From the NCBI GenBank assembly GCA_013911625.1, contig JACESW010000001.1:1-41040 (forward strand): a stretch of DNA of 41,040 nucleotides, read 5' to 3'. The position numbers and the translations under genes were made by a program. Under the pieces are notes generated by a model. That model was not told the origin of the DNA. It did not search any database and was given only the letters and a program-made list of their open reading frames with translations. Below are positions 1 through 41,040 of the stretch, piece by piece (positions within the stretch are counted from its first letter, which is position 1; each line of letters starts with the position of its first letter). The stretch is from Cryomorphaceae bacterium (GTDB lineage: Bacteria; Bacteroidota; Bacteroidia; Flavobacteriales; Schleiferiaceae).

Positions 1-181
1 GCTCACGTCGACGAATGGCCATGACAAGTGCACTCTCTTTTACTTCTTTCCCAGTGCTAGCGGCTATTTCGGGCTGCAATATACGGGCAAGGGAACTTAG
101 ATTAATAAGTTCTTCCTGGAGTGCTTCTTCCAAAAACGGTCGCTTCCTCAATGCTTCTTCTAAGGCCTCTCGTAAATTCAT
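1..181 (-). CDS. Conserved protein of unknown function, N-terminal part, cut by window edge
   Basis: The first 60 codons of a gene that runs off the left edge. It starts at the ATG at 181-179 (MNLREALEEALRKRPFLEEA) and stays open to base 1. The visible part is helical and charged, followed by LINLSSLARILQPEI and GKEVKESALVMAIRR. From memory this resembles the N-terminus of a small Bacteroidota family (INLxxLARxxxP, GKEVxxGAxxMAL) that I associate with ACT-like regulatory proteins; the diagnostic C-terminal part lies outside the window. A good promoter candidate sits directly upstream (200-231), which supports the start. It is divergent from the flavoprotein gene at 283. The reading frame is well supported; the family assignment is tentative. 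Confidence 0.65.
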   Translation of the reverse strand, partial: MNLREALEEALRKRPFLEEALQEELINLSSLARILQPEIAASTGKEVKESALVMAIRRRE

Positions 182-199
182 GTGCATTCAAATTTGTGG

Positions 200-231
200 C
201 AAAACTATCACTCTGTTTAATTTTAAACAAA
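200..231 (-). promoter_or_regulatory. Bacteroidota-type promoter of the left-edge gene
   Basis: Read on the minus strand, TTTG (231-228), a 20-base spacer and TAGTTTTG (207-200) match the -33/-7 consensus TTTG / TAnnTTTG of Bacteroidota. The start codon at 181 follows at a normal distance. An inverted repeat GTTTAA-TT-TTAAAC (215-228) lies between the two boxes and could be a regulator site, though it is short and AT-rich. Confidence 0.6.
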
Positions 232-270
232 CCAATTCTATTTAAACACACCAAACATCCGCCTATTACG

Positions 271-278
271 TACTTTTG
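271..278 (+). promoter_or_regulatory. Possible -7 box of the flavoprotein gene (near-leaderless)
   Basis: TACTTTTG fits TAnnTTTG and ends only four bases before the ATG at 283, so a transcript starting here would have almost no leader. I found no convincing TTG/TTTG -33 box upstream. Confidence 0.4.
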
Positions 279-282
279 TCTC

Positions 283-1506
283 ATGAATAACGTCGTCGTT
301 ATAGGAGGAGGTGCTGCAGGTTTCTTTGCAGCCATATCTTGCGCTGAGGCAAATCCTGAGCTCAATGTGCTGCTGCTTGAAAAAGGCAAAGATGTCCTAG
401 GTAAGGTGCTAATCAGTGGAGGTGGTCGTTGTAATGTTACACACGCTTGTTTCGATCCAAAAGAATTGGCCACCTACTATCCTCGAGGAGCTAAAGAACT
501 TTTAGGCCCTTTTCATAAGTTTCAGCCAGGCGATACCATGGAGTGGTTTGCCGATCGCGGTGTAGAGCTTAAGATTGAAGCGGATAACCGCGTTTTCCCT
601 GTGACCGATTCTTCATCAACAATAGCCGATTGTTTAATAGAAATTGCCGAAGCTGCCGGTGTACAGGTGCGCAGGTCTTCTGGAGTCAAGGCGTTTACTC
701 AGGCTGAAGACGGTACCTGGCAAATTCTAACCACTTCAGGTGAATCATTGGTCGCAGATAAGCTCATGGTTGCCCCGGGTTCTTCAAAAGGCATTTGGGA
801 CCAATTGAAGAAGGCCGGTCATAAAATTGTACCTCCTGTACCTTCCTTATTCACGTTTAACATCAAAGATTCGCGAATCAAAGGACTCAGTGGAATTAGT
901 TTGCCTCATGCTACAGTTCAGGTTGCAAGTTCTGATTTAGAAGCCTCGGGCCCACTATTGATTACGCACTGGGGGTTGAGTGGTCCAGCGGTATTGCGTT
1001 TGAGTGCTTGGGGTGCACGCGAATTAAACGATAGATTTTACCGTTTCCCTATTCTGGTGAATTGGATTGGTCGCGATGAGGAGGTAGTCGTATCTGAATT
1101 TCTTCGAGAGAAGAAGGAGAGTGGTAAAAAGCGAATAGGAAATCACACCCACTACGAGGTACCATTACGACTATGGAAATCTATGGTTGCTGCCGCAGGT
1201 ATTCCAAATACTGCCACATGGGGAGATATTTCAAGCAAGCAGATCAAGGCTTTAGCCGGTGAATTGTGCAGTGCTGTTTATCAAGTTACAGGCAAGAGCA
1301 CTTTTAAAGAAGAATTCGTTACAGCGGGAGGCGTCGATCTTAAAGACGTGAATTTCAAAACCTTCTCCTCTCGAGTTGTACCTAATTTATTTTTTGCTGG
1401 GGAGATTCTAGATATCGATGGAATCACAGGTGGATTTAACTTTCAAGCAGCGTGGACCGGTGGTTTTTTAGCCGGTAATGCTATGGCTGGCTATCCCTTA
1501 GATTAG
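283..1506 (+). CDS. BaiN/HI0933-family NAD(P)/FAD-dependent flavoprotein
   Basis: A 407-residue flavoprotein of the HI0933/YhiN/BaiN family, whose cellular substrate is mostly unknown. The N-terminus has the Rossmann FAD motif VVVIGGGAAGFFAA (about residues 3-16), then the family hallmark SGGGRCNVTH, and near the C-terminus FFAGEILDIDGITGGFN followed by AWTGGFLAGNAM, the second FAD-contact region. Length is normal for the family (about 400). The start was placed at ATG 283 because this gives the usual short N-terminus before the FAD motif; the frame is open further upstream, but that extension has no family resemblance and overlaps the divergent promoter region. The 3' end overlaps the convergent gene at 1498-2034 by nine bases. 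Family assignment is firm; physiological role is not inferable. Confidence 0.9.
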   Translation: MNNVVVIGGGAAGFFAAISCAEANPELNVLLLEKGKDVLGKVLISGGGRCNVTHACFDPKELATYYPRGAKELLGPFHKFQPGDTMEWFADRGVELKIEADNRVFPVTDSSSTIADCLIEIAEAAGVQVRRSSGVKAFTQAEDGTWQILTTSGESLVADKLMVAPGSSKGIWDQLKKAGHKIVPPVPSLFTFNIKDSRIKGLSGISLPHATVQVASSDLEASGPLLITHWGLSGPAVLRLSAWGARELNDRFYRFPILVNWIGRDEEVVVSEFLREKKESGKKRIGNHTHYEVPLRLWKSMVAAAGIPNTATWGDISSKQIKALAGELCSAVYQVTGKSTFKEEFVTAGGVDLKDVNFKTFSSRVVPNLFFAGEILDIDGITGGFNFQAAWTGGFLAGNAMAGYPLD

Positions 1507-2034
1507 GCCTTTTTTGGAAAGGTCTTGTAAGATTTTCTTTCCACGACTTTTCATCCCTGCGCTGCCTGTCTCTAGTGCCCATTGTATGCTTTCCTGAAGT
1601 TCATGGGCCAATTCCGGATACCTTAAGACCAATTTGTGAAGAATACTCATGCTGTAGACTCTCGGTGCCACAGCATCGCTAGGTGTCATCAATACTTTGA
1701 AGCAATAGTCTGCGAGTAGCCCTTCGCGTTCTTCGTGTCGGGGCAATCTATATTTAGAGTAATACCGCAGGATGAATCGCACTTCTGCATCTGTTTGTGT
1801 TTTTTCAAGTTGTTCAATCATCGTTTTTTCCTTGATGTAGAACACCTCTGGTCGTTTGTCACTGACATGATGAAGGATCCAACTTCCTCTTAGTCGCTCT
1901 TTTTTATTGCCGTTAAAGGCATATTCCAAGACCTCTTCGAGTTTGTCAGAGTGCTGGGTAGCCCACTGTATCCATTCCTGATACACCTGTTCTTTGTCAA
2001 TGGTGATTTCGTTTAAAGCGGTTTTTAAATCCAT
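1498..2034 (-). CDS. Small all-helical conserved protein (HEAT-like), function unknown
   Basis: A 178-residue soluble protein with no signal peptide or membrane segment. I recognise no named family. It reads as successive amphipathic helices (KLEEVLEYAFNG, RGSWILHHVSD, EVRFILRYYSK, VAPRVYSMSILHKL, AHELQESIQWALETG), like a short HEAT/ARM-type solenoid such as those of DNA-alkylation-repair relatives; the fold is inference. The last residues are Lys-rich (MKSRGKKILQDLSKK). It is convergent with the flavoprotein gene (nine-base overlap) and divergent from the repressor gene at 2123, sharing an 88-base intergenic region with it. It could be co-regulated with the damage cassette through that region, but nothing visible proves this. 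Confidence 0.75.
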   Translation of the reverse strand: MDLKTALNEITIDKEQVYQEWIQWATQHSDKLEEVLEYAFNGNKKERLRGSWILHHVSDKRPEVFYIKEKTMIEQLEKTQTDAEVRFILRYYSKYRLPRHEEREGLLADYCFKVLMTPSDAVAPRVYSMSILHKLVLRYPELAHELQESIQWALETGSAGMKSRGKKILQDLSKKGLI

Positions 2035-2077
2035 CTACAGAAAAAAGAAGCTATATAATGATGAAAATATTAGAAAT

Positions 2078-2095
2078 CTAATTAAATTAGCATTG
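2078..2095 (+). promoter_or_regulatory. Candidate operator/promoter of the S24 repressor cassette
   Basis: CTAATT-A-AATTAG (2078-2090) is a perfect 13-base palindrome. It overlaps TAGCATTG (2088-2095), a one-mismatch match to the -7 box TAnnTTTG, and lies 32 bases before the repressor's ATG. A dimeric self-cleaving repressor normally controls its own promoter through such a site. AT-rich palindromes also occur by chance, so this is a candidate only. Confidence 0.45.
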
Positions 2096-2122
2096 TAAAA
2101 CTACCGATTAAAGATAGGTCTT

Positions 2123-2905
2123 ATGAATTACGTAAAGAATAATCTCAAATTTCTTCGCAAGAAGGAAGCGCTTACGCAAGAGCAGTTGGCTACTAAGATA
2201 GGTGTGAAACGTGCCATGATTGGGGCGTATGAGGAGGGAAGGGCAGAGCCTCGACTCCACACATTACAGCATTTAGCGGCGTATTTCCAGGTGCGTTTGG
2301 ATGATTTCGTAAACAAAGACCTCAGTGGTTCTGGTTCTATTCCTAAAGCAGATGTAAGTGGTGCACAACTTCGTATCCTCCCTGTTATTGTTGATGGTAC
2401 GGAGGAAAAGGAGCTGGGAACACTTGTACCAGTTAAAGCTTCAGCAGGTTACCTATCAGGTTATGGCGATGCCGATTACATAGGCGCACTTCCTCGTTTC
2501 TCTATGCCATTTCCAGAATTACCACAGGATCGTACGTATCGCGTTTTCCAAATTCGCGGTGAGAGTATGTTGCCTATCAAACCGGGTTCTTATGTCATTA
2601 CAGAATATATCCAGGATTGGAAGTCCATTCGTAATGATGAATGTTACGTACTCATTACTAAAGATGAAGGTGTAGTGTACAAGCGTGTCATCAACAACTT
2701 GCACATCGGCGAACTCATGTTAAAGTCCGACAACCCTCAGTTTGCACCCTATACCGTTCCTGTAGATCGTCTTGTTGAAGTTTGGCGCGCTGTAGGATAT
2801 ACCAGTTTCGAATTGCCGTCTGCGGGCAATAACCAAGACATGTCGCAACTCATGCACATGATGGCAGATTTGAAAAAGGAAATGAATCAACTGAAAGACA
2901 ACTAA
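2123..2905 (+). CDS. LexA-like self-cleaving HTH/S24 repressor
   Basis: A 260-residue DNA-binding repressor with a Cro/cI-type helix-turn-helix (about residues 5-62, LTQEQLATKIGVKRAMIGAYEEGR) joined to a LexA/UmuD-like S24 serine-peptidase domain. The autocleavage parts are all present: an Ala108-Gly109 bond in KASAGYLSGY, the nucleophile Ser148 in RGESMLP and the general base Lys187 in VVYKRV. Proteins of this design are cut in response to RecA filaments on damaged DNA, which frees the operon. A Met-rich tail with a short helix follows (about 239-260). It is the first gene of the run with DinB, SRAP and DnaE-like polymerase genes, so it is probably their SOS regulator and its own. It is not classical LexA: the DNA-binding domain is XRE-type rather than winged helix. 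Confidence 0.9.
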   Translation: MNYVKNNLKFLRKKEALTQEQLATKIGVKRAMIGAYEEGRAEPRLHTLQHLAAYFQVRLDDFVNKDLSGSGSIPKADVSGAQLRILPVIVDGTEEKELGTLVPVKASAGYLSGYGDADYIGALPRFSMPFPELPQDRTYRVFQIRGESMLPIKPGSYVITEYIQDWKSIRNDECYVLITKDEGVVYKRVINNLHIGELMLKSDNPQFAPYTVPVDRLVEVWRAVGYTSFELPSAGNNQDMSQLMHMMADLKKEMNQLKDN

Positions 2906-2910
2906 TTAAA

Positions 2911-2976
2911 TCCTCATTTTATTGGATTTTCTCCTTCAAATTGAGCGGCTCTTGGGCCGCTCGACTTGCCTGAGGA
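2911..2976 (+). other. Structured leader between repressor and dinB
   Basis: A GC-rich hairpin GAGCGGC-TCTTGG-GCCGCTC (2943-2962) sits inside a second inverted repeat, TCCTCA (2911-2916) with TGAGGA (2971-2976). There is no T-run after the stem, so it is not a standard terminator. It may stabilise or process the mRNA, or hold back dinB translation, which starts 20 bases after the outer stem. Confidence 0.45.
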
Positions 2977-2995
2977 CTGTCCAAACCCAGCCCAA

Positions 2996-4207
2996 ATGGA
3001 ACGCTCAATCCTACATATGGACCTCGATACTTTCTTCGTTTCTGTAGAAAGGTTGATGGACTCAAGGCTAAACAACCGTCCCATTATTATTGGTGGAACA
3101 GGAGATAGAGGAGTAGTGGCGGCATGTAGTTACGAGACTCGCAAGTTTGGTGTTCATTCTGCCATGCCTGTTCGTATGGCTCGTGAACTTTGCCCTGAAG
3201 CCATTATCATTCGAGGAAATTCTGCCAATTATTCCAAGTATTCAAACCTGGTTACAGATGTGATTAAGGAACAGGTTCCTGTTTATGAGAAAACGTCTGT
3301 CGACGAGTTCTATGCAGATCTCACAGGGATGGACCGCTTCTTCGGCACCTTTAAGTTCTCAAGTGAGCTGAGAGACCGCGTTATCAGCGAAACAGGTCTG
3401 CCCATAAGCTTTGGTCTTTCTATCAATAAGACCGTTAGTAAGGTCGCTACCGGTGAGGCTAAACCAAACAATAAAATCTATGTAGAGAAAGGTCTTGAAC
3501 GTCCTTTTTTAGCGCCCTTATCAGTACGTAAAATCCCTATGGTAGGAGAGAAGACCTACCAGACCTTGCGCAATTTGGGTGTACGGCGCATCCAAACCTT
3601 GCAAGAAATGCCCTTAGAGATGATGCAAAGTGTCATGGGTAAACACGGCTCGGTCATCTGGCACAAAGCCCAGGGTGTAGACCAAAGCCCTGTCATTCCT
3701 TACCAAGAACGTAAGAGTATCTCCACCGAACGCACTTTTGCGAAGGACACCATTGATGTAGTAAAGCTTGAAGGAATTATTGTGGCTATGGCAGAAAATC
3801 TAGCATACCAGCTTCGTCGTGGCGACAAACTCACCTCGTGTATTACTGTGAAAATTCGCTACTCAGATTTCAATACACATACTCTTCAAGCACGAATACC
3901 ATATACGGCAGCTGATCATGTGCTTATCCCGAAGGTGAAAGAATTGTTCAAACGCCTCTTCGAACGCCGTCTTTTAGTACGACTAGTAGGGGTTCGTTTC
4001 TCGCACTTGGTGGGTGGTGGCTACCAAATGAACCTCTTTGAGGAGAGCGAGGAGTTAAGCCGCCTTTACGGTGCTATGGATCATATTCGCCAGCGCTTTG
4101 GAGACCGTTCTGTACTCCGTGCCGTGAGTTTGGGAGCAAAGACTATAGGCCGTACCAACCCTTTCAATGGTGAGCCGCCACCACTGTTAGCAAATAGACA
4201 TCGATAA
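2996..4207 (+). CDS. dinB: Y-family DNA polymerase IV (DinB-like)
   Basis: A 403-residue translesion polymerase. The catalytic acidic residues are in the N-terminal HMDLDTFF (Asp9, Asp11) and in SVDEFYADL (Asp103, Glu104); palm, fingers and thumb are followed by a little-finger domain containing RTFAKDT. Gln344-Met-Asn-Leu-Phe348 matches the sliding-clamp-binding motif QxxLF, so it should bind DnaN. The start chosen is the ATG at 2996, which gives the family's usual short lead to HMDLD; an in-frame TTG at 2966 would add ten residues with no family likeness. It follows the S24 repressor by 90 bases and precedes the SRAP gene by 24. DinB rather than ImuB is favoured by the intact active site. 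The C-terminus (RTNPFNGEPPPLLANRHR) is Pro-rich and unremarkable. Confidence 0.93.
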   Translation: MERSILHMDLDTFFVSVERLMDSRLNNRPIIIGGTGDRGVVAACSYETRKFGVHSAMPVRMARELCPEAIIIRGNSANYSKYSNLVTDVIKEQVPVYEKTSVDEFYADLTGMDRFFGTFKFSSELRDRVISETGLPISFGLSINKTVSKVATGEAKPNNKIYVEKGLERPFLAPLSVRKIPMVGEKTYQTLRNLGVRRIQTLQEMPLEMMQSVMGKHGSVIWHKAQGVDQSPVIPYQERKSISTERTFAKDTIDVVKLEGIIVAMAENLAYQLRRGDKLTSCITVKIRYSDFNTHTLQARIPYTAADHVLIPKVKELFKRLFERRLLVRLVGVRFSHLVGGGYQMNLFEESEELSRLYGAMDHIRQRFGDRSVLRAVSLGAKTIGRTNPFNGEPPPLLANRHR

Positions 4208-4231
4208 AAGACTAACTTAATATTCTCCCAA

Positions 4232-5041
4232 ATGTGTGGTAGATACGTAAATATCAGTAAGATCAAAGCCGTTGAAAAACGCTTTAGCGCTATTGTAGAG
4301 CGTCCAGATCTCTATGCGCCTAATACAAACATAGGTATAGGAACCCTTGCGCCTATTATCACCCAGGAGCGTCCAGATGTAATCAAACACTATCAGTTTG
4401 GTTTTACACCGTATTGGGCGAAGAAGCCATTTCATCTATTTAACGCTAGAGCTGAAGGCGACCACAATAAGGAAAACGACACCTCTTACCGCGGTGCTAA
4501 AGGCATTACCACCAAGCCGGCATTTCGTCAAAGTATACGCTCTAAACGTTGCCTGGTGTTGGCAGATGCCTTTATTGAAGGACCTAAGGTAGAACGTTTG
4601 TCTAAGCCCTATGTGATGTATAAGCGAGACGGTAGTCCGTTTGCCTTTGCAGGTATTTACGACACATGGGTAAATCCAGATACCGGTGAAATGATTGACT
4701 CTTTTGCCATCATTACTACAGTAAGTAACAAGATCACAGCAGCGATATCGCACCACAGATCTCCTGTGATACTTCAAGAGGAAGACGAGAGTATTTGGTT
4801 AGACCCCAGTACGCCGCTAGCAGAAGTTACGGATGTACTACAACCTTATCCGGCAGAAGAGCTCAATGCGTACCCTGTTTCAGCGGCTATTAAGAATCCT
4901 AGGAGCAATGGCCCAGAGTTATTGAAGCCTATAGGTCAGCGCATTATTCCCGAGTACGATTATGAGATTTATTCGCATCTCAGTCTGCAGGGAATGGGAA
5001 TGACTCAGGCACGTCAACGCAAGTTAGATTTCGGTTTTTAA
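4232..5041 (+). CDS. SOS response-associated peptidase family protein (SRAP, YedK/HMCES-like)
   Basis: A 269-residue SRAP-domain protein. Relatives bind abasic sites in single-stranded DNA and form a thiazolidine crosslink through the alpha-amine and thiol of Cys2 after Met removal, which protects replication forks. The expected residues are visible: MCGRY puts Cys at position 2; Asn71 and Arg73 lie in FNARAEG; Glu116 in LADAFIEG sits where relatives have the active-site Glu (GxYEW; the Trp is Gly here); His174 in SHHRSPVIL matches the HxR(x)PVIL histidine. The exact Met-Cys start fixes the start codon. It sits between the DinB and DnaE-type polymerase genes, 24 and 20 bases away, which places abasic-site handling inside a translesion cassette. 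Confidence 0.92.
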   Translation: MCGRYVNISKIKAVEKRFSAIVERPDLYAPNTNIGIGTLAPIITQERPDVIKHYQFGFTPYWAKKPFHLFNARAEGDHNKENDTSYRGAKGITTKPAFRQSIRSKRCLVLADAFIEGPKVERLSKPYVMYKRDGSPFAFAGIYDTWVNPDTGEMIDSFAIITTVSNKITAAISHHRSPVILQEEDESIWLDPSTPLAEVTDVLQPYPAEELNAYPVSAAIKNPRSNGPELLKPIGQRIIPEYDYEIYSHLSLQGMGMTQARQRKLDFGF

Positions 5042-5061
5042 TCCGCTTTTAAGTATTTGAA

Positions 5062-8000
5062 ATGCTCGTAAATACGCACAGTTACTACAGTTTGCGTTAT
5101 GGGGCCGTGTCCCCGAAAGACTGGGTGAGTTTGTTTAAAGCACAGCCGTGGTCACACATGGCTTTGACCGATATCAACAACACATCGGCATGCATGACAG
5201 CATTGTATTTACTGAAAGATGAAGTAGGCAAGCAACCGGTCATAGGAGTAGATTTTAGAAACGGTGTTCAGCAGAAATATGTTGTATTAGCGCGTAATTG
5301 GGAAGGTTTTAAGCAGATCAATGACCATCTTTCTTGGCACTTATCGCGTAAAGTCAAATTCCCTGAAAGGGCTCCAAGAGAGTATTTGAAAGACACTTGG
5401 ATTATTTATAAAAATCGGGAGGGGATAGAGGTCAGTTCTCTTAAAAATAATGAGTTGATAGGTGTTGGTCCAGGGCTAATCAGTTCTCTACACATTCACA
5501 AATTGCGTGCTTACGAGCATAAGCTTATTGCTTTTCCTACTGCTACTTTTCGCGGTAAGCGTGATTTCAATGCGCACCGACTTTTGCGTGCTATCGACGA
5601 AAACACATTGTTGAGTAAACTGCAGAAGGAACAACAAGCTTCTGAAACAGACCTTTATTTAGACGATAAGAGGCTGAAAGAGACGTACAAAGATTATCCG
5701 TGGCTTCTACGCAATGTCCAGCAAGTTTTAGAATCCTGTCAGGTTGAATTGCCAGAGGAACCCGCACTAAACCTTCAAACCTACACGGGTTCCAGGAAGA
5801 AGGATGTAAAGCTCTTGAAGAAGCTCTGTTACGACGGACTAACTTATCGCTATCCTCAAGCAGATTTTAAGGTGCGTGAAAGGATTGAAAAGGAATTGCA
5901 ACTCATTGAGCAAAAGAACTTTGTATCCTATTTCTTGATTAATTGGGACATCGTGAACTACGCACAAAAGCGCGGCTATTTTTATGTAGGGCGGGGGAGC
6001 GGTGCAAACTCTATTGTCGCTTACCTGCTCAAGATTACGGATGTTGACCCTATTGAGCTTGACTTATATTTTGAACGTTTTATTAATCTCTATAGAACTT
6101 CGCCTCCAGACTTTGATCTCGATTTCTCATGGCGTGATCGCGACGATATCACTCAATACATCTTTAAGCGTTTTCCCAATACGGCACTATTAGCGGCCTA
6201 TAATACGTTCCAATATAAAGCAGTAGTTCGAGAACTGGGAAAGGTGTTCGGCCTTCCAAAGCACGAGATAGATAAGCTCAGTATAGGAAAGTTTAATAGT
6301 GGAGATCTCGACCATCTTGCACACCTTGTATTGCGCTACAGCACCTATATACAGGGATTTCCTAGTCACTTGAGCATCCATGCAGGAGGTATACTCATAG
6401 CGAATGACAGTATACATTATCGCACTGCCACTTTTATGCCGCCTAAAGGTTTTCCCACGACCCAGTTTGATATGGTCGTTGCTGAAGACATAGGTCTGCA
6501 TAAATTTGACATCTTGAGTCAGCGGGGGCTAAGTAAGATTCAGGACGCATTGGCCTTGGTTCGCAGAAACCATAAAAATGCGGAACCTTTTGATATCAGA
6601 GACTTACAGCGATTCAAAGAGGATGAAAAGGTCAAGGATTTATTGAGAAACGGTAAGGCCACAGGGTGTTTCTATGTAGAATCACCTGCCATGCGAATGC
6701 TGTTGACGAAATTGAGAGTTGATACCTATTTAGGGCTCGTTGCAGCCAGTTCTATTATCCGCCCCGGTGTGAGTAATAGCGGGATGATGCGGGAATATAT
6801 ACTCCGTTTTACCGATCCTTCAAAACGCAAGGATGCGCATCCAGTAATGCTTGAGATTATGCCAGATACTTTCGGTGTGATGGTCTATCAAGAAGATGTC
6901 ATTAAAGTGGCGCACTATTTTGCCGGCTTGACACTGGGTGAAGCCGATGTTTTACGCCGCGGAATGTCGGGTAAATTCAGGTCAAGAGATGAATTTAAAC
7001 GTGTTGAAAATCAATATTTTAAGAACTGTAAGGAGCGAGGATATACCGATGAGCTTGCTCGTGAAATTTGGCGCCAGATTGAGAGCTTTGCAGGCTATGC
7101 TTTTGCCAAGGGACACAGTGCTTCTTATGCCGTTGAAAGTTACCAAAGCTTGTATTTGAAGGCGCATTATCCCTTGGAGTATATGGTGGCTACCATTAAT
7201 AATTTTGGTGGTTTTTATCGGACGGAGTTTTACGTTCACGAGGCACGTAAGAACGGAGGAACTATTGAACCGCCTTGCGTTCAGCACGGTGATTATCCCA
7301 CTATGGTAGCCGGAACGACGATTTATCTAGGTTTTGTGCTATTGCACGGATTGGACCAAAATATTGGAGTACAGATTGCCAAAATACGTGAGGAGGGAGG
7401 TCTGTTTACCGATCTGGCTGACTTTATAGCTCGTGTACCTGCTGGTATAGAGCAAGTAAGTCTGCTTATTCGCATTGGTGCTTTTCGATTTACAGGGATA
7501 GCCAAGCAGACCTTACTTTGGGAAGCCCACCATATGTTAAAGGGTCGAACAACCAAAGACGTAGTAACCGCTGTTCCCAGTCTATTCAAGGGTGCGACAC
7601 AAAACCACGACTATAAGGTGCCACTATTGACGCAGACTAGGCTAGAGGAGGCCTTTGATCAAATCGAACTTCTTGGATTCCCGCTGTGTAACCCCTTTGA
7701 ATTGGCCGATGAGGAAATAGAACAAGGAACTACAGCATTAGAACTGTCGTCTAAACTGGGACATTTTGTCATTGCCTATGGATACTTAGTAACAGTGAAG
7801 GATACAAAGACCTCGAAAGGTGAACGCATGAATTTCGCGACTTTCCTAGATGAGAATGGCGATTACATGGATAGTGTACATTTTCCGAACATCGCCAAGC
7901 AGTTTCCATTTCGTGGTAAAGGTCTGTACAAAATCCAGGGCCGTGTTACGGAAGAGTTTGGATTCTTTAGCATCGAGGCATCTGCCTTATATAAAGTTTC

Positions 8001-8109
8001 TATGATTCCAGATCCGCGCTATGAAGATGATATGGCACGTCCTAAGGACAATTACAGTAAAACTCGGAGAACTATGAAGAAGGGGAAGAACTCTAAAGCG
8101 ATAAATTAA
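5062..8109 (+). CDS. Short DnaE-type DNA polymerase III alpha subunit (error-prone type)
   Basis: A 1015-residue C-family polymerase, shorter than the usual 1150-1200 of replicative DnaE. The palm is intact: FYVGRGSGANSIVAYLL (about residues 308-324), PDFDLDF with the two catalytic aspartates (about 350-356), YQEDVIKVAHYFAGL, and FAGYAFAKGHSASYA (about 675-689). An OB-fold-like region is near the C-terminus (GHFVIAYGYLVTVKDTKTSKG). The N-terminal PHP domain is decayed: the first motif reads NTHSYYSL where active PHP domains have HxH, and TDINN replaces TDHxN, so metal binding and proofreading look unlikely. It is last in the repressor-dinB-SRAP run, the position of ImuC/DnaE2 in other mutagenesis cassettes, and is inferred to do damage-induced error-prone synthesis. 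No gene resembling imuA is present. Confidence 0.88.
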   Translation: MLVNTHSYYSLRYGAVSPKDWVSLFKAQPWSHMALTDINNTSACMTALYLLKDEVGKQPVIGVDFRNGVQQKYVVLARNWEGFKQINDHLSWHLSRKVKFPERAPREYLKDTWIIYKNREGIEVSSLKNNELIGVGPGLISSLHIHKLRAYEHKLIAFPTATFRGKRDFNAHRLLRAIDENTLLSKLQKEQQASETDLYLDDKRLKETYKDYPWLLRNVQQVLESCQVELPEEPALNLQTYTGSRKKDVKLLKKLCYDGLTYRYPQADFKVRERIEKELQLIEQKNFVSYFLINWDIVNYAQKRGYFYVGRGSGANSIVAYLLKITDVDPIELDLYFERFINLYRTSPPDFDLDFSWRDRDDITQYIFKRFPNTALLAAYNTFQYKAVVRELGKVFGLPKHEIDKLSIGKFNSGDLDHLAHLVLRYSTYIQGFPSHLSIHAGGILIANDSIHYRTATFMPPKGFPTTQFDMVVAEDIGLHKFDILSQRGLSKIQDALALVRRNHKNAEPFDIRDLQRFKEDEKVKDLLRNGKATGCFYVESPAMRMLLTKLRVDTYLGLVAASSIIRPGVSNSGMMREYILRFTDPSKRKDAHPVMLEIMPDTFGVMVYQEDVIKVAHYFAGLTLGEADVLRRGMSGKFRSRDEFKRVENQYFKNCKERGYTDELAREIWRQIESFAGYAFAKGHSASYAVESYQSLYLKAHYPLEYMVATINNFGGFYRTEFYVHEARKNGGTIEPPCVQHGDYPTMVAGTTIYLGFVLLHGLDQNIGVQIAKIREEGGLFTDLADFIARVPAGIEQVSLLIRIGAFRFTGIAKQTLLWEAHHMLKGRTTKDVVTAVPSLFKGATQNHDYKVPLLTQTRLEEAFDQIELLGFPLCNPFELADEEIEQGTTALELSSKLGHFVIAYGYLVTVKDTKTSKGERMNFATFLDENGDYMDSVHFPNIAKQFPFRGKGLYKIQGRVTEEFGFFSIEASALYKVSMIPDPRYEDDMARPKDNYSKTRRTMKKGKNSKAIN

Positions 8110-8209
8110 CTGTGTTGGTCTTCTTTATCAAAACACTATTTAACATAATGTATATTATAATTCAAAGGTCCAATAAAGAATTTCACCACGGTATAAAATA
8201 TCTAGCAAT

Positions 8210-8237
8210 AAAAAACCCCAGAGCATTGCTCCGGGGT
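8210..8237 (-). terminator. Rho-independent terminator of the TPR-protein gene
   Basis: Stem ACCCC-A-GAGC, loop ATT, GCTC-C-GGGGT (8215-8237, one A/C mismatch). On the minus strand it is followed by a run of six T (8215-8210). It lies 22 bases beyond the stop of the minus-strand TPR gene and also sits about 100 bases past the end of the converging polymerase gene; on the plus strand it lacks a good T-run. Confidence 0.85.
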
Positions 8238-8259
8238 ATCATTTAAATATTACGACTTG

Positions 8260-9570
8260 TTATTTAAGCAATTCGCTCATTTCCATCGACTTCTCGTAGT
8301 TACCTACTTTACGGTATACTTCTGCCAAAGCACGTACGATATCTAGATCGTCAGGATTCATTTCACGAGCATTCTCGAAATACGTCAAGCTCTCTTCGAA
8401 AACTCCTTTCTGCTTCTTTTTTAAGGAATCATACTTACGGCTTTCACTCAGGCTCAAAGAATTCATTTGCTCTGTAATTTTATTCGCACGGTCAATGTAT
8501 ACTAGACCACACATGTACATTGCGTCAGAATTCTCTGGATCAGCTTCTAATGCTGCTTTGTATTCTACAAGCGCCGCATCCAAATCTTTCAATTCAGTTT
8601 GAAGGATATTTCCTTTAACAAAGTGGTAAATACCTTTCCCTGGGTTTTTAGCAATCGCTTCATCCAAATTTGCCAATGCACCGTCGTAATCTTTCTTGTC
8701 TAAGAATGACTGCAGTTGAATGTCTAGAAGATCCTTATTCTCTGGGTACTGACCACGAGCTTCAGTGAGCGTAGCTTCGTACATCTCAGCGTTTTCCATC
8801 TTCTTGTATGCGTTAATCAAGCTGATGTAAACACTTGGACGAACATCTTCACCAATTACTGGATCTGAGGCCAAACCTAATTCAATCTCCTTTTCCATTG
8901 CCGCCTTATTCGGGTATTGCTTTGGTTGACCTGAAGCAGCGTAGGTTGCAGTGAACGTAATTCCAGTGTAGCCTAGATCTAAACAAGTACGAAACGCATT
9001 CACGCTAGACTCTTGATCGCCGGACATGCCCGCGATGATACCAGCATTGAATAACAACCCTGTATCTAGTTGTGCAAAATCCCCTAGCAATTCATTCTTT
9101 TTAAAGTCGAACGCAGCCATGTAACCGTTGTAAGAAGCTTCGTAATCCCCTGCTTCATATGCTGCACCTGCCTCAACGAGGTAGTTGTATGCGATATTTG
9201 GAATCTCACGAATAGCATCTTCAGAGTAACGAGGCTTTTTAAGCGTGCTTTCGTATTTCAAAAGATCTAGGATACTTTCAGCAGCAATGCTATTAGCATT
9301 GTCAGCAAGACCTTTGATAGCTTCGTCAGGTGAACCTGCGATTTGAGCATAGATCAAAGCACGATTGTAGTAGTACTTCGTCATGATTTTCTCTTTGATT
9401 TCAGCCGAGTTCTTGCTTTCGATAATCGTTGTTGCCTCGTCAATAAAACCTTTAGCCTCAACGATTTCGTTTCCTCTCAATGCAATGATTGCGCTTGTCA
9501 CCTTCGGTGCTTCTTGAGCTTGAACGCTCAAAGTTGCGAATGTCAATACTGCAAATAATAGTTTCTTCAT
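8260..9570 (-). CDS. Exported tetratricopeptide-repeat protein
   Basis: A 436-residue protein with a clear signal peptide (MKKLLFAVLTFATLSVQAQE, likely cut after VQA) and TPR-like helical repeats. The clearest are around residues 290-360 (YDGALANLDEAIAKNPGKG, DAALVEYKAALEADPENSDA) and at the C-terminus (LTYFENAREMNPDDLDIVRA). It should be a periplasmic or outer-membrane-associated scaffold; the partner is unknown. It follows gyrA at 73 bases but has its own promoter candidate (9597-9625) and a strong terminator, so it is probably transcribed alone as well as by read-through. From memory, a TPR gene next to gyrA is a common arrangement in Bacteroidota. The assignment to TPR is by pattern, not by counting every consensus residue. 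Confidence 0.85.
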   Translation of the reverse strand: MKKLLFAVLTFATLSVQAQEAPKVTSAIIALRGNEIVEAKGFIDEATTIIESKNSAEIKEKIMTKYYYNRALIYAQIAGSPDEAIKGLADNANSIAAESILDLLKYESTLKKPRYSEDAIREIPNIAYNYLVEAGAAYEAGDYEASYNGYMAAFDFKKNELLGDFAQLDTGLLFNAGIIAGMSGDQESSVNAFRTCLDLGYTGITFTATYAASGQPKQYPNKAAMEKEIELGLASDPVIGEDVRPSVYISLINAYKKMENAEMYEATLTEARGQYPENKDLLDIQLQSFLDKKDYDGALANLDEAIAKNPGKGIYHFVKGNILQTELKDLDAALVEYKAALEADPENSDAMYMCGLVYIDRANKITEQMNSLSLSESRKYDSLKKKQKGVFEESLTYFENAREMNPDDLDIVRALAEVYRKVGNYEKSMEMSELLK

Positions 9571-9596
9571 TATTGATACTTCTTAATTAAGTGGTG

Positions 9597-9625
9597 CAAA
9601 TTTAATTCATAGGAGCGTACGCAAA
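9597..9625 (-). promoter_or_regulatory. Promoter of the TPR-protein gene
   Basis: On the minus strand TTTG (9625-9622), 17 bases, then an exact -7 box TAAATTTG (9604-9597), 26 bases before the ATG at 9570. It lies in the 73-base gap downstream of gyrA. Confidence 0.65.
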
Positions 9626-9643
9626 CACCACGCCATAATTAAA

Positions 9644-12190
9644 TTACTCTTCGGTAGTTGTGGGCTCCTCCGATGATTCAGGCGCGGCTGTCTCAGTTGA
9701 ACCTTCGGCAGCCTCTACTCCTTCTACCCCTTCGATTTCCTCTTCCTCTTCAGAAGCAGGTACCTTTGCGATGGAAGCAATTTCATCACCTTTTCTCAAG
9801 CTTATCAAACGAACACCCTGTGTGGCTCTACCCATAACACGAAGCGTATCAACACCCATTCGTATCATAGTACCTTTCTTGGTGATGATCATCAAATCAT
9901 CCTCATCCGTTACGGCTTTCAAACTAACGAGTTCTCCAGTTTTTTCAGTAACTGTAATGGTTTTAACACCTTTACCTCCTCTATTAGTAATTCTGTAGTC
10001 TTCTAATGCAGAGCGTTTTCCATAGCCTTGTTCGCTAACGACCATGACATCGAACCCATCTCCTTCTTTAACGACCACCATACCTACTACTTCATCGTTC
10101 TCAGAATCCACAGTAATGGCTCGCACTCCTGAGGCATTACGTCCCATAGAACGTACTTTATCTTCTGGGAAACGGATGGCTTTACCACTGCGAATAGCCA
10201 GCATGATGTCTTGCTCACCGTTGGTTAGTTTCGCTTCTAATAGTGTATCTCCTTCACGGATGGTAATTGCATTAATACCATTGACACGCGGACGACTGTA
10301 GGCCTCGAGCGAAGTCTTCTTAATGATACCTTGCTTCGTACACATCACAATAAAGTGGTTATTGATGTAGTCCTCGTCCTTGAGGTTCAATACATTAATG
10401 AACGCCAACACCTTATCGTCTTGAGGGATATTAATCAGGTTTTGAATTGCTCTACCCTTGCTTTGTCTCGTTCCTTCCGGAATCTCGAATACACGCATCC
10501 AGAAACAACGACCAAGTTCGGTGAAGAACAACATGTACTGGTGGTTTGTGGCAACAAAGACGTTCTCAATAAAGTCTTTATCCCTAGTGGACGCAGCTTT
10601 TGCGCCTACTCCACCTCTGTTTTGTTTCTTGTATTCTGAAAGCGGCGTGCGCTTGATGTATCCTGCATGAGAAATAGTAATGACTACTTCTGTATCAGGA
10701 ATCATGTCTTCGATACTTACATCACCACCGGCAAACTCAATGTCAGTGCGGCGATCATCACCGTACTTCTCTTTCATTTCGATGAGTTCATCCTTGATGA
10801 TCTCCATACGCTTAGCCTTGTCTGCCAAGATGCTCTTCAAATACTCAATCGTTTTCATGAGCTCCTCGTATTCTGCTTTAATCTTGTCTCTTTCAAGACC
10901 AGTAAGCTTCTGCAGACGCATGTCAAGTATAGCCTTCGCCTGGATTTCACTTAGTTTGAATTCAGACATCAAGCCGTTGCGTGCTTCCTCTGGTGTTGCA
11001 GAACCACGAATGAGCTTAATTACGGCATCAAGGTTATCAATGGCGATGAGTAATCCCTCAAGAACGTGCGCTCTTTTCTCTGCTTGACGCAGTTCATATT
11101 CAGTACGACGAACAACTACTTCGTGACGATGATTTACGAAGTGTTTGATCATGTCCTTCAAGTTTAACAACTCAGGACGGCCGTTTACTAGTGCAATGTT
11201 ATTTACTGAGAATGAGCTTTGTAACTGAGTGTACTTAAATAGTTTGTTCAAAACCACATTAGGTACAGCATCTCGCTTAAGAACGTACACGATACGCATA
11301 CCCTTACGATCACTCTCGTCACGGATATCAGAAATTCCCTCGATCTTCTTGTCATTGACTAGATCGGCAGTTTTCTTAATCATGTCTGCCTTGTTGACCT
11401 GGTATGGAATCTCGGTGACTATGATACATTCGCGTCCTTTAACTTCTTCAATAGTAGCCTTGGCACGCAGTACAATGCGACCTCTACCCGTGTGGAATGC
11501 ATCTTTAACTCCTTCGTAACCGTAAATGGTTCCTCCAGTTGGGAAGTCTGGAGCGCTAATGTGCTGCATCAATCCATCTATTTCGATGGTGTTATCGTCG
11601 ATATAAGCATTTATAGCATTGATACTTTCGGTAAGGTTGTGCGGCGGCATGTTTGTGGCCATACCTACAGCAATACCTGAAGCCCCATTAACGAGCAAAC
11701 CAGGTATACGCGTCGGCAATACGGTAGGTTCCTTCAGGGAGTCGTCAAAGTTTAACTGCCAATCAACAGTATCTTTATCAATATCCGAGAGCATTTCCTC
11801 TGCGATTTTTCGCATACGCACCTCTGTGTAGCGCATTGCAGCCGGAGAATCACCATCAATCGATCCAAAGTTTCCTTGCCCATCTACGAGCATGTATCTG
11901 AGCGACCAATCTTGAGCCATACGGACCATGGTGTCATAAACAGAGCTATCGCCGTGTGGATGGTACTTACCCAGTACATCACCCACAATCCTCGCGGATT
12001 TCTTGTATGCTTTAGTGCTCGTTACACCCATGTCGTGCATACCGTAAAGTACACGTCTGTGTACTGGCTTCAATCCATCACGTACATCAGGTAGTGCACG
12101 TGATACAATGACCGACATCGAGTAATCGATGTAGGAGCTCTTCATTTGCTCCTCAATATTTACGGGAATGATTCTTTCTCCCTGCGCCAT
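9644..12190 (-). CDS. gyrA: DNA gyrase subunit A
   Basis: An 848-residue GyrA, the breakage-reunion subunit that introduces negative supercoils with GyrB. The catalytic tyrosine is Tyr121 in [10 protein letters not shown]. The quinolone-resistance region reads GDSSVYDT, with Ser82 and Asp86 at the positions of E. coli Ser83 and Asp87, so it is the sensitive genotype. The C-terminal beta-pinwheel has the GyrA-box-like [10 protein letters not shown] and a related [11 protein letters not shown], supporting gyrase rather than topoisomerase IV ParC. The tail (about the last 40 residues) is strongly acidic ([13 protein letters not shown]). The start [17 protein letters not shown] is typical. Divergent from clpC across 235 bases, with a promoter candidate at 12237-12244. 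Confidence 0.97.
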
Positions 12191-12207
12191 ATTGTCAGTA
12201 TTTAAGT

Positions 12208-12244
12208 GGGGATACCCCCGGTTTTTACGTAATCTTCAAATATA
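12208..12244 (-). promoter_or_regulatory. gyrA promoter box and leader hairpin
   Basis: TATATTTG (minus strand, 12244-12237) is an exact TAnnTTTG -7 box, 46 bases before the gyrA start. I see no good -33 TTG. The leader then contains GGGG-TAT-CCCC (12218-12208 on the minus strand), a tight GC hairpin about 17 bases before the ATG that could affect translation. Confidence 0.5.
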
Positions 12245-12365
12245 GCTTTTCGACCCGTGGTACCTGTTGATTAACCGCGTTAGAGTTACTGCATTTATCC
12301 ACAAATCGATGTTAACAAAACCTTACCTTAGTAAGTAATGTTGTCATGGTAAATGTGAGTAGATT

Positions 12366-12393
12366 GGTCTTTGAGACCATGGCACACTTTGTG
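12366..12393 (+). promoter_or_regulatory. Two adjacent inverted repeats upstream of clpC
   Basis: GGTCT-TTG-AGACC (12366-12378) and CACA-CTT-TGTG (12383-12393) lie 33-60 bases before the clpC start. ClpC is a stress protein under repressor control in many bacteria, so these are reasonable operator candidates. They do not match the CtsR heptad or CIRCE as I know them, and I find no exact TAnnTTTG box here. The rest of the 235-base gyrA-clpC gap shows nothing else I can name. Confidence 0.35.
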
Positions 12394-12425
12394 TTCAACA
12401 TACATAAGCATAAATAGTCAGCACT

Positions 12426-15026
12426 ATGGAAGAAAATTTTAGCCCGAGAGTTCGCGATGTAATCACCTACAGTAAGGAGGAAGCCTTGCGTTTAGGGCAC
12501 GATTATATTGGCACAGAACACCTGCTTTTGGGAATTCTCCGCGATGGAGAAGGAACAGCTGTGGCCATTTTAAGGGATTTAGGACTGGATTTGAGTAACG
12601 TTCGAAATAAAGTTGAGGGTATTGCTGCACCTTATGCAACGAACGCTCCAGGAACGGGTAAAAATTTACCACTCACCCGTCAGGCAGAAAAAGCCTTAAA
12701 GACCACGTTTTTAGAAGCGAAGCTGTTCCAAAGCCCGGTGATTAGAACTCCCCATTTGCTGCTATGTATTTTGCGCAATGACAATGACCCTATAAGCGCT
12801 GTAATGGCTCAAATGGGTGCTTCTTACGATGCTGTTAAAGGAGAATACCAAAACAATCATTTAGAAAACGAGCTTCCCTCCTCTTCTGCTTCGCCCTCCA
12901 TGAGCTATGACGATGGTGGTGAATTAGAAGAAAGTGGACCTTCACGTAGAAGCTCCGCTGGCGGTTCTTCCCAACAGGGCAGAAAAGAAAAATCAAAAAC
13001 TCCCGTTCTAGACAACTTTGGTAAAGATCTCACCAAGGCGGCTGAGCAAAACAGACTAGATCCGGTAGTCGGACGTTCTAAGGAAATTGAGCGTGTTAGT
13101 CAAATTTTAAGTCGCCGGAAGAAAAACAATCCTTTATTAATTGGCGAACCAGGTGTGGGTAAAAGTGCCATTGCTGAAGGCTTAGCCCTTCGTATTGTCA
13201 ATAAAGAGGTGAGTCGTGTATTGTTTGATAAGCGTGTAGTTAGTCTTGACTTGGCTTCTTTAGTTGCTGGAACTAAGTATCGTGGCCAATTTGAGGAGCG
13301 CATGAAAGCGTTGATGAATGAATTGGAAAAGAACGACGACATCATTCTGTTCATCGACGAGTTACACACAATTGTTGGTGCGGGTGGAGCTACGGGTTCT
13401 TTAGACGCTTCGAACATGTTTAAACCAGCATTAGCACGCGGTGAAATCCAATGTGTCGGTGCCACTACACTAGATGAATACCGTCAATTTATTGAGAAGG
13501 ACGGTGCTTTGGAGCGCAGATTTCAGAAAGTGACGGTAGATCCTACGTCGCCGGAAGAAACTGTCCAGATTCTCAACAACATCAAAGACAAATACGAAGA
13601 GCACCACAATGTACTTTACACACCAGAGGCTATCCAGGCTTGTGTGAAGCTTACGCAGCGATACATTGCGGACCGCTTCTTGCCAGACAAGGCCATTGAT
13701 GCTTTAGATGAAGCGGGCTCAAGAGTTCATATTTCTAATATTGAGGTGCCGACTAAAATCACTAAGCTTGAAGAGGAGCTAGATAAGATTAAAGAAGAAA
13801 AAGTACGTGTGGTTAAATCACAACGCTACGAGGAGGCTGCGAAGCTTAGAGACGACGAAAAGAATGTGCAGGCCCTTCTGGATAATGCACGTGTTGAGTG
13901 GGAGAACAGCTTAAAATTAAATAAAAAGACGGTTGATGAAGAGCAAGTAGCAGAGGTTGTTGCCATGATGACCGGTGTACCAGTGCAGCGCGTAGCGGCC
14001 CAAGAGATGGATCGCCTTGCTGAAATGGAGGATTTGCTTAAGGCCAGTGTCATAGGTCAAGATGAGGCTGTCAAGAAGATCGTAAGAGCTATTCAACGCA
14101 ACAGAGCAGGACTTAAAGACCCTAAGAAGCCTATTGGTTCCTTCATATTCTTAGGACCTACGGGTGTTGGGAAAACGCAATTGGCGAAAAAATTGACGGA
14201 ATTGCTCTTCGATAATGAAGACAACATGATTCGTATAGATATGAGCGAATACATGGAAAAGTTCGCGATATCACGTCTTGTAGGTGCTCCTCCAGGATAC
14301 GTTGGATATGAGGAAGGTGGCCAATTGACCGAACGCGTTCGACGTAAACCGTATTCTGTCATTTTGCTCGATGAAATCGAAAAGGCGCACCCAGATGTAT
14401 TTAACCTACTACTTCAAGCCTTGGACGACGGTCAGATTACAGATAGTTTAGGTCGTAAAGTAGATTTTAAAAATACCATCATTATCATGACCTCGAACCT
14501 TGGTTCACGTCAGTTGAAAGACTTTGGTACAGGTGTTGGCTTTGGAACAACAACGAGAGACCAAAACAAACAAGATTTGGAAAAAGGTGTGATACAAAGT
14601 GCTTTGAAAAAGGCTTTTGCTCCTGAATTCTTAAATCGTATTGATGATGTGGTGCTCTTTAATTCGCTCAAAAGAGCGGATATCCACGAAATCATTGATA
14701 TCGAATTGAAAGGATTGCTTTCTCGTGTGGCTGAATTAGGCTACAAAATTTCTTTGAGTGAAGAAGCCAAAGACTTTGTGGCGGATGAAGGTTTTGATGA
14801 AGCCTTTGGTGCTCGTCCTTTGGCACGTGCCTTACAAAAACTCATTGAAGATCCGCTGGCAGAAAGAATAATCGGCAAACAGCTCAACGAGGGCGATGAA
14901 GTAATTATTGAACTCAAGGGCAAAGAATTGACTTTCGAAATAATTAAGGCGAAAGAGGAAGCTTCTGAAAAGGCTCCTGAAGCATTGCCGGAATCGACTG
15001 AAGATTCTACGAAGGACGAGGCTTAG
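12426..15026 (+). CDS. clpC: ATP-dependent Clp protease ATP-binding subunit ClpC
   Basis: An 866-residue Hsp100 AAA+ unfoldase that feeds proteins to ClpP. Order of parts: double Clp-N domain ([20 protein letters not shown] and a second repeat near 75-145), a Ser-rich linker (about 150-190), AAA-1 with Walker A GEPGVGKS (Lys246), a UVR-type middle region ([19 protein letters not shown]), AAA-2 with Walker A GPTGVGKT (Lys583) and [12 protein letters not shown] as Walker B, and a C-terminal D2-small domain. The short UVR middle domain marks ClpC rather than ClpB. A Glu/Ser-rich tail follows ([17 protein letters not shown]). The stop overlaps the stop of the convergent nuclease gene by four bases. 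Confidence 0.97.
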
Positions 15027-16273
15027 ATTTCAACAATTGCATCGGCCCGCTCTTCAGTTAGTTTGTGTCCGATAGCATTTAGCATGGGTGATGGTCGTAC
15101 TGTAATAAAGTGCTCCCTCACCCATTCTTTTTGGTGCAGATAATCGTTTTCTAGGTAGATACCTACAAGATTTCCTTTTTCCATGAAGACCGCCCCACCC
15201 TCTTCTAAATCAATGAGCCATGACTTTTGATTGGACGAGGTTAAAAGAGTAAGTGCTTCCTTGCTGCTCCATCCGTTACGTTCTGCCTCTTGGAGATAAT
15301 TCGCAAGCCAAGTTTGTCCACTTACGTAAGAACCAAATTTTCGTAGTGCACCGCTTCCGATAGCTTTCTGAACCACCCACTTGATTTCTCCCTTACCATT
15401 CTCAAAAGCATACAATCCGAATTTTAGCGATTGCTTCTTTTGTGCCTTGTTCAAGGGAGGCCAATGCTCTCGAATCTTATGGTCCTCAAAGATCAAAGCA
15501 AGTGTTTCGTTAGGCAATAATGTGTAATCTAACGAGTGACACTCTTTCATCAATCGTTGATACTTAGTGGTCTCTTGTTGAGTCGAGAAGTGCTGAGTAA
15601 TCCTTTGCTTAATATTATTGGCCTTACCTATGTATAAGGGCAAACCAAAAGCATCGTTAAACTGGTATACACCGAAGCTCTTGGGTAGGTTATCATATTG
15701 CTCACTGGGTAAATGATCAGGCATTTGTATGCGTTTTAGAAGGCCAATTTTAGGATCGGTCAATACCTTTTCATCGTAATCCGAATGCAGGCAATGAATT
15801 AAGACTTCAGCAGCACACAAGGCATCGCTAAGGGCGCGGTGTGGATTGTCGTTTTCTACTTCTAATTGTCGGGCCAAATTTGCCAGTGAATAGCGGCCAA
15901 ATTCAGGAAACATCGCACGGCTGTATTTAACCGTACACAATTTATCCATTCGCCAAGATGTTCCGGCCTCTCTAAAAGCACGATCAATGAAACTGTAATC
16001 AAAGTTTACACTGTGCGCAACAAATACATCACCAGATAATTGCTTGAGGAGCTCAGGAATAAGTTCTTGAAAGGTTGGAGCATCAGCAACCATTTCATCA
16101 TCAATACCCGTGAGCAATTGAATGTTGTACGGTATAGATCGATCGGGTTTAACAAGTGAAGACCATTGATGCGTAATCTTCTTATTTTCAACATGGACAA
16201 TGCCTATTTCGGTGATGTCATTGCCTGAAGGTCTACCGCCCGTTGTCTCTATATCTACTACCACATATTTCAC
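15023..16273 (-). CDS. DnaQ-like exonuclease fused to a UvrC-type GIY-YIG nuclease domain
   Basis: A 416-residue two-nuclease protein. Residues 1-165 are a DEDDh 3'-5' exonuclease like the Pol III epsilon subunit: Asp7 and Glu9 in VVDIETTGG, Asp92 in AHSVNFDYSF, His145 and Asp150 in PHRALSDAL. Residues about 195-290 are a GIY-YIG domain of the UvrC/Cho type: FGVYQF, then LYIGKANNIKQRITQHF with Tyr214, Gly216, Lys217 and Arg224. The C-terminal 120 residues have no feature I recognise. This fusion is known in several bacterial phyla and is usually taken as a DNA-repair enzyme. Convergent with clpC (four-base overlap of stops) and divergent from the DUF456 gene. Confidence 0.9.
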   Translation of the reverse strand: MKYVVVDIETTGGRPSGNDITEIGIVHVENKKITHQWSSLVKPDRSIPYNIQLLTGIDDEMVADAPTFQELIPELLKQLSGDVFVAHSVNFDYSFIDRAFREAGTSWRMDKLCTVKYSRAMFPEFGRYSLANLARQLEVENDNPHRALSDALCAAEVLIHCLHSDYDEKVLTDPKIGLLKRIQMPDHLPSEQYDNLPKSFGVYQFNDAFGLPLYIGKANNIKQRITQHFSTQQETTKYQRLMKECHSLDYTLLPNETLALIFEDHKIREHWPPLNKAQKKQSLKFGLYAFENGKGEIKWVVQKAIGSGALRKFGSYVSGQTWLANYLQEAERNGWSSKEALTLLTSSNQKSWLIDLEEGGAVFMEKGNLVGIYLENDYLHQKEWVREHFITVRPSPMLNAIGHKLTEERADAIVEI

Positions 16274-16318
16274 ATCAGCAAATTAGCTAATAGGCGCGTT
16301 TAACCTCTACGCTTTGTT

Positions 16319-16326
16319 CTATATTT
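16319..16326 (+). promoter_or_regulatory. Weak -7-like box of the eight-gene operon
   Basis: TATATTTA differs from TAnnTTTG only in the last base and lies six bases before the ATG at 16333. It would give a near-leaderless message. No clear -33 box was found. Confidence 0.3.
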
Positions 16327-16332
16327 ATCCTC

Positions 16333-16788
16333 ATGGAATTATTGATTTGGATTTTATTGATTTTAGGAATTGCGGGTGCCATTCTTCCAATGGTTCCAGG
16401 GCCGATTCTTACAGCCGTCGCCCTGCTTCTTGCCTTAATGTCAGACCAAATCAATGGTGCACTTTACTGGTTCTTTGTAGTGAGCGGAATAATGATTTTT
16501 CTCATTGACTTTTTCATGCCAGCTTATTTGACCAAGAAATCTGGAGCATCAAAAAGGGCATCCAACGGCGCATTAATAGGAATGATATTGTCATTATTTA
16601 CAGGGCCAGGTCTCTTTTTAGGCGCATTCATAGGTGCTTTTATTGGTGAATTCTCCATGACTTCAGATGCTACGAAAAGTGCACGTGCGAGCATTTATGC
16701 AGTCTTAGGTGTGTTTAGTGGCATGGCAATAAAGTTGTTCTACACATTGGCTATGCTCATCTTATATATCAGTCAATTGTATTTATGA
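16333..16788 (+). CDS. DUF456 family membrane protein
   Basis: A 151-residue integral membrane protein with four to five hydrophobic segments (about 2-20, 22-37, 44-62, 80-107 and 122-149). The Gly-rich loops ILPMVPGPILTA and LFTGPGLFLGAFIGAFIGEF are typical of DUF456, a family of unknown function. Start at ATG 16333, just before the first membrane helix. It opens a run of eight plus-strand genes; its stop overlaps the next start (ATGA). Whether it belongs to the transporter functionally is unclear; it may only share transcription. Confidence 0.85.
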   Translation: MELLIWILLILGIAGAILPMVPGPILTAVALLLALMSDQINGALYWFFVVSGIMIFLIDFFMPAYLTKKSGASKRASNGALIGMILSLFTGPGLFLGAFIGAFIGEFSMTSDATKSARASIYAVLGVFSGMAIKLFYTLAMLILYISQLYL

Positions 16789-17324
16789 GAGTAACTGTCG
16801 GCACAAAAGAGATTCGCTATCCTTCTTTGGATTTGACAGAGGGTATCATTCTATTTACGGGTCCTTCGGGGAGTGGCAAGACAACCTTACTCAGGGCGCT
16901 ACATGGTGAATTATTGGTTAAAGATTCATTTGAGAATTGGCCTCAGAATAATACGGCCATGATGCCGCAGCAAAATACCTGGATACCATATTTGAAGATA
17001 GGTATTCAATTGCGACAATTTGGTGGACCAAATTCAGAGTTAATTGCGCGCCAATTACAGCTCGAAAGACAGTTAGAAAAGCACCCAAATGAATTGAGTG
17101 TCGGGCAGCTACAAAGATTCTCACTCGCCTTAACCCTAAGCTTGGATAGTTCTGTTTTTCTCTTGGATGAGCCTACTAGCGCACTTGACGACGATCTCGC
17201 TGACCTCGTGTTTGCGCTGATAGATGAAAAATTAAAAGAATCGGACCAAATAACTATTGTTTCCGTGACTCACGACCCTCGGATGAAAAAATACTTTAGT
17301 ACCGCTAAAACTTGGCAGCTATGA
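16785..17324 (+). CDS. ABC transporter ATP-binding protein (LolD/MacB-like, short)
   Basis: A compact 179-residue ABC ATPase. Walker A is GPSGSGKTT (about residues 25-33), the signature is LSVGQLQR rather than LSGGQ, Walker B is VFLLDEPTSALD and the H-loop is VTHDP. A Q-loop-like MPQQN is present. It is about 40 residues shorter than LolD, lacking part of the antiparallel beta region. Its start and stop overlap its neighbours by four bases (ATGA), and the next gene is an FtsX-like permease, so the two should form one transporter of the LolCDE/MacB superfamily. The following CFFCG proteins suggest a metal-related role rather than lipoprotein sorting; that is inference. Confidence 0.88.
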   Translation: MRVTVGTKEIRYPSLDLTEGIILFTGPSGSGKTTLLRALHGELLVKDSFENWPQNNTAMMPQQNTWIPYLKIGIQLRQFGGPNSELIARQLQLERQLEKHPNELSVGQLQRFSLALTLSLDSSVFLLDEPTSALDDDLADLVFALIDEKLKESDQITIVSVTHDPRMKKYFSTAKTWQL

Positions 17325-18403
17325 GAAGACTAACAGCAGTCTGGAGCGGTCAATTGCGTGCCAAAGGTATTCAATACGTTATGCTCACAATGCTCACAAT
17401 TCTTGTTAGTGGCGGCTTTTATGTCTCTCGAATTACAGAATCGTACATTTTTAACAAATGGACGGAGAGTGCGCAATATGCTGATGTCATAGTTAGTTAC
17501 AAAGGATCTCCTTTGCAGATTGTTGCAAGCACATTGTTTAGATTGGAAAATCCAACCGGAAACATCGATAGTACTTCATCTGCCTATTGGGATAAACACC
17601 CTATGGTTACAGCCTCTTGTCCCGTATCATTAGGAGATAATATTCAAGGCTACCCACTAATTGGAACAACTCTCGATTATTTTGATTGGATGAAGATCGA
17701 TTTAGTCGAGGGTCATTTGCCCGATAGCGATGAAGACGTGGTCGTAGATATATCCTTGGCTGAAACGCTAGGATTGAGCATTGGCGATGAACTTCACTCC
17801 TCGCACGGCAGTGCTTCCAATGGTGAGCAGCACGAGCATCACCACTTGCGAATAGTTGGTCTTGTAAAAGCTTCAAGAAATGCGGATCAACAGGCCTTTT
17901 TTACGACGACGACTGCGTATTACGGTATGCACAATAACCAAGGCAAAGGGGAAATAACAGCCCTCATGCTGCGTTTGAAGAGCAAATCAGCGTTGGTCAT
18001 GTTGCCAAGGGTCTTCGATCAACGCCCCAATGAGCAAGGAGCTTTTCCGGTCTTCATTTTTGCTCAATTGCAGAAGCAATGGGCACCAACCCTGGCTACT
18101 ATGAAAAAGTATAGTGTGGTCATACCGGCGATACTTTTGCTCATGTTTGCCTTAATTGTAGCCTATCTCAACGGGACTGAGAAGGAATCAAAGCGCTTTT
18201 ACACCTTACAGAAATTACCAAGGTTCGAAATCTTTTGGCTGCAACAAGGTTTATCAATCTTTGCTGTATTAGTCGGTACGGTGCTCACCTTTTTTGTCTT
18301 AAACAGCATAGCTGGGTTTTACATACATAAAGAACAAGGAGCCATTTTCTTACCGTTGTTCGTCGCGGTTCTCCTCGGTATCTTTCATTCCAAGCGACCA
18401 TGA
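17321..18403 (+). CDS. FtsX-like ABC permease with His-rich extracytoplasmic loop
   Basis: A 360-residue permease with MacB/LolC-type topology: one N-terminal membrane helix (about 17-37), a large extracytoplasmic domain (about 40-260) and three C-terminal helices (about 265-285, 310-335 and 340-356). The large domain carries a His-rich patch, with His159, His162 and then HEHHH at about 171-175 next to a short flexible GSASNGEQ stretch, which looks like a metal-collecting loop. Start at ATG 17321 overlaps the ATPase stop (ATGA); an in-frame TTG nine bases earlier is less likely. The 3' end overlaps the first CFFCG-protein gene by four bases. Substrate is unknown; a divalent metal such as zinc is the best guess from the loop and the neighbours. 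Confidence 0.85.
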   Translation: MRRLTAVWSGQLRAKGIQYVMLTMLTILVSGGFYVSRITESYIFNKWTESAQYADVIVSYKGSPLQIVASTLFRLENPTGNIDSTSSAYWDKHPMVTASCPVSLGDNIQGYPLIGTTLDYFDWMKIDLVEGHLPDSDEDVVVDISLAETLGLSIGDELHSSHGSASNGEQHEHHHLRIVGLVKASRNADQQAFFTTTTAYYGMHNNQGKGEITALMLRLKSKSALVMLPRVFDQRPNEQGAFPVFIFAQLQKQWAPTLATMKKYSVVIPAILLLMFALIVAYLNGTEKESKRFYTLQKLPRFEIFWLQQGLSIFAVLVGTVLTFFVLNSIAGFYIHKEQGAIFLPLFVAVLLGIFHSKRP

Positions 18404-18813
18404 AGAAAACTATAGTACTGCTTTTTGTTGTTTTAGGATTCAACGCCAGTGCGCAGCAGGTGTTGCCTTGGGAAATGTTGGCCGTACCCTACTCCACTAC
18501 ACCTGATGGTCTCTATGAACCACAATTTCCTTCATGGCTCGATAAATACAAGAATACGGAAGTCGTAATTCAAGGATATTTAGTGCCCGTTGATGTTGAA
18601 GGTAATCAATATGCTTTGTCGAGATACGCATTCTCCTCGTGCTTCTTCTGCGGTAATGCTGCGCCAAACACTGTGGTAGAACTTGTTTTTAAGGAGCGAC
18701 CAGATGATTTAATTACAGACCAATTCGTTGTTGTTAAGGGCACTTTGGTATTCAACGCCGACGATCCCTTTCGTTTGTTCTTCATACTTCAACAAACAGA
18801 ATTTGCAGGATGA
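18400..18813 (+). CDS. Secreted CFFCG protein, DUF3299-like (first copy)
   Basis: A 137-residue exported protein. Signal peptide MKKTIVLLFVVLGFNASAQQ, likely cut after ASA. The mature part is a small beta-rich domain: VVIQGYLVPVDVEGNQYALSR, then SSCFFCGNAAPNTVVEL with Cys81 and Cys84 (CxxC), then FVVVKGTLVFNADDP. This pattern (an OB-like barrel and a conserved Cys loop) fits the DUF3299 group, found next to LolD/FtsX-type transporters linked to zinc in some Gram-negative bacteria, as I recall. It overlaps both neighbours by four bases. The two cysteines could bind metal or form a disulfide. Confidence 0.8.
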   Translation: MKKTIVLLFVVLGFNASAQQVLPWEMLAVPYSTTPDGLYEPQFPSWLDKYKNTEVVIQGYLVPVDVEGNQYALSRYAFSSCFFCGNAAPNTVVELVFKERPDDLITDQFVVVKGTLVFNADDPFRLFFILQQTEFAG

Positions 18814-19235
18814 AAAAGTTGATACTTCTAGCAGTTGTACTCATTTGCAACACATCTGAAGCCCAGATTAAAATTAAATGGAGCACATTCGAACGGTTGC
18901 AATTTGAGGAGGTGTTTGACGAAGAGTCAGCGGCTTGGCTAATAGCACCTATATGGACCGAAGATTTGAAAGAGCTCAATGGAAAGAAGGTCAAGATTAC
19001 TGGCTACATCATAGCGTTGGACGTTCTAGGAGATGAATATGCACTGAGTGCTTTTCCATTTGCGAGTTGCTTTTTTTGCGGCGCCAGTGGTCCAGAAAGC
19101 GTGATGGAATTGTCGCTTGATACCAAAACGAAGTACCTGACTGATGAAGTGCATACGTTTGTTGGAACACTAAGATTGAACGATGGTACAGGCATATTCC
19201 CTATTTCCTTAGATAAAGCAAAATCAATCGACTGA
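18810..19235 (+). CDS. Secreted CFFCG protein, DUF3299-like (second copy)
   Basis: A 141-residue homologue of the preceding product, likely a tandem duplicate that has diverged. Signal peptide MKKLILLAVVLICNTSEAQI. The core KVKITGYIIALDVLGDEYAL and FASCFFCGASGPESVMEL (Cys87, Cys90) align directly with the first copy, followed by VHTFVGTLRLNDGTGIFPISL. Outside the core the two copies share little, so the duplication is not recent. Its start overlaps the previous stop by four bases and its own stop overlaps the next start by one base (TGATG). Confidence 0.8.
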   Translation: MKKLILLAVVLICNTSEAQIKIKWSTFERLQFEEVFDEESAAWLIAPIWTEDLKELNGKKVKITGYIIALDVLGDEYALSAFPFASCFFCGASGPESVMELSLDTKTKYLTDEVHTFVGTLRLNDGTGIFPISLDKAKSID

Positions 19236-20215
19236 TGAAAAGGCTACTTCGAATTCTCATAACGCTAATGGCAGTATTGGTTTTGGCATTTTTAATCGGT
19301 CCCAAACCTGATGAGCCAGAATACTTTAACGATTTACCGGTTTTGGCCACGCCTTTTGAAGCGATCGAAGATTCCATTTACAATTTCGAAAGTCAACATA
19401 ATGTGTTAGAATGTGCTTATACCGAGGTCTTCTGGGCCGACTCGCTAAGGCAAACCGATTATTCCTTCTTGTATTTACACGGTTTTAGTGCAACTAAACA
19501 TGAAGGAGATTCCTTTCGTTACTTATTGCCAAGAAAATTCGGAATGAATGCTGTTTTTAATCGAATGGCCGGCCACGGACTCCAAGAAATCGACTCCGAG
19601 AGAATGTCCACATTTACGGCTGAAAGCGCGTGGTACAAAGCATTGTACGATTTCTCATTGGCGAAAAGATTAGGTAAAAAAGTAGTGATCGGTTCTTGTT
19701 CTACAGGTTCTTTATTGGCCTTAAGACTTGCCAGACTCTATCCGGAGGATGTTGCCGCTGTATTGAATTATAGTCCAAACATGGGGCTTCCTGACCCAAA
19801 CTCGGCCTTGTTAAACGGTCCATGGGGTCTCGAGCTGATTAAAGCGATATCAGGAACTGAGTACAGAATAGTTCCTGAACGTTCAGATACTATTCGAATC
19901 GTTTGTAAACCCATGGCGTACAGCTGGGAAAGTGTAGTGCAGATGCAGCATCTGGTAGAAACAGCAATTTCGGAGCAAGAACTTAACGAAATAAAAGTTC
20001 CCGTACTGAACATGGTATGGTATGAGGATGAAGTACATCAAGACTATGTAATCGATTTAGCCAAAGCTAAAGCTATGCATGACGCTATTGATGGACCGAA
20101 GAAATGGGTTACAACCGCTGCCAAGGAACACGTCATAGTTAATCACCGGTTATCTAAGGATCTTAAAACGGTTTACGCTGAAACCTATACATTCTTAGAT
20201 CGAATATTGCACTAA
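19235..20215 (+). CDS. Membrane-anchored alpha/beta hydrolase
   Basis: A 326-residue alpha/beta-hydrolase with an N-terminal membrane anchor or uncleaved signal (about residues 4-21, LLRILITLMAVLVLAFLIG). Oxyanion-hole motif LHGFSATK (about 81-88), nucleophile elbow SCSTG with Ser156 (Ser in place of the usual first Gly), an acid probably in MVWYEDEVHQDY (about 266-275) and a late His in AAKEHVIVNH. Substrate unknown; the family includes esterases, lipases and lysophospholipases. It overlaps both neighbours by a single base, so translation is probably coupled within the operon. It acts in the periplasm or at the inner membrane if the anchor is read correctly. Confidence 0.82.
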   Translation: MKRLLRILITLMAVLVLAFLIGPKPDEPEYFNDLPVLATPFEAIEDSIYNFESQHNVLECAYTEVFWADSLRQTDYSFLYLHGFSATKHEGDSFRYLLPRKFGMNAVFNRMAGHGLQEIDSERMSTFTAESAWYKALYDFSLAKRLGKKVVIGSCSTGSLLALRLARLYPEDVAAVLNYSPNMGLPDPNSALLNGPWGLELIKAISGTEYRIVPERSDTIRIVCKPMAYSWESVVQMQHLVETAISEQELNEIKVPVLNMVWYEDEVHQDYVIDLAKAKAMHDAIDGPKKWVTTAAKEHVIVNHRLSKDLKTVYAETYTFLDRILH

Positions 20216-21624
20216 TGGAATTTTACCGACCACAATGGCTTTGGGGTATACTACTTGTGGCAGTTCCTGTTTGGATACATTTTTTTGGAATTCGAACGAG
20301 GAAAGCCAAGGTAATCCCGTCATTGCTGTGGCTGGTAAAAGTCAATCCTTCACAACGAAGTAAATCTCGACTTAAAGATTTAATTGTGCTCCTGCTCAGA
20401 ATGCTTACGATAGTATTTGTAGTACTCTCATTGGCTAGTCCACGGTCGTCATTAAGTACAAAACTCTTACAGGTAGACAACTACCCCGCGAAATGGAATA
20501 CGCGGGATTCTTGGATGCCTACTCTTATTGAAAATTTAGACGATGGATTTTACCAATTGTACGATCGTCAAGGCACTTTTTATGGAACACATGAAAAAGC
20601 AGCCTTGCTGACCGTGATTGAAACAATGGCCTTTACCTACGCTCCGTTAGAGCAGGTACGTGATGCGCTCCTAATTAGTTACGGCTTTGACAATTCCTTA
20701 CGAGCGCCTGCTTGGATTCCATCAAGGCAAGTCAAATCAAACACACCTATTGAAAAGGAAGCAAATGCCCTCGGTGAGCTCATTTTTAAGTGGAAGGCAC
20801 TTGCTGAAGTAACTGTAGAGAAGAATAACAGTCTCGTAGATAGCAGAATGGATTCTACCTACAGTATTACCTTAGATGAAATGGGTAATGGACAGAATGT
20901 GTCTTTGACCATAACACACGATTCCATACAAGAGGATAACCTTTACTATTGGCACCCTACTACACAGTCTCGTCGATTGATACTTACAAACAAAGTAGCA
21001 TTACCTTTAAATGAGTTTATAAGCCCCAAAGATTCTGTGGTGCAATACAGCAGTGATCTTGTGATAAATTACGGAGTATTCAATACGGTCGTGCTGCTTG
21101 GATTTGATTTTATTCCTCCTTCACTCCATGGATATACTGGCAAGTTGGTACAATTTTCAAAGGGTATTCAAAATATAGTGAGTGGTACGACCATCCCAGA
21201 GTTGAACCACCCATTCTTTACGAACTTCTTCATTGGCCCTTCACTTCAAAATGCGTGGCCAGAAGTATCGAGTTATAACGAACTTGGGGAAGACCATGAG
21301 CCGCTATTACGGCTTAATGGAGCTGTTGTTGCTTCTTTAAGCGATCGGTTATTTAAGCAAGGTTTCATACCCAAGGATTGGACTCATCCCTTCTACAGAG
21401 CTATTAATCAATGGTCCTTGGGAAGCGGCAGGCGCATCGAATATGTGCCTTTCTTAGGTTCTGATTTTTACGAATCAAACATTAAACTCAATGGTATTGA
21501 CGTCATTGATAATCCTGAAAGTGAGTATTCACAGGGGTTTGCAGTGAATTTACACAATGAAAAATTGTACTTGCTGTTGGCGTTGCTTTGCGCGCTAATT
21601 GCGCTTATTTTTGTCAAAATCTAA
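20215..21624 (+). CDS. BatA-domain membrane protein (Bacteroides aerotolerance-like N-terminus)
   Basis: A 469-residue membrane protein. Residues 1-80 match the BatA N-terminal domain: a first helix (PQWLWGILLVAVPVWIHFF), a basic stretch with PSLLWLVKV, and a second helix (IVLLLRMLTIVFVVLSLASP). The middle (about 85-440) is a large extracytoplasmic region without a von Willebrand A domain or MIDAS motif that I can see. A third helix closes the protein (LYLLLALLCALIALIFVKI). Proteins of this layout are common in Bacteroidota and their function is unknown. The start overlaps the hydrolase stop by one base; the dihydroorotase homologue begins five bases after the stop, an arrangement I recall from other Flavobacteriia. 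Confidence 0.82.
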   Translation: MEFYRPQWLWGILLVAVPVWIHFFGIRTRKAKVIPSLLWLVKVNPSQRSKSRLKDLIVLLLRMLTIVFVVLSLASPRSSLSTKLLQVDNYPAKWNTRDSWMPTLIENLDDGFYQLYDRQGTFYGTHEKAALLTVIETMAFTYAPLEQVRDALLISYGFDNSLRAPAWIPSRQVKSNTPIEKEANALGELIFKWKALAEVTVEKNNSLVDSRMDSTYSITLDEMGNGQNVSLTITHDSIQEDNLYYWHPTTQSRRLILTNKVALPLNEFISPKDSVVQYSSDLVINYGVFNTVVLLGFDFIPPSLHGYTGKLVQFSKGIQNIVSGTTIPELNHPFFTNFFIGPSLQNAWPEVSSYNELGEDHEPLLRLNGAVVASLSDRLFKQGFIPKDWTHPFYRAINQWSLGSGRRIEYVPFLGSDFYESNIKLNGIDVIDNPESEYSQGFAVNLHNEKLYLLLALLCALIALIFVKI

Positions 21625-21629
21625 TCTCG

Positions 21630-22883
21630 ATGAAGCTTCTATTTAAAAACGCACAAATCATTGATGTTAAAAGTCCTTACAACGGACAGGAGCTCGACAT
21701 TCTTGTCAATGATGAACAAATAGAAGCCATAGGAAATCTCTCAACGGAACAAGCTGAAGGTGTCATAGACCTTAAAGGTTGTTGGCTAACCACTGGTTTT
21801 GCAGAATTACACTCGGATTTGGGGGAACCAGGTAACGAGGAATCTGAGGATTTGCTAAGCGGTTCGGCAGCGGCAGCTTCTGGCGGCTTTACTGCGGTCG
21901 GTGTTGTTAGTAACGGTCACCCACATTATGAAAGCAAAACAGGTGTTGAGTTTATACTGAATAAATCAGAATCACTACCAATACACTTGGTGCCAGTAGG
22001 AACCTTGTCTAAAGGTCGTAAGGGAGAAGAGCTCAGCGAGATGTTCGAAATGAACCAATTGGGCACCCATCTATTTGGTGACTACAAGCAAGGAGTTTCG
22101 AATGCCAATCTTCTGAAATTAGGGCTTTTGTACACCAAGCCCTTTGGTCGATTAATGGTTCACCCTGAGAATCACGAGTTAAGTGCGAACGGTAAAATGC
22201 ATGAAGGTGCGACAAGCACTTACATTGGGTTAAAGGGTATTCCAGTAGTTTCAGAAAGTACACAGATACAACGCGATTTAAGTATTCTTGAATATACCGA
22301 AGGTGCGATGCACATTGCCTCAGTCAGTACTGTTGAGGGCGTGGAGTGTATTCGAGACGCCAAATCCAAAGGATTAAATGTCACAGCAAGTGTCAATATT
22401 CACCACCTAATCTTCACTGATGAGGATTTAGAAAACTACAATACTGCACTAAAGGTATCCCCTCCTATCCGGACAGATGTTGAGCGTAGTGTTTTGTGGG
22501 AAGCCGTTGTAGACGGGACGATAGATTGTATTGCTGTCGATCATCTTCCCAAGGACATTGAGCAAAAGCAATGTGAGTTTGACAATGCCGAATTTGGAAT
22601 GGCCGGGTTGGAAGGTGCTGTGAGTGCGTTATTAGATCGATACGAGGTTTCAAAAGAACTCTTGCAAGAGAAGCTGAGTACAGTGCCTAGGTCATTATTG
22701 AATCTTCCGGAATTAACCATTCAAGAAGGTGCAACGGCAGAATTTACAATCATCACCTCTGGGAGCGAACAGATCACAGCCATGGGGTCTAAAGCTTTTA
22801 ACAATCCATTTAAAGGGTTGGATGTAAATAACTTTGTTAAAGGTGTTTACGTGAAGGGTAGTTATTTGTCACTCCACGCTTAA
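21630..22883 (+). CDS. Dihydroorotase homologue with missing metal ligands
   Basis: A 417-residue protein of the cyclic amidohydrolase (type I dihydroorotase) family. The fold signatures are present: LHSDLGEPGNEESEDL, AAASGGFTAV, GMAGLEGAVSALL and VDHLPKDIE. Several catalytic positions differ from active enzymes: the HxH metal motif is His61-Ser-Asp63, and MHIASVST replaces LHxxHxST, so a second His is lost. The remaining IHHLIF keeps HH. It may be a non-catalytic partner of another pyrimidine enzyme or act on another substrate; a true pyrC would then be elsewhere. The start was placed at ATG 21630 because the family begins right at the first beta strand (MKLLFKNAQIIDV). Last gene of the operon; its stop overlaps the convergent hydrolase stop by four bases. 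Confidence 0.83.
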   Translation: MKLLFKNAQIIDVKSPYNGQELDILVNDEQIEAIGNLSTEQAEGVIDLKGCWLTTGFAELHSDLGEPGNEESEDLLSGSAAAASGGFTAVGVVSNGHPHYESKTGVEFILNKSESLPIHLVPVGTLSKGRKGEELSEMFEMNQLGTHLFGDYKQGVSNANLLKLGLLYTKPFGRLMVHPENHELSANGKMHEGATSTYIGLKGIPVVSESTQIQRDLSILEYTEGAMHIASVSTVEGVECIRDAKSKGLNVTASVNIHHLIFTDEDLENYNTALKVSPPIRTDVERSVLWEAVVDGTIDCIAVDHLPKDIEQKQCEFDNAEFGMAGLEGAVSALLDRYEVSKELLQEKLSTVPRSLLNLPELTIQEGATAEFTIITSGSEQITAMGSKAFNNPFKGLDVNNFVKGVYVKGSYLSLHA

Positions 22884-23662
22884 TTAAAGTATATCTCTAG
22901 TCCGTCATAGGACAAGTACATATTTTCTGGCAGTTTACTGGATACTGTTTCGTGTAGTCCCATATAGTGACTCATGTGGATGAAGTACGTTTGTTTTGCA
23001 CCAATTTTCTTCGCTTGTTCGACGGCCTGTTCAAGCGTGTAATGACTGAAGTGGTCTCTGTGGTGCAACGCATCAATAACCAATACGTCTAAGCCTTCAA
23101 GCAATTTATACGTTGGTTCCGGAATGTGATTCGTGTCTGTCAAATAGGCCATCCCCCCTATCCGATATCCCAAGATAGGGAGTCGTCCGTGAATTACTGG
23201 AAGAGATTGAATATCAATCCCTTTCACACTAAATTTTTGACGATCTTCTACTGGAGTAGCATGTATCCGAGGTGCTCCGGGATATGGCTGCGGCTCAAAT
23301 GCATAGTCGTATACCTTCTTAATCCTATTTATGACCCTTTGTTGACCGTAAATCAACATTTCACTACCTGTTCTAAAGATTATCGGACGGGTATCATCCA
23401 AACCAGCAATGTGATCTTGGTGCTCGTGAGTAAATAGCACGGCATCTACATGAGTCAGCTCTGCATTGAGCATCTGCTGCCTAAAATCGGGTCCAGTATC
23501 TATTTGAAGATGTACACCATCATATGTGATATGCACCGAACTTCTACTACGATGATCCTTGGGGTTTAAACTTGTGCAGACCTCACAAGAACAGCCTATG
23601 ACAGGTACGCCTTGGGAGGTTCCTGTACCTAAGAAATATAGTGTTCCACTTTTCTTGCTCAT
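22880..23662 (-). CDS. PhnP-like metallo-beta-lactamase-fold hydrolase
   Basis: A 260-residue MBL-fold metal hydrolase. The binuclear metal motif is THEHQDHIAGLDD (His79, His81, Asp83, His84), preceded by DTGPDFRQQ. The N-terminal FLGTGTSQGVPVIGCSC plus EVC (Cys24, Cys26, Cys29) matches the PhnP branch, in which cysteines hold a structural zinc; later histidines are in VIHGRLP and ALHHRDHFSHYT. PhnP itself is a cyclic phosphodiesterase, but no phosphonate genes are here, so the substrate may be another cyclic phosphate or nucleotide. It has the same gene neighbour on its 3' side (dihydroorotase homologue, convergent) and is divergent from the 475-residue protein. Confidence 0.9.
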   Translation of the reverse strand: MSKKSGTLYFLGTGTSQGVPVIGCSCEVCTSLNPKDHRSRSSVHITYDGVHLQIDTGPDFRQQMLNAELTHVDAVLFTHEHQDHIAGLDDTRPIIFRTGSEMLIYGQQRVINRIKKVYDYAFEPQPYPGAPRIHATPVEDRQKFSVKGIDIQSLPVIHGRLPILGYRIGGMAYLTDTNHIPEPTYKLLEGLDVLVIDALHHRDHFSHYTLEQAVEQAKKIGAKQTYFIHMSHYMGLHETVSSKLPENMYLSYDGLEIYFN

Positions 23663-23756
23663 TTGGTCTACTTTTTGCTCATTTTCCCATAGAAAACGGT
23701 CTAATCGAAGTTAGGAAGTTTTAAATTAGCACCAAGAACTAATCTCAGCAGGATTA

Positions 23757-25184
23757 ATGACGCCAAGAACCATCCATACCACTGCGCAGAAAGCGCTAAA
23801 AATCAATCTTAACTCAGACATCTACGGCACTTTCGCGGAAATTGGCGCGGGTCAAGAGACAGTTCGTGAGTTTTTTAGAGCCGGTGCTGCTTCAGGTACA
23901 ATTGCAAAAGCAATGAGCGCCTATGATAAGGCATTCTCAGATGATATCTATGGTATTGAAGAGGACAAGCGCTACGTCACTCAGAGTAGGCTGCAGAAAA
24001 TGCTCCGTCACGAATACGGTTTGATCGAAAAGCGTCTTGACAGAGCTAAGCATCCTAGTAAGACCTACTTTGCATATGCTAATACAGTTGCCACTATAAA
24101 CTTTGCCAAGACATTTAAGGGTCATGGGTGGATGGGGATTCGTTTTCAGACGGCACCAACGAAAGAAACCAATGATATTATTTTACATTTTCGTTTACAC
24201 GAAAACGAGGCTAAGCATCAGCAAGAAACAGTTGGACGTCTAGGTACTAATCTCATATATGGAGCTTACAAGTTCTATGATGACCCAAAGCTTTTTCTAG
24301 AGAGCCTCTACGACAATATTGATAAAGACGCTATTGAGATTGATTTGATCAACTTTAATGGCCCTGATTTCGCTCAAGTAGATAATCGTTTGATGTCTCT
24401 TCAATTGATTAAAAACGGTTACACTGATGCAGTCATTTTTGGACCAGAAGGGAACAACTTGTTACCGGCTGAATTGCTTTATAAAAAGCATGTACTGGCA
24501 ATGCGCGGTTCTTTTAGGCCTGTAACCAAGGTAAATATGGACATGATTAAGTGTGGCTATGACATGTTTACCAACGATAAAAAGGTCGATTCAGATAGAA
24601 CCGTTGTATTGTGGGAAATCACCTTGAATAACTTGTTGGCTGACGGAGAACTCGATGAACAAGACTTCTTGGACAGGGCGGAAATCTTATGTGCCTTGGG
24701 TCAAACAGTTCTGATTTCGAATTATCAAGAGTATTATAAGCTCGTAGATTACTTTGGCCGTTTCTCCAAAAAGCGCCAAGGATTGGTGATGGGTGTAAAT
24801 AACCTTACCGAGTTGTTTAAGGACAAATACTACCGCGGCTTGCAGGGTGGTATTTTAGAAGCATTTGGACGTATTTTCTCCAAGGATTTGAAGATTCTCG
24901 TGTATCCTTTTATAGATCATGACAATGAAGAGAAAATCATGCGTAAAGAAGATGCAGAAGTACATCCTCGTTTTAGACCAATCATCAACTATCTCATCTT
25001 CCACAATAGAATTCTCGATATCGAAGACTTCGATCACGACATTACCAACATATTCTCGCGAGAGGTATTAAATCAAATACGCGCTGGTGAGGAAGGTTGG
25101 TCAGATTGTCTGCCGGAATATGTACATCACGTAATTCGAGACAAAAAACTCTTCGGATATACAGGCGAAGCTCAAGAAGCTTAA
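23757..25184 (+). CDS. Conserved protein of unknown function (475 residues)
   Basis: A soluble 475-residue protein with no signal peptide or membrane helix. I recognise the sequence as a widespread bacterial family, with the N-terminal hallmark YGTFAEIGAGQETVREFF and then GAASGTIAKAMSAYD, but no function is established that I know of. Related entries sometimes carry labels such as nicotinate-nucleotide adenylyltransferase or TonB-dependent receptor; I see neither a nucleotidyl-transferase HxGH motif nor any outer-membrane feature, so those labels look wrong. Other notable parts: ANTVATINFAKTFKGHGWMGIRFQ and a C-terminal DHDNEEKIMRKEDAEVHPRFRP. The stop overlaps the photolyase stop by four bases. 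Confidence 0.8.
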   Translation: MTPRTIHTTAQKALKINLNSDIYGTFAEIGAGQETVREFFRAGAASGTIAKAMSAYDKAFSDDIYGIEEDKRYVTQSRLQKMLRHEYGLIEKRLDRAKHPSKTYFAYANTVATINFAKTFKGHGWMGIRFQTAPTKETNDIILHFRLHENEAKHQQETVGRLGTNLIYGAYKFYDDPKLFLESLYDNIDKDAIEIDLINFNGPDFAQVDNRLMSLQLIKNGYTDAVIFGPEGNNLLPAELLYKKHVLAMRGSFRPVTKVNMDMIKCGYDMFTNDKKVDSDRTVVLWEITLNNLLADGELDEQDFLDRAEILCALGQTVLISNYQEYYKLVDYFGRFSKKRQGLVMGVNNLTELFKDKYYRGLQGGILEAFGRIFSKDLKILVYPFIDHDNEEKIMRKEDAEVHPRFRPIINYLIFHNRILDIEDFDHDITNIFSREVLNQIRAGEEGWSDCLPEYVHHVIRDKKLFGYTGEAQEA

Positions 25185-26491
25185 GCGTTCGCCAAAGCTG
25201 TCTTAAATCGGTCTAAACATCTTTCTCTAGCCCATTTGTGCTCAACAATAGGCTCTGGATATTGGGTTGTACCATATTCTGGAACCCAGCGTTTGACATA
25301 CTTTAGTTGTTTGTCAAACTTCTCAAGTTGAGACGTAGGATTGAATACTCTGAAATATGGTGCGGCATCTAAACCCGATCCACTAGCCCATTGCCAACCA
25401 CCTATATTACTAGCCAAATCAAAATCCAATAACTTTGCTGCGAAGTAGCGCTCCCCTAGTCTCCAATCTATAAGTAAATGCTTCGTTAGAAAACTAGCAA
25501 CAATCATTCGGACACGATTGTGCATATAGCCTGTAGTGTTCAATTCCCGCATACCTGCATCAACAATTGGATATCCTGTCCTACCCTCACACCAAGCTTT
25601 GAAATGTTCCATATTGGTTTCCCACGGAATAAGGTCATATTTTGGTTTGATGGCCTTTTCTCGACTTTCCGGAAAATAATACAAAGCCATTTGAAAGAAA
25701 TCTCTCCATATGAGTTCGTTGACGAAGGTGTCATTACCGACAAGACCTTTACGCAGAAGGCTTCGCACGGAGATTGATCCGAATCTTAAGTGCATACCAA
25801 GTCTAGTCGTTCCCTTTTCATTGGCAGGGAAATTACGAGTAGCATCGTACGTCTTAATAATACTCTCGTCTACTCTGGATGACGGCAATGAAACCTCAGT
25901 ACATGTAAAGCCCATAGACTCTAATGACGGAATAGTTATTGGCTGTTGTTTGAAGAAACTCTTGAAATACTTGGTATTGGGATAAGCTTTAGCATGGTAG
26001 TCGGTCAGTTTCTTGCGCCAGGCCTTACCATAAGGACTAAATACTAAATACGGCGTACCGTCGCCTTTCACTACTTCGTTCTTTTCGAAAACGACATGAT
26101 CTTTCGCCCCGACCACGGGAATTTCATGCTCACTCCAGAATTTAAAAATATCTTCATCTCGCTCACGAGCATAGGGTTCATAGTCACGATTCAGAAATAC
26201 ACTTTTTACAGTATACGTTTGATTAAGAATTTTCATGGCCTCTGCTGGCGTACCATAGAATGCGTGTAAGGAGCTACCTATCCCTGTTAACTGGTCTTGC
26301 AACTCGGTTAATCGTTGATGTAAAAACGACACTCGAGCATCAGATTTATCCTCAAGTTTATCCAATATGTTTCTATCAAAAATAAAAATAGGCACCACTG
26401 GATGCCCACTTTTCAGCGCTTTCCAAAGTCCGGCGTTGTCTTCCAGTCTAAGGTCGCGTCTAAACCAAAAAATACTTACTTCTTTCATCAT
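25181..26491 (-). CDS. phrB: Class I DNA photolyase (cryptochrome/photolyase family)
   Basis: A 436-residue FAD flavoprotein that splits UV-induced pyrimidine dimers with blue light. The N-terminal antenna domain starts [13 protein letters not shown]. In the FAD domain the electron-transfer triad aligns with E. coli Trp306/359/382: Trp290 (LIPWETN), Trp343 ([12 protein letters not shown]) and Trp366 (GGWQW), at identical spacing 53 and 23. Asn362 matches the FAD-N5 asparagine typical of CPD photolyases, and Trp368 the substrate-stacking Trp384. FRVFNPTSQ completes the domain. This places it with class I CPD photolyases rather than FeS or DASH types. It overlaps folE by four bases (ATGA) and is the last gene of the carotenoid-pterin run, so it is probably light-induced with it. 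Confidence 0.94.
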
Positions 26492-27159
26492 CTAAATGAC
26501 TCGAGAAATGCTTTTTTGTTCATGTCTTTTTCAAATTCTCCATGGAAGGACATCGTAATAGTCGAACTACCGTCATCTTCAATACCTCTAGTTTTTACAC
26601 ACATGTGATCAGCTTCAAGGTAGACAGCAACATCATTAGTACCTAGACCGTCCATTAATGCCTCTGCTATTTGCCTGGTAAGTCGTTCTTGAACCTGTGG
26701 TCGCTTGGCATAGTGTCTAACAATACGGTTCAACTTACTAAGGCCAACAACGCTGCCGTTCGGAATGTAGGCGACGTGACACTTCCCAATAATTGGTACG
26801 AAATGATGCTCACAGTGCGAATGGACTTTGATGTCCTTTTCAATGAGCATTTCATTGTATTCAAACTTGTTGGAGAACAACTTCATCTCTGGCTTATTAT
26901 CGGGATTAAGACCCGCAAAAGCTTCCTTAACGTACATTTTAGCAACGCGCAAAGGCGTGCCGTTTAAGCTATCGTCATTTAGATCAAGTCCTAAGATGTC
27001 CATGATATCACGGAATTTTTCAGCGATCATACTGATTTTCTCATCTTCTGACATATCGAAGGCGTCAGAACGCAGTGGAGTGTCTATTGAAGTGCCTAAA
27101 TGAGCTTCTACCAACTGTTCTAATTGCTCAGCAGTGTAGCCCTTTTCGTGGTGTGTCAT
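26488..27159 (-). CDS. folE: GTP cyclohydrolase I (FolE)
   Basis: A 223-residue enzyme that turns GTP into 7,8-dihydroneopterin triphosphate, the first step to folate and other pterins. The zinc site is visible: Cys116 and His119 in [11 protein letters not shown] and Cys187 in DHMCVKT; the catalytic HH pair (His118-His119) is there too. [23 protein letters not shown] is the strong family signature. I prefer the ATG at 27159 (MTHHEKG), seven bases after the PTPS stop; an ATG at 27186 would add nine residues and overlap the previous gene by 20 bases. Being located between the pterin synthase and photolyase genes suggests it supplies pterin for the photolyase antenna or another light-linked use. 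Confidence 0.95.
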
Positions 27160-27166
27160 AATACTT

Positions 27167-27577
27167 TTATTTGCCGCTGTATTCAACGTAGTTACGTGGC
27201 GTCTCGTAAAGCGTCACTTTTAATTCTAAGTCAGTATTGAGTACGATTCTCAACCTAGTCCATATAACATAAGCTATATGCTCTGCGGTGGGATTAAGCG
27301 TTTTAAACTCCTCTACTTGTACGTTCAGATTTTTGTGATCTAGATAGTCTTCCACCTCTTTTTTAATATGATCTCGGAGGACTTTCATATCTATGAGATA
27401 CCCAGTCTTAGGGTCGACTTCCCCTGTAACATGAACGATGAGTTCATAGTTGTGACCGTGATAATACTCATTATTGCACTTCCCAAAAGTGGCTGCGTTT
27501 TCAGCAGTGCTCAATTCAGGATTATGTAACCTGTGTGCGGCATTAAAATGTGCTCTTCTACATACCGTGATTCTCAT
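27167..27577 (-). CDS. 6-pyruvoyl-tetrahydropterin / 6-carboxytetrahydropterin synthase family (PTPS/QueD)
   Basis: A 136-residue enzyme that acts on dihydroneopterin triphosphate, the FolE product. Zinc ligands His15 (AAHRL), His40 and His42 (HGHNY); catalytic Cys34 in FGKCNN and Asp80-His81 in LDHKNLN; late acidic residue in [13 protein letters not shown]. The wording [14 protein letters not shown] and [11 protein letters not shown] is rather like eukaryotic PTPS, which makes 6-pyruvoyl-tetrahydropterin; QueD of queuosine synthesis is the alternative and cannot be excluded by eye. No queC/queE/queF or sepiapterin reductase gene is in the window. It starts within the end of idi (20-base overlap) and is followed by folE. 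Confidence 0.88.
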
Positions 27578-28088
27578 TATGCCAATACTTTAAGAATCGG
27601 TCATAGATGATTTTGAACCATTCAGTGTACTTCTCGGGATGAGCTTTCATGTCTTCAGCCACCCAATCCACTGATTTCCAATCAAAACTATCGACCTCTT
27701 CAGGGTTAATATTTGGATCTTCGTTGTAACGGGCAATGAGGACATGGTCTAGCTCATGCTCTGTTAAATCATTGTCCAACTCTGCTTTGTAGATAAATGA
27801 AAAAATACGTTTGACCGAACAGGTAAAACCCATCTCTTCCATCAATCTTCTTGTGGCAGCTTCTTCCACAGTTTCCCCATCTCTAGGATGAGAACAGCAC
27901 GTATTCGTCCAAAGCCCACCACTATGGTACTTATGTAGAGCACGTCTTTGAAGTAAAATTTCGTTGTTGTCGTTCATGGCGAAAACAGAGAATGCACGGT
28001 GCAGTTTCGCCTTTCGGTGCGCTTCCATTTTCTCCATCAGCCCAATCGGATTATCGTCCGAATCGACCAGGATAACTTGTTCAAGCAT
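27558..28088 (-). CDS. idi: Isopentenyl-diphosphate delta-isomerase, type 1
   Basis: A 176-residue Nudix-fold enzyme that interconverts isopentenyl and dimethylallyl diphosphate, supplying carotenoid precursors. The active-site motif is GGLWTNTCCSHPRDGE with the catalytic cysteine at 64 or 65 and His67; the Nudix helix is EEAATRRLMEEMGF; metal-binding Glu and His residues recur in TEHELDHVL. It matches type 1 (divalent metal, no flavin). It lies nine bases after crtB and overlaps the PTPS gene, so its place in the run links precursor supply to phytoene synthesis. Confidence 0.95.
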   Translation of the reverse strand: MLEQVILVDSDDNPIGLMEKMEAHRKAKLHRAFSVFAMNDNNEILLQRRALHKYHSGGLWTNTCCSHPRDGETVEEAATRRLMEEMGFTCSVKRIFSFIYKAELDNDLTEHELDHVLIARYNEDPNINPEEVDSFDWKSVDWVAEDMKAHPEKYTEWFKIIYDRFLKYWHNENHGM

Positions 28089-28097
28089 TATAATATG

Positions 28098-28934
28098 TTA
28101 AATCCAGTTTATGGTGTGTCTAACGTACGAACTTAAAAACAATCCGTACTTCCTTTTGTTCGAAATACGCACACGCTCATTCAAAATGATATCTGCATGT
28201 GTATTACAAATCTTCTTGAATAGACTGTAGTAATATACGTATGCTATATAGACCCCAAATCGTGCTCCTTTCGGAAGTTGTTTAATCCCTTCGTATCCTG
28301 CCTTAAAGTCAATGTCTATATCGGCCTCAATCTCAGCTTTTACCCGCTCGTTAAATTCATTTAGGTCTACTCCTGGAAAATATGTTCTTCCCAAAGCATG
28401 GTAATCGGCGTGTAAATCTCTTAGGAAATTAATCTTCTGGAAGGCAGAACCTAACTGCATTGCAGGCTTTTTAAGCTCTTGGTATCGTTTCTCATTGCCA
28501 TCAACAAAAACCTTCAGACACATGAGTCCAACTACTTCGGCACTACCTAGGATGTATGCCTTATAACCTTCCTCGTCATAATCGTTTTTGTACAAATCCA
28601 TTTCCATGGACTTCAAGAATGTTTCGATTAGATCTCTATCAATATCAAAAGCATTCACCACTTGCTGAAAACTATTAAGTATAGGATTCAAACTGATCTT
28701 CTCGTCTAGTGCCAGATAAGTATCTTTCCAGAAGCGTTCAAGCAATTCTTTCTGAGGGTAGTCCTCGAACGTATCAACGATTTCGTCTGCGAATCTAACG
28801 AAGCCATAGATGGCATATATGGGATCGTGGTACTTCTTATCAAGACCTAGAATACCTAGAGAGAACGACGTACTATACGCTTTAGTCGTCATTCTTGATG
28901 TGCGAATACTTACGCTGTCAAAGAGTGCTTTCAT
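28098..28934 (-). CDS. crtB: Phytoene synthase
   Basis: A 278-residue squalene/phytoene synthase that joins two geranylgeranyl diphosphates to phytoene. Both aspartate-rich, Mg-binding motifs are intact: DEIVD (Asp50, Asp54) and DLHAD (Asp173, Asp177) in [19 protein letters not shown]. The N-terminal [14 protein letters not shown] is the usual substrate-pocket stretch. Length is typical. The start overlaps the crtI stop by four bases, so the two are probably translationally coupled. No cyclase, hydroxylase or ketolase gene is in the window; those would have to be elsewhere for end products such as zeaxanthin. Confidence 0.96.
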
Positions 28935-30418
28935 ACCGCTTTCTTTATTTGATAGTCCTTCGCGATTTCTTTACTCACAACTTCCCCACTAATCAAGCAT
29001 GGAGGAACTCCAGGTCCAGGCGTAGTAAGTTGTCCAGCGAAGTACAAATTGCTCACTTTTTTACTCTTCAGTCTAGGCTTAAGAATTGCGGTTTGGTCTA
29101 ATGTGTTGGCAAGGCCGTATGCGTTGCCTTTAAAACTGTTGTATTCTGATTTAAAATCCTGATATGCAAAACTCCGTTTTACCACTACCCTGTCACGAAT
29201 TGAGGAACCGGTAAATTCTTCAAGACGATCCATCATCAAGTTATAATATTTTTCGCGGACTTCCTCTGTATCACCATCCATCCCAGGAGCCGTTGGCATG
29301 AGCAGGAACATATTTTCACAGCCCTCGGGCGCTACACTTGAATCTGTTTTTGACGGAGCACTCGCATAGAAAAGAGGTTTTGTAGGCCATTTAGGGTCTG
29401 TATAAATCTCATGTGCATGCTGATCCAATTCATGGTCGAAAAACAGGTTGTGATGCAAGACGTTGGGTACTTCACCTTTAATACCCAAATAATAGAGTAA
29501 TGATGAAGGAGCCATCTTGCGTTTGTTCCAATATTCTGGAGTGTATTCCCTGTATTCAGGAGAACTGATGACCTGATCAATATGATGGTAATCAGCACCT
29601 CCCACAACAATATCTGCGGTAAATGAACCTCCTTTAGTCAATACACTAACTATTCGATTATTTGAATATTTGAATCCTGTTACTTCCGCTGATGTTCTGA
29701 ATTTCACCCCCTGCTCCTTAGCAACACGAACCATTCCTTGTATAATCTCGTTCATACCGTTCATGGGATACCAAGTCCCCAACGACATATCGGCGTAATT
29801 CATTAAGCTGTACAGTGCTGGCGTATTTTGCGGTAAGGCACCAAGAAATAAAACAGGGAATTCAAGGATTGCCTTGAGTTTAGGATGCGAGCTTACTTCT
29901 GCAACATGCTTCCGAATGTCTTTGAGCATATCCAACTGAAACAGACCTTTGACAATCCTCAAGTCCATAAATTCTGTTAGAGAGCGCCCTGGACGAAAAA
30001 CAAGATCCTTAATACCAACTTCGTATTTGTAAGCACCTTGCTTCAAAAACTTACGCAAACGTAACCCTGATCCAGGGTCTAATCTATCGAACATGGCTTC
30101 AAGCGCTTCCATATCGGCGCTTTGGTCCTCATGATCGTTTGGACCAAACACCACACGATAAGAAGGATCCAATCGTATTAAGTTATAGAGGTCTTCTACC
30201 TTGGTGTCGAATTCTGAAAAGTAGCGTTCGAATACATCAGGCATCCAATACCAACTTGGTCCCATATCGAAAGTGAAACCGTCTTTTTTCCACGAGCGTG
30301 CTCGTCCTCCAAGTTGGTCGTTTTTCTCTAGGACAGTAACATCGTACCCTTCACGGGCTAAAAAGGATGCGGCACTTAGGCCTGCAAACCCAGAACCAAT
30401 GACTATAACTGATTTCAT
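28931..30418 (-). CDS. crtI: Phytoene desaturase (CrtI type)
   Basis: A 495-residue FAD-dependent carotenoid desaturase that converts phytoene stepwise, usually to lycopene. N-terminal FAD motif [21 protein letters not shown] with GG-motif LGGRARSW, the FDMGPSWYW substrate region, and the C-terminal [23 protein letters not shown] signature of bacterial CrtI. Length is normal. It starts 22 bases after the ECF sigma gene and overlaps crtB by four bases. Lycopene as product is the family default; neurosporene or other products cannot be excluded. Confidence 0.96.
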
Positions 30419-30440
30419 TTGATAAGGCGGTAGGCTGTGA

Positions 30441-30947
30441 TTAGTGGCGTTGATCGGCGAGCTTTTCCATCATTTTCTTACGAGCTAAGAAAATTCGGGA
30501 TTTAACTGTTCCCAGAGGAATGTTAAAGTGTTCAGCAATTTCCTCGTACTTGTAACCTTCATAATGCATGAAAAATGCTTCTGTGTAATGTGGCTCAATG
30601 GAATTAATTTGTTCCATAATGTAGTCGTTATCCACATTCGCGTCGGTAAGAGTCGTTCTACTTGCCTCCTTGCTATTCAGAAAAAACTGGCTTTCAGTTT
30701 CATCAACAAAAGTGTTTTGTTGCTTTTTGCGACGATAGTTATTGATAAAGGTATTCTTCATGATGGTATACAACCATCCCTTGAGATTCGTCCCTGTAGC
30801 GAACTTATCTTTATTTTTAAGTGCCTTGAAATATGTATCCTGGATTAAGTCCTGGGCATCGTCGTGACGCTTGGTCAACTTCATTGCTAACTGATGCAAA
30901 AAGTCGTGCTCACGATCAATTAATTCTCCAAATTCTGCGGTTGACAT
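30441..30947 (-). CDS. ECF-type RNA polymerase sigma factor
   Basis: A 168-residue group 4 sigma factor. Region 2 spans about residues 10-75 ([18 protein letters not shown], then [21 protein letters not shown]) and region 4 about 110-160 ([46 protein letters not shown]). The start at ATG 30947 ([10 protein letters not shown]) is preferred over an upstream ATG at 30995, because the latter would place the start inside the promoter/operator region. There is no anti-sigma gene beside it; the CarH-like regulator just upstream probably replaces that control. First gene of the run crtI-crtB-idi-PTPS-folE-photolyase, which it may help transcribe, as CarQ does in Myxococcus. Confidence 0.92.
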
Positions 30948-30973
30948 AAAGACAATGTTTAAGGTTGCTTCTT

Positions 30974-31032
30974 CAAAGTTAAACAATATGTTCAAACATT
31001 TTGTCTAACAATGAATAAAATTTATTAAACAA
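30974..31032 (-). promoter_or_regulatory. Promoter of the photoprotection run with AACA-type repeat operator
   Basis: On the minus strand TAACTTTG (30981-30974) is an exact TAnnTTTG -7 box, 26 bases before the sigma-factor ATG. On the plus strand four similar repeats cover and precede it: GTTAAACAA (30978-30986), GTTCAAACAT (30990-30999), GTCTAACAA (31003-31011) and ATTAAACAA (31024-31032). Their ACA cores are 13, 12 and 21 bases apart, close to one or two helical turns, and the first overlaps the -7 box. Tandem, helically phased repeats with an ACA core are what I recall for CarH operators. No -33 TTG stands at the normal spacing. Confidence 0.6.
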
Positions 31033-31045
31033 ATCTCAATACCCG

Positions 31046-31924
31046 TTAAATTTGGGCAGTCAAATCCTTTAATGTACTGTAAATGTGAATGTTATCTCCG
31101 AAAGTGTTTTCGGAAAAATCATTGAATTGGTACCCTGTTAGGTGTACCTCTACCCCACGATCGTGTATAAGATCGTCCAAGTCACGCAGGTATTCTGGCA
31201 GATATTCGACATCTGGGTTTGTCGTGAAGACTGATATAAGTGCATCTACCGTTTGATTGTCTAGCAAATCCGTCAGGTATTCCTTCGGTAGACTTTGGCC
31301 AAGATAAATTACCCTTTCGCCGCGTTCTTTAAGAACATAGGCTAAGTAAAGAAGTCCAATCTCGTGAAGCTCATTTGCTGGCAGGAAAAGCGCAAATGTT
31401 TTTCCACCATCGCTCGCATGAAGTTCATCAAGGGCAGAGTACAACTTTTGGCGAATCATAGATGACATAAAGTGCTCTTGAGAAATACTTACAGATCCGC
31501 TGAGCCAAAGTTTTCCTAATTCTTGGATATAATCTCCAATAACTTTTTGAAAGGTATTATGGATTCCATGCTTATCGATGCAAGTTGCCATGATGGCTTC
31601 GAACCGCTCAATATCAAAGTTCAGTGTACTTAATTTCAACTCATTGAGTTCATAAGCGTAATTTCCCTCGTAAGGATCAGCCTCTAATGCTGATTTTGCA
31701 ATTTCCTCTGGAGCGAGCTTTGCGATTTGACCAATCTTCCAATCGTGTTCTAAAAGTATACATACATTTAAAATTACCCGCAGGTCATCATCACTGTAAA
31801 AGCGAATGTTTGTACTTGTTCTCTTAGGTGTAATTAGTTTGTGACGTTGCTCCCAAGCACGAATGGTGTGGGCTTTAATACCGCTAAGCTGCTCTAAATC
31901 TTTTATGGAATAACGTGACTTCAC
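31046..31924 (-). CDS. CarH/LitR-like MerR-family regulator with B12-binding domain (light sensor candidate)
   Basis: A 292-residue two-part regulator. Residues 1-70 are a MerR winged helix (YSIKDLEQLSGIKAHTIRAW, then RFYSDDDLRVI). Residues about 95-165 are the four-helix cap and 175-290 the Rossmann B12 domain. The cap has the CarH signature Trp140-x9-Glu150-His151 (LWLSGSVSISQEH), and the B12 lower-ligand motif ExHxxG is Glu185-Leu-His187-Glu-Ile-Gly190. In CarH these bind adenosylcobalamin; in the dark the protein is a tetramer that represses carotenoid genes, and light breaks the Co-C bond and releases DNA. The residue after Trp140 is Leu, where Thermus CarH has the upper-ligand His132. 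The gene precedes the sigma-carotenoid-photolyase run and is divergent from prfC. Confidence 0.92.
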   Translation of the reverse strand: MKSRYSIKDLEQLSGIKAHTIRAWEQRHKLITPKRTSTNIRFYSDDDLRVILNVCILLEHDWKIGQIAKLAPEEIAKSALEADPYEGNYAYELNELKLSTLNFDIERFEAIMATCIDKHGIHNTFQKVIGDYIQELGKLWLSGSVSISQEHFMSSMIRQKLYSALDELHASDGGKTFALFLPANELHEIGLLYLAYVLKERGERVIYLGQSLPKEYLTDLLDNQTVDALISVFTTNPDVEYLPEYLRDLDDLIHDRGVEVHLTGYQFNDFSENTFGDNIHIYSTLKDLTAQI

Positions 31925-32007
31925 AAATGATTAACGAATCTGGGGAAGAAAAGTTTTACTGGTAGCAAGTATAAGTAATTACCACAAACTGACGAGGGTC
32001 GCTTTAG

Positions 32008-32015
32008 TATATTTG
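32008..32015 (+). promoter_or_regulatory. -7 box of prfC
   Basis: TATATTTG is an exact TAnnTTTG match, 17 bases before the prfC ATG at 32033, within the 108-base region shared with the divergent CarH-like gene. No clear -33 TTG. A weaker box for the regulator, TATACTTG (31973-31966, minus strand), lies in the same gap. Confidence 0.55.
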
Positions 32016-32032
32016 CGACAAAATTTAAGTAG

Positions 32033-33613
32033 ATGTCAATCGAAAAGGAAATCAGTATTCGCAGAACCTTTGGGATTATTTCCCATCCCGATGCTGGAAA
32101 AACCACATTAACAGAAAAACTTCTGTTATTTGGTGGTGCTATTCAAGAGGCCGGTGCCGTAAAAAGTAATAAGGTTAAAAAGTCTGCGACATCCGATTTT
32201 ATGGAGATTGAAAAGCAACGTGGAATATCGGTTGCGACCTCTGTGATGGGATTCTATTACAAAGACAAGAAGATCAATATCTTGGACACACCTGGTCACC
32301 AAGATTTTGCTGAAGATACTTACCGTACACTAACCGCTTGTGATAGTGTTATCGTGGTAATTGATGTTGCGAAAGGCGTTGAGCCTCAGACAGAAAAACT
32401 AGTACAGGTTTGTCGCATGCGTGCAACACCGATCATAGTGTTCATTAATAAATTGGATCGCGAAGGAAAAGACGGTTTCGATCTTATTGATGAAGTTGAA
32501 CAGAAACTCGGTTTGACGCTATGTCCCCTATCCTGGCCCATCGGTATGGGACAGCGTTTTCAAGGGGTGTATAATATGTGGGAAAAGAATCTCAATCTTT
32601 ACAGTGCCGACAACAAACAGAAAATTAGTGAGGGAACCTCTTTCGAGGATATTAGTTCACGTGAACTGGACGAATATGTAGGTGATGAGGCCGCTACAGA
32701 ACTTAGAAATGACCTTGAGCTTTTAGAAGCTGTGTACCCGCAATTTGACCGTTCCGAGTATTTGAGAGGAGCTCTATGTCCCGTTTTTTTTGGTTCTGCG
32801 TTAAATAATTTCGGTGTACGCGAATTGCTTGATTGCTTTCAAGAAATAGCACCTGAGCCTCAGCCTAAGGAGGCCGAGCAAAGACTTGTCCGACCAAATG
32901 AGAGTGAATTCTCTGGATTCGTGTTTAAAATTCACGCAAACATCGATCCAAACCATAGAAACAGAATCGCCTTTCTCAAAGTAGTCAGCGGTAAGTTTGA
33001 ACGCAATAAAAACTATGTTCACACTAGAAGTGGTAGGTCATTTAGAGTTAGTGCCCCGACTGCCTTTATGGCTTCTAAAAAGAGTACTATTGACGAAGCA
33101 TTTCCTGGAGATATTATAGGTATACCGGATAACGGTACATTCAGAATTGGAGATACCCTAACTTCAAAAGAACAGTTGCACTATAAAGGCATTCCTTCGT
33201 TCTCACCAGAGCACTTCAGATTCATCAACAATGCTGATCCATTAAAAGCCAAGCAGTTGAACAAAGGAATTGACCAGTTAATGGATGAAGGTGTAGCACA
33301 GTTGTTTACCCTTAAACAAAACAATAGGAAGATTATTGGTACAGTGGGCGCATTGCAGTATGAAGTGATTCAATACCGTCTCGAACATGAGTATAATGCC
33401 AAGTGCTCATATGAGAATTTTCCAGCATTTAAAGCTTGTTGGATTGAAAGCAATGACGAGGATCAACTTAAAGAGTTTTCTACTTTGAAACAACGCTACC
33501 TAGCAGAAGACAAGTACGGCCGACTCGTATTCTTAGCCGATTCTCAGTTTTCTTTGCAAATGGCCCAAGACAAGTTTGATAAGATTACGTTCCATATGAA
33601 GAGCGAATTCTAA
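32033..33613 (+). CDS. prfC: Peptide chain release factor 3 (RF3)
   Basis: A 526-residue translational GTPase that recycles RF1 and RF2 after termination. GTP-binding motifs: G1 SHPDAGKTTL (residues 17-26), G2-like KQRGISVATSV, G3 DTPGHQDF and G4 NKLDRE. The segment EAGAVKSNKVKKSATSDFMEIEKQ and the C-terminal ENFPAFKACWI are typical of RF3 rather than EF-G, and the length is right. Its stop overlaps the next start by one base (TAATG). Confidence 0.96.
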   Translation: MSIEKEISIRRTFGIISHPDAGKTTLTEKLLLFGGAIQEAGAVKSNKVKKSATSDFMEIEKQRGISVATSVMGFYYKDKKINILDTPGHQDFAEDTYRTLTACDSVIVVIDVAKGVEPQTEKLVQVCRMRATPIIVFINKLDREGKDGFDLIDEVEQKLGLTLCPLSWPIGMGQRFQGVYNMWEKNLNLYSADNKQKISEGTSFEDISSRELDEYVGDEAATELRNDLELLEAVYPQFDRSEYLRGALCPVFFGSALNNFGVRELLDCFQEIAPEPQPKEAEQRLVRPNESEFSGFVFKIHANIDPNHRNRIAFLKVVSGKFERNKNYVHTRSGRSFRVSAPTAFMASKKSTIDEAFPGDIIGIPDNGTFRIGDTLTSKEQLHYKGIPSFSPEHFRFINNADPLKAKQLNKGIDQLMDEGVAQLFTLKQNNRKIIGTVGALQYEVIQYRLEHEYNAKCSYENFPAFKACWIESNDEDQLKEFSTLKQRYLAEDKYGRLVFLADSQFSLQMAQDKFDKITFHMKSEF

Positions 33614-34977
33614 TGAGTCACATTATAAACTACAGACTTAATCAGTTCTCTTGGGCAATAGCTGCGTTATTGCTTCTTCCGCTATTGTTTACAAAAGGTA
33701 TGTTCTTTGACGGGCTGACCTATGCTTCAATTGCTCGAAATATAAATGAGGGAGTTGGCACGTTATGGGTTCCATCGTACACGCCAACTATTCATCCAGA
33801 ATTTTACGAGCACCCACCCTTCTCATTTGGACTACACAGTATTTTCTATCGTTTATTCGGGGATGAGCCCTGGGTTGACCGTATCTACCCATATACCATG
33901 TACGGTCTTAGTGTGTTGATGCTTCGAAGAATATGGGTTTTGTTTGTACCTGCGGGTCACAGGGCTTGGATTCCTCAGCTCCTGTGGACGCTAACACCAA
34001 CGGTAATATGGGTACATCAAAACAACATGTTAGAAGCACCTCTTTCTGCCGCAGTGCTATGTGTAGTTTGGCTTCTTTTTGAGGGAACAATGAAAAAGAA
34101 TTACTTCTGGAGTGTACTTGCGGGGGTTGTCTTCTTCTTCAGTTTAGGCATTAAGGGTCCAGTGAGTTTATTCCCTTTGATGACCTTACCTATCATGGCC
34201 ACATTGTATGCTGAGCGAAGAAAAGCTGCGTTGGTTTCGATGTCTGTCATGATAGTCGTATTTAGCACTCTATTCTCATACTTTTATTTGTACCAACCGG
34301 CCTTTGAAAGTTTCTTTTCTACGTATCTCGACCGACAACTTTTACCAACTCTTTCTGGAAACCGAGAACAAGCGGGTGGAGCTCTAGAAAGTATTCTAGA
34401 AGTTTTAAAGCAGTTGATCCTTCCTATTCTCGTCACTATTGTATTTAGGTGGAGAAAAAAAGAAGCTTATACTTTGCAACGTGGAAGTGTATTCTTCTTC
34501 CTACTCGCCTTATGCGGTACACTTCCTTTTCTATTTATGGACCGCCAACATCATTATTATTTTATGCCATCCATGGCTTTCTGGATGATGGGGTTTGCTA
34601 TTCATCTTGCACAACATGAGTATCCATGGTCGATTCAGCGGAAAAAATGGGTGAAAGTAATTTCACTTTCGAACTTGTGTAGTTGGGTTGTAGCCATTGG
34701 CCTAAGTATCTATTTCTCAAAGAGTCCTTCTAGAGATAAACACGTTATTCATGCACTGGAGTCAATCGACGAGTTATATAAACCTAGCACTATAAAAGTA
34801 GATGCCTTGGCTGAAAACTGGCGTTTGGCAGCGATTGTAGAGAGATATACAGATTACCATTTCACGGAAAGCGATGCGGCATTCTATATTTCAAATATTC
34901 CAGGAGAAATTGCTGGATATGAATTTGTAGAAAACTATGCTCAAACAGATATCTATCTATATAAAAAGAGCCGTTAA
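33613..34977 (+). CDS. GT39/ArnT-like membrane glycosyltransferase
   Basis: A 454-residue polytopic membrane protein. The first loop after helix 1 holds MFFDGLTYASIARNI and HPEFYEHPPFSFGLHSIF, the acidic and EHPP patches typical of the GT39/ArnT/PMT (C-type) fold, which use lipid-linked sugars. About nine to ten hydrophobic segments follow (for example VLAGVVFFFSLGIKGP and VVAIGLSIYF), and a short soluble C-terminal part (about 385-454). The sugar and the acceptor cannot be told from sequence. Coupled to prfC by a one-base overlap, though the products are unrelated in function. The stop codon lies in the stem of the terminator shared with fabI. Confidence 0.85.
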   Translation: MSHIINYRLNQFSWAIAALLLLPLLFTKGMFFDGLTYASIARNINEGVGTLWVPSYTPTIHPEFYEHPPFSFGLHSIFYRLFGDEPWVDRIYPYTMYGLSVLMLRRIWVLFVPAGHRAWIPQLLWTLTPTVIWVHQNNMLEAPLSAAVLCVVWLLFEGTMKKNYFWSVLAGVVFFFSLGIKGPVSLFPLMTLPIMATLYAERRKAALVSMSVMIVVFSTLFSYFYLYQPAFESFFSTYLDRQLLPTLSGNREQAGGALESILEVLKQLILPILVTIVFRWRKKEAYTLQRGSVFFFLLALCGTLPFLFMDRQHHYYFMPSMAFWMMGFAIHLAQHEYPWSIQRKKWVKVISLSNLCSWVVAIGLSIYFSKSPSRDKHVIHALESIDELYKPSTIKVDALAENWRLAAIVERYTDYHFTESDAAFYISNIPGEIAGYEFVENYAQTDIYLYKKSR

Positions 34978-34997
34978 CCTAAACGGCTAACGGCTCT
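34963..34997 (-). terminator. Terminator shared by fabI and the converging glycosyltransferase gene
   Basis: Perfect 10-base-pair stem AGAGCCGTTA (34967-34976) with TAACGGCTCT (34988-34997). On the minus strand it is followed by TTTTT (34967-34963), a good terminator for fabI. It overlaps the last codons and stop of the plus-strand glycosyltransferase gene. A shorter alternative stem, GCCGTT with AACGGC, can form inside. Confidence 0.85.
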
Positions 34998-35020
34998 CTG
35001 TATTATAAGTTGGTACAGGA

Positions 35021-35842
35021 CTACTCCTCTCCTTCCATGAATTGTTGCATTACCATGTTACTTACGCCCATATTGCTGAATCCTCCATCGTTGTAGAGGT
35101 TTTGCATGGTTACACGTCGTGTTAGATCAGAGAACATGGTTACAATATAATTGGCACAGTCTTCTGCTGTTGCATTTCCCAATGGTGACATCTTCTCTGC
35201 ATAAGCGATAAAGCCATCAAACCCTTTAACACCAGATCCTGCAGTGGTAGGTGTAGGGCTCTGAGAAATGGTATTTACGCGGACGTTGTTTTTAACACCC
35301 CAGTGATAACCAAAACTGCGTGCGATACTCTCGAGGTAGCTCTTGTTATCAGCCATATCGTTGTAATCCGGGAATGTACGTTGGGCGGCCATGTAAGTTA
35401 GCCCGAGAATAGACCCCCACTCGTTCATAGCATCCTTGTTCCAAGCACATTGCATCACCTTGTGAAAACTTACCGCACTTACATCCCAACCTTTCTGGAG
35501 CCAGTCGTAATTAAGCTCCGTATAGTGTTTTCCTTTACGGACATTAACGCTCATTCCTATAGAATGAAGGATGAAATCGATTTTACCCCCAAAGTGTTCC
35601 ATAGCACCGTCAATTAGTGCGTTAAGATCATCGAGGCTCGTTGCGTCGGCTGGAATGATGGGAGCATCAATTGCTTCCGAAAGATTATTGAGCTCACCCA
35701 TGCGCATTGCGATAGGAGCATTCGTCAATACCACTTTACCGCCTTGTGCATGTATTGCTTCTGCGGCTTTCCAAGCAATTGAATCAGAATTAAGTGCGCC
35801 AAATACGATACCGCATTTGCCTTTTAGTAATCCGTTTGACAT
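35021..35842 (-). CDS. fabI: Enoyl-[acyl-carrier-protein] reductase (NADH), FabI
   Basis: A 273-residue short-chain dehydrogenase-type enoyl-ACP reductase, last step of each fatty-acid elongation cycle. Cofactor region GIVFGALNSDSIAWKAAEAI (the FabI-type SIAW); active-site tyrosines Tyr150 and Tyr160 and Lys167 in GLTYMAAQRTFPDY and NDMADNK, with the E. coli spacing (Tyr146, Tyr156, Lys163). SQSPTPTTAGSGVKGF is the substrate-loop region. As FabI it is the expected target of triclosan. It has its own promoter candidate (35866-35895) behind recN, and a strong terminator. Confidence 0.95.
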   Translation of the reverse strand: MSNGLLKGKCGIVFGALNSDSIAWKAAEAIHAQGGKVVLTNAPIAMRMGELNNLSEAIDAPIIPADATSLDDLNALIDGAMEHFGGKIDFILHSIGMSVNVRKGKHYTELNYDWLQKGWDVSAVSFHKVMQCAWNKDAMNEWGSILGLTYMAAQRTFPDYNDMADNKSYLESIARSFGYHWGVKNNVRVNTISQSPTPTTAGSGVKGFDGFIAYAEKMSPLGNATAEDCANYIVTMFSDLTRRVTMQNLYNDGGFSNMGVSNMVMQQFMEGEE

Positions 35843-35865
35843 ACGTTTTGTGTTTTTTCGTAATT

Positions 35866-35895
35866 CAAAAATAGCACTTACCGTGCGTTGAGCAA
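35866..35895 (-). promoter_or_regulatory. fabI promoter
   Basis: Minus strand: TTG (35895-35893), 19 bases, TATTTTTG (35873-35866), an exact -33/-7 pair at ideal spacing, 23 bases before the ATG at 35842. The -33 part lies in the last codons of recN. Confidence 0.65.
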
Positions 35896-37530
35896 TGTCT
35901 TCGCTTGATTCTTAGCGGCCTGAGAAATATTCTCACCACTTAGCATTCTTGCTATTTCTTGCTCTCTTTCTTTCAATGTTAAAGGAACAACATTAGAGGT
36001 AGTAGAATTGACCTGTTGAGATTTTGATACCAACAAGTGTACATCGCCCTTGGCTGCTACCTGAGGAAGATGGGTAATCGTTATAATTTGTTGATTTACA
36101 GACATTTCCTTCATCAGCACACCTATCTTCTCAGCCGTTGAGCCACTAATACCAGAATCTATCTCATCGAAAAGTTGTGTGCTCAATCCAGAATCACGTC
36201 CTAAAACGGCTTTTAAAGCCAACTTCACTCTGCTCTGCTCACCTCCTGAGGCTACCTTGCTTAACGGTTGCATATTCGAACCAGGATTTGCAGCAAACAA
36301 AAGTTCTGGCAGATATTTACCATGTTTTCCAAAGGACGTTTGATTCCAGCTTAATTCTAGCCTAGCCTTCGGCAGGTCAACCCTCACGAGATATTCACTT
36401 AGGGTTCTTTCTATCTGTTCTGAAGCCGACTTTCTTAATAAATGTAAATCGTTTCCAAGAGCATCAAGATCCAATAATAAACGTTCACGCAGCTCGTTTA
36501 ATCGAGCAAGTTCTTCGTCCTTATTCTCCAATAATGATATGCGCTCTCTTATTGTTTCACGCTTTGTCTCAAGTTCTTCAACTGTTAATACTCTATGTTT
36601 TTTGACAAGAGCATCAATAGTTGATTTTTCTTGTAATAAAGCATTGTATTCGCTTTCGGAGATGGTCTCATTTAAACCCTTAGAAATAGCCCGCTCTACT
36701 CCTCTTATTTCAGCGATGATATTCCGTACTTGCTCAAGTTGATCTTGAAGTGTTAGGTCGTCAGAAGCTTGCATTAAAGCAGATTCCAGTGAATATAGCT
36801 GATCGAGCAATCCATCTTCACTGTTGAGAATACCGCTCGCCTTTTCGTACGAGACTTGCTCATTCCGAATAGATTTAGCCCGAAGGATACTTTCTTCAAG
36901 TGAAATATATTGATCTTGTGTAACCGGGGATTTATTCAACTCTTCAAACACGAATTTCAAGTAGTCGAGGTCTTCGGATGGGCCAATACTTTCTAATTCC
37001 TTGATGGCAAGGATAGCTCTTCTGTATTCAATGTATTTCTCCTCGTATTCTCTTTTTTCATCGCGAAATTCAATGAAGCTATCAATCAATGAAAGTTGCT
37101 CTAGCGGCCTGTGTATTAGACCTTCATCTTTCTGTGAGTTTATGTCCACCAAATGGCCAGTGATGTTCTGAAGAGCCGATGCTTTAGTGGGCGTGTCATT
37201 TACAAAACATCTCGTTTTACCACTTGGTAGTATCTCCCTTCGAAAAGTGCTGATCGGCTCGAAATCTAGTTGAAGTGCTTCGAATGCATCTTTAAGATGT
37301 TCTTCTATATCAATGGTAATCTCTACAACCGCTTTTTTGGTAATGTCCTTGAGGATTCCTTTCGAAGAGATTCTCTTCCCTAAGCCTGCATTGAGTGCAC
37401 CAAGTAGTATACTTTTTCCAGCGCCTGTTTCGCCGGTAAGCACGGTTAAACCGCGAGTAAAATCAAGATGCAACTCGGCAATTAAAATGAAGTTCTTTAT
37501 GTAGATGGTCCTCAACAACTTATCTGCCAA
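35878..37530 (-). CDS. recN: DNA repair protein RecN
   Basis: A 550-residue SMC-like ATPase that acts in double-strand-break repair. Walker A GETGAGKSILLGALNAG (about residues 33-49), a long coiled-coil middle (about 150-370, rich in Glu/Lys/Leu heptads), the ABC-type signature KVASGGEQSRVKLALKAVL and Walker B QLFDEIDSGISG. The C-terminal QIITITHLPQVAAKGDVHLLV is the RecN switch region. Length matches the family. It overlaps the end of the DUF4835 gene by 11 bases. I saw no palindrome like the one before the S24 repressor in its immediate upstream DNA, but that DNA is coding. Confidence 0.96.
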   Translation of the reverse strand: MADKLLRTIYIKNFILIAELHLDFTRGLTVLTGETGAGKSILLGALNAGLGKRISSKGILKDITKKAVVEITIDIEEHLKDAFEALQLDFEPISTFRREILPSGKTRCFVNDTPTKASALQNITGHLVDINSQKDEGLIHRPLEQLSLIDSFIEFRDEKREYEEKYIEYRRAILAIKELESIGPSEDLDYLKFVFEELNKSPVTQDQYISLEESILRAKSIRNEQVSYEKASGILNSEDGLLDQLYSLESALMQASDDLTLQDQLEQVRNIIAEIRGVERAISKGLNETISESEYNALLQEKSTIDALVKKHRVLTVEELETKRETIRERISLLENKDEELARLNELRERLLLDLDALGNDLHLLRKSASEQIERTLSEYLVRVDLPKARLELSWNQTSFGKHGKYLPELLFAANPGSNMQPLSKVASGGEQSRVKLALKAVLGRDSGLSTQLFDEIDSGISGSTAEKIGVLMKEMSVNQQIITITHLPQVAAKGDVHLLVSKSQQVNSTTSNVVPLTLKEREQEIARMLSGENISQAAKNQAKTLLNAR

Positions 37531-38422
37531 ATTTAGAGTAGGAACTTGCGTGCGTTCTATCGATAGATTCCAGCATAGCTTGTAGCCCCTTAATGTCGAC
37601 GCCTAGCGACTCAGCTTCCGAATAAAGACTAATTATCTCAGGATTCTTAGCGTCGAAAAAGAGATTCATTAAGTAGCTGTTCGGACGCTTTTGGTTCGGT
37701 TCCTCAAGCTTACGAAGCGCTGTTGTTATTGTCGTCAATGCCTGTTTATGATTACTGCTCATGTGCATCAAGTCTAAGCCTTGTCTGTGGTATAGATATA
37801 AGCACTCCTTTACAGGTTCAAACGCTGGTGAATTCAAGGCATCAGATATCCAAAATCTATTTTTATTTCCGTCAAAACTTTTCCAACCACTTGCTCCACC
37901 ACTACTCTGCGCTGTGGTGACGATGCTTTGAGCTATAGCGAATTCGGCATCTCCACCGTTCGATTTAAAGGTCGATCGATCCATACCAATGATGGTATAG
38001 GAATAAAATGCCAGTATACTACTCAGGTTTGTGGTGAATGTATTTTGTTGGAATTCAATCGGTTCATTTTCACGATAACTAAAGACTACATCTTTATCCA
38101 ACACATTCAACACTGGACTATTGTATTGTGAACCATATATTGGGCGAGAATATTGCACTTGCAAATTCCCGTCAAAACGAGCTCCATTCATAGCTTCAAT
38201 GGTTAAAATGAAACTACAGGCTATCCTTTCCTCGTCAGCATACTTGTGTTCTGTGAAAGTATACCCGTTTAAAAAACTCTGTATGGTATTTTCCAAGGCA
38301 ACAAATACATCCTTATTCGTTGTCTGTATTTCAGGGCTTAGAACCTTTACAGTAGCCCGAAGTTCTTGGGCCTGCGCAGTAGTTAGGGTAACTAAAGCAA
38401 CAAAAAGAAGAATCTTACGCAT
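37520..38422 (-). CDS. DUF4835 family exported protein
   Basis: A 300-residue protein of the Bacteroidota-specific DUF4835 family. Signal peptide MRKILLFVALVTLTTAQAQE, then the family wording LRATVKVLSPEIQTTNKDVFVALENTIQSFLNGY and, later, FTTNLSSILAFYSYTIIGMDRSTF and GGDAEFAIAQSIV. The start was placed at ATG 38422, directly before the signal peptide; an ATG six codons upstream adds MNLNCP and is less likely. It overlaps coaBC by eight bases and recN by 11. The neighbour order coaBC - DUF4835 - recN is one I recall from many Flavobacteriia. Function unknown; periplasmic. Confidence 0.9.
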   Translation of the reverse strand: MRKILLFVALVTLTTAQAQELRATVKVLSPEIQTTNKDVFVALENTIQSFLNGYTFTEHKYADEERIACSFILTIEAMNGARFDGNLQVQYSRPIYGSQYNSPVLNVLDKDVVFSYRENEPIEFQQNTFTTNLSSILAFYSYTIIGMDRSTFKSNGGDAEFAIAQSIVTTAQSSGGASGWKSFDGNKNRFWISDALNSPAFEPVKECLYLYHRQGLDLMHMSSNHKQALTTITTALRKLEEPNQKRPNSYLMNLFFDAKNPEIISLYSEAESLGVDIKGLQAMLESIDRTHASSYSKFGR

Positions 38423-39647
38423 CGGACAATTTAAATTCACTCATGAATAACTCAAGTAACGATTTTCCCAGCGCAATCTTGCTAGTTAATGGAAAAGAAA
38501 AAGTTTTACCGGTGTCTGTGTATACTGACACTTCATTGGTATCTGTTTCAAAGCCTACACCCTCTTTGCCTAAAGTATTCAGAACTATCGCACTAGCATT
38601 CTTCTTACTGAGCTTTTGCTTGGCGTAAGCCTCCCCATCTCGAGTTTCAAGTGCGAAACCTACCAAATGATTTCCGTTACTTTTCATCGAACCGAGCGTG
38701 CTTAGAATATCTGGAGTTTTTTCTAAGGAAATGGTCATTGATTTGCCCTCATCAGACTTCTTAATCTTGTGTTCTGCCTGAGAAACAGGTCTATAATCGC
38801 TTACTGCGGCACAACACACCGTCAAGGTGCTATCAGGAAAGTCAGACACCATAGAACGGAGCATATCATCAGCACTAATAACACGAGTAACTTTAATGCC
38901 TTTTAGATCAAGTGATGCTTGAGTAGGACCTAAAACTAAGTGAACATTAGCACCTAAGTCTCTCGCTGCGGCGGCCATAGCCGACCCCATTTTACCTGAA
39001 CTATTATTTCCTAAGAATCGAACAGGATCTAGATGTTCGTGCGTAGGCCCTGCGTTAATGAGAACCTTTTTACCAAATAACGGAAGCGTAGACCGAAGGT
39101 ATTGCTCTAGATGATCAGCAATGGCCTCAGGTTCTGCCATTCTTCCTTTTCCCACTAATCCCGAAGCCAATTCGCCGTAATCAGAGTCAATAATCCCAAC
39201 CCCTCTCTGCTCTAGGGTCTTTAGGTTATCCAAAGTTGCCCCATTTGCATACATGTCAAGATCCATGGCTGGCGCGGCAAAAACAGGACATTTAGCACTC
39301 AAATAAACCGCTGTCAATAGATTGTCACAAGCGCCTGTTGCCATTTTAGACAGGGTGTTTGATGAGGCTGGAGCAATAACCATTAGATCGGCCCATAGGC
39401 CCATTTCAACATGATTGTTCCAAACACCATAGGCCTTCTGCTCTTCTTCGATAAACGCACTATAAACTGAACGTGTACTCAGAGTAGAAAGCGTCAAAGG
39501 GGTGACGAAATCCTTCGCTGCATCAGTAATGACAACCTGGACTTCGGCACCCCTTTTAATGAGTTCTCTAACTAAATGTGCGCTTTTGTATGCTGCAATA
39601 CTACCTGAAACGCCAAGCAGCACCTTGCGATTGTACAAAAGACTCAT
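38415..39647 (-). CDS. coaBC: Bifunctional phosphopantothenoylcysteine decarboxylase/synthase (CoaBC)
   Basis: A 410-residue coenzyme A biosynthesis enzyme. Residues 1-185 are the FMN-dependent decarboxylase CoaC: LLGVSGSIAAYKSAHLV, catalytic His79 in NNHVEMGLWAD, PASSNTLSKMATGACDNLL and PAMDLDMY. Residues about 190-405 are the synthetase CoaB: NAGPTHEHLDPVRFLGNNSS, then AAVSDYRPV. In the flexible active-site loop the usual cysteine (ACG in E. coli) is Ser162 (LASGLVGKGRMAEP). It follows rpoZ by nine bases. Confidence in identity is high; the effect of the Ser is not known. Confidence 0.96.
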   Translation of the reverse strand: MSLLYNRKVLLGVSGSIAAYKSAHLVRELIKRGAEVQVVITDAAKDFVTPLTLSTLSTRSVYSAFIEEEQKAYGVWNNHVEMGLWADLMVIAPASSNTLSKMATGACDNLLTAVYLSAKCPVFAAPAMDLDMYANGATLDNLKTLEQRGVGIIDSDYGELASGLVGKGRMAEPEAIADHLEQYLRSTLPLFGKKVLINAGPTHEHLDPVRFLGNNSSGKMGSAMAAAARDLGANVHLVLGPTQASLDLKGIKVTRVISADDMLRSMVSDFPDSTLTVCCAAVSDYRPVSQAEHKIKKSDEGKSMTISLEKTPDILSTLGSMKSNGNHLVGFALETRDGEAYAKQKLSKKNASAIVLNTLGKEGVGFETDTNEVSVYTDTGKTFSFPLTSKIALGKSLLELFMSEFKLSDA

Positions 39648-39656
39648 TGGATAAGA

Positions 39657-39980
39657 TTATTTCTCTTCTCCTTCTCTTCTGAAGTAGATATTATTGTCTA
39701 ACCACTCTTGCATTGCAAGTGCAGTCGGCTTAGGCAGGCTCTCGTAAAAACGGCTTACTTCTATCTGCTCTTTGTTTTCAAAGATTTCTTCGAGAGATTC
39801 AGTCGATGATGCGAACTCTTGAAGTTTAGCATGTAATTCTTCACGAGTATCATCATTAATCTGCTCAGCACGCTTTGCAATAATTGTTAACGCCTCATAG
39901 ATGTTCTCTGTAGGTGCGTCAATCTTGTTTGTATTGTGCGTTCTTGTGGTTTTATCCGCAGGCATTTTCTTGTAGTCCAT
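39657..39980 (-). CDS. rpoZ: RNA polymerase omega subunit, Bacteroidota type
   Basis: A 107-residue small subunit that helps RNA polymerase assemble. The segment TENIYEALTIIAKRAEQIN matches the omega motif (the region of E. coli RFxLVxVAxxRAxQ), and the C-terminal part (SLEEIFENKEQIEVSRFYESLPKPTALAMQEWLDNNIYFR) is the form found in Bacteroidota. The short N-terminus DYKKMPADKTTRT is normal for them. Between bamD (16 bases) and coaBC (nine bases), the common Flavobacteriia order. Confidence 0.85.
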   Translation of the reverse strand: MDYKKMPADKTTRTHNTNKIDAPTENIYEALTIIAKRAEQINDDTREELHAKLQEFASSTESLEEIFENKEQIEVSRFYESLPKPTALAMQEWLDNNIYFRREGEEK

Positions 39981-39996
39981 GTGCTTTGGGATGATT

Positions 39997-40764
39997 TTAT
40001 TTAGTCAATTTACGTAATTCTGGGAGGTATTCACTTTCTGGGTAAATCTCCTCAAGGTCATTCAATGCAGTATTAGCCTCAATAAAGCGCTCTTCTTGAA
40101 GCTCGGCAACACTGTTTTCGGCCAACTTAAAAGCTGCCTTTGCTTTAAGGTACATAGCTTCTTCACGATACGGCGTATCTGGGTATTCACTCAAAGTAGT
40201 CGTGAATGCAGTCATTGCAGCCTTGTATTTTCTCGTCTTGTAATACTGTTTCGCGATTTCGTAGCTCTTCAGTTCTAGGCGACCGCGAAGGTCTTCCATA
40301 TACTCGTTACACAAATCAATCTTATCCGATCCAGGATGGGTATTGATATACAGTTGCAATTCATTGATCGCTTTAAAGGTATATGCCTGGTCTAGACTGT
40401 GTGTTGGTGCTTCTAAATAGTAGCAGTAAGCAGTAAGGTATGCGGCTTCATCCGCTTGCTCATTCTGCGGAAAGGTTTTGTAGAAATTCTTAAAGTGATA
40501 GCCCGCTAAGATGTAATCTTTCTGCAGGTAGAGTGTGTTAGCGTAATAGAAATATACCTCTTGAGCCTTTTCAGTACCGCGATACAGCGTAATTAATTCA
40601 TCAAATATTGGATACGCTTTGTTGTACTCACCCGCCTCGTAATATTCTACGGCTTTTCCGAATTTAAAATCCAAATCCTTGCTTTTAAGCACTTCTTGGT
40701 ATTCACCACATGAAGTTGCCAAAAAGGCAAGGAACATATATGTAAGGAATTTCTTTCTCATCAT
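39997..40764 (-). CDS. bamD: Outer membrane protein assembly factor BamD
   Basis: A 255-residue lipoprotein of the BAM complex that folds beta-barrel proteins into the outer membrane. Lipoprotein signal FLAFLATSC with Cys19; mature part made of TPR-type helices (KFGKAVEYYEAGEYNKAYPIFDEL, then YYFANTLY-like YFYYANTLYLQKDYILAGYHF and YKAAMTAFTTTLSEYPDTPYREEAMY). Length is typical. Starts with two Met codons (40764 and 40761); either is possible. A -7 box, TACCTTTG (40779-40772, minus strand), ends seven bases upstream, so it can be transcribed separately from the glycosyltransferase gene before it. Confidence 0.93.
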   Translation of the reverse strand: MMRKKFLTYMFLAFLATSCGEYQEVLKSKDLDFKFGKAVEYYEAGEYNKAYPIFDELITLYRGTEKAQEVYFYYANTLYLQKDYILAGYHFKNFYKTFPQNEQADEAAYLTAYCYYLEAPTHSLDQAYTFKAINELQLYINTHPGSDKIDLCNEYMEDLRGRLELKSYEIAKQYYKTRKYKAAMTAFTTTLSEYPDTPYREEAMYLKAKAAFKLAENSVAELQEERFIEANTALNDLEEIYPESEYLPELRKLTK

Positions 40765-40771
40765 TGACGGG

Positions 40772-40779
40772 CAAAGGTA
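40772..40779 (-). promoter_or_regulatory. Possible -7 box before bamD
   Basis: Minus strand TACCTTTG fits TAnnTTTG exactly and ends seven bases before the first bamD ATG, giving a near-leaderless message. A TTTG lies only ten bases further upstream, too close for a normal -33. Confidence 0.35.
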
Positions 40780-40785
40780 AGGTAT

Positions 40786-41040
40786 TTACCAAACTTGTAA
40801 AGAGGAAATATCATCATAATCCCTGCCCTTTTCGACATTACCAATCAGACGTTCAACCAACACATCTGCATAATCAGGAAAATCCAATTTCGTCCGATGC
40901 GGACTGTTTAAAAATTCTTGCCAAATTACCTTTCCATTCACGTCCAAAGAATCAAATACTTGAACACCAATCAGCGACGCTGCCACGGCGTTTGAGGATT
41001 GTTCGTATTGTCCCTTAATGGGGCTAATCAGTAGCTTTTT
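40786..41040 (-). CDS. Glycosyltransferase, C-terminal part (MurG/Glyco_trans_1_3-like), cut by window edge
   Basis: The last 84 codons of a gene that enters from the right edge and stops at TAA 40788-40786. The visible start of the fragment reads LLISPIKGQYEQSSNAVAA, which matches the donor-binding loop P(I/L)xGQ(Y/F)EQxxNA of MurG-like glycosyltransferases of the Glyco_trans_1_3 group common in Bacteroidota; the rest is an amphipathic tail (FPDYADVLVERLIGNV). A GTG at 40986 could be mistaken for a start, but the frame is open to the edge and the motif lies before it. Followed by bamD after 21 bases. The family call rests on one motif. Confidence 0.65.
   Translation of the reverse strand, partial: KKLLISPIKGQYEQSSNAVAASLIGVQVFDSLDVNGKVIWQEFLNSPHRTKLDFPDYADVLVERLIGNVEKGRDYDDISSLQVW

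What the first reader, a model, noticed from the sequence alone, without database searches (positions are those of the whole stretch)
25181..31924. B12/light-regulated photoprotection run: CarH-like regulator, ECF sigma, crtI, crtB, idi, pterin synthase, folE, photolyase
Seven minus-strand genes with gaps of 22 bases or less (most overlapping) follow a CarH-like B12 regulator. They join light sensing, sigma-factor output, carotenoid precursor supply and synthesis, pterin synthesis and dimer photorepair in one unit. CarH-controlled crt genes are known; the inclusion of both pterin enzymes with the photolyase in the same run, and the absence of an anti-sigma gene, look less usual. The coupling is my inference from spacing.
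Basis: partly seen in the sequence, partly recalled or inferred. Interest (0 to 1): 0.72.

Follow-up and report, generated by a model that had tools for sequence, protein, structure and literature searches.

The report
B12-light-switched pigment, pterin and photorepair operon
A run of genes in a marine flavobacterium, apparently switched on when light inactivates a vitamin-B12-bound repressor, makes carotenoid pigment, an extra pterin and a DNA-repair enzyme together; the same set is kept in order in many relatives, which suggests that the pterin is part of the sunlight defence.

Summary
Behind a CarH-type regulator lie seven tightly packed minus-strand genes: ECF sigma, crtI, crtB, idi, a PTPS-family gene, folE and photolyase. 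The unit is conserved: of the 30 best PTPS loci in 119 genomes of the order, 16 have crtB-idi upstream, and all 16 have carH, sigma and crtI before that. In 9 of the 16 an SDR and a flavin-reductase-like gene also lie between folE and photolyase; close relatives of the window keep that pair at a second photolyase/cryptochrome locus.

Its half-site fits the published CarH consensus, and some loci without sigma have it at the operon start.

The pterin genes are extra copies in most relatives (folE doubled in 20 of 25). FolB is present in 23 of 25; QueC gives only short weak matches. A tetrahydrobiopterin-like product is the best inference, but its usual consumer occurs in only 4 of 25. The pterin's role (antenna, screen, quencher) is open.

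CarH/LitR light regulons, and photolyase with folE, are known elsewhere: a new variant. No light response or biochemistry was tested.

The parts
31046..31924 (-). carH-like regulator: MerR HTH, B12-binding helical bundle, B12-binding fold; GTG start
   Evidence: PF13411 and PF02607 over cut-off, PF02310 below; residues 4-244 match Thermus CarH chains 3whp, 5c8d; W140, E150, H151, H187 invariant in 22 of 22 rows
31002..31031 (.). upstream operator dyad TGTTTA-N18-TAGACA
   Evidence: one mismatch to the dyad
30956..30985 (.). downstream operator dyad TGTTTA-N18-TAAACA, perfect, overlapping the -7 element
   Evidence: only perfect copy in the window; conserved spacing at 59 of 60 carH/sigma places
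30974..30981 (-). TAACTTTG, fits the Bacteroidota -7 promoter element TAnnTTTG (consensus recalled); no convincing -33 element seen
   Evidence: Sequence
30441..30947 (-). ECF sigma factor, 168 aa from ATG
   Evidence: PF04542, PF08281; ATG start
28931..30418 (-). crtI-family desaturase, over the NCBIfam cut-off for bifunctional phytoene desaturase/3,4-desaturase CrtID
28098..28934 (-). crtB-like phytoene synthase (SQS_PSY); subtype models below cut-off
27558..28088 (-). idi, isopentenyl-diphosphate isomerase type 1
   Evidence: TIGR02150 over cut-off
27167..27577 (-). PTPS-family enzyme, motif CNNEYYHGH (CxxxxxHGH), closest among solved structures to animal 6-pyruvoyl-tetrahydropterin synthase
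26488..27186 (-). folE, GTP cyclohydrolase I; a second copy in most relatives examined; start codon uncertain
25181..26491 (-). class I-type CPD photolyase

Best explanation
This is a B12-photoreceptor-controlled sunlight-defence operon. In the dark, CarH with adenosylcobalamin sits on two inverted-repeat operators over the promoter of the sigma gene and blocks transcription of sigma-crtI-crtB-idi-PTPS-folE-photolyase. Light breaks the cofactor, CarH falls off, and the housekeeping polymerase transcribes the seven genes as one message. The sigma factor then relays the signal to further promoters that I could not identify. The outputs are carotenoid with extra isoprenoid precursor; a tetrahydrobiopterin-like reduced pterin (GTP to dihydroneopterin triphosphate by FolE, to 6-pyruvoyl-tetrahydropterin by PTPS, then reduced by an SDR that in this clade sits beside another photolyase/cryptochrome gene); and a CPD photolyase. 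Shown here by sequence: gene families, conserved order, conserved operator-like repeat, extra gene copies. Inferred: B12 binding, light response, single transcript, pterin product, the SDR's role, sigma targets.
For: Gene families. CarH: residues 4-244 match Thermus CarH; W-x9-EH and ELHEIG invariant in 22 of 22. Adenosyltransferase PF01923 in 24 of 25 genomes. Operator: half-site pair at 24/25-base spacing in 58 of 62 sigma-upstream regions, first-order Markov controls mean 0.07, maximum 2 in 200 rounds. Two of the four misses (L112, L139) are one and the same place without adjacent carH, and L008 has a perfect dyad once its start is corrected, so 59 of 60 carH/sigma places have it; of the 34 such places not used to define the repeat, 33 have it. 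Half-site fits the published nAnnTnnACAn. Dyad before crtI in a carH-crtI-crtB locus without sigma (L164) and before carH in 8 of 35 sigma-less carH loci, L080 and L049 among them. Order: 16 of 30 best PTPS loci have crtB-idi upstream and all 16 have carH, sigma and crtI in front. Pterin: folE twice in 20 of 25 genomes; two or three PTPS-family genes in 23 of 25; FolB in 23 of 25; QueC only as short weak matches.
Against: No expression or binding data. PF02310 and the NCBIfam CarH model score below cut-off. The residue after W140 is Leu where Thermus CarH has the His that caps cobalt after photolysis (alignment; role recalled). The operators of Thermus and Bacillus CarH are 11-base direct repeats, these are inverted. 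15 of 35 sigma-less carH loci have no dyad anywhere. The repeat was defined on loci that enter the count. Non-operon PTPS copies also have CxxxxxHGH (9 of 9 distinct) and one tested ranks like the operon copy against solved structures; the window's PTPS also fits ExxHGH, the folate-type motif. QueC passes its cut-off in 11 of 25 genomes, though only with 20-28-bit partial matches. In G006 the operon folE is the only copy found. The SDR's best solved relatives are generic reductases, and no sepiapterin reductase is in the 60 rows shown.
Confidence: 0.7

Rival explanations
1. The operon is switched mainly by the ECF sigma factor acting on its own promoter; the conserved repeat is the sigma's promoter rather than a CarH operator.
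For: Sigma is the first gene of the run in most loci, and ECF sigmas often autoregulate (recalled). The repeat overlaps the promoter region. Many sigma-less carH loci lack the repeat (15 of 35 have none).
Against: The repeat persists in some loci without sigma, before crtI (L164) or carH (8 of 35), and is absent at the sigma place without adjacent carH (L139). Its half-site fits the CarH consensus, and it contains a housekeeping-type TAnnTTTG.
Confidence: 0.1
2. PTPS and folE serve folate, so that the photolyase receives a methenyltetrahydrofolate antenna, or serve queuosine; no separate pterin is made.
For: Both enzymes belong to families used in folate or queuosine synthesis; the window PTPS also fits ExxHGH, as do 3 of 21 operon copies and some non-operon copies. 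QueC passes its cut-off weakly in 11 of 25 genomes. FolB was not found in G005 and G006, and G006 has a single folE, in the operon. Folate is a known photolyase antenna.
Against: QueC matches are 20-28 bits over 30-125 of 210 positions, which look like other PP-loop enzymes (inference); FolB is present in 23 of 25, so the ordinary folate route exists in most; most genomes have a separate folE; linkage to an SDR fits side-chain reduction. The E. coli MTHF-contact residues N108/E109 (roles recalled) align with Y107/A108.
Confidence: 0.2
3. The genes are neighbours through slow rearrangement, not joint function.
For: The flanks prfC and the 475-aa gene are also conserved in the nearest clade.
Against: L006, L121, L125, L126, L127 and L129 lack prfC beside the run but keep it; 24 further loci of other groups keep carH-sigma-crtI-crtB without idi; gaps are small.
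Confidence: 0.05
4. The pterin is the cofactor of an aromatic amino acid hydroxylase that happens to be needed in light.
For: Tetrahydrobiopterin is that cofactor; the nearest relative G001 has one such gene.
Against: PF00351 is found in only 4 of 25 genomes, so it cannot explain the conservation of the pterin genes. Other tetrahydrobiopterin users were not searched for.
Confidence: 0.07

Closest known systems
CarH/LitR class I light switch (Thermus, Bacillus, Myxococcus, Streptomyces)
   Same: MerR HTH plus B12 domains, cap and cobalt-site residues kept; half-site fits nAnnTnnACAn and lies over the promoter
   Different: Inverted repeats 24/25 bases apart, usually two dyads, instead of 11-base direct repeats; placed before an ECF sigma operon
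Streptomyces coelicolor LitR and its ECF sigma for light-induced crt genes (title in the reference list of PMC6739363; gene names and further details recalled)
   Same: A LitR-type regulator, an ECF sigma and crt genes
   Different: Here one colinear run that also has idi, PTPS, folE and photolyase
Pseudomonas class II LitR regulon, PMC9758184 (passages seen)
   Same: Light-induced photolyase, cryptochrome-like gene and folE, with pterin genes folM/folX
   Different: Class II LitR keeps only one of two B12 domains and in P. mendocina answers to a LOV protein; genes in separate units; no crt genes or ECF sigma in the passages seen
Rhodobacter RpoE/ChrR singlet-oxygen regulon, PMC7074977 (passages seen)
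   Same: Alternative sigma driving photolyase phrA and folE2, with an SDR gene in the regulon table
   Different: Anti-sigma ChrR is the sensor; no CarH in the passages; separate loci; FolE2 not FolE
Cyanobacterial biopterin pathway, PMC3546692 and PMC5041015 (passages seen)
   Same: PTPS with CxxxxxHGH and a suggested link of unconjugated pterin to UV-A/blue responses
   Different: Here genes are tied to crt and photolyase; a pterin glycosyltransferase was not searched for

Membership tests
CarH/LitR class I | N-terminal MerR-type DNA-binding domain | tested here: met
   PF13411 56.1 bits, cut-off 21.6
CarH/LitR class I | Helical-bundle plus Rossmann B12-binding domains | tested here: inconclusive
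   PF02607 29.7 (cut-off 23) met; PF02310 23.6 below 32.1; NF052513 95.8 below 400; residues 4-244 match Thermus CarH, E 4e-18
CarH/LitR class I | Cap W-x9-EH and lower-ligand His motif (roles recalled) | tested here: met
   W140, E150, H151, H187 invariant in 22 of 22
CarH/LitR class I | His after the cap Trp that binds cobalt after light (role recalled; may not be universal in the family) | tested here: not met
   Leu141 in the window
CarH/LitR class I | Operator half-site nAnnTnnACAn at the target promoter | tested here: met
   TnnACA-type half-sites at 59 of 60 carH/sigma places
CarH/LitR class I | 11-base tandem direct repeats (Thermus/Bacillus geometry; not known to define the family) | tested here: not met
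   Inverted repeats 24/25 bases apart
CarH/LitR class I | Adenosylcobalamin photochemistry and dark repression | not testable with these tools
   Needs protein and light
PTPS-II (biopterin) | CxxxxxHGH | tested here: met
   Window and 21 of 21 operon copies; 9 of 9 distinct non-operon copies have it too (one, L200, fits CxxxHGH as well)
PTPS-II (biopterin) | Closer to animal PTPS than to QueD | tested here: met
   1b66 E 2e-32 against QueD 4ntm 1e-9; the one non-operon copy tested behaves alike
PTPS-II (biopterin) | Makes 6-pyruvoyl-tetrahydropterin | not testable with these tools
   Enzyme assay needed
Class I CPD photolyase | DNA_photolyase plus FAD_binding_7 domains | tested here: met
   PF00875 146 bits, PF03441 254 bits; six photolyase chains at E below 1e-60; NCBIfam subtype models below their cut-offs
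Class I CPD photolyase | MTHF antenna contacts N108/E109 of E. coli (recalled; a subtype feature) | tested here: not met
   Y107/A108 in the window; other antennas not excluded
ECF sigma | Regions 2 and 4 only | tested here: met
   PF04542 59.2, PF08281 53.6

The most novel reading that the evidence does not exclude
The bacterium makes a dedicated unconjugated tetrahydropterin in light as a working part of photorepair: an antenna chromophore or electron-donating partner of photolyase/cryptochrome proteins, in the window one whose E. coli-type folate contacts are not conserved. This would explain why FolE, PTPS, SDR and the flavin-reductase-like protein are repeatedly encoded directly before photolyase-family genes, in the main operon and again at the second locus of the window's clade.
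Probability: 0.25. Interest if true: 0.82.

Novelty: new variant of a known kind. Interest (0 to 1): 0.55.

Why it matters
It ties extra folE and PTPS copies, in organisms of which few have a tetrahydrobiopterin-dependent aromatic hydroxylase (4 of 25), to light defence through one regulator and one operator. It also gives a specific candidate CarH operator for Bacteroidota, so that light regulons can be predicted across the phylum. If the pterin is a photolyase or cryptochrome cofactor, it would be a new antenna type; if it is a screen or quencher, it would parallel cyanobacterial pterins in heterotrophs.

Tried and rejected
A candidate sigma promoter GGGTTTAGAANCTTA was seen upstream of SDR in L156 and L157 and of PTPS in L083, 3 of 3 hits in the loci then held. 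A near form, GGKTTAGAAWCTTA, gave 20 matches in 18 of 295 genomes, fewer than the reversed-pattern control (54 by my count of the rows); of the 19 matches looked at, 13 lie inside ORFs, and one of the two G002 matches repeats the L157 sequence. Rejected.

My first reading of the second PTPS copy as QueD was wrong or at least unproven: it has CxxxxxHGH, and the one tested is closest to animal PTPS. The motif alone does not prove a biopterin role for the operon copy. QueC as a test is weaker than I first wrote: 13 of 25 genomes have a match and 11 pass the cut-off, all at 20-28 bits over part of the model, and the control that rings in 12 of 14 genomes shows no scores.

Naming the SDR a sepiapterin reductase by sequence failed: best hits are generic SDRs. 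Rfam found nothing in the window at gathering scores. The exact operator pattern in 119 genomes gave 16 matches in 15 genomes: 13 at carH-operon loci (11 before sigma, 1 before carH, 1 before crtI) and 3 elsewhere (L160, L161, L162); control 2.

Of 35 sigma-less carH loci among the 80, 8 have a dyad within 250 bases before carH and 15 have none anywhere, so the operator is not universal outside the carH/sigma type. L079 is the one carH/sigma place without it at two or fewer half-site variants; its nearest form has two mismatches.

For the last I lowered the main confidence from 0.72 to 0.70 and raised the folate/queuosine rival from 0.17 to 0.20; the sigma-promoter rival went from 0.08 to 0.10 for the 15 loci without a dyad.
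Full report
WHAT IS THERE. The window holds carH (31046-31924), an ECF sigma gene (30441-30947 from the better ATG start), crtI, crtB, idi, a PTPS-family gene, folE and a photolyase (to 25181), all on the minus strand; the last seven have gaps of at most 22 bases or overlap. Pfam and NCBIfam support the names. The window's own genome is not held, so statements about genome content rest on relatives, the nearest being L001/G001 (Bacteroidetes bacterium IN_BCD_1, CarH 95% identical). Among the few homologous proteins that carry names, Schleiferiaceae and Cryomorphaceae recur. Completeness of the genomes is not told, many loci come from MAGs, and so absences are provisional.

IS IT A UNIT. In these 80 (identity filter), 43 have a sigma relative: 24 are carH-sigma-crtI-crtB without idi, 8 carH-sigma without further genes of the set, L061 adds photolyase alone, L067 has crtI, crtB, idi and photolyase, and 9 have the Flavobacteriales run, of which 7 are complete through PTPS, folE and photolyase (L001, L003, L005, L006, L011, L058, L060) while L002 and L016 run off their contigs. 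A separate search with the PTPS protein in 119 genomes of the order gave a match in 68; of the 30 best loci, 16 have crtB-idi upstream, 12 have idi but no crtB, 2 have neither. All 16 (15 newly fetched, plus L003) have carH, sigma and crtI in front; in two, L126 and L129, an opposite-strand ORF lies between carH and sigma. In the 31 loci that I chose, which include sigma-less cases and contig ends, carH is present in 30, sigma, crtI and crtB in 29 each, idi in 28, PTPS in 25, folE in 23, photolyase in 23, the flavin-reductase-like gene in 14 and SDR in 13. L120, L121 and L127 show no photolyase at the end of the run, and L122 no folE. Apart from L001, L002 and L003, CarH identity to the window is 35-48%. 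L006, L121, L125, L126, L127 and L129 have no prfC beside them, so the run is kept without its neighbourhood.

THE TEN-GENE FORM. In L005, L006, L123, L124, L125, L126, L128, L129, L130, L131 and L132 an SDR and a flavin-reductase-like gene lie between folE and photolyase (domains checked by Pfam in L005 and L006). That is 9 of the 16 loci above. The window's clade lacks them there. An SDR at 52-54% identity to the L005 one exists in G001, G002, G005 and G006, followed by a flavin-reductase-like gene; then comes a cryptochrome/photolyase in G001 and G002, a DPRP photolyase and a DASH-type protein in G006, and the end of the contig in G005. The pair thus stands with photolyase-family genes at two kinds of place. 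In two Cytophagales genomes (L083, L084) PTPS-folE and SDR lie apart from carH and without a photolyase in the stretch, so the pterin module can also stand alone.

THE SWITCH. The 98 bases before the sigma gene, with the last bases of carH's side, hold two dyads, 31002-31031 (one mismatch) and 30956-30985 (perfect), the second over TAACTTTG. The window has three matches with up to one mismatch, two of them here, against 0.22 expected from shuffles. Of 62 regions upstream of sigma genes, 58 have the half-site pair at 24/25-base spacing; Markov controls gave a mean of 0.07 and at most 2 in 200 rounds. The misses are L008, where a corrected start shows a perfect dyad, L079, and L112/L139, which are the same place and have no carH beside them. 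So 59 of 60 carH/sigma places have it. I defined the repeat on 26 of these; of the other 34, in Cytophagales, Bacteroidales and others by their record titles, 33 have it. These loci are related and are not independent events. The half-site fits nAnnTnnACAn given for CarH in PMC8156234 (passages seen), but the arrangement is inverted instead of 11-base direct repeats. Where sigma is missing the repeat can be at the operon start: before crtI in L164, before carH in 8 of 35 sigma-less loci; 15 of the 35 have none. In L133 it is also before carH.

THE COFACTOR. CarH keeps W140, E150, H151 and H187 in 22 of 22 sequences (roles recalled from Thermus CarH). An adenosyltransferase that can make adenosylcobalamin is present in 24 of 25 genomes. 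These 25 were chosen by me: 21 with the run and 4 others (G008, G009, G010, G016). Against B12 sensing, one B12 model and the CarH equivalog model score below cut-off, and Leu replaces the His that caps cobalt after photolysis (role recalled).

THE PTERIN BRANCH. The PTPS matches animal PTPS far better than QueD (E 2e-32 against 1e-9). CxxxxxHGH is the biopterin-type signature according to PMC5041015 (passages seen). But non-operon copies have the same motif (9 of 9 distinct), the one tested ranks the same, and the window protein also fits ExxHGH, as do 3 of 21 operon copies. The context argument is stronger: folE is doubled in 20 of 25 genomes and PTPS-family genes are two or three in 23 of 25, FolB is present in 23 of 25, and QueC gives only 20-28-bit partial matches in 13 of 25, 11 over cut-off, which I read as other PP-loop enzymes. 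G005 and G006 lack a FolB match, and G006 has one folE, in the run, so there the operon copy may serve folate too. The SDR next to these genes fits reduction of the pyruvoyl side chain, though its sequence does not name it. PF00351 hydroxylase occurs in 4 of 25, so that consumer does not explain the conservation. Rhodopsin occurs in 9 of 25, so the run is not tied to proteorhodopsin.

THE PHOTOLYASE. It aligns with class I CPD photolyases over most of its length, with the stretches [14 protein letters not shown] and GGWQW kept (repair and flavin-site roles recalled). The E. coli MTHF-contact positions N108/E109 (recalled) are Y/A. The antenna is unknown.

KNOWN WORK. LitR-controlled photolyase, cryptochrome-like gene and folE in Pseudomonas (PMC9758184) and RpoE-controlled phrA and folE2 in Rhodobacter (PMC7074977) show that light or singlet-oxygen defence elsewhere recruits pterin enzymes, without a reason stated in the passages seen. 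PMC5932025 reports a photolyase gene cluster enriched in proteorhodopsin-bearing Flavobacteriia; its main text has no occurrence of pterin, GTP cyclohydrolase or MerR. Light-induced carotenoid in Chryseobacterium is in PMC7064467 (abstract start and passages). The listings showed no title or abstract start that describes this operon; I opened only some of the papers, and the library lacks most subscription journals, so this is not proof of novelty.

VERDICT. Real, conserved, and very probably one CarH-controlled light-defence unit. New variant of a known kind: the extra pterin branch inside a CarH-sigma-carotenoid-photolyase operon and the Bacteroidota operator are the new points. The role of the pterin is the open question.

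Noticed in passing
window 23757-25184 (+): 475-aa protein with no Pfam or NCBIfam match, conserved next to the operon in the nearest clade.
   Followed up: no
window 28931-30418 (-): CrtI scores above the NCBIfam cut-off for bifunctional phytoene desaturase/3,4-desaturase (732 against 640), which hints at a 3,4-didehydro carotenoid.
   Followed up: no
L135 2852-8458, L137 2393-7999: A different order, PTPS-folE-crtI-crtB-x-idi with a divergent SDR-like gene, in two small genomes of the order; L137 and L138 have a MerR-type gene with a CarH-like N-terminus in the stretch.
   Followed up: partly
L156 9691-12462, L157 116-2887, L159 3229-7437: SDR, flavin-reductase-like and photolyase/cryptochrome genes together; in L156 divergent from an aromatic amino acid lyase gene.
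   Followed up: partly
L160 6288, L161 8102, L162 6100: Operator-like dyads before other genes: a 139-aa protein in two genomes and a protein that looks like a flavin oxidoreductase (recalled resemblance) in a third.
   Followed up: no
L104, L105, L108, L110-L116, L118, L119, L081: Loci of the order with idi-PTPS but no crtB (12 of 30), often followed within two genes by one whose start resembles mannose-6-phosphate isomerase (recalled resemblance).
   Followed up: no
13 genomes of about 0.6 Mb (for example G040, G125): Very reduced genomes keep a PTPS relative at 44-49% identity, an odd thing to retain.
   Followed up: no
window 17535-17564: One stray operator-like dyad with one mismatch, inside the ORF 17312-18403, probably chance.
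   Followed up: no
window 33613-34977 (+): 454-aa protein without a Pfam match at E 1e-5.
   Followed up: no
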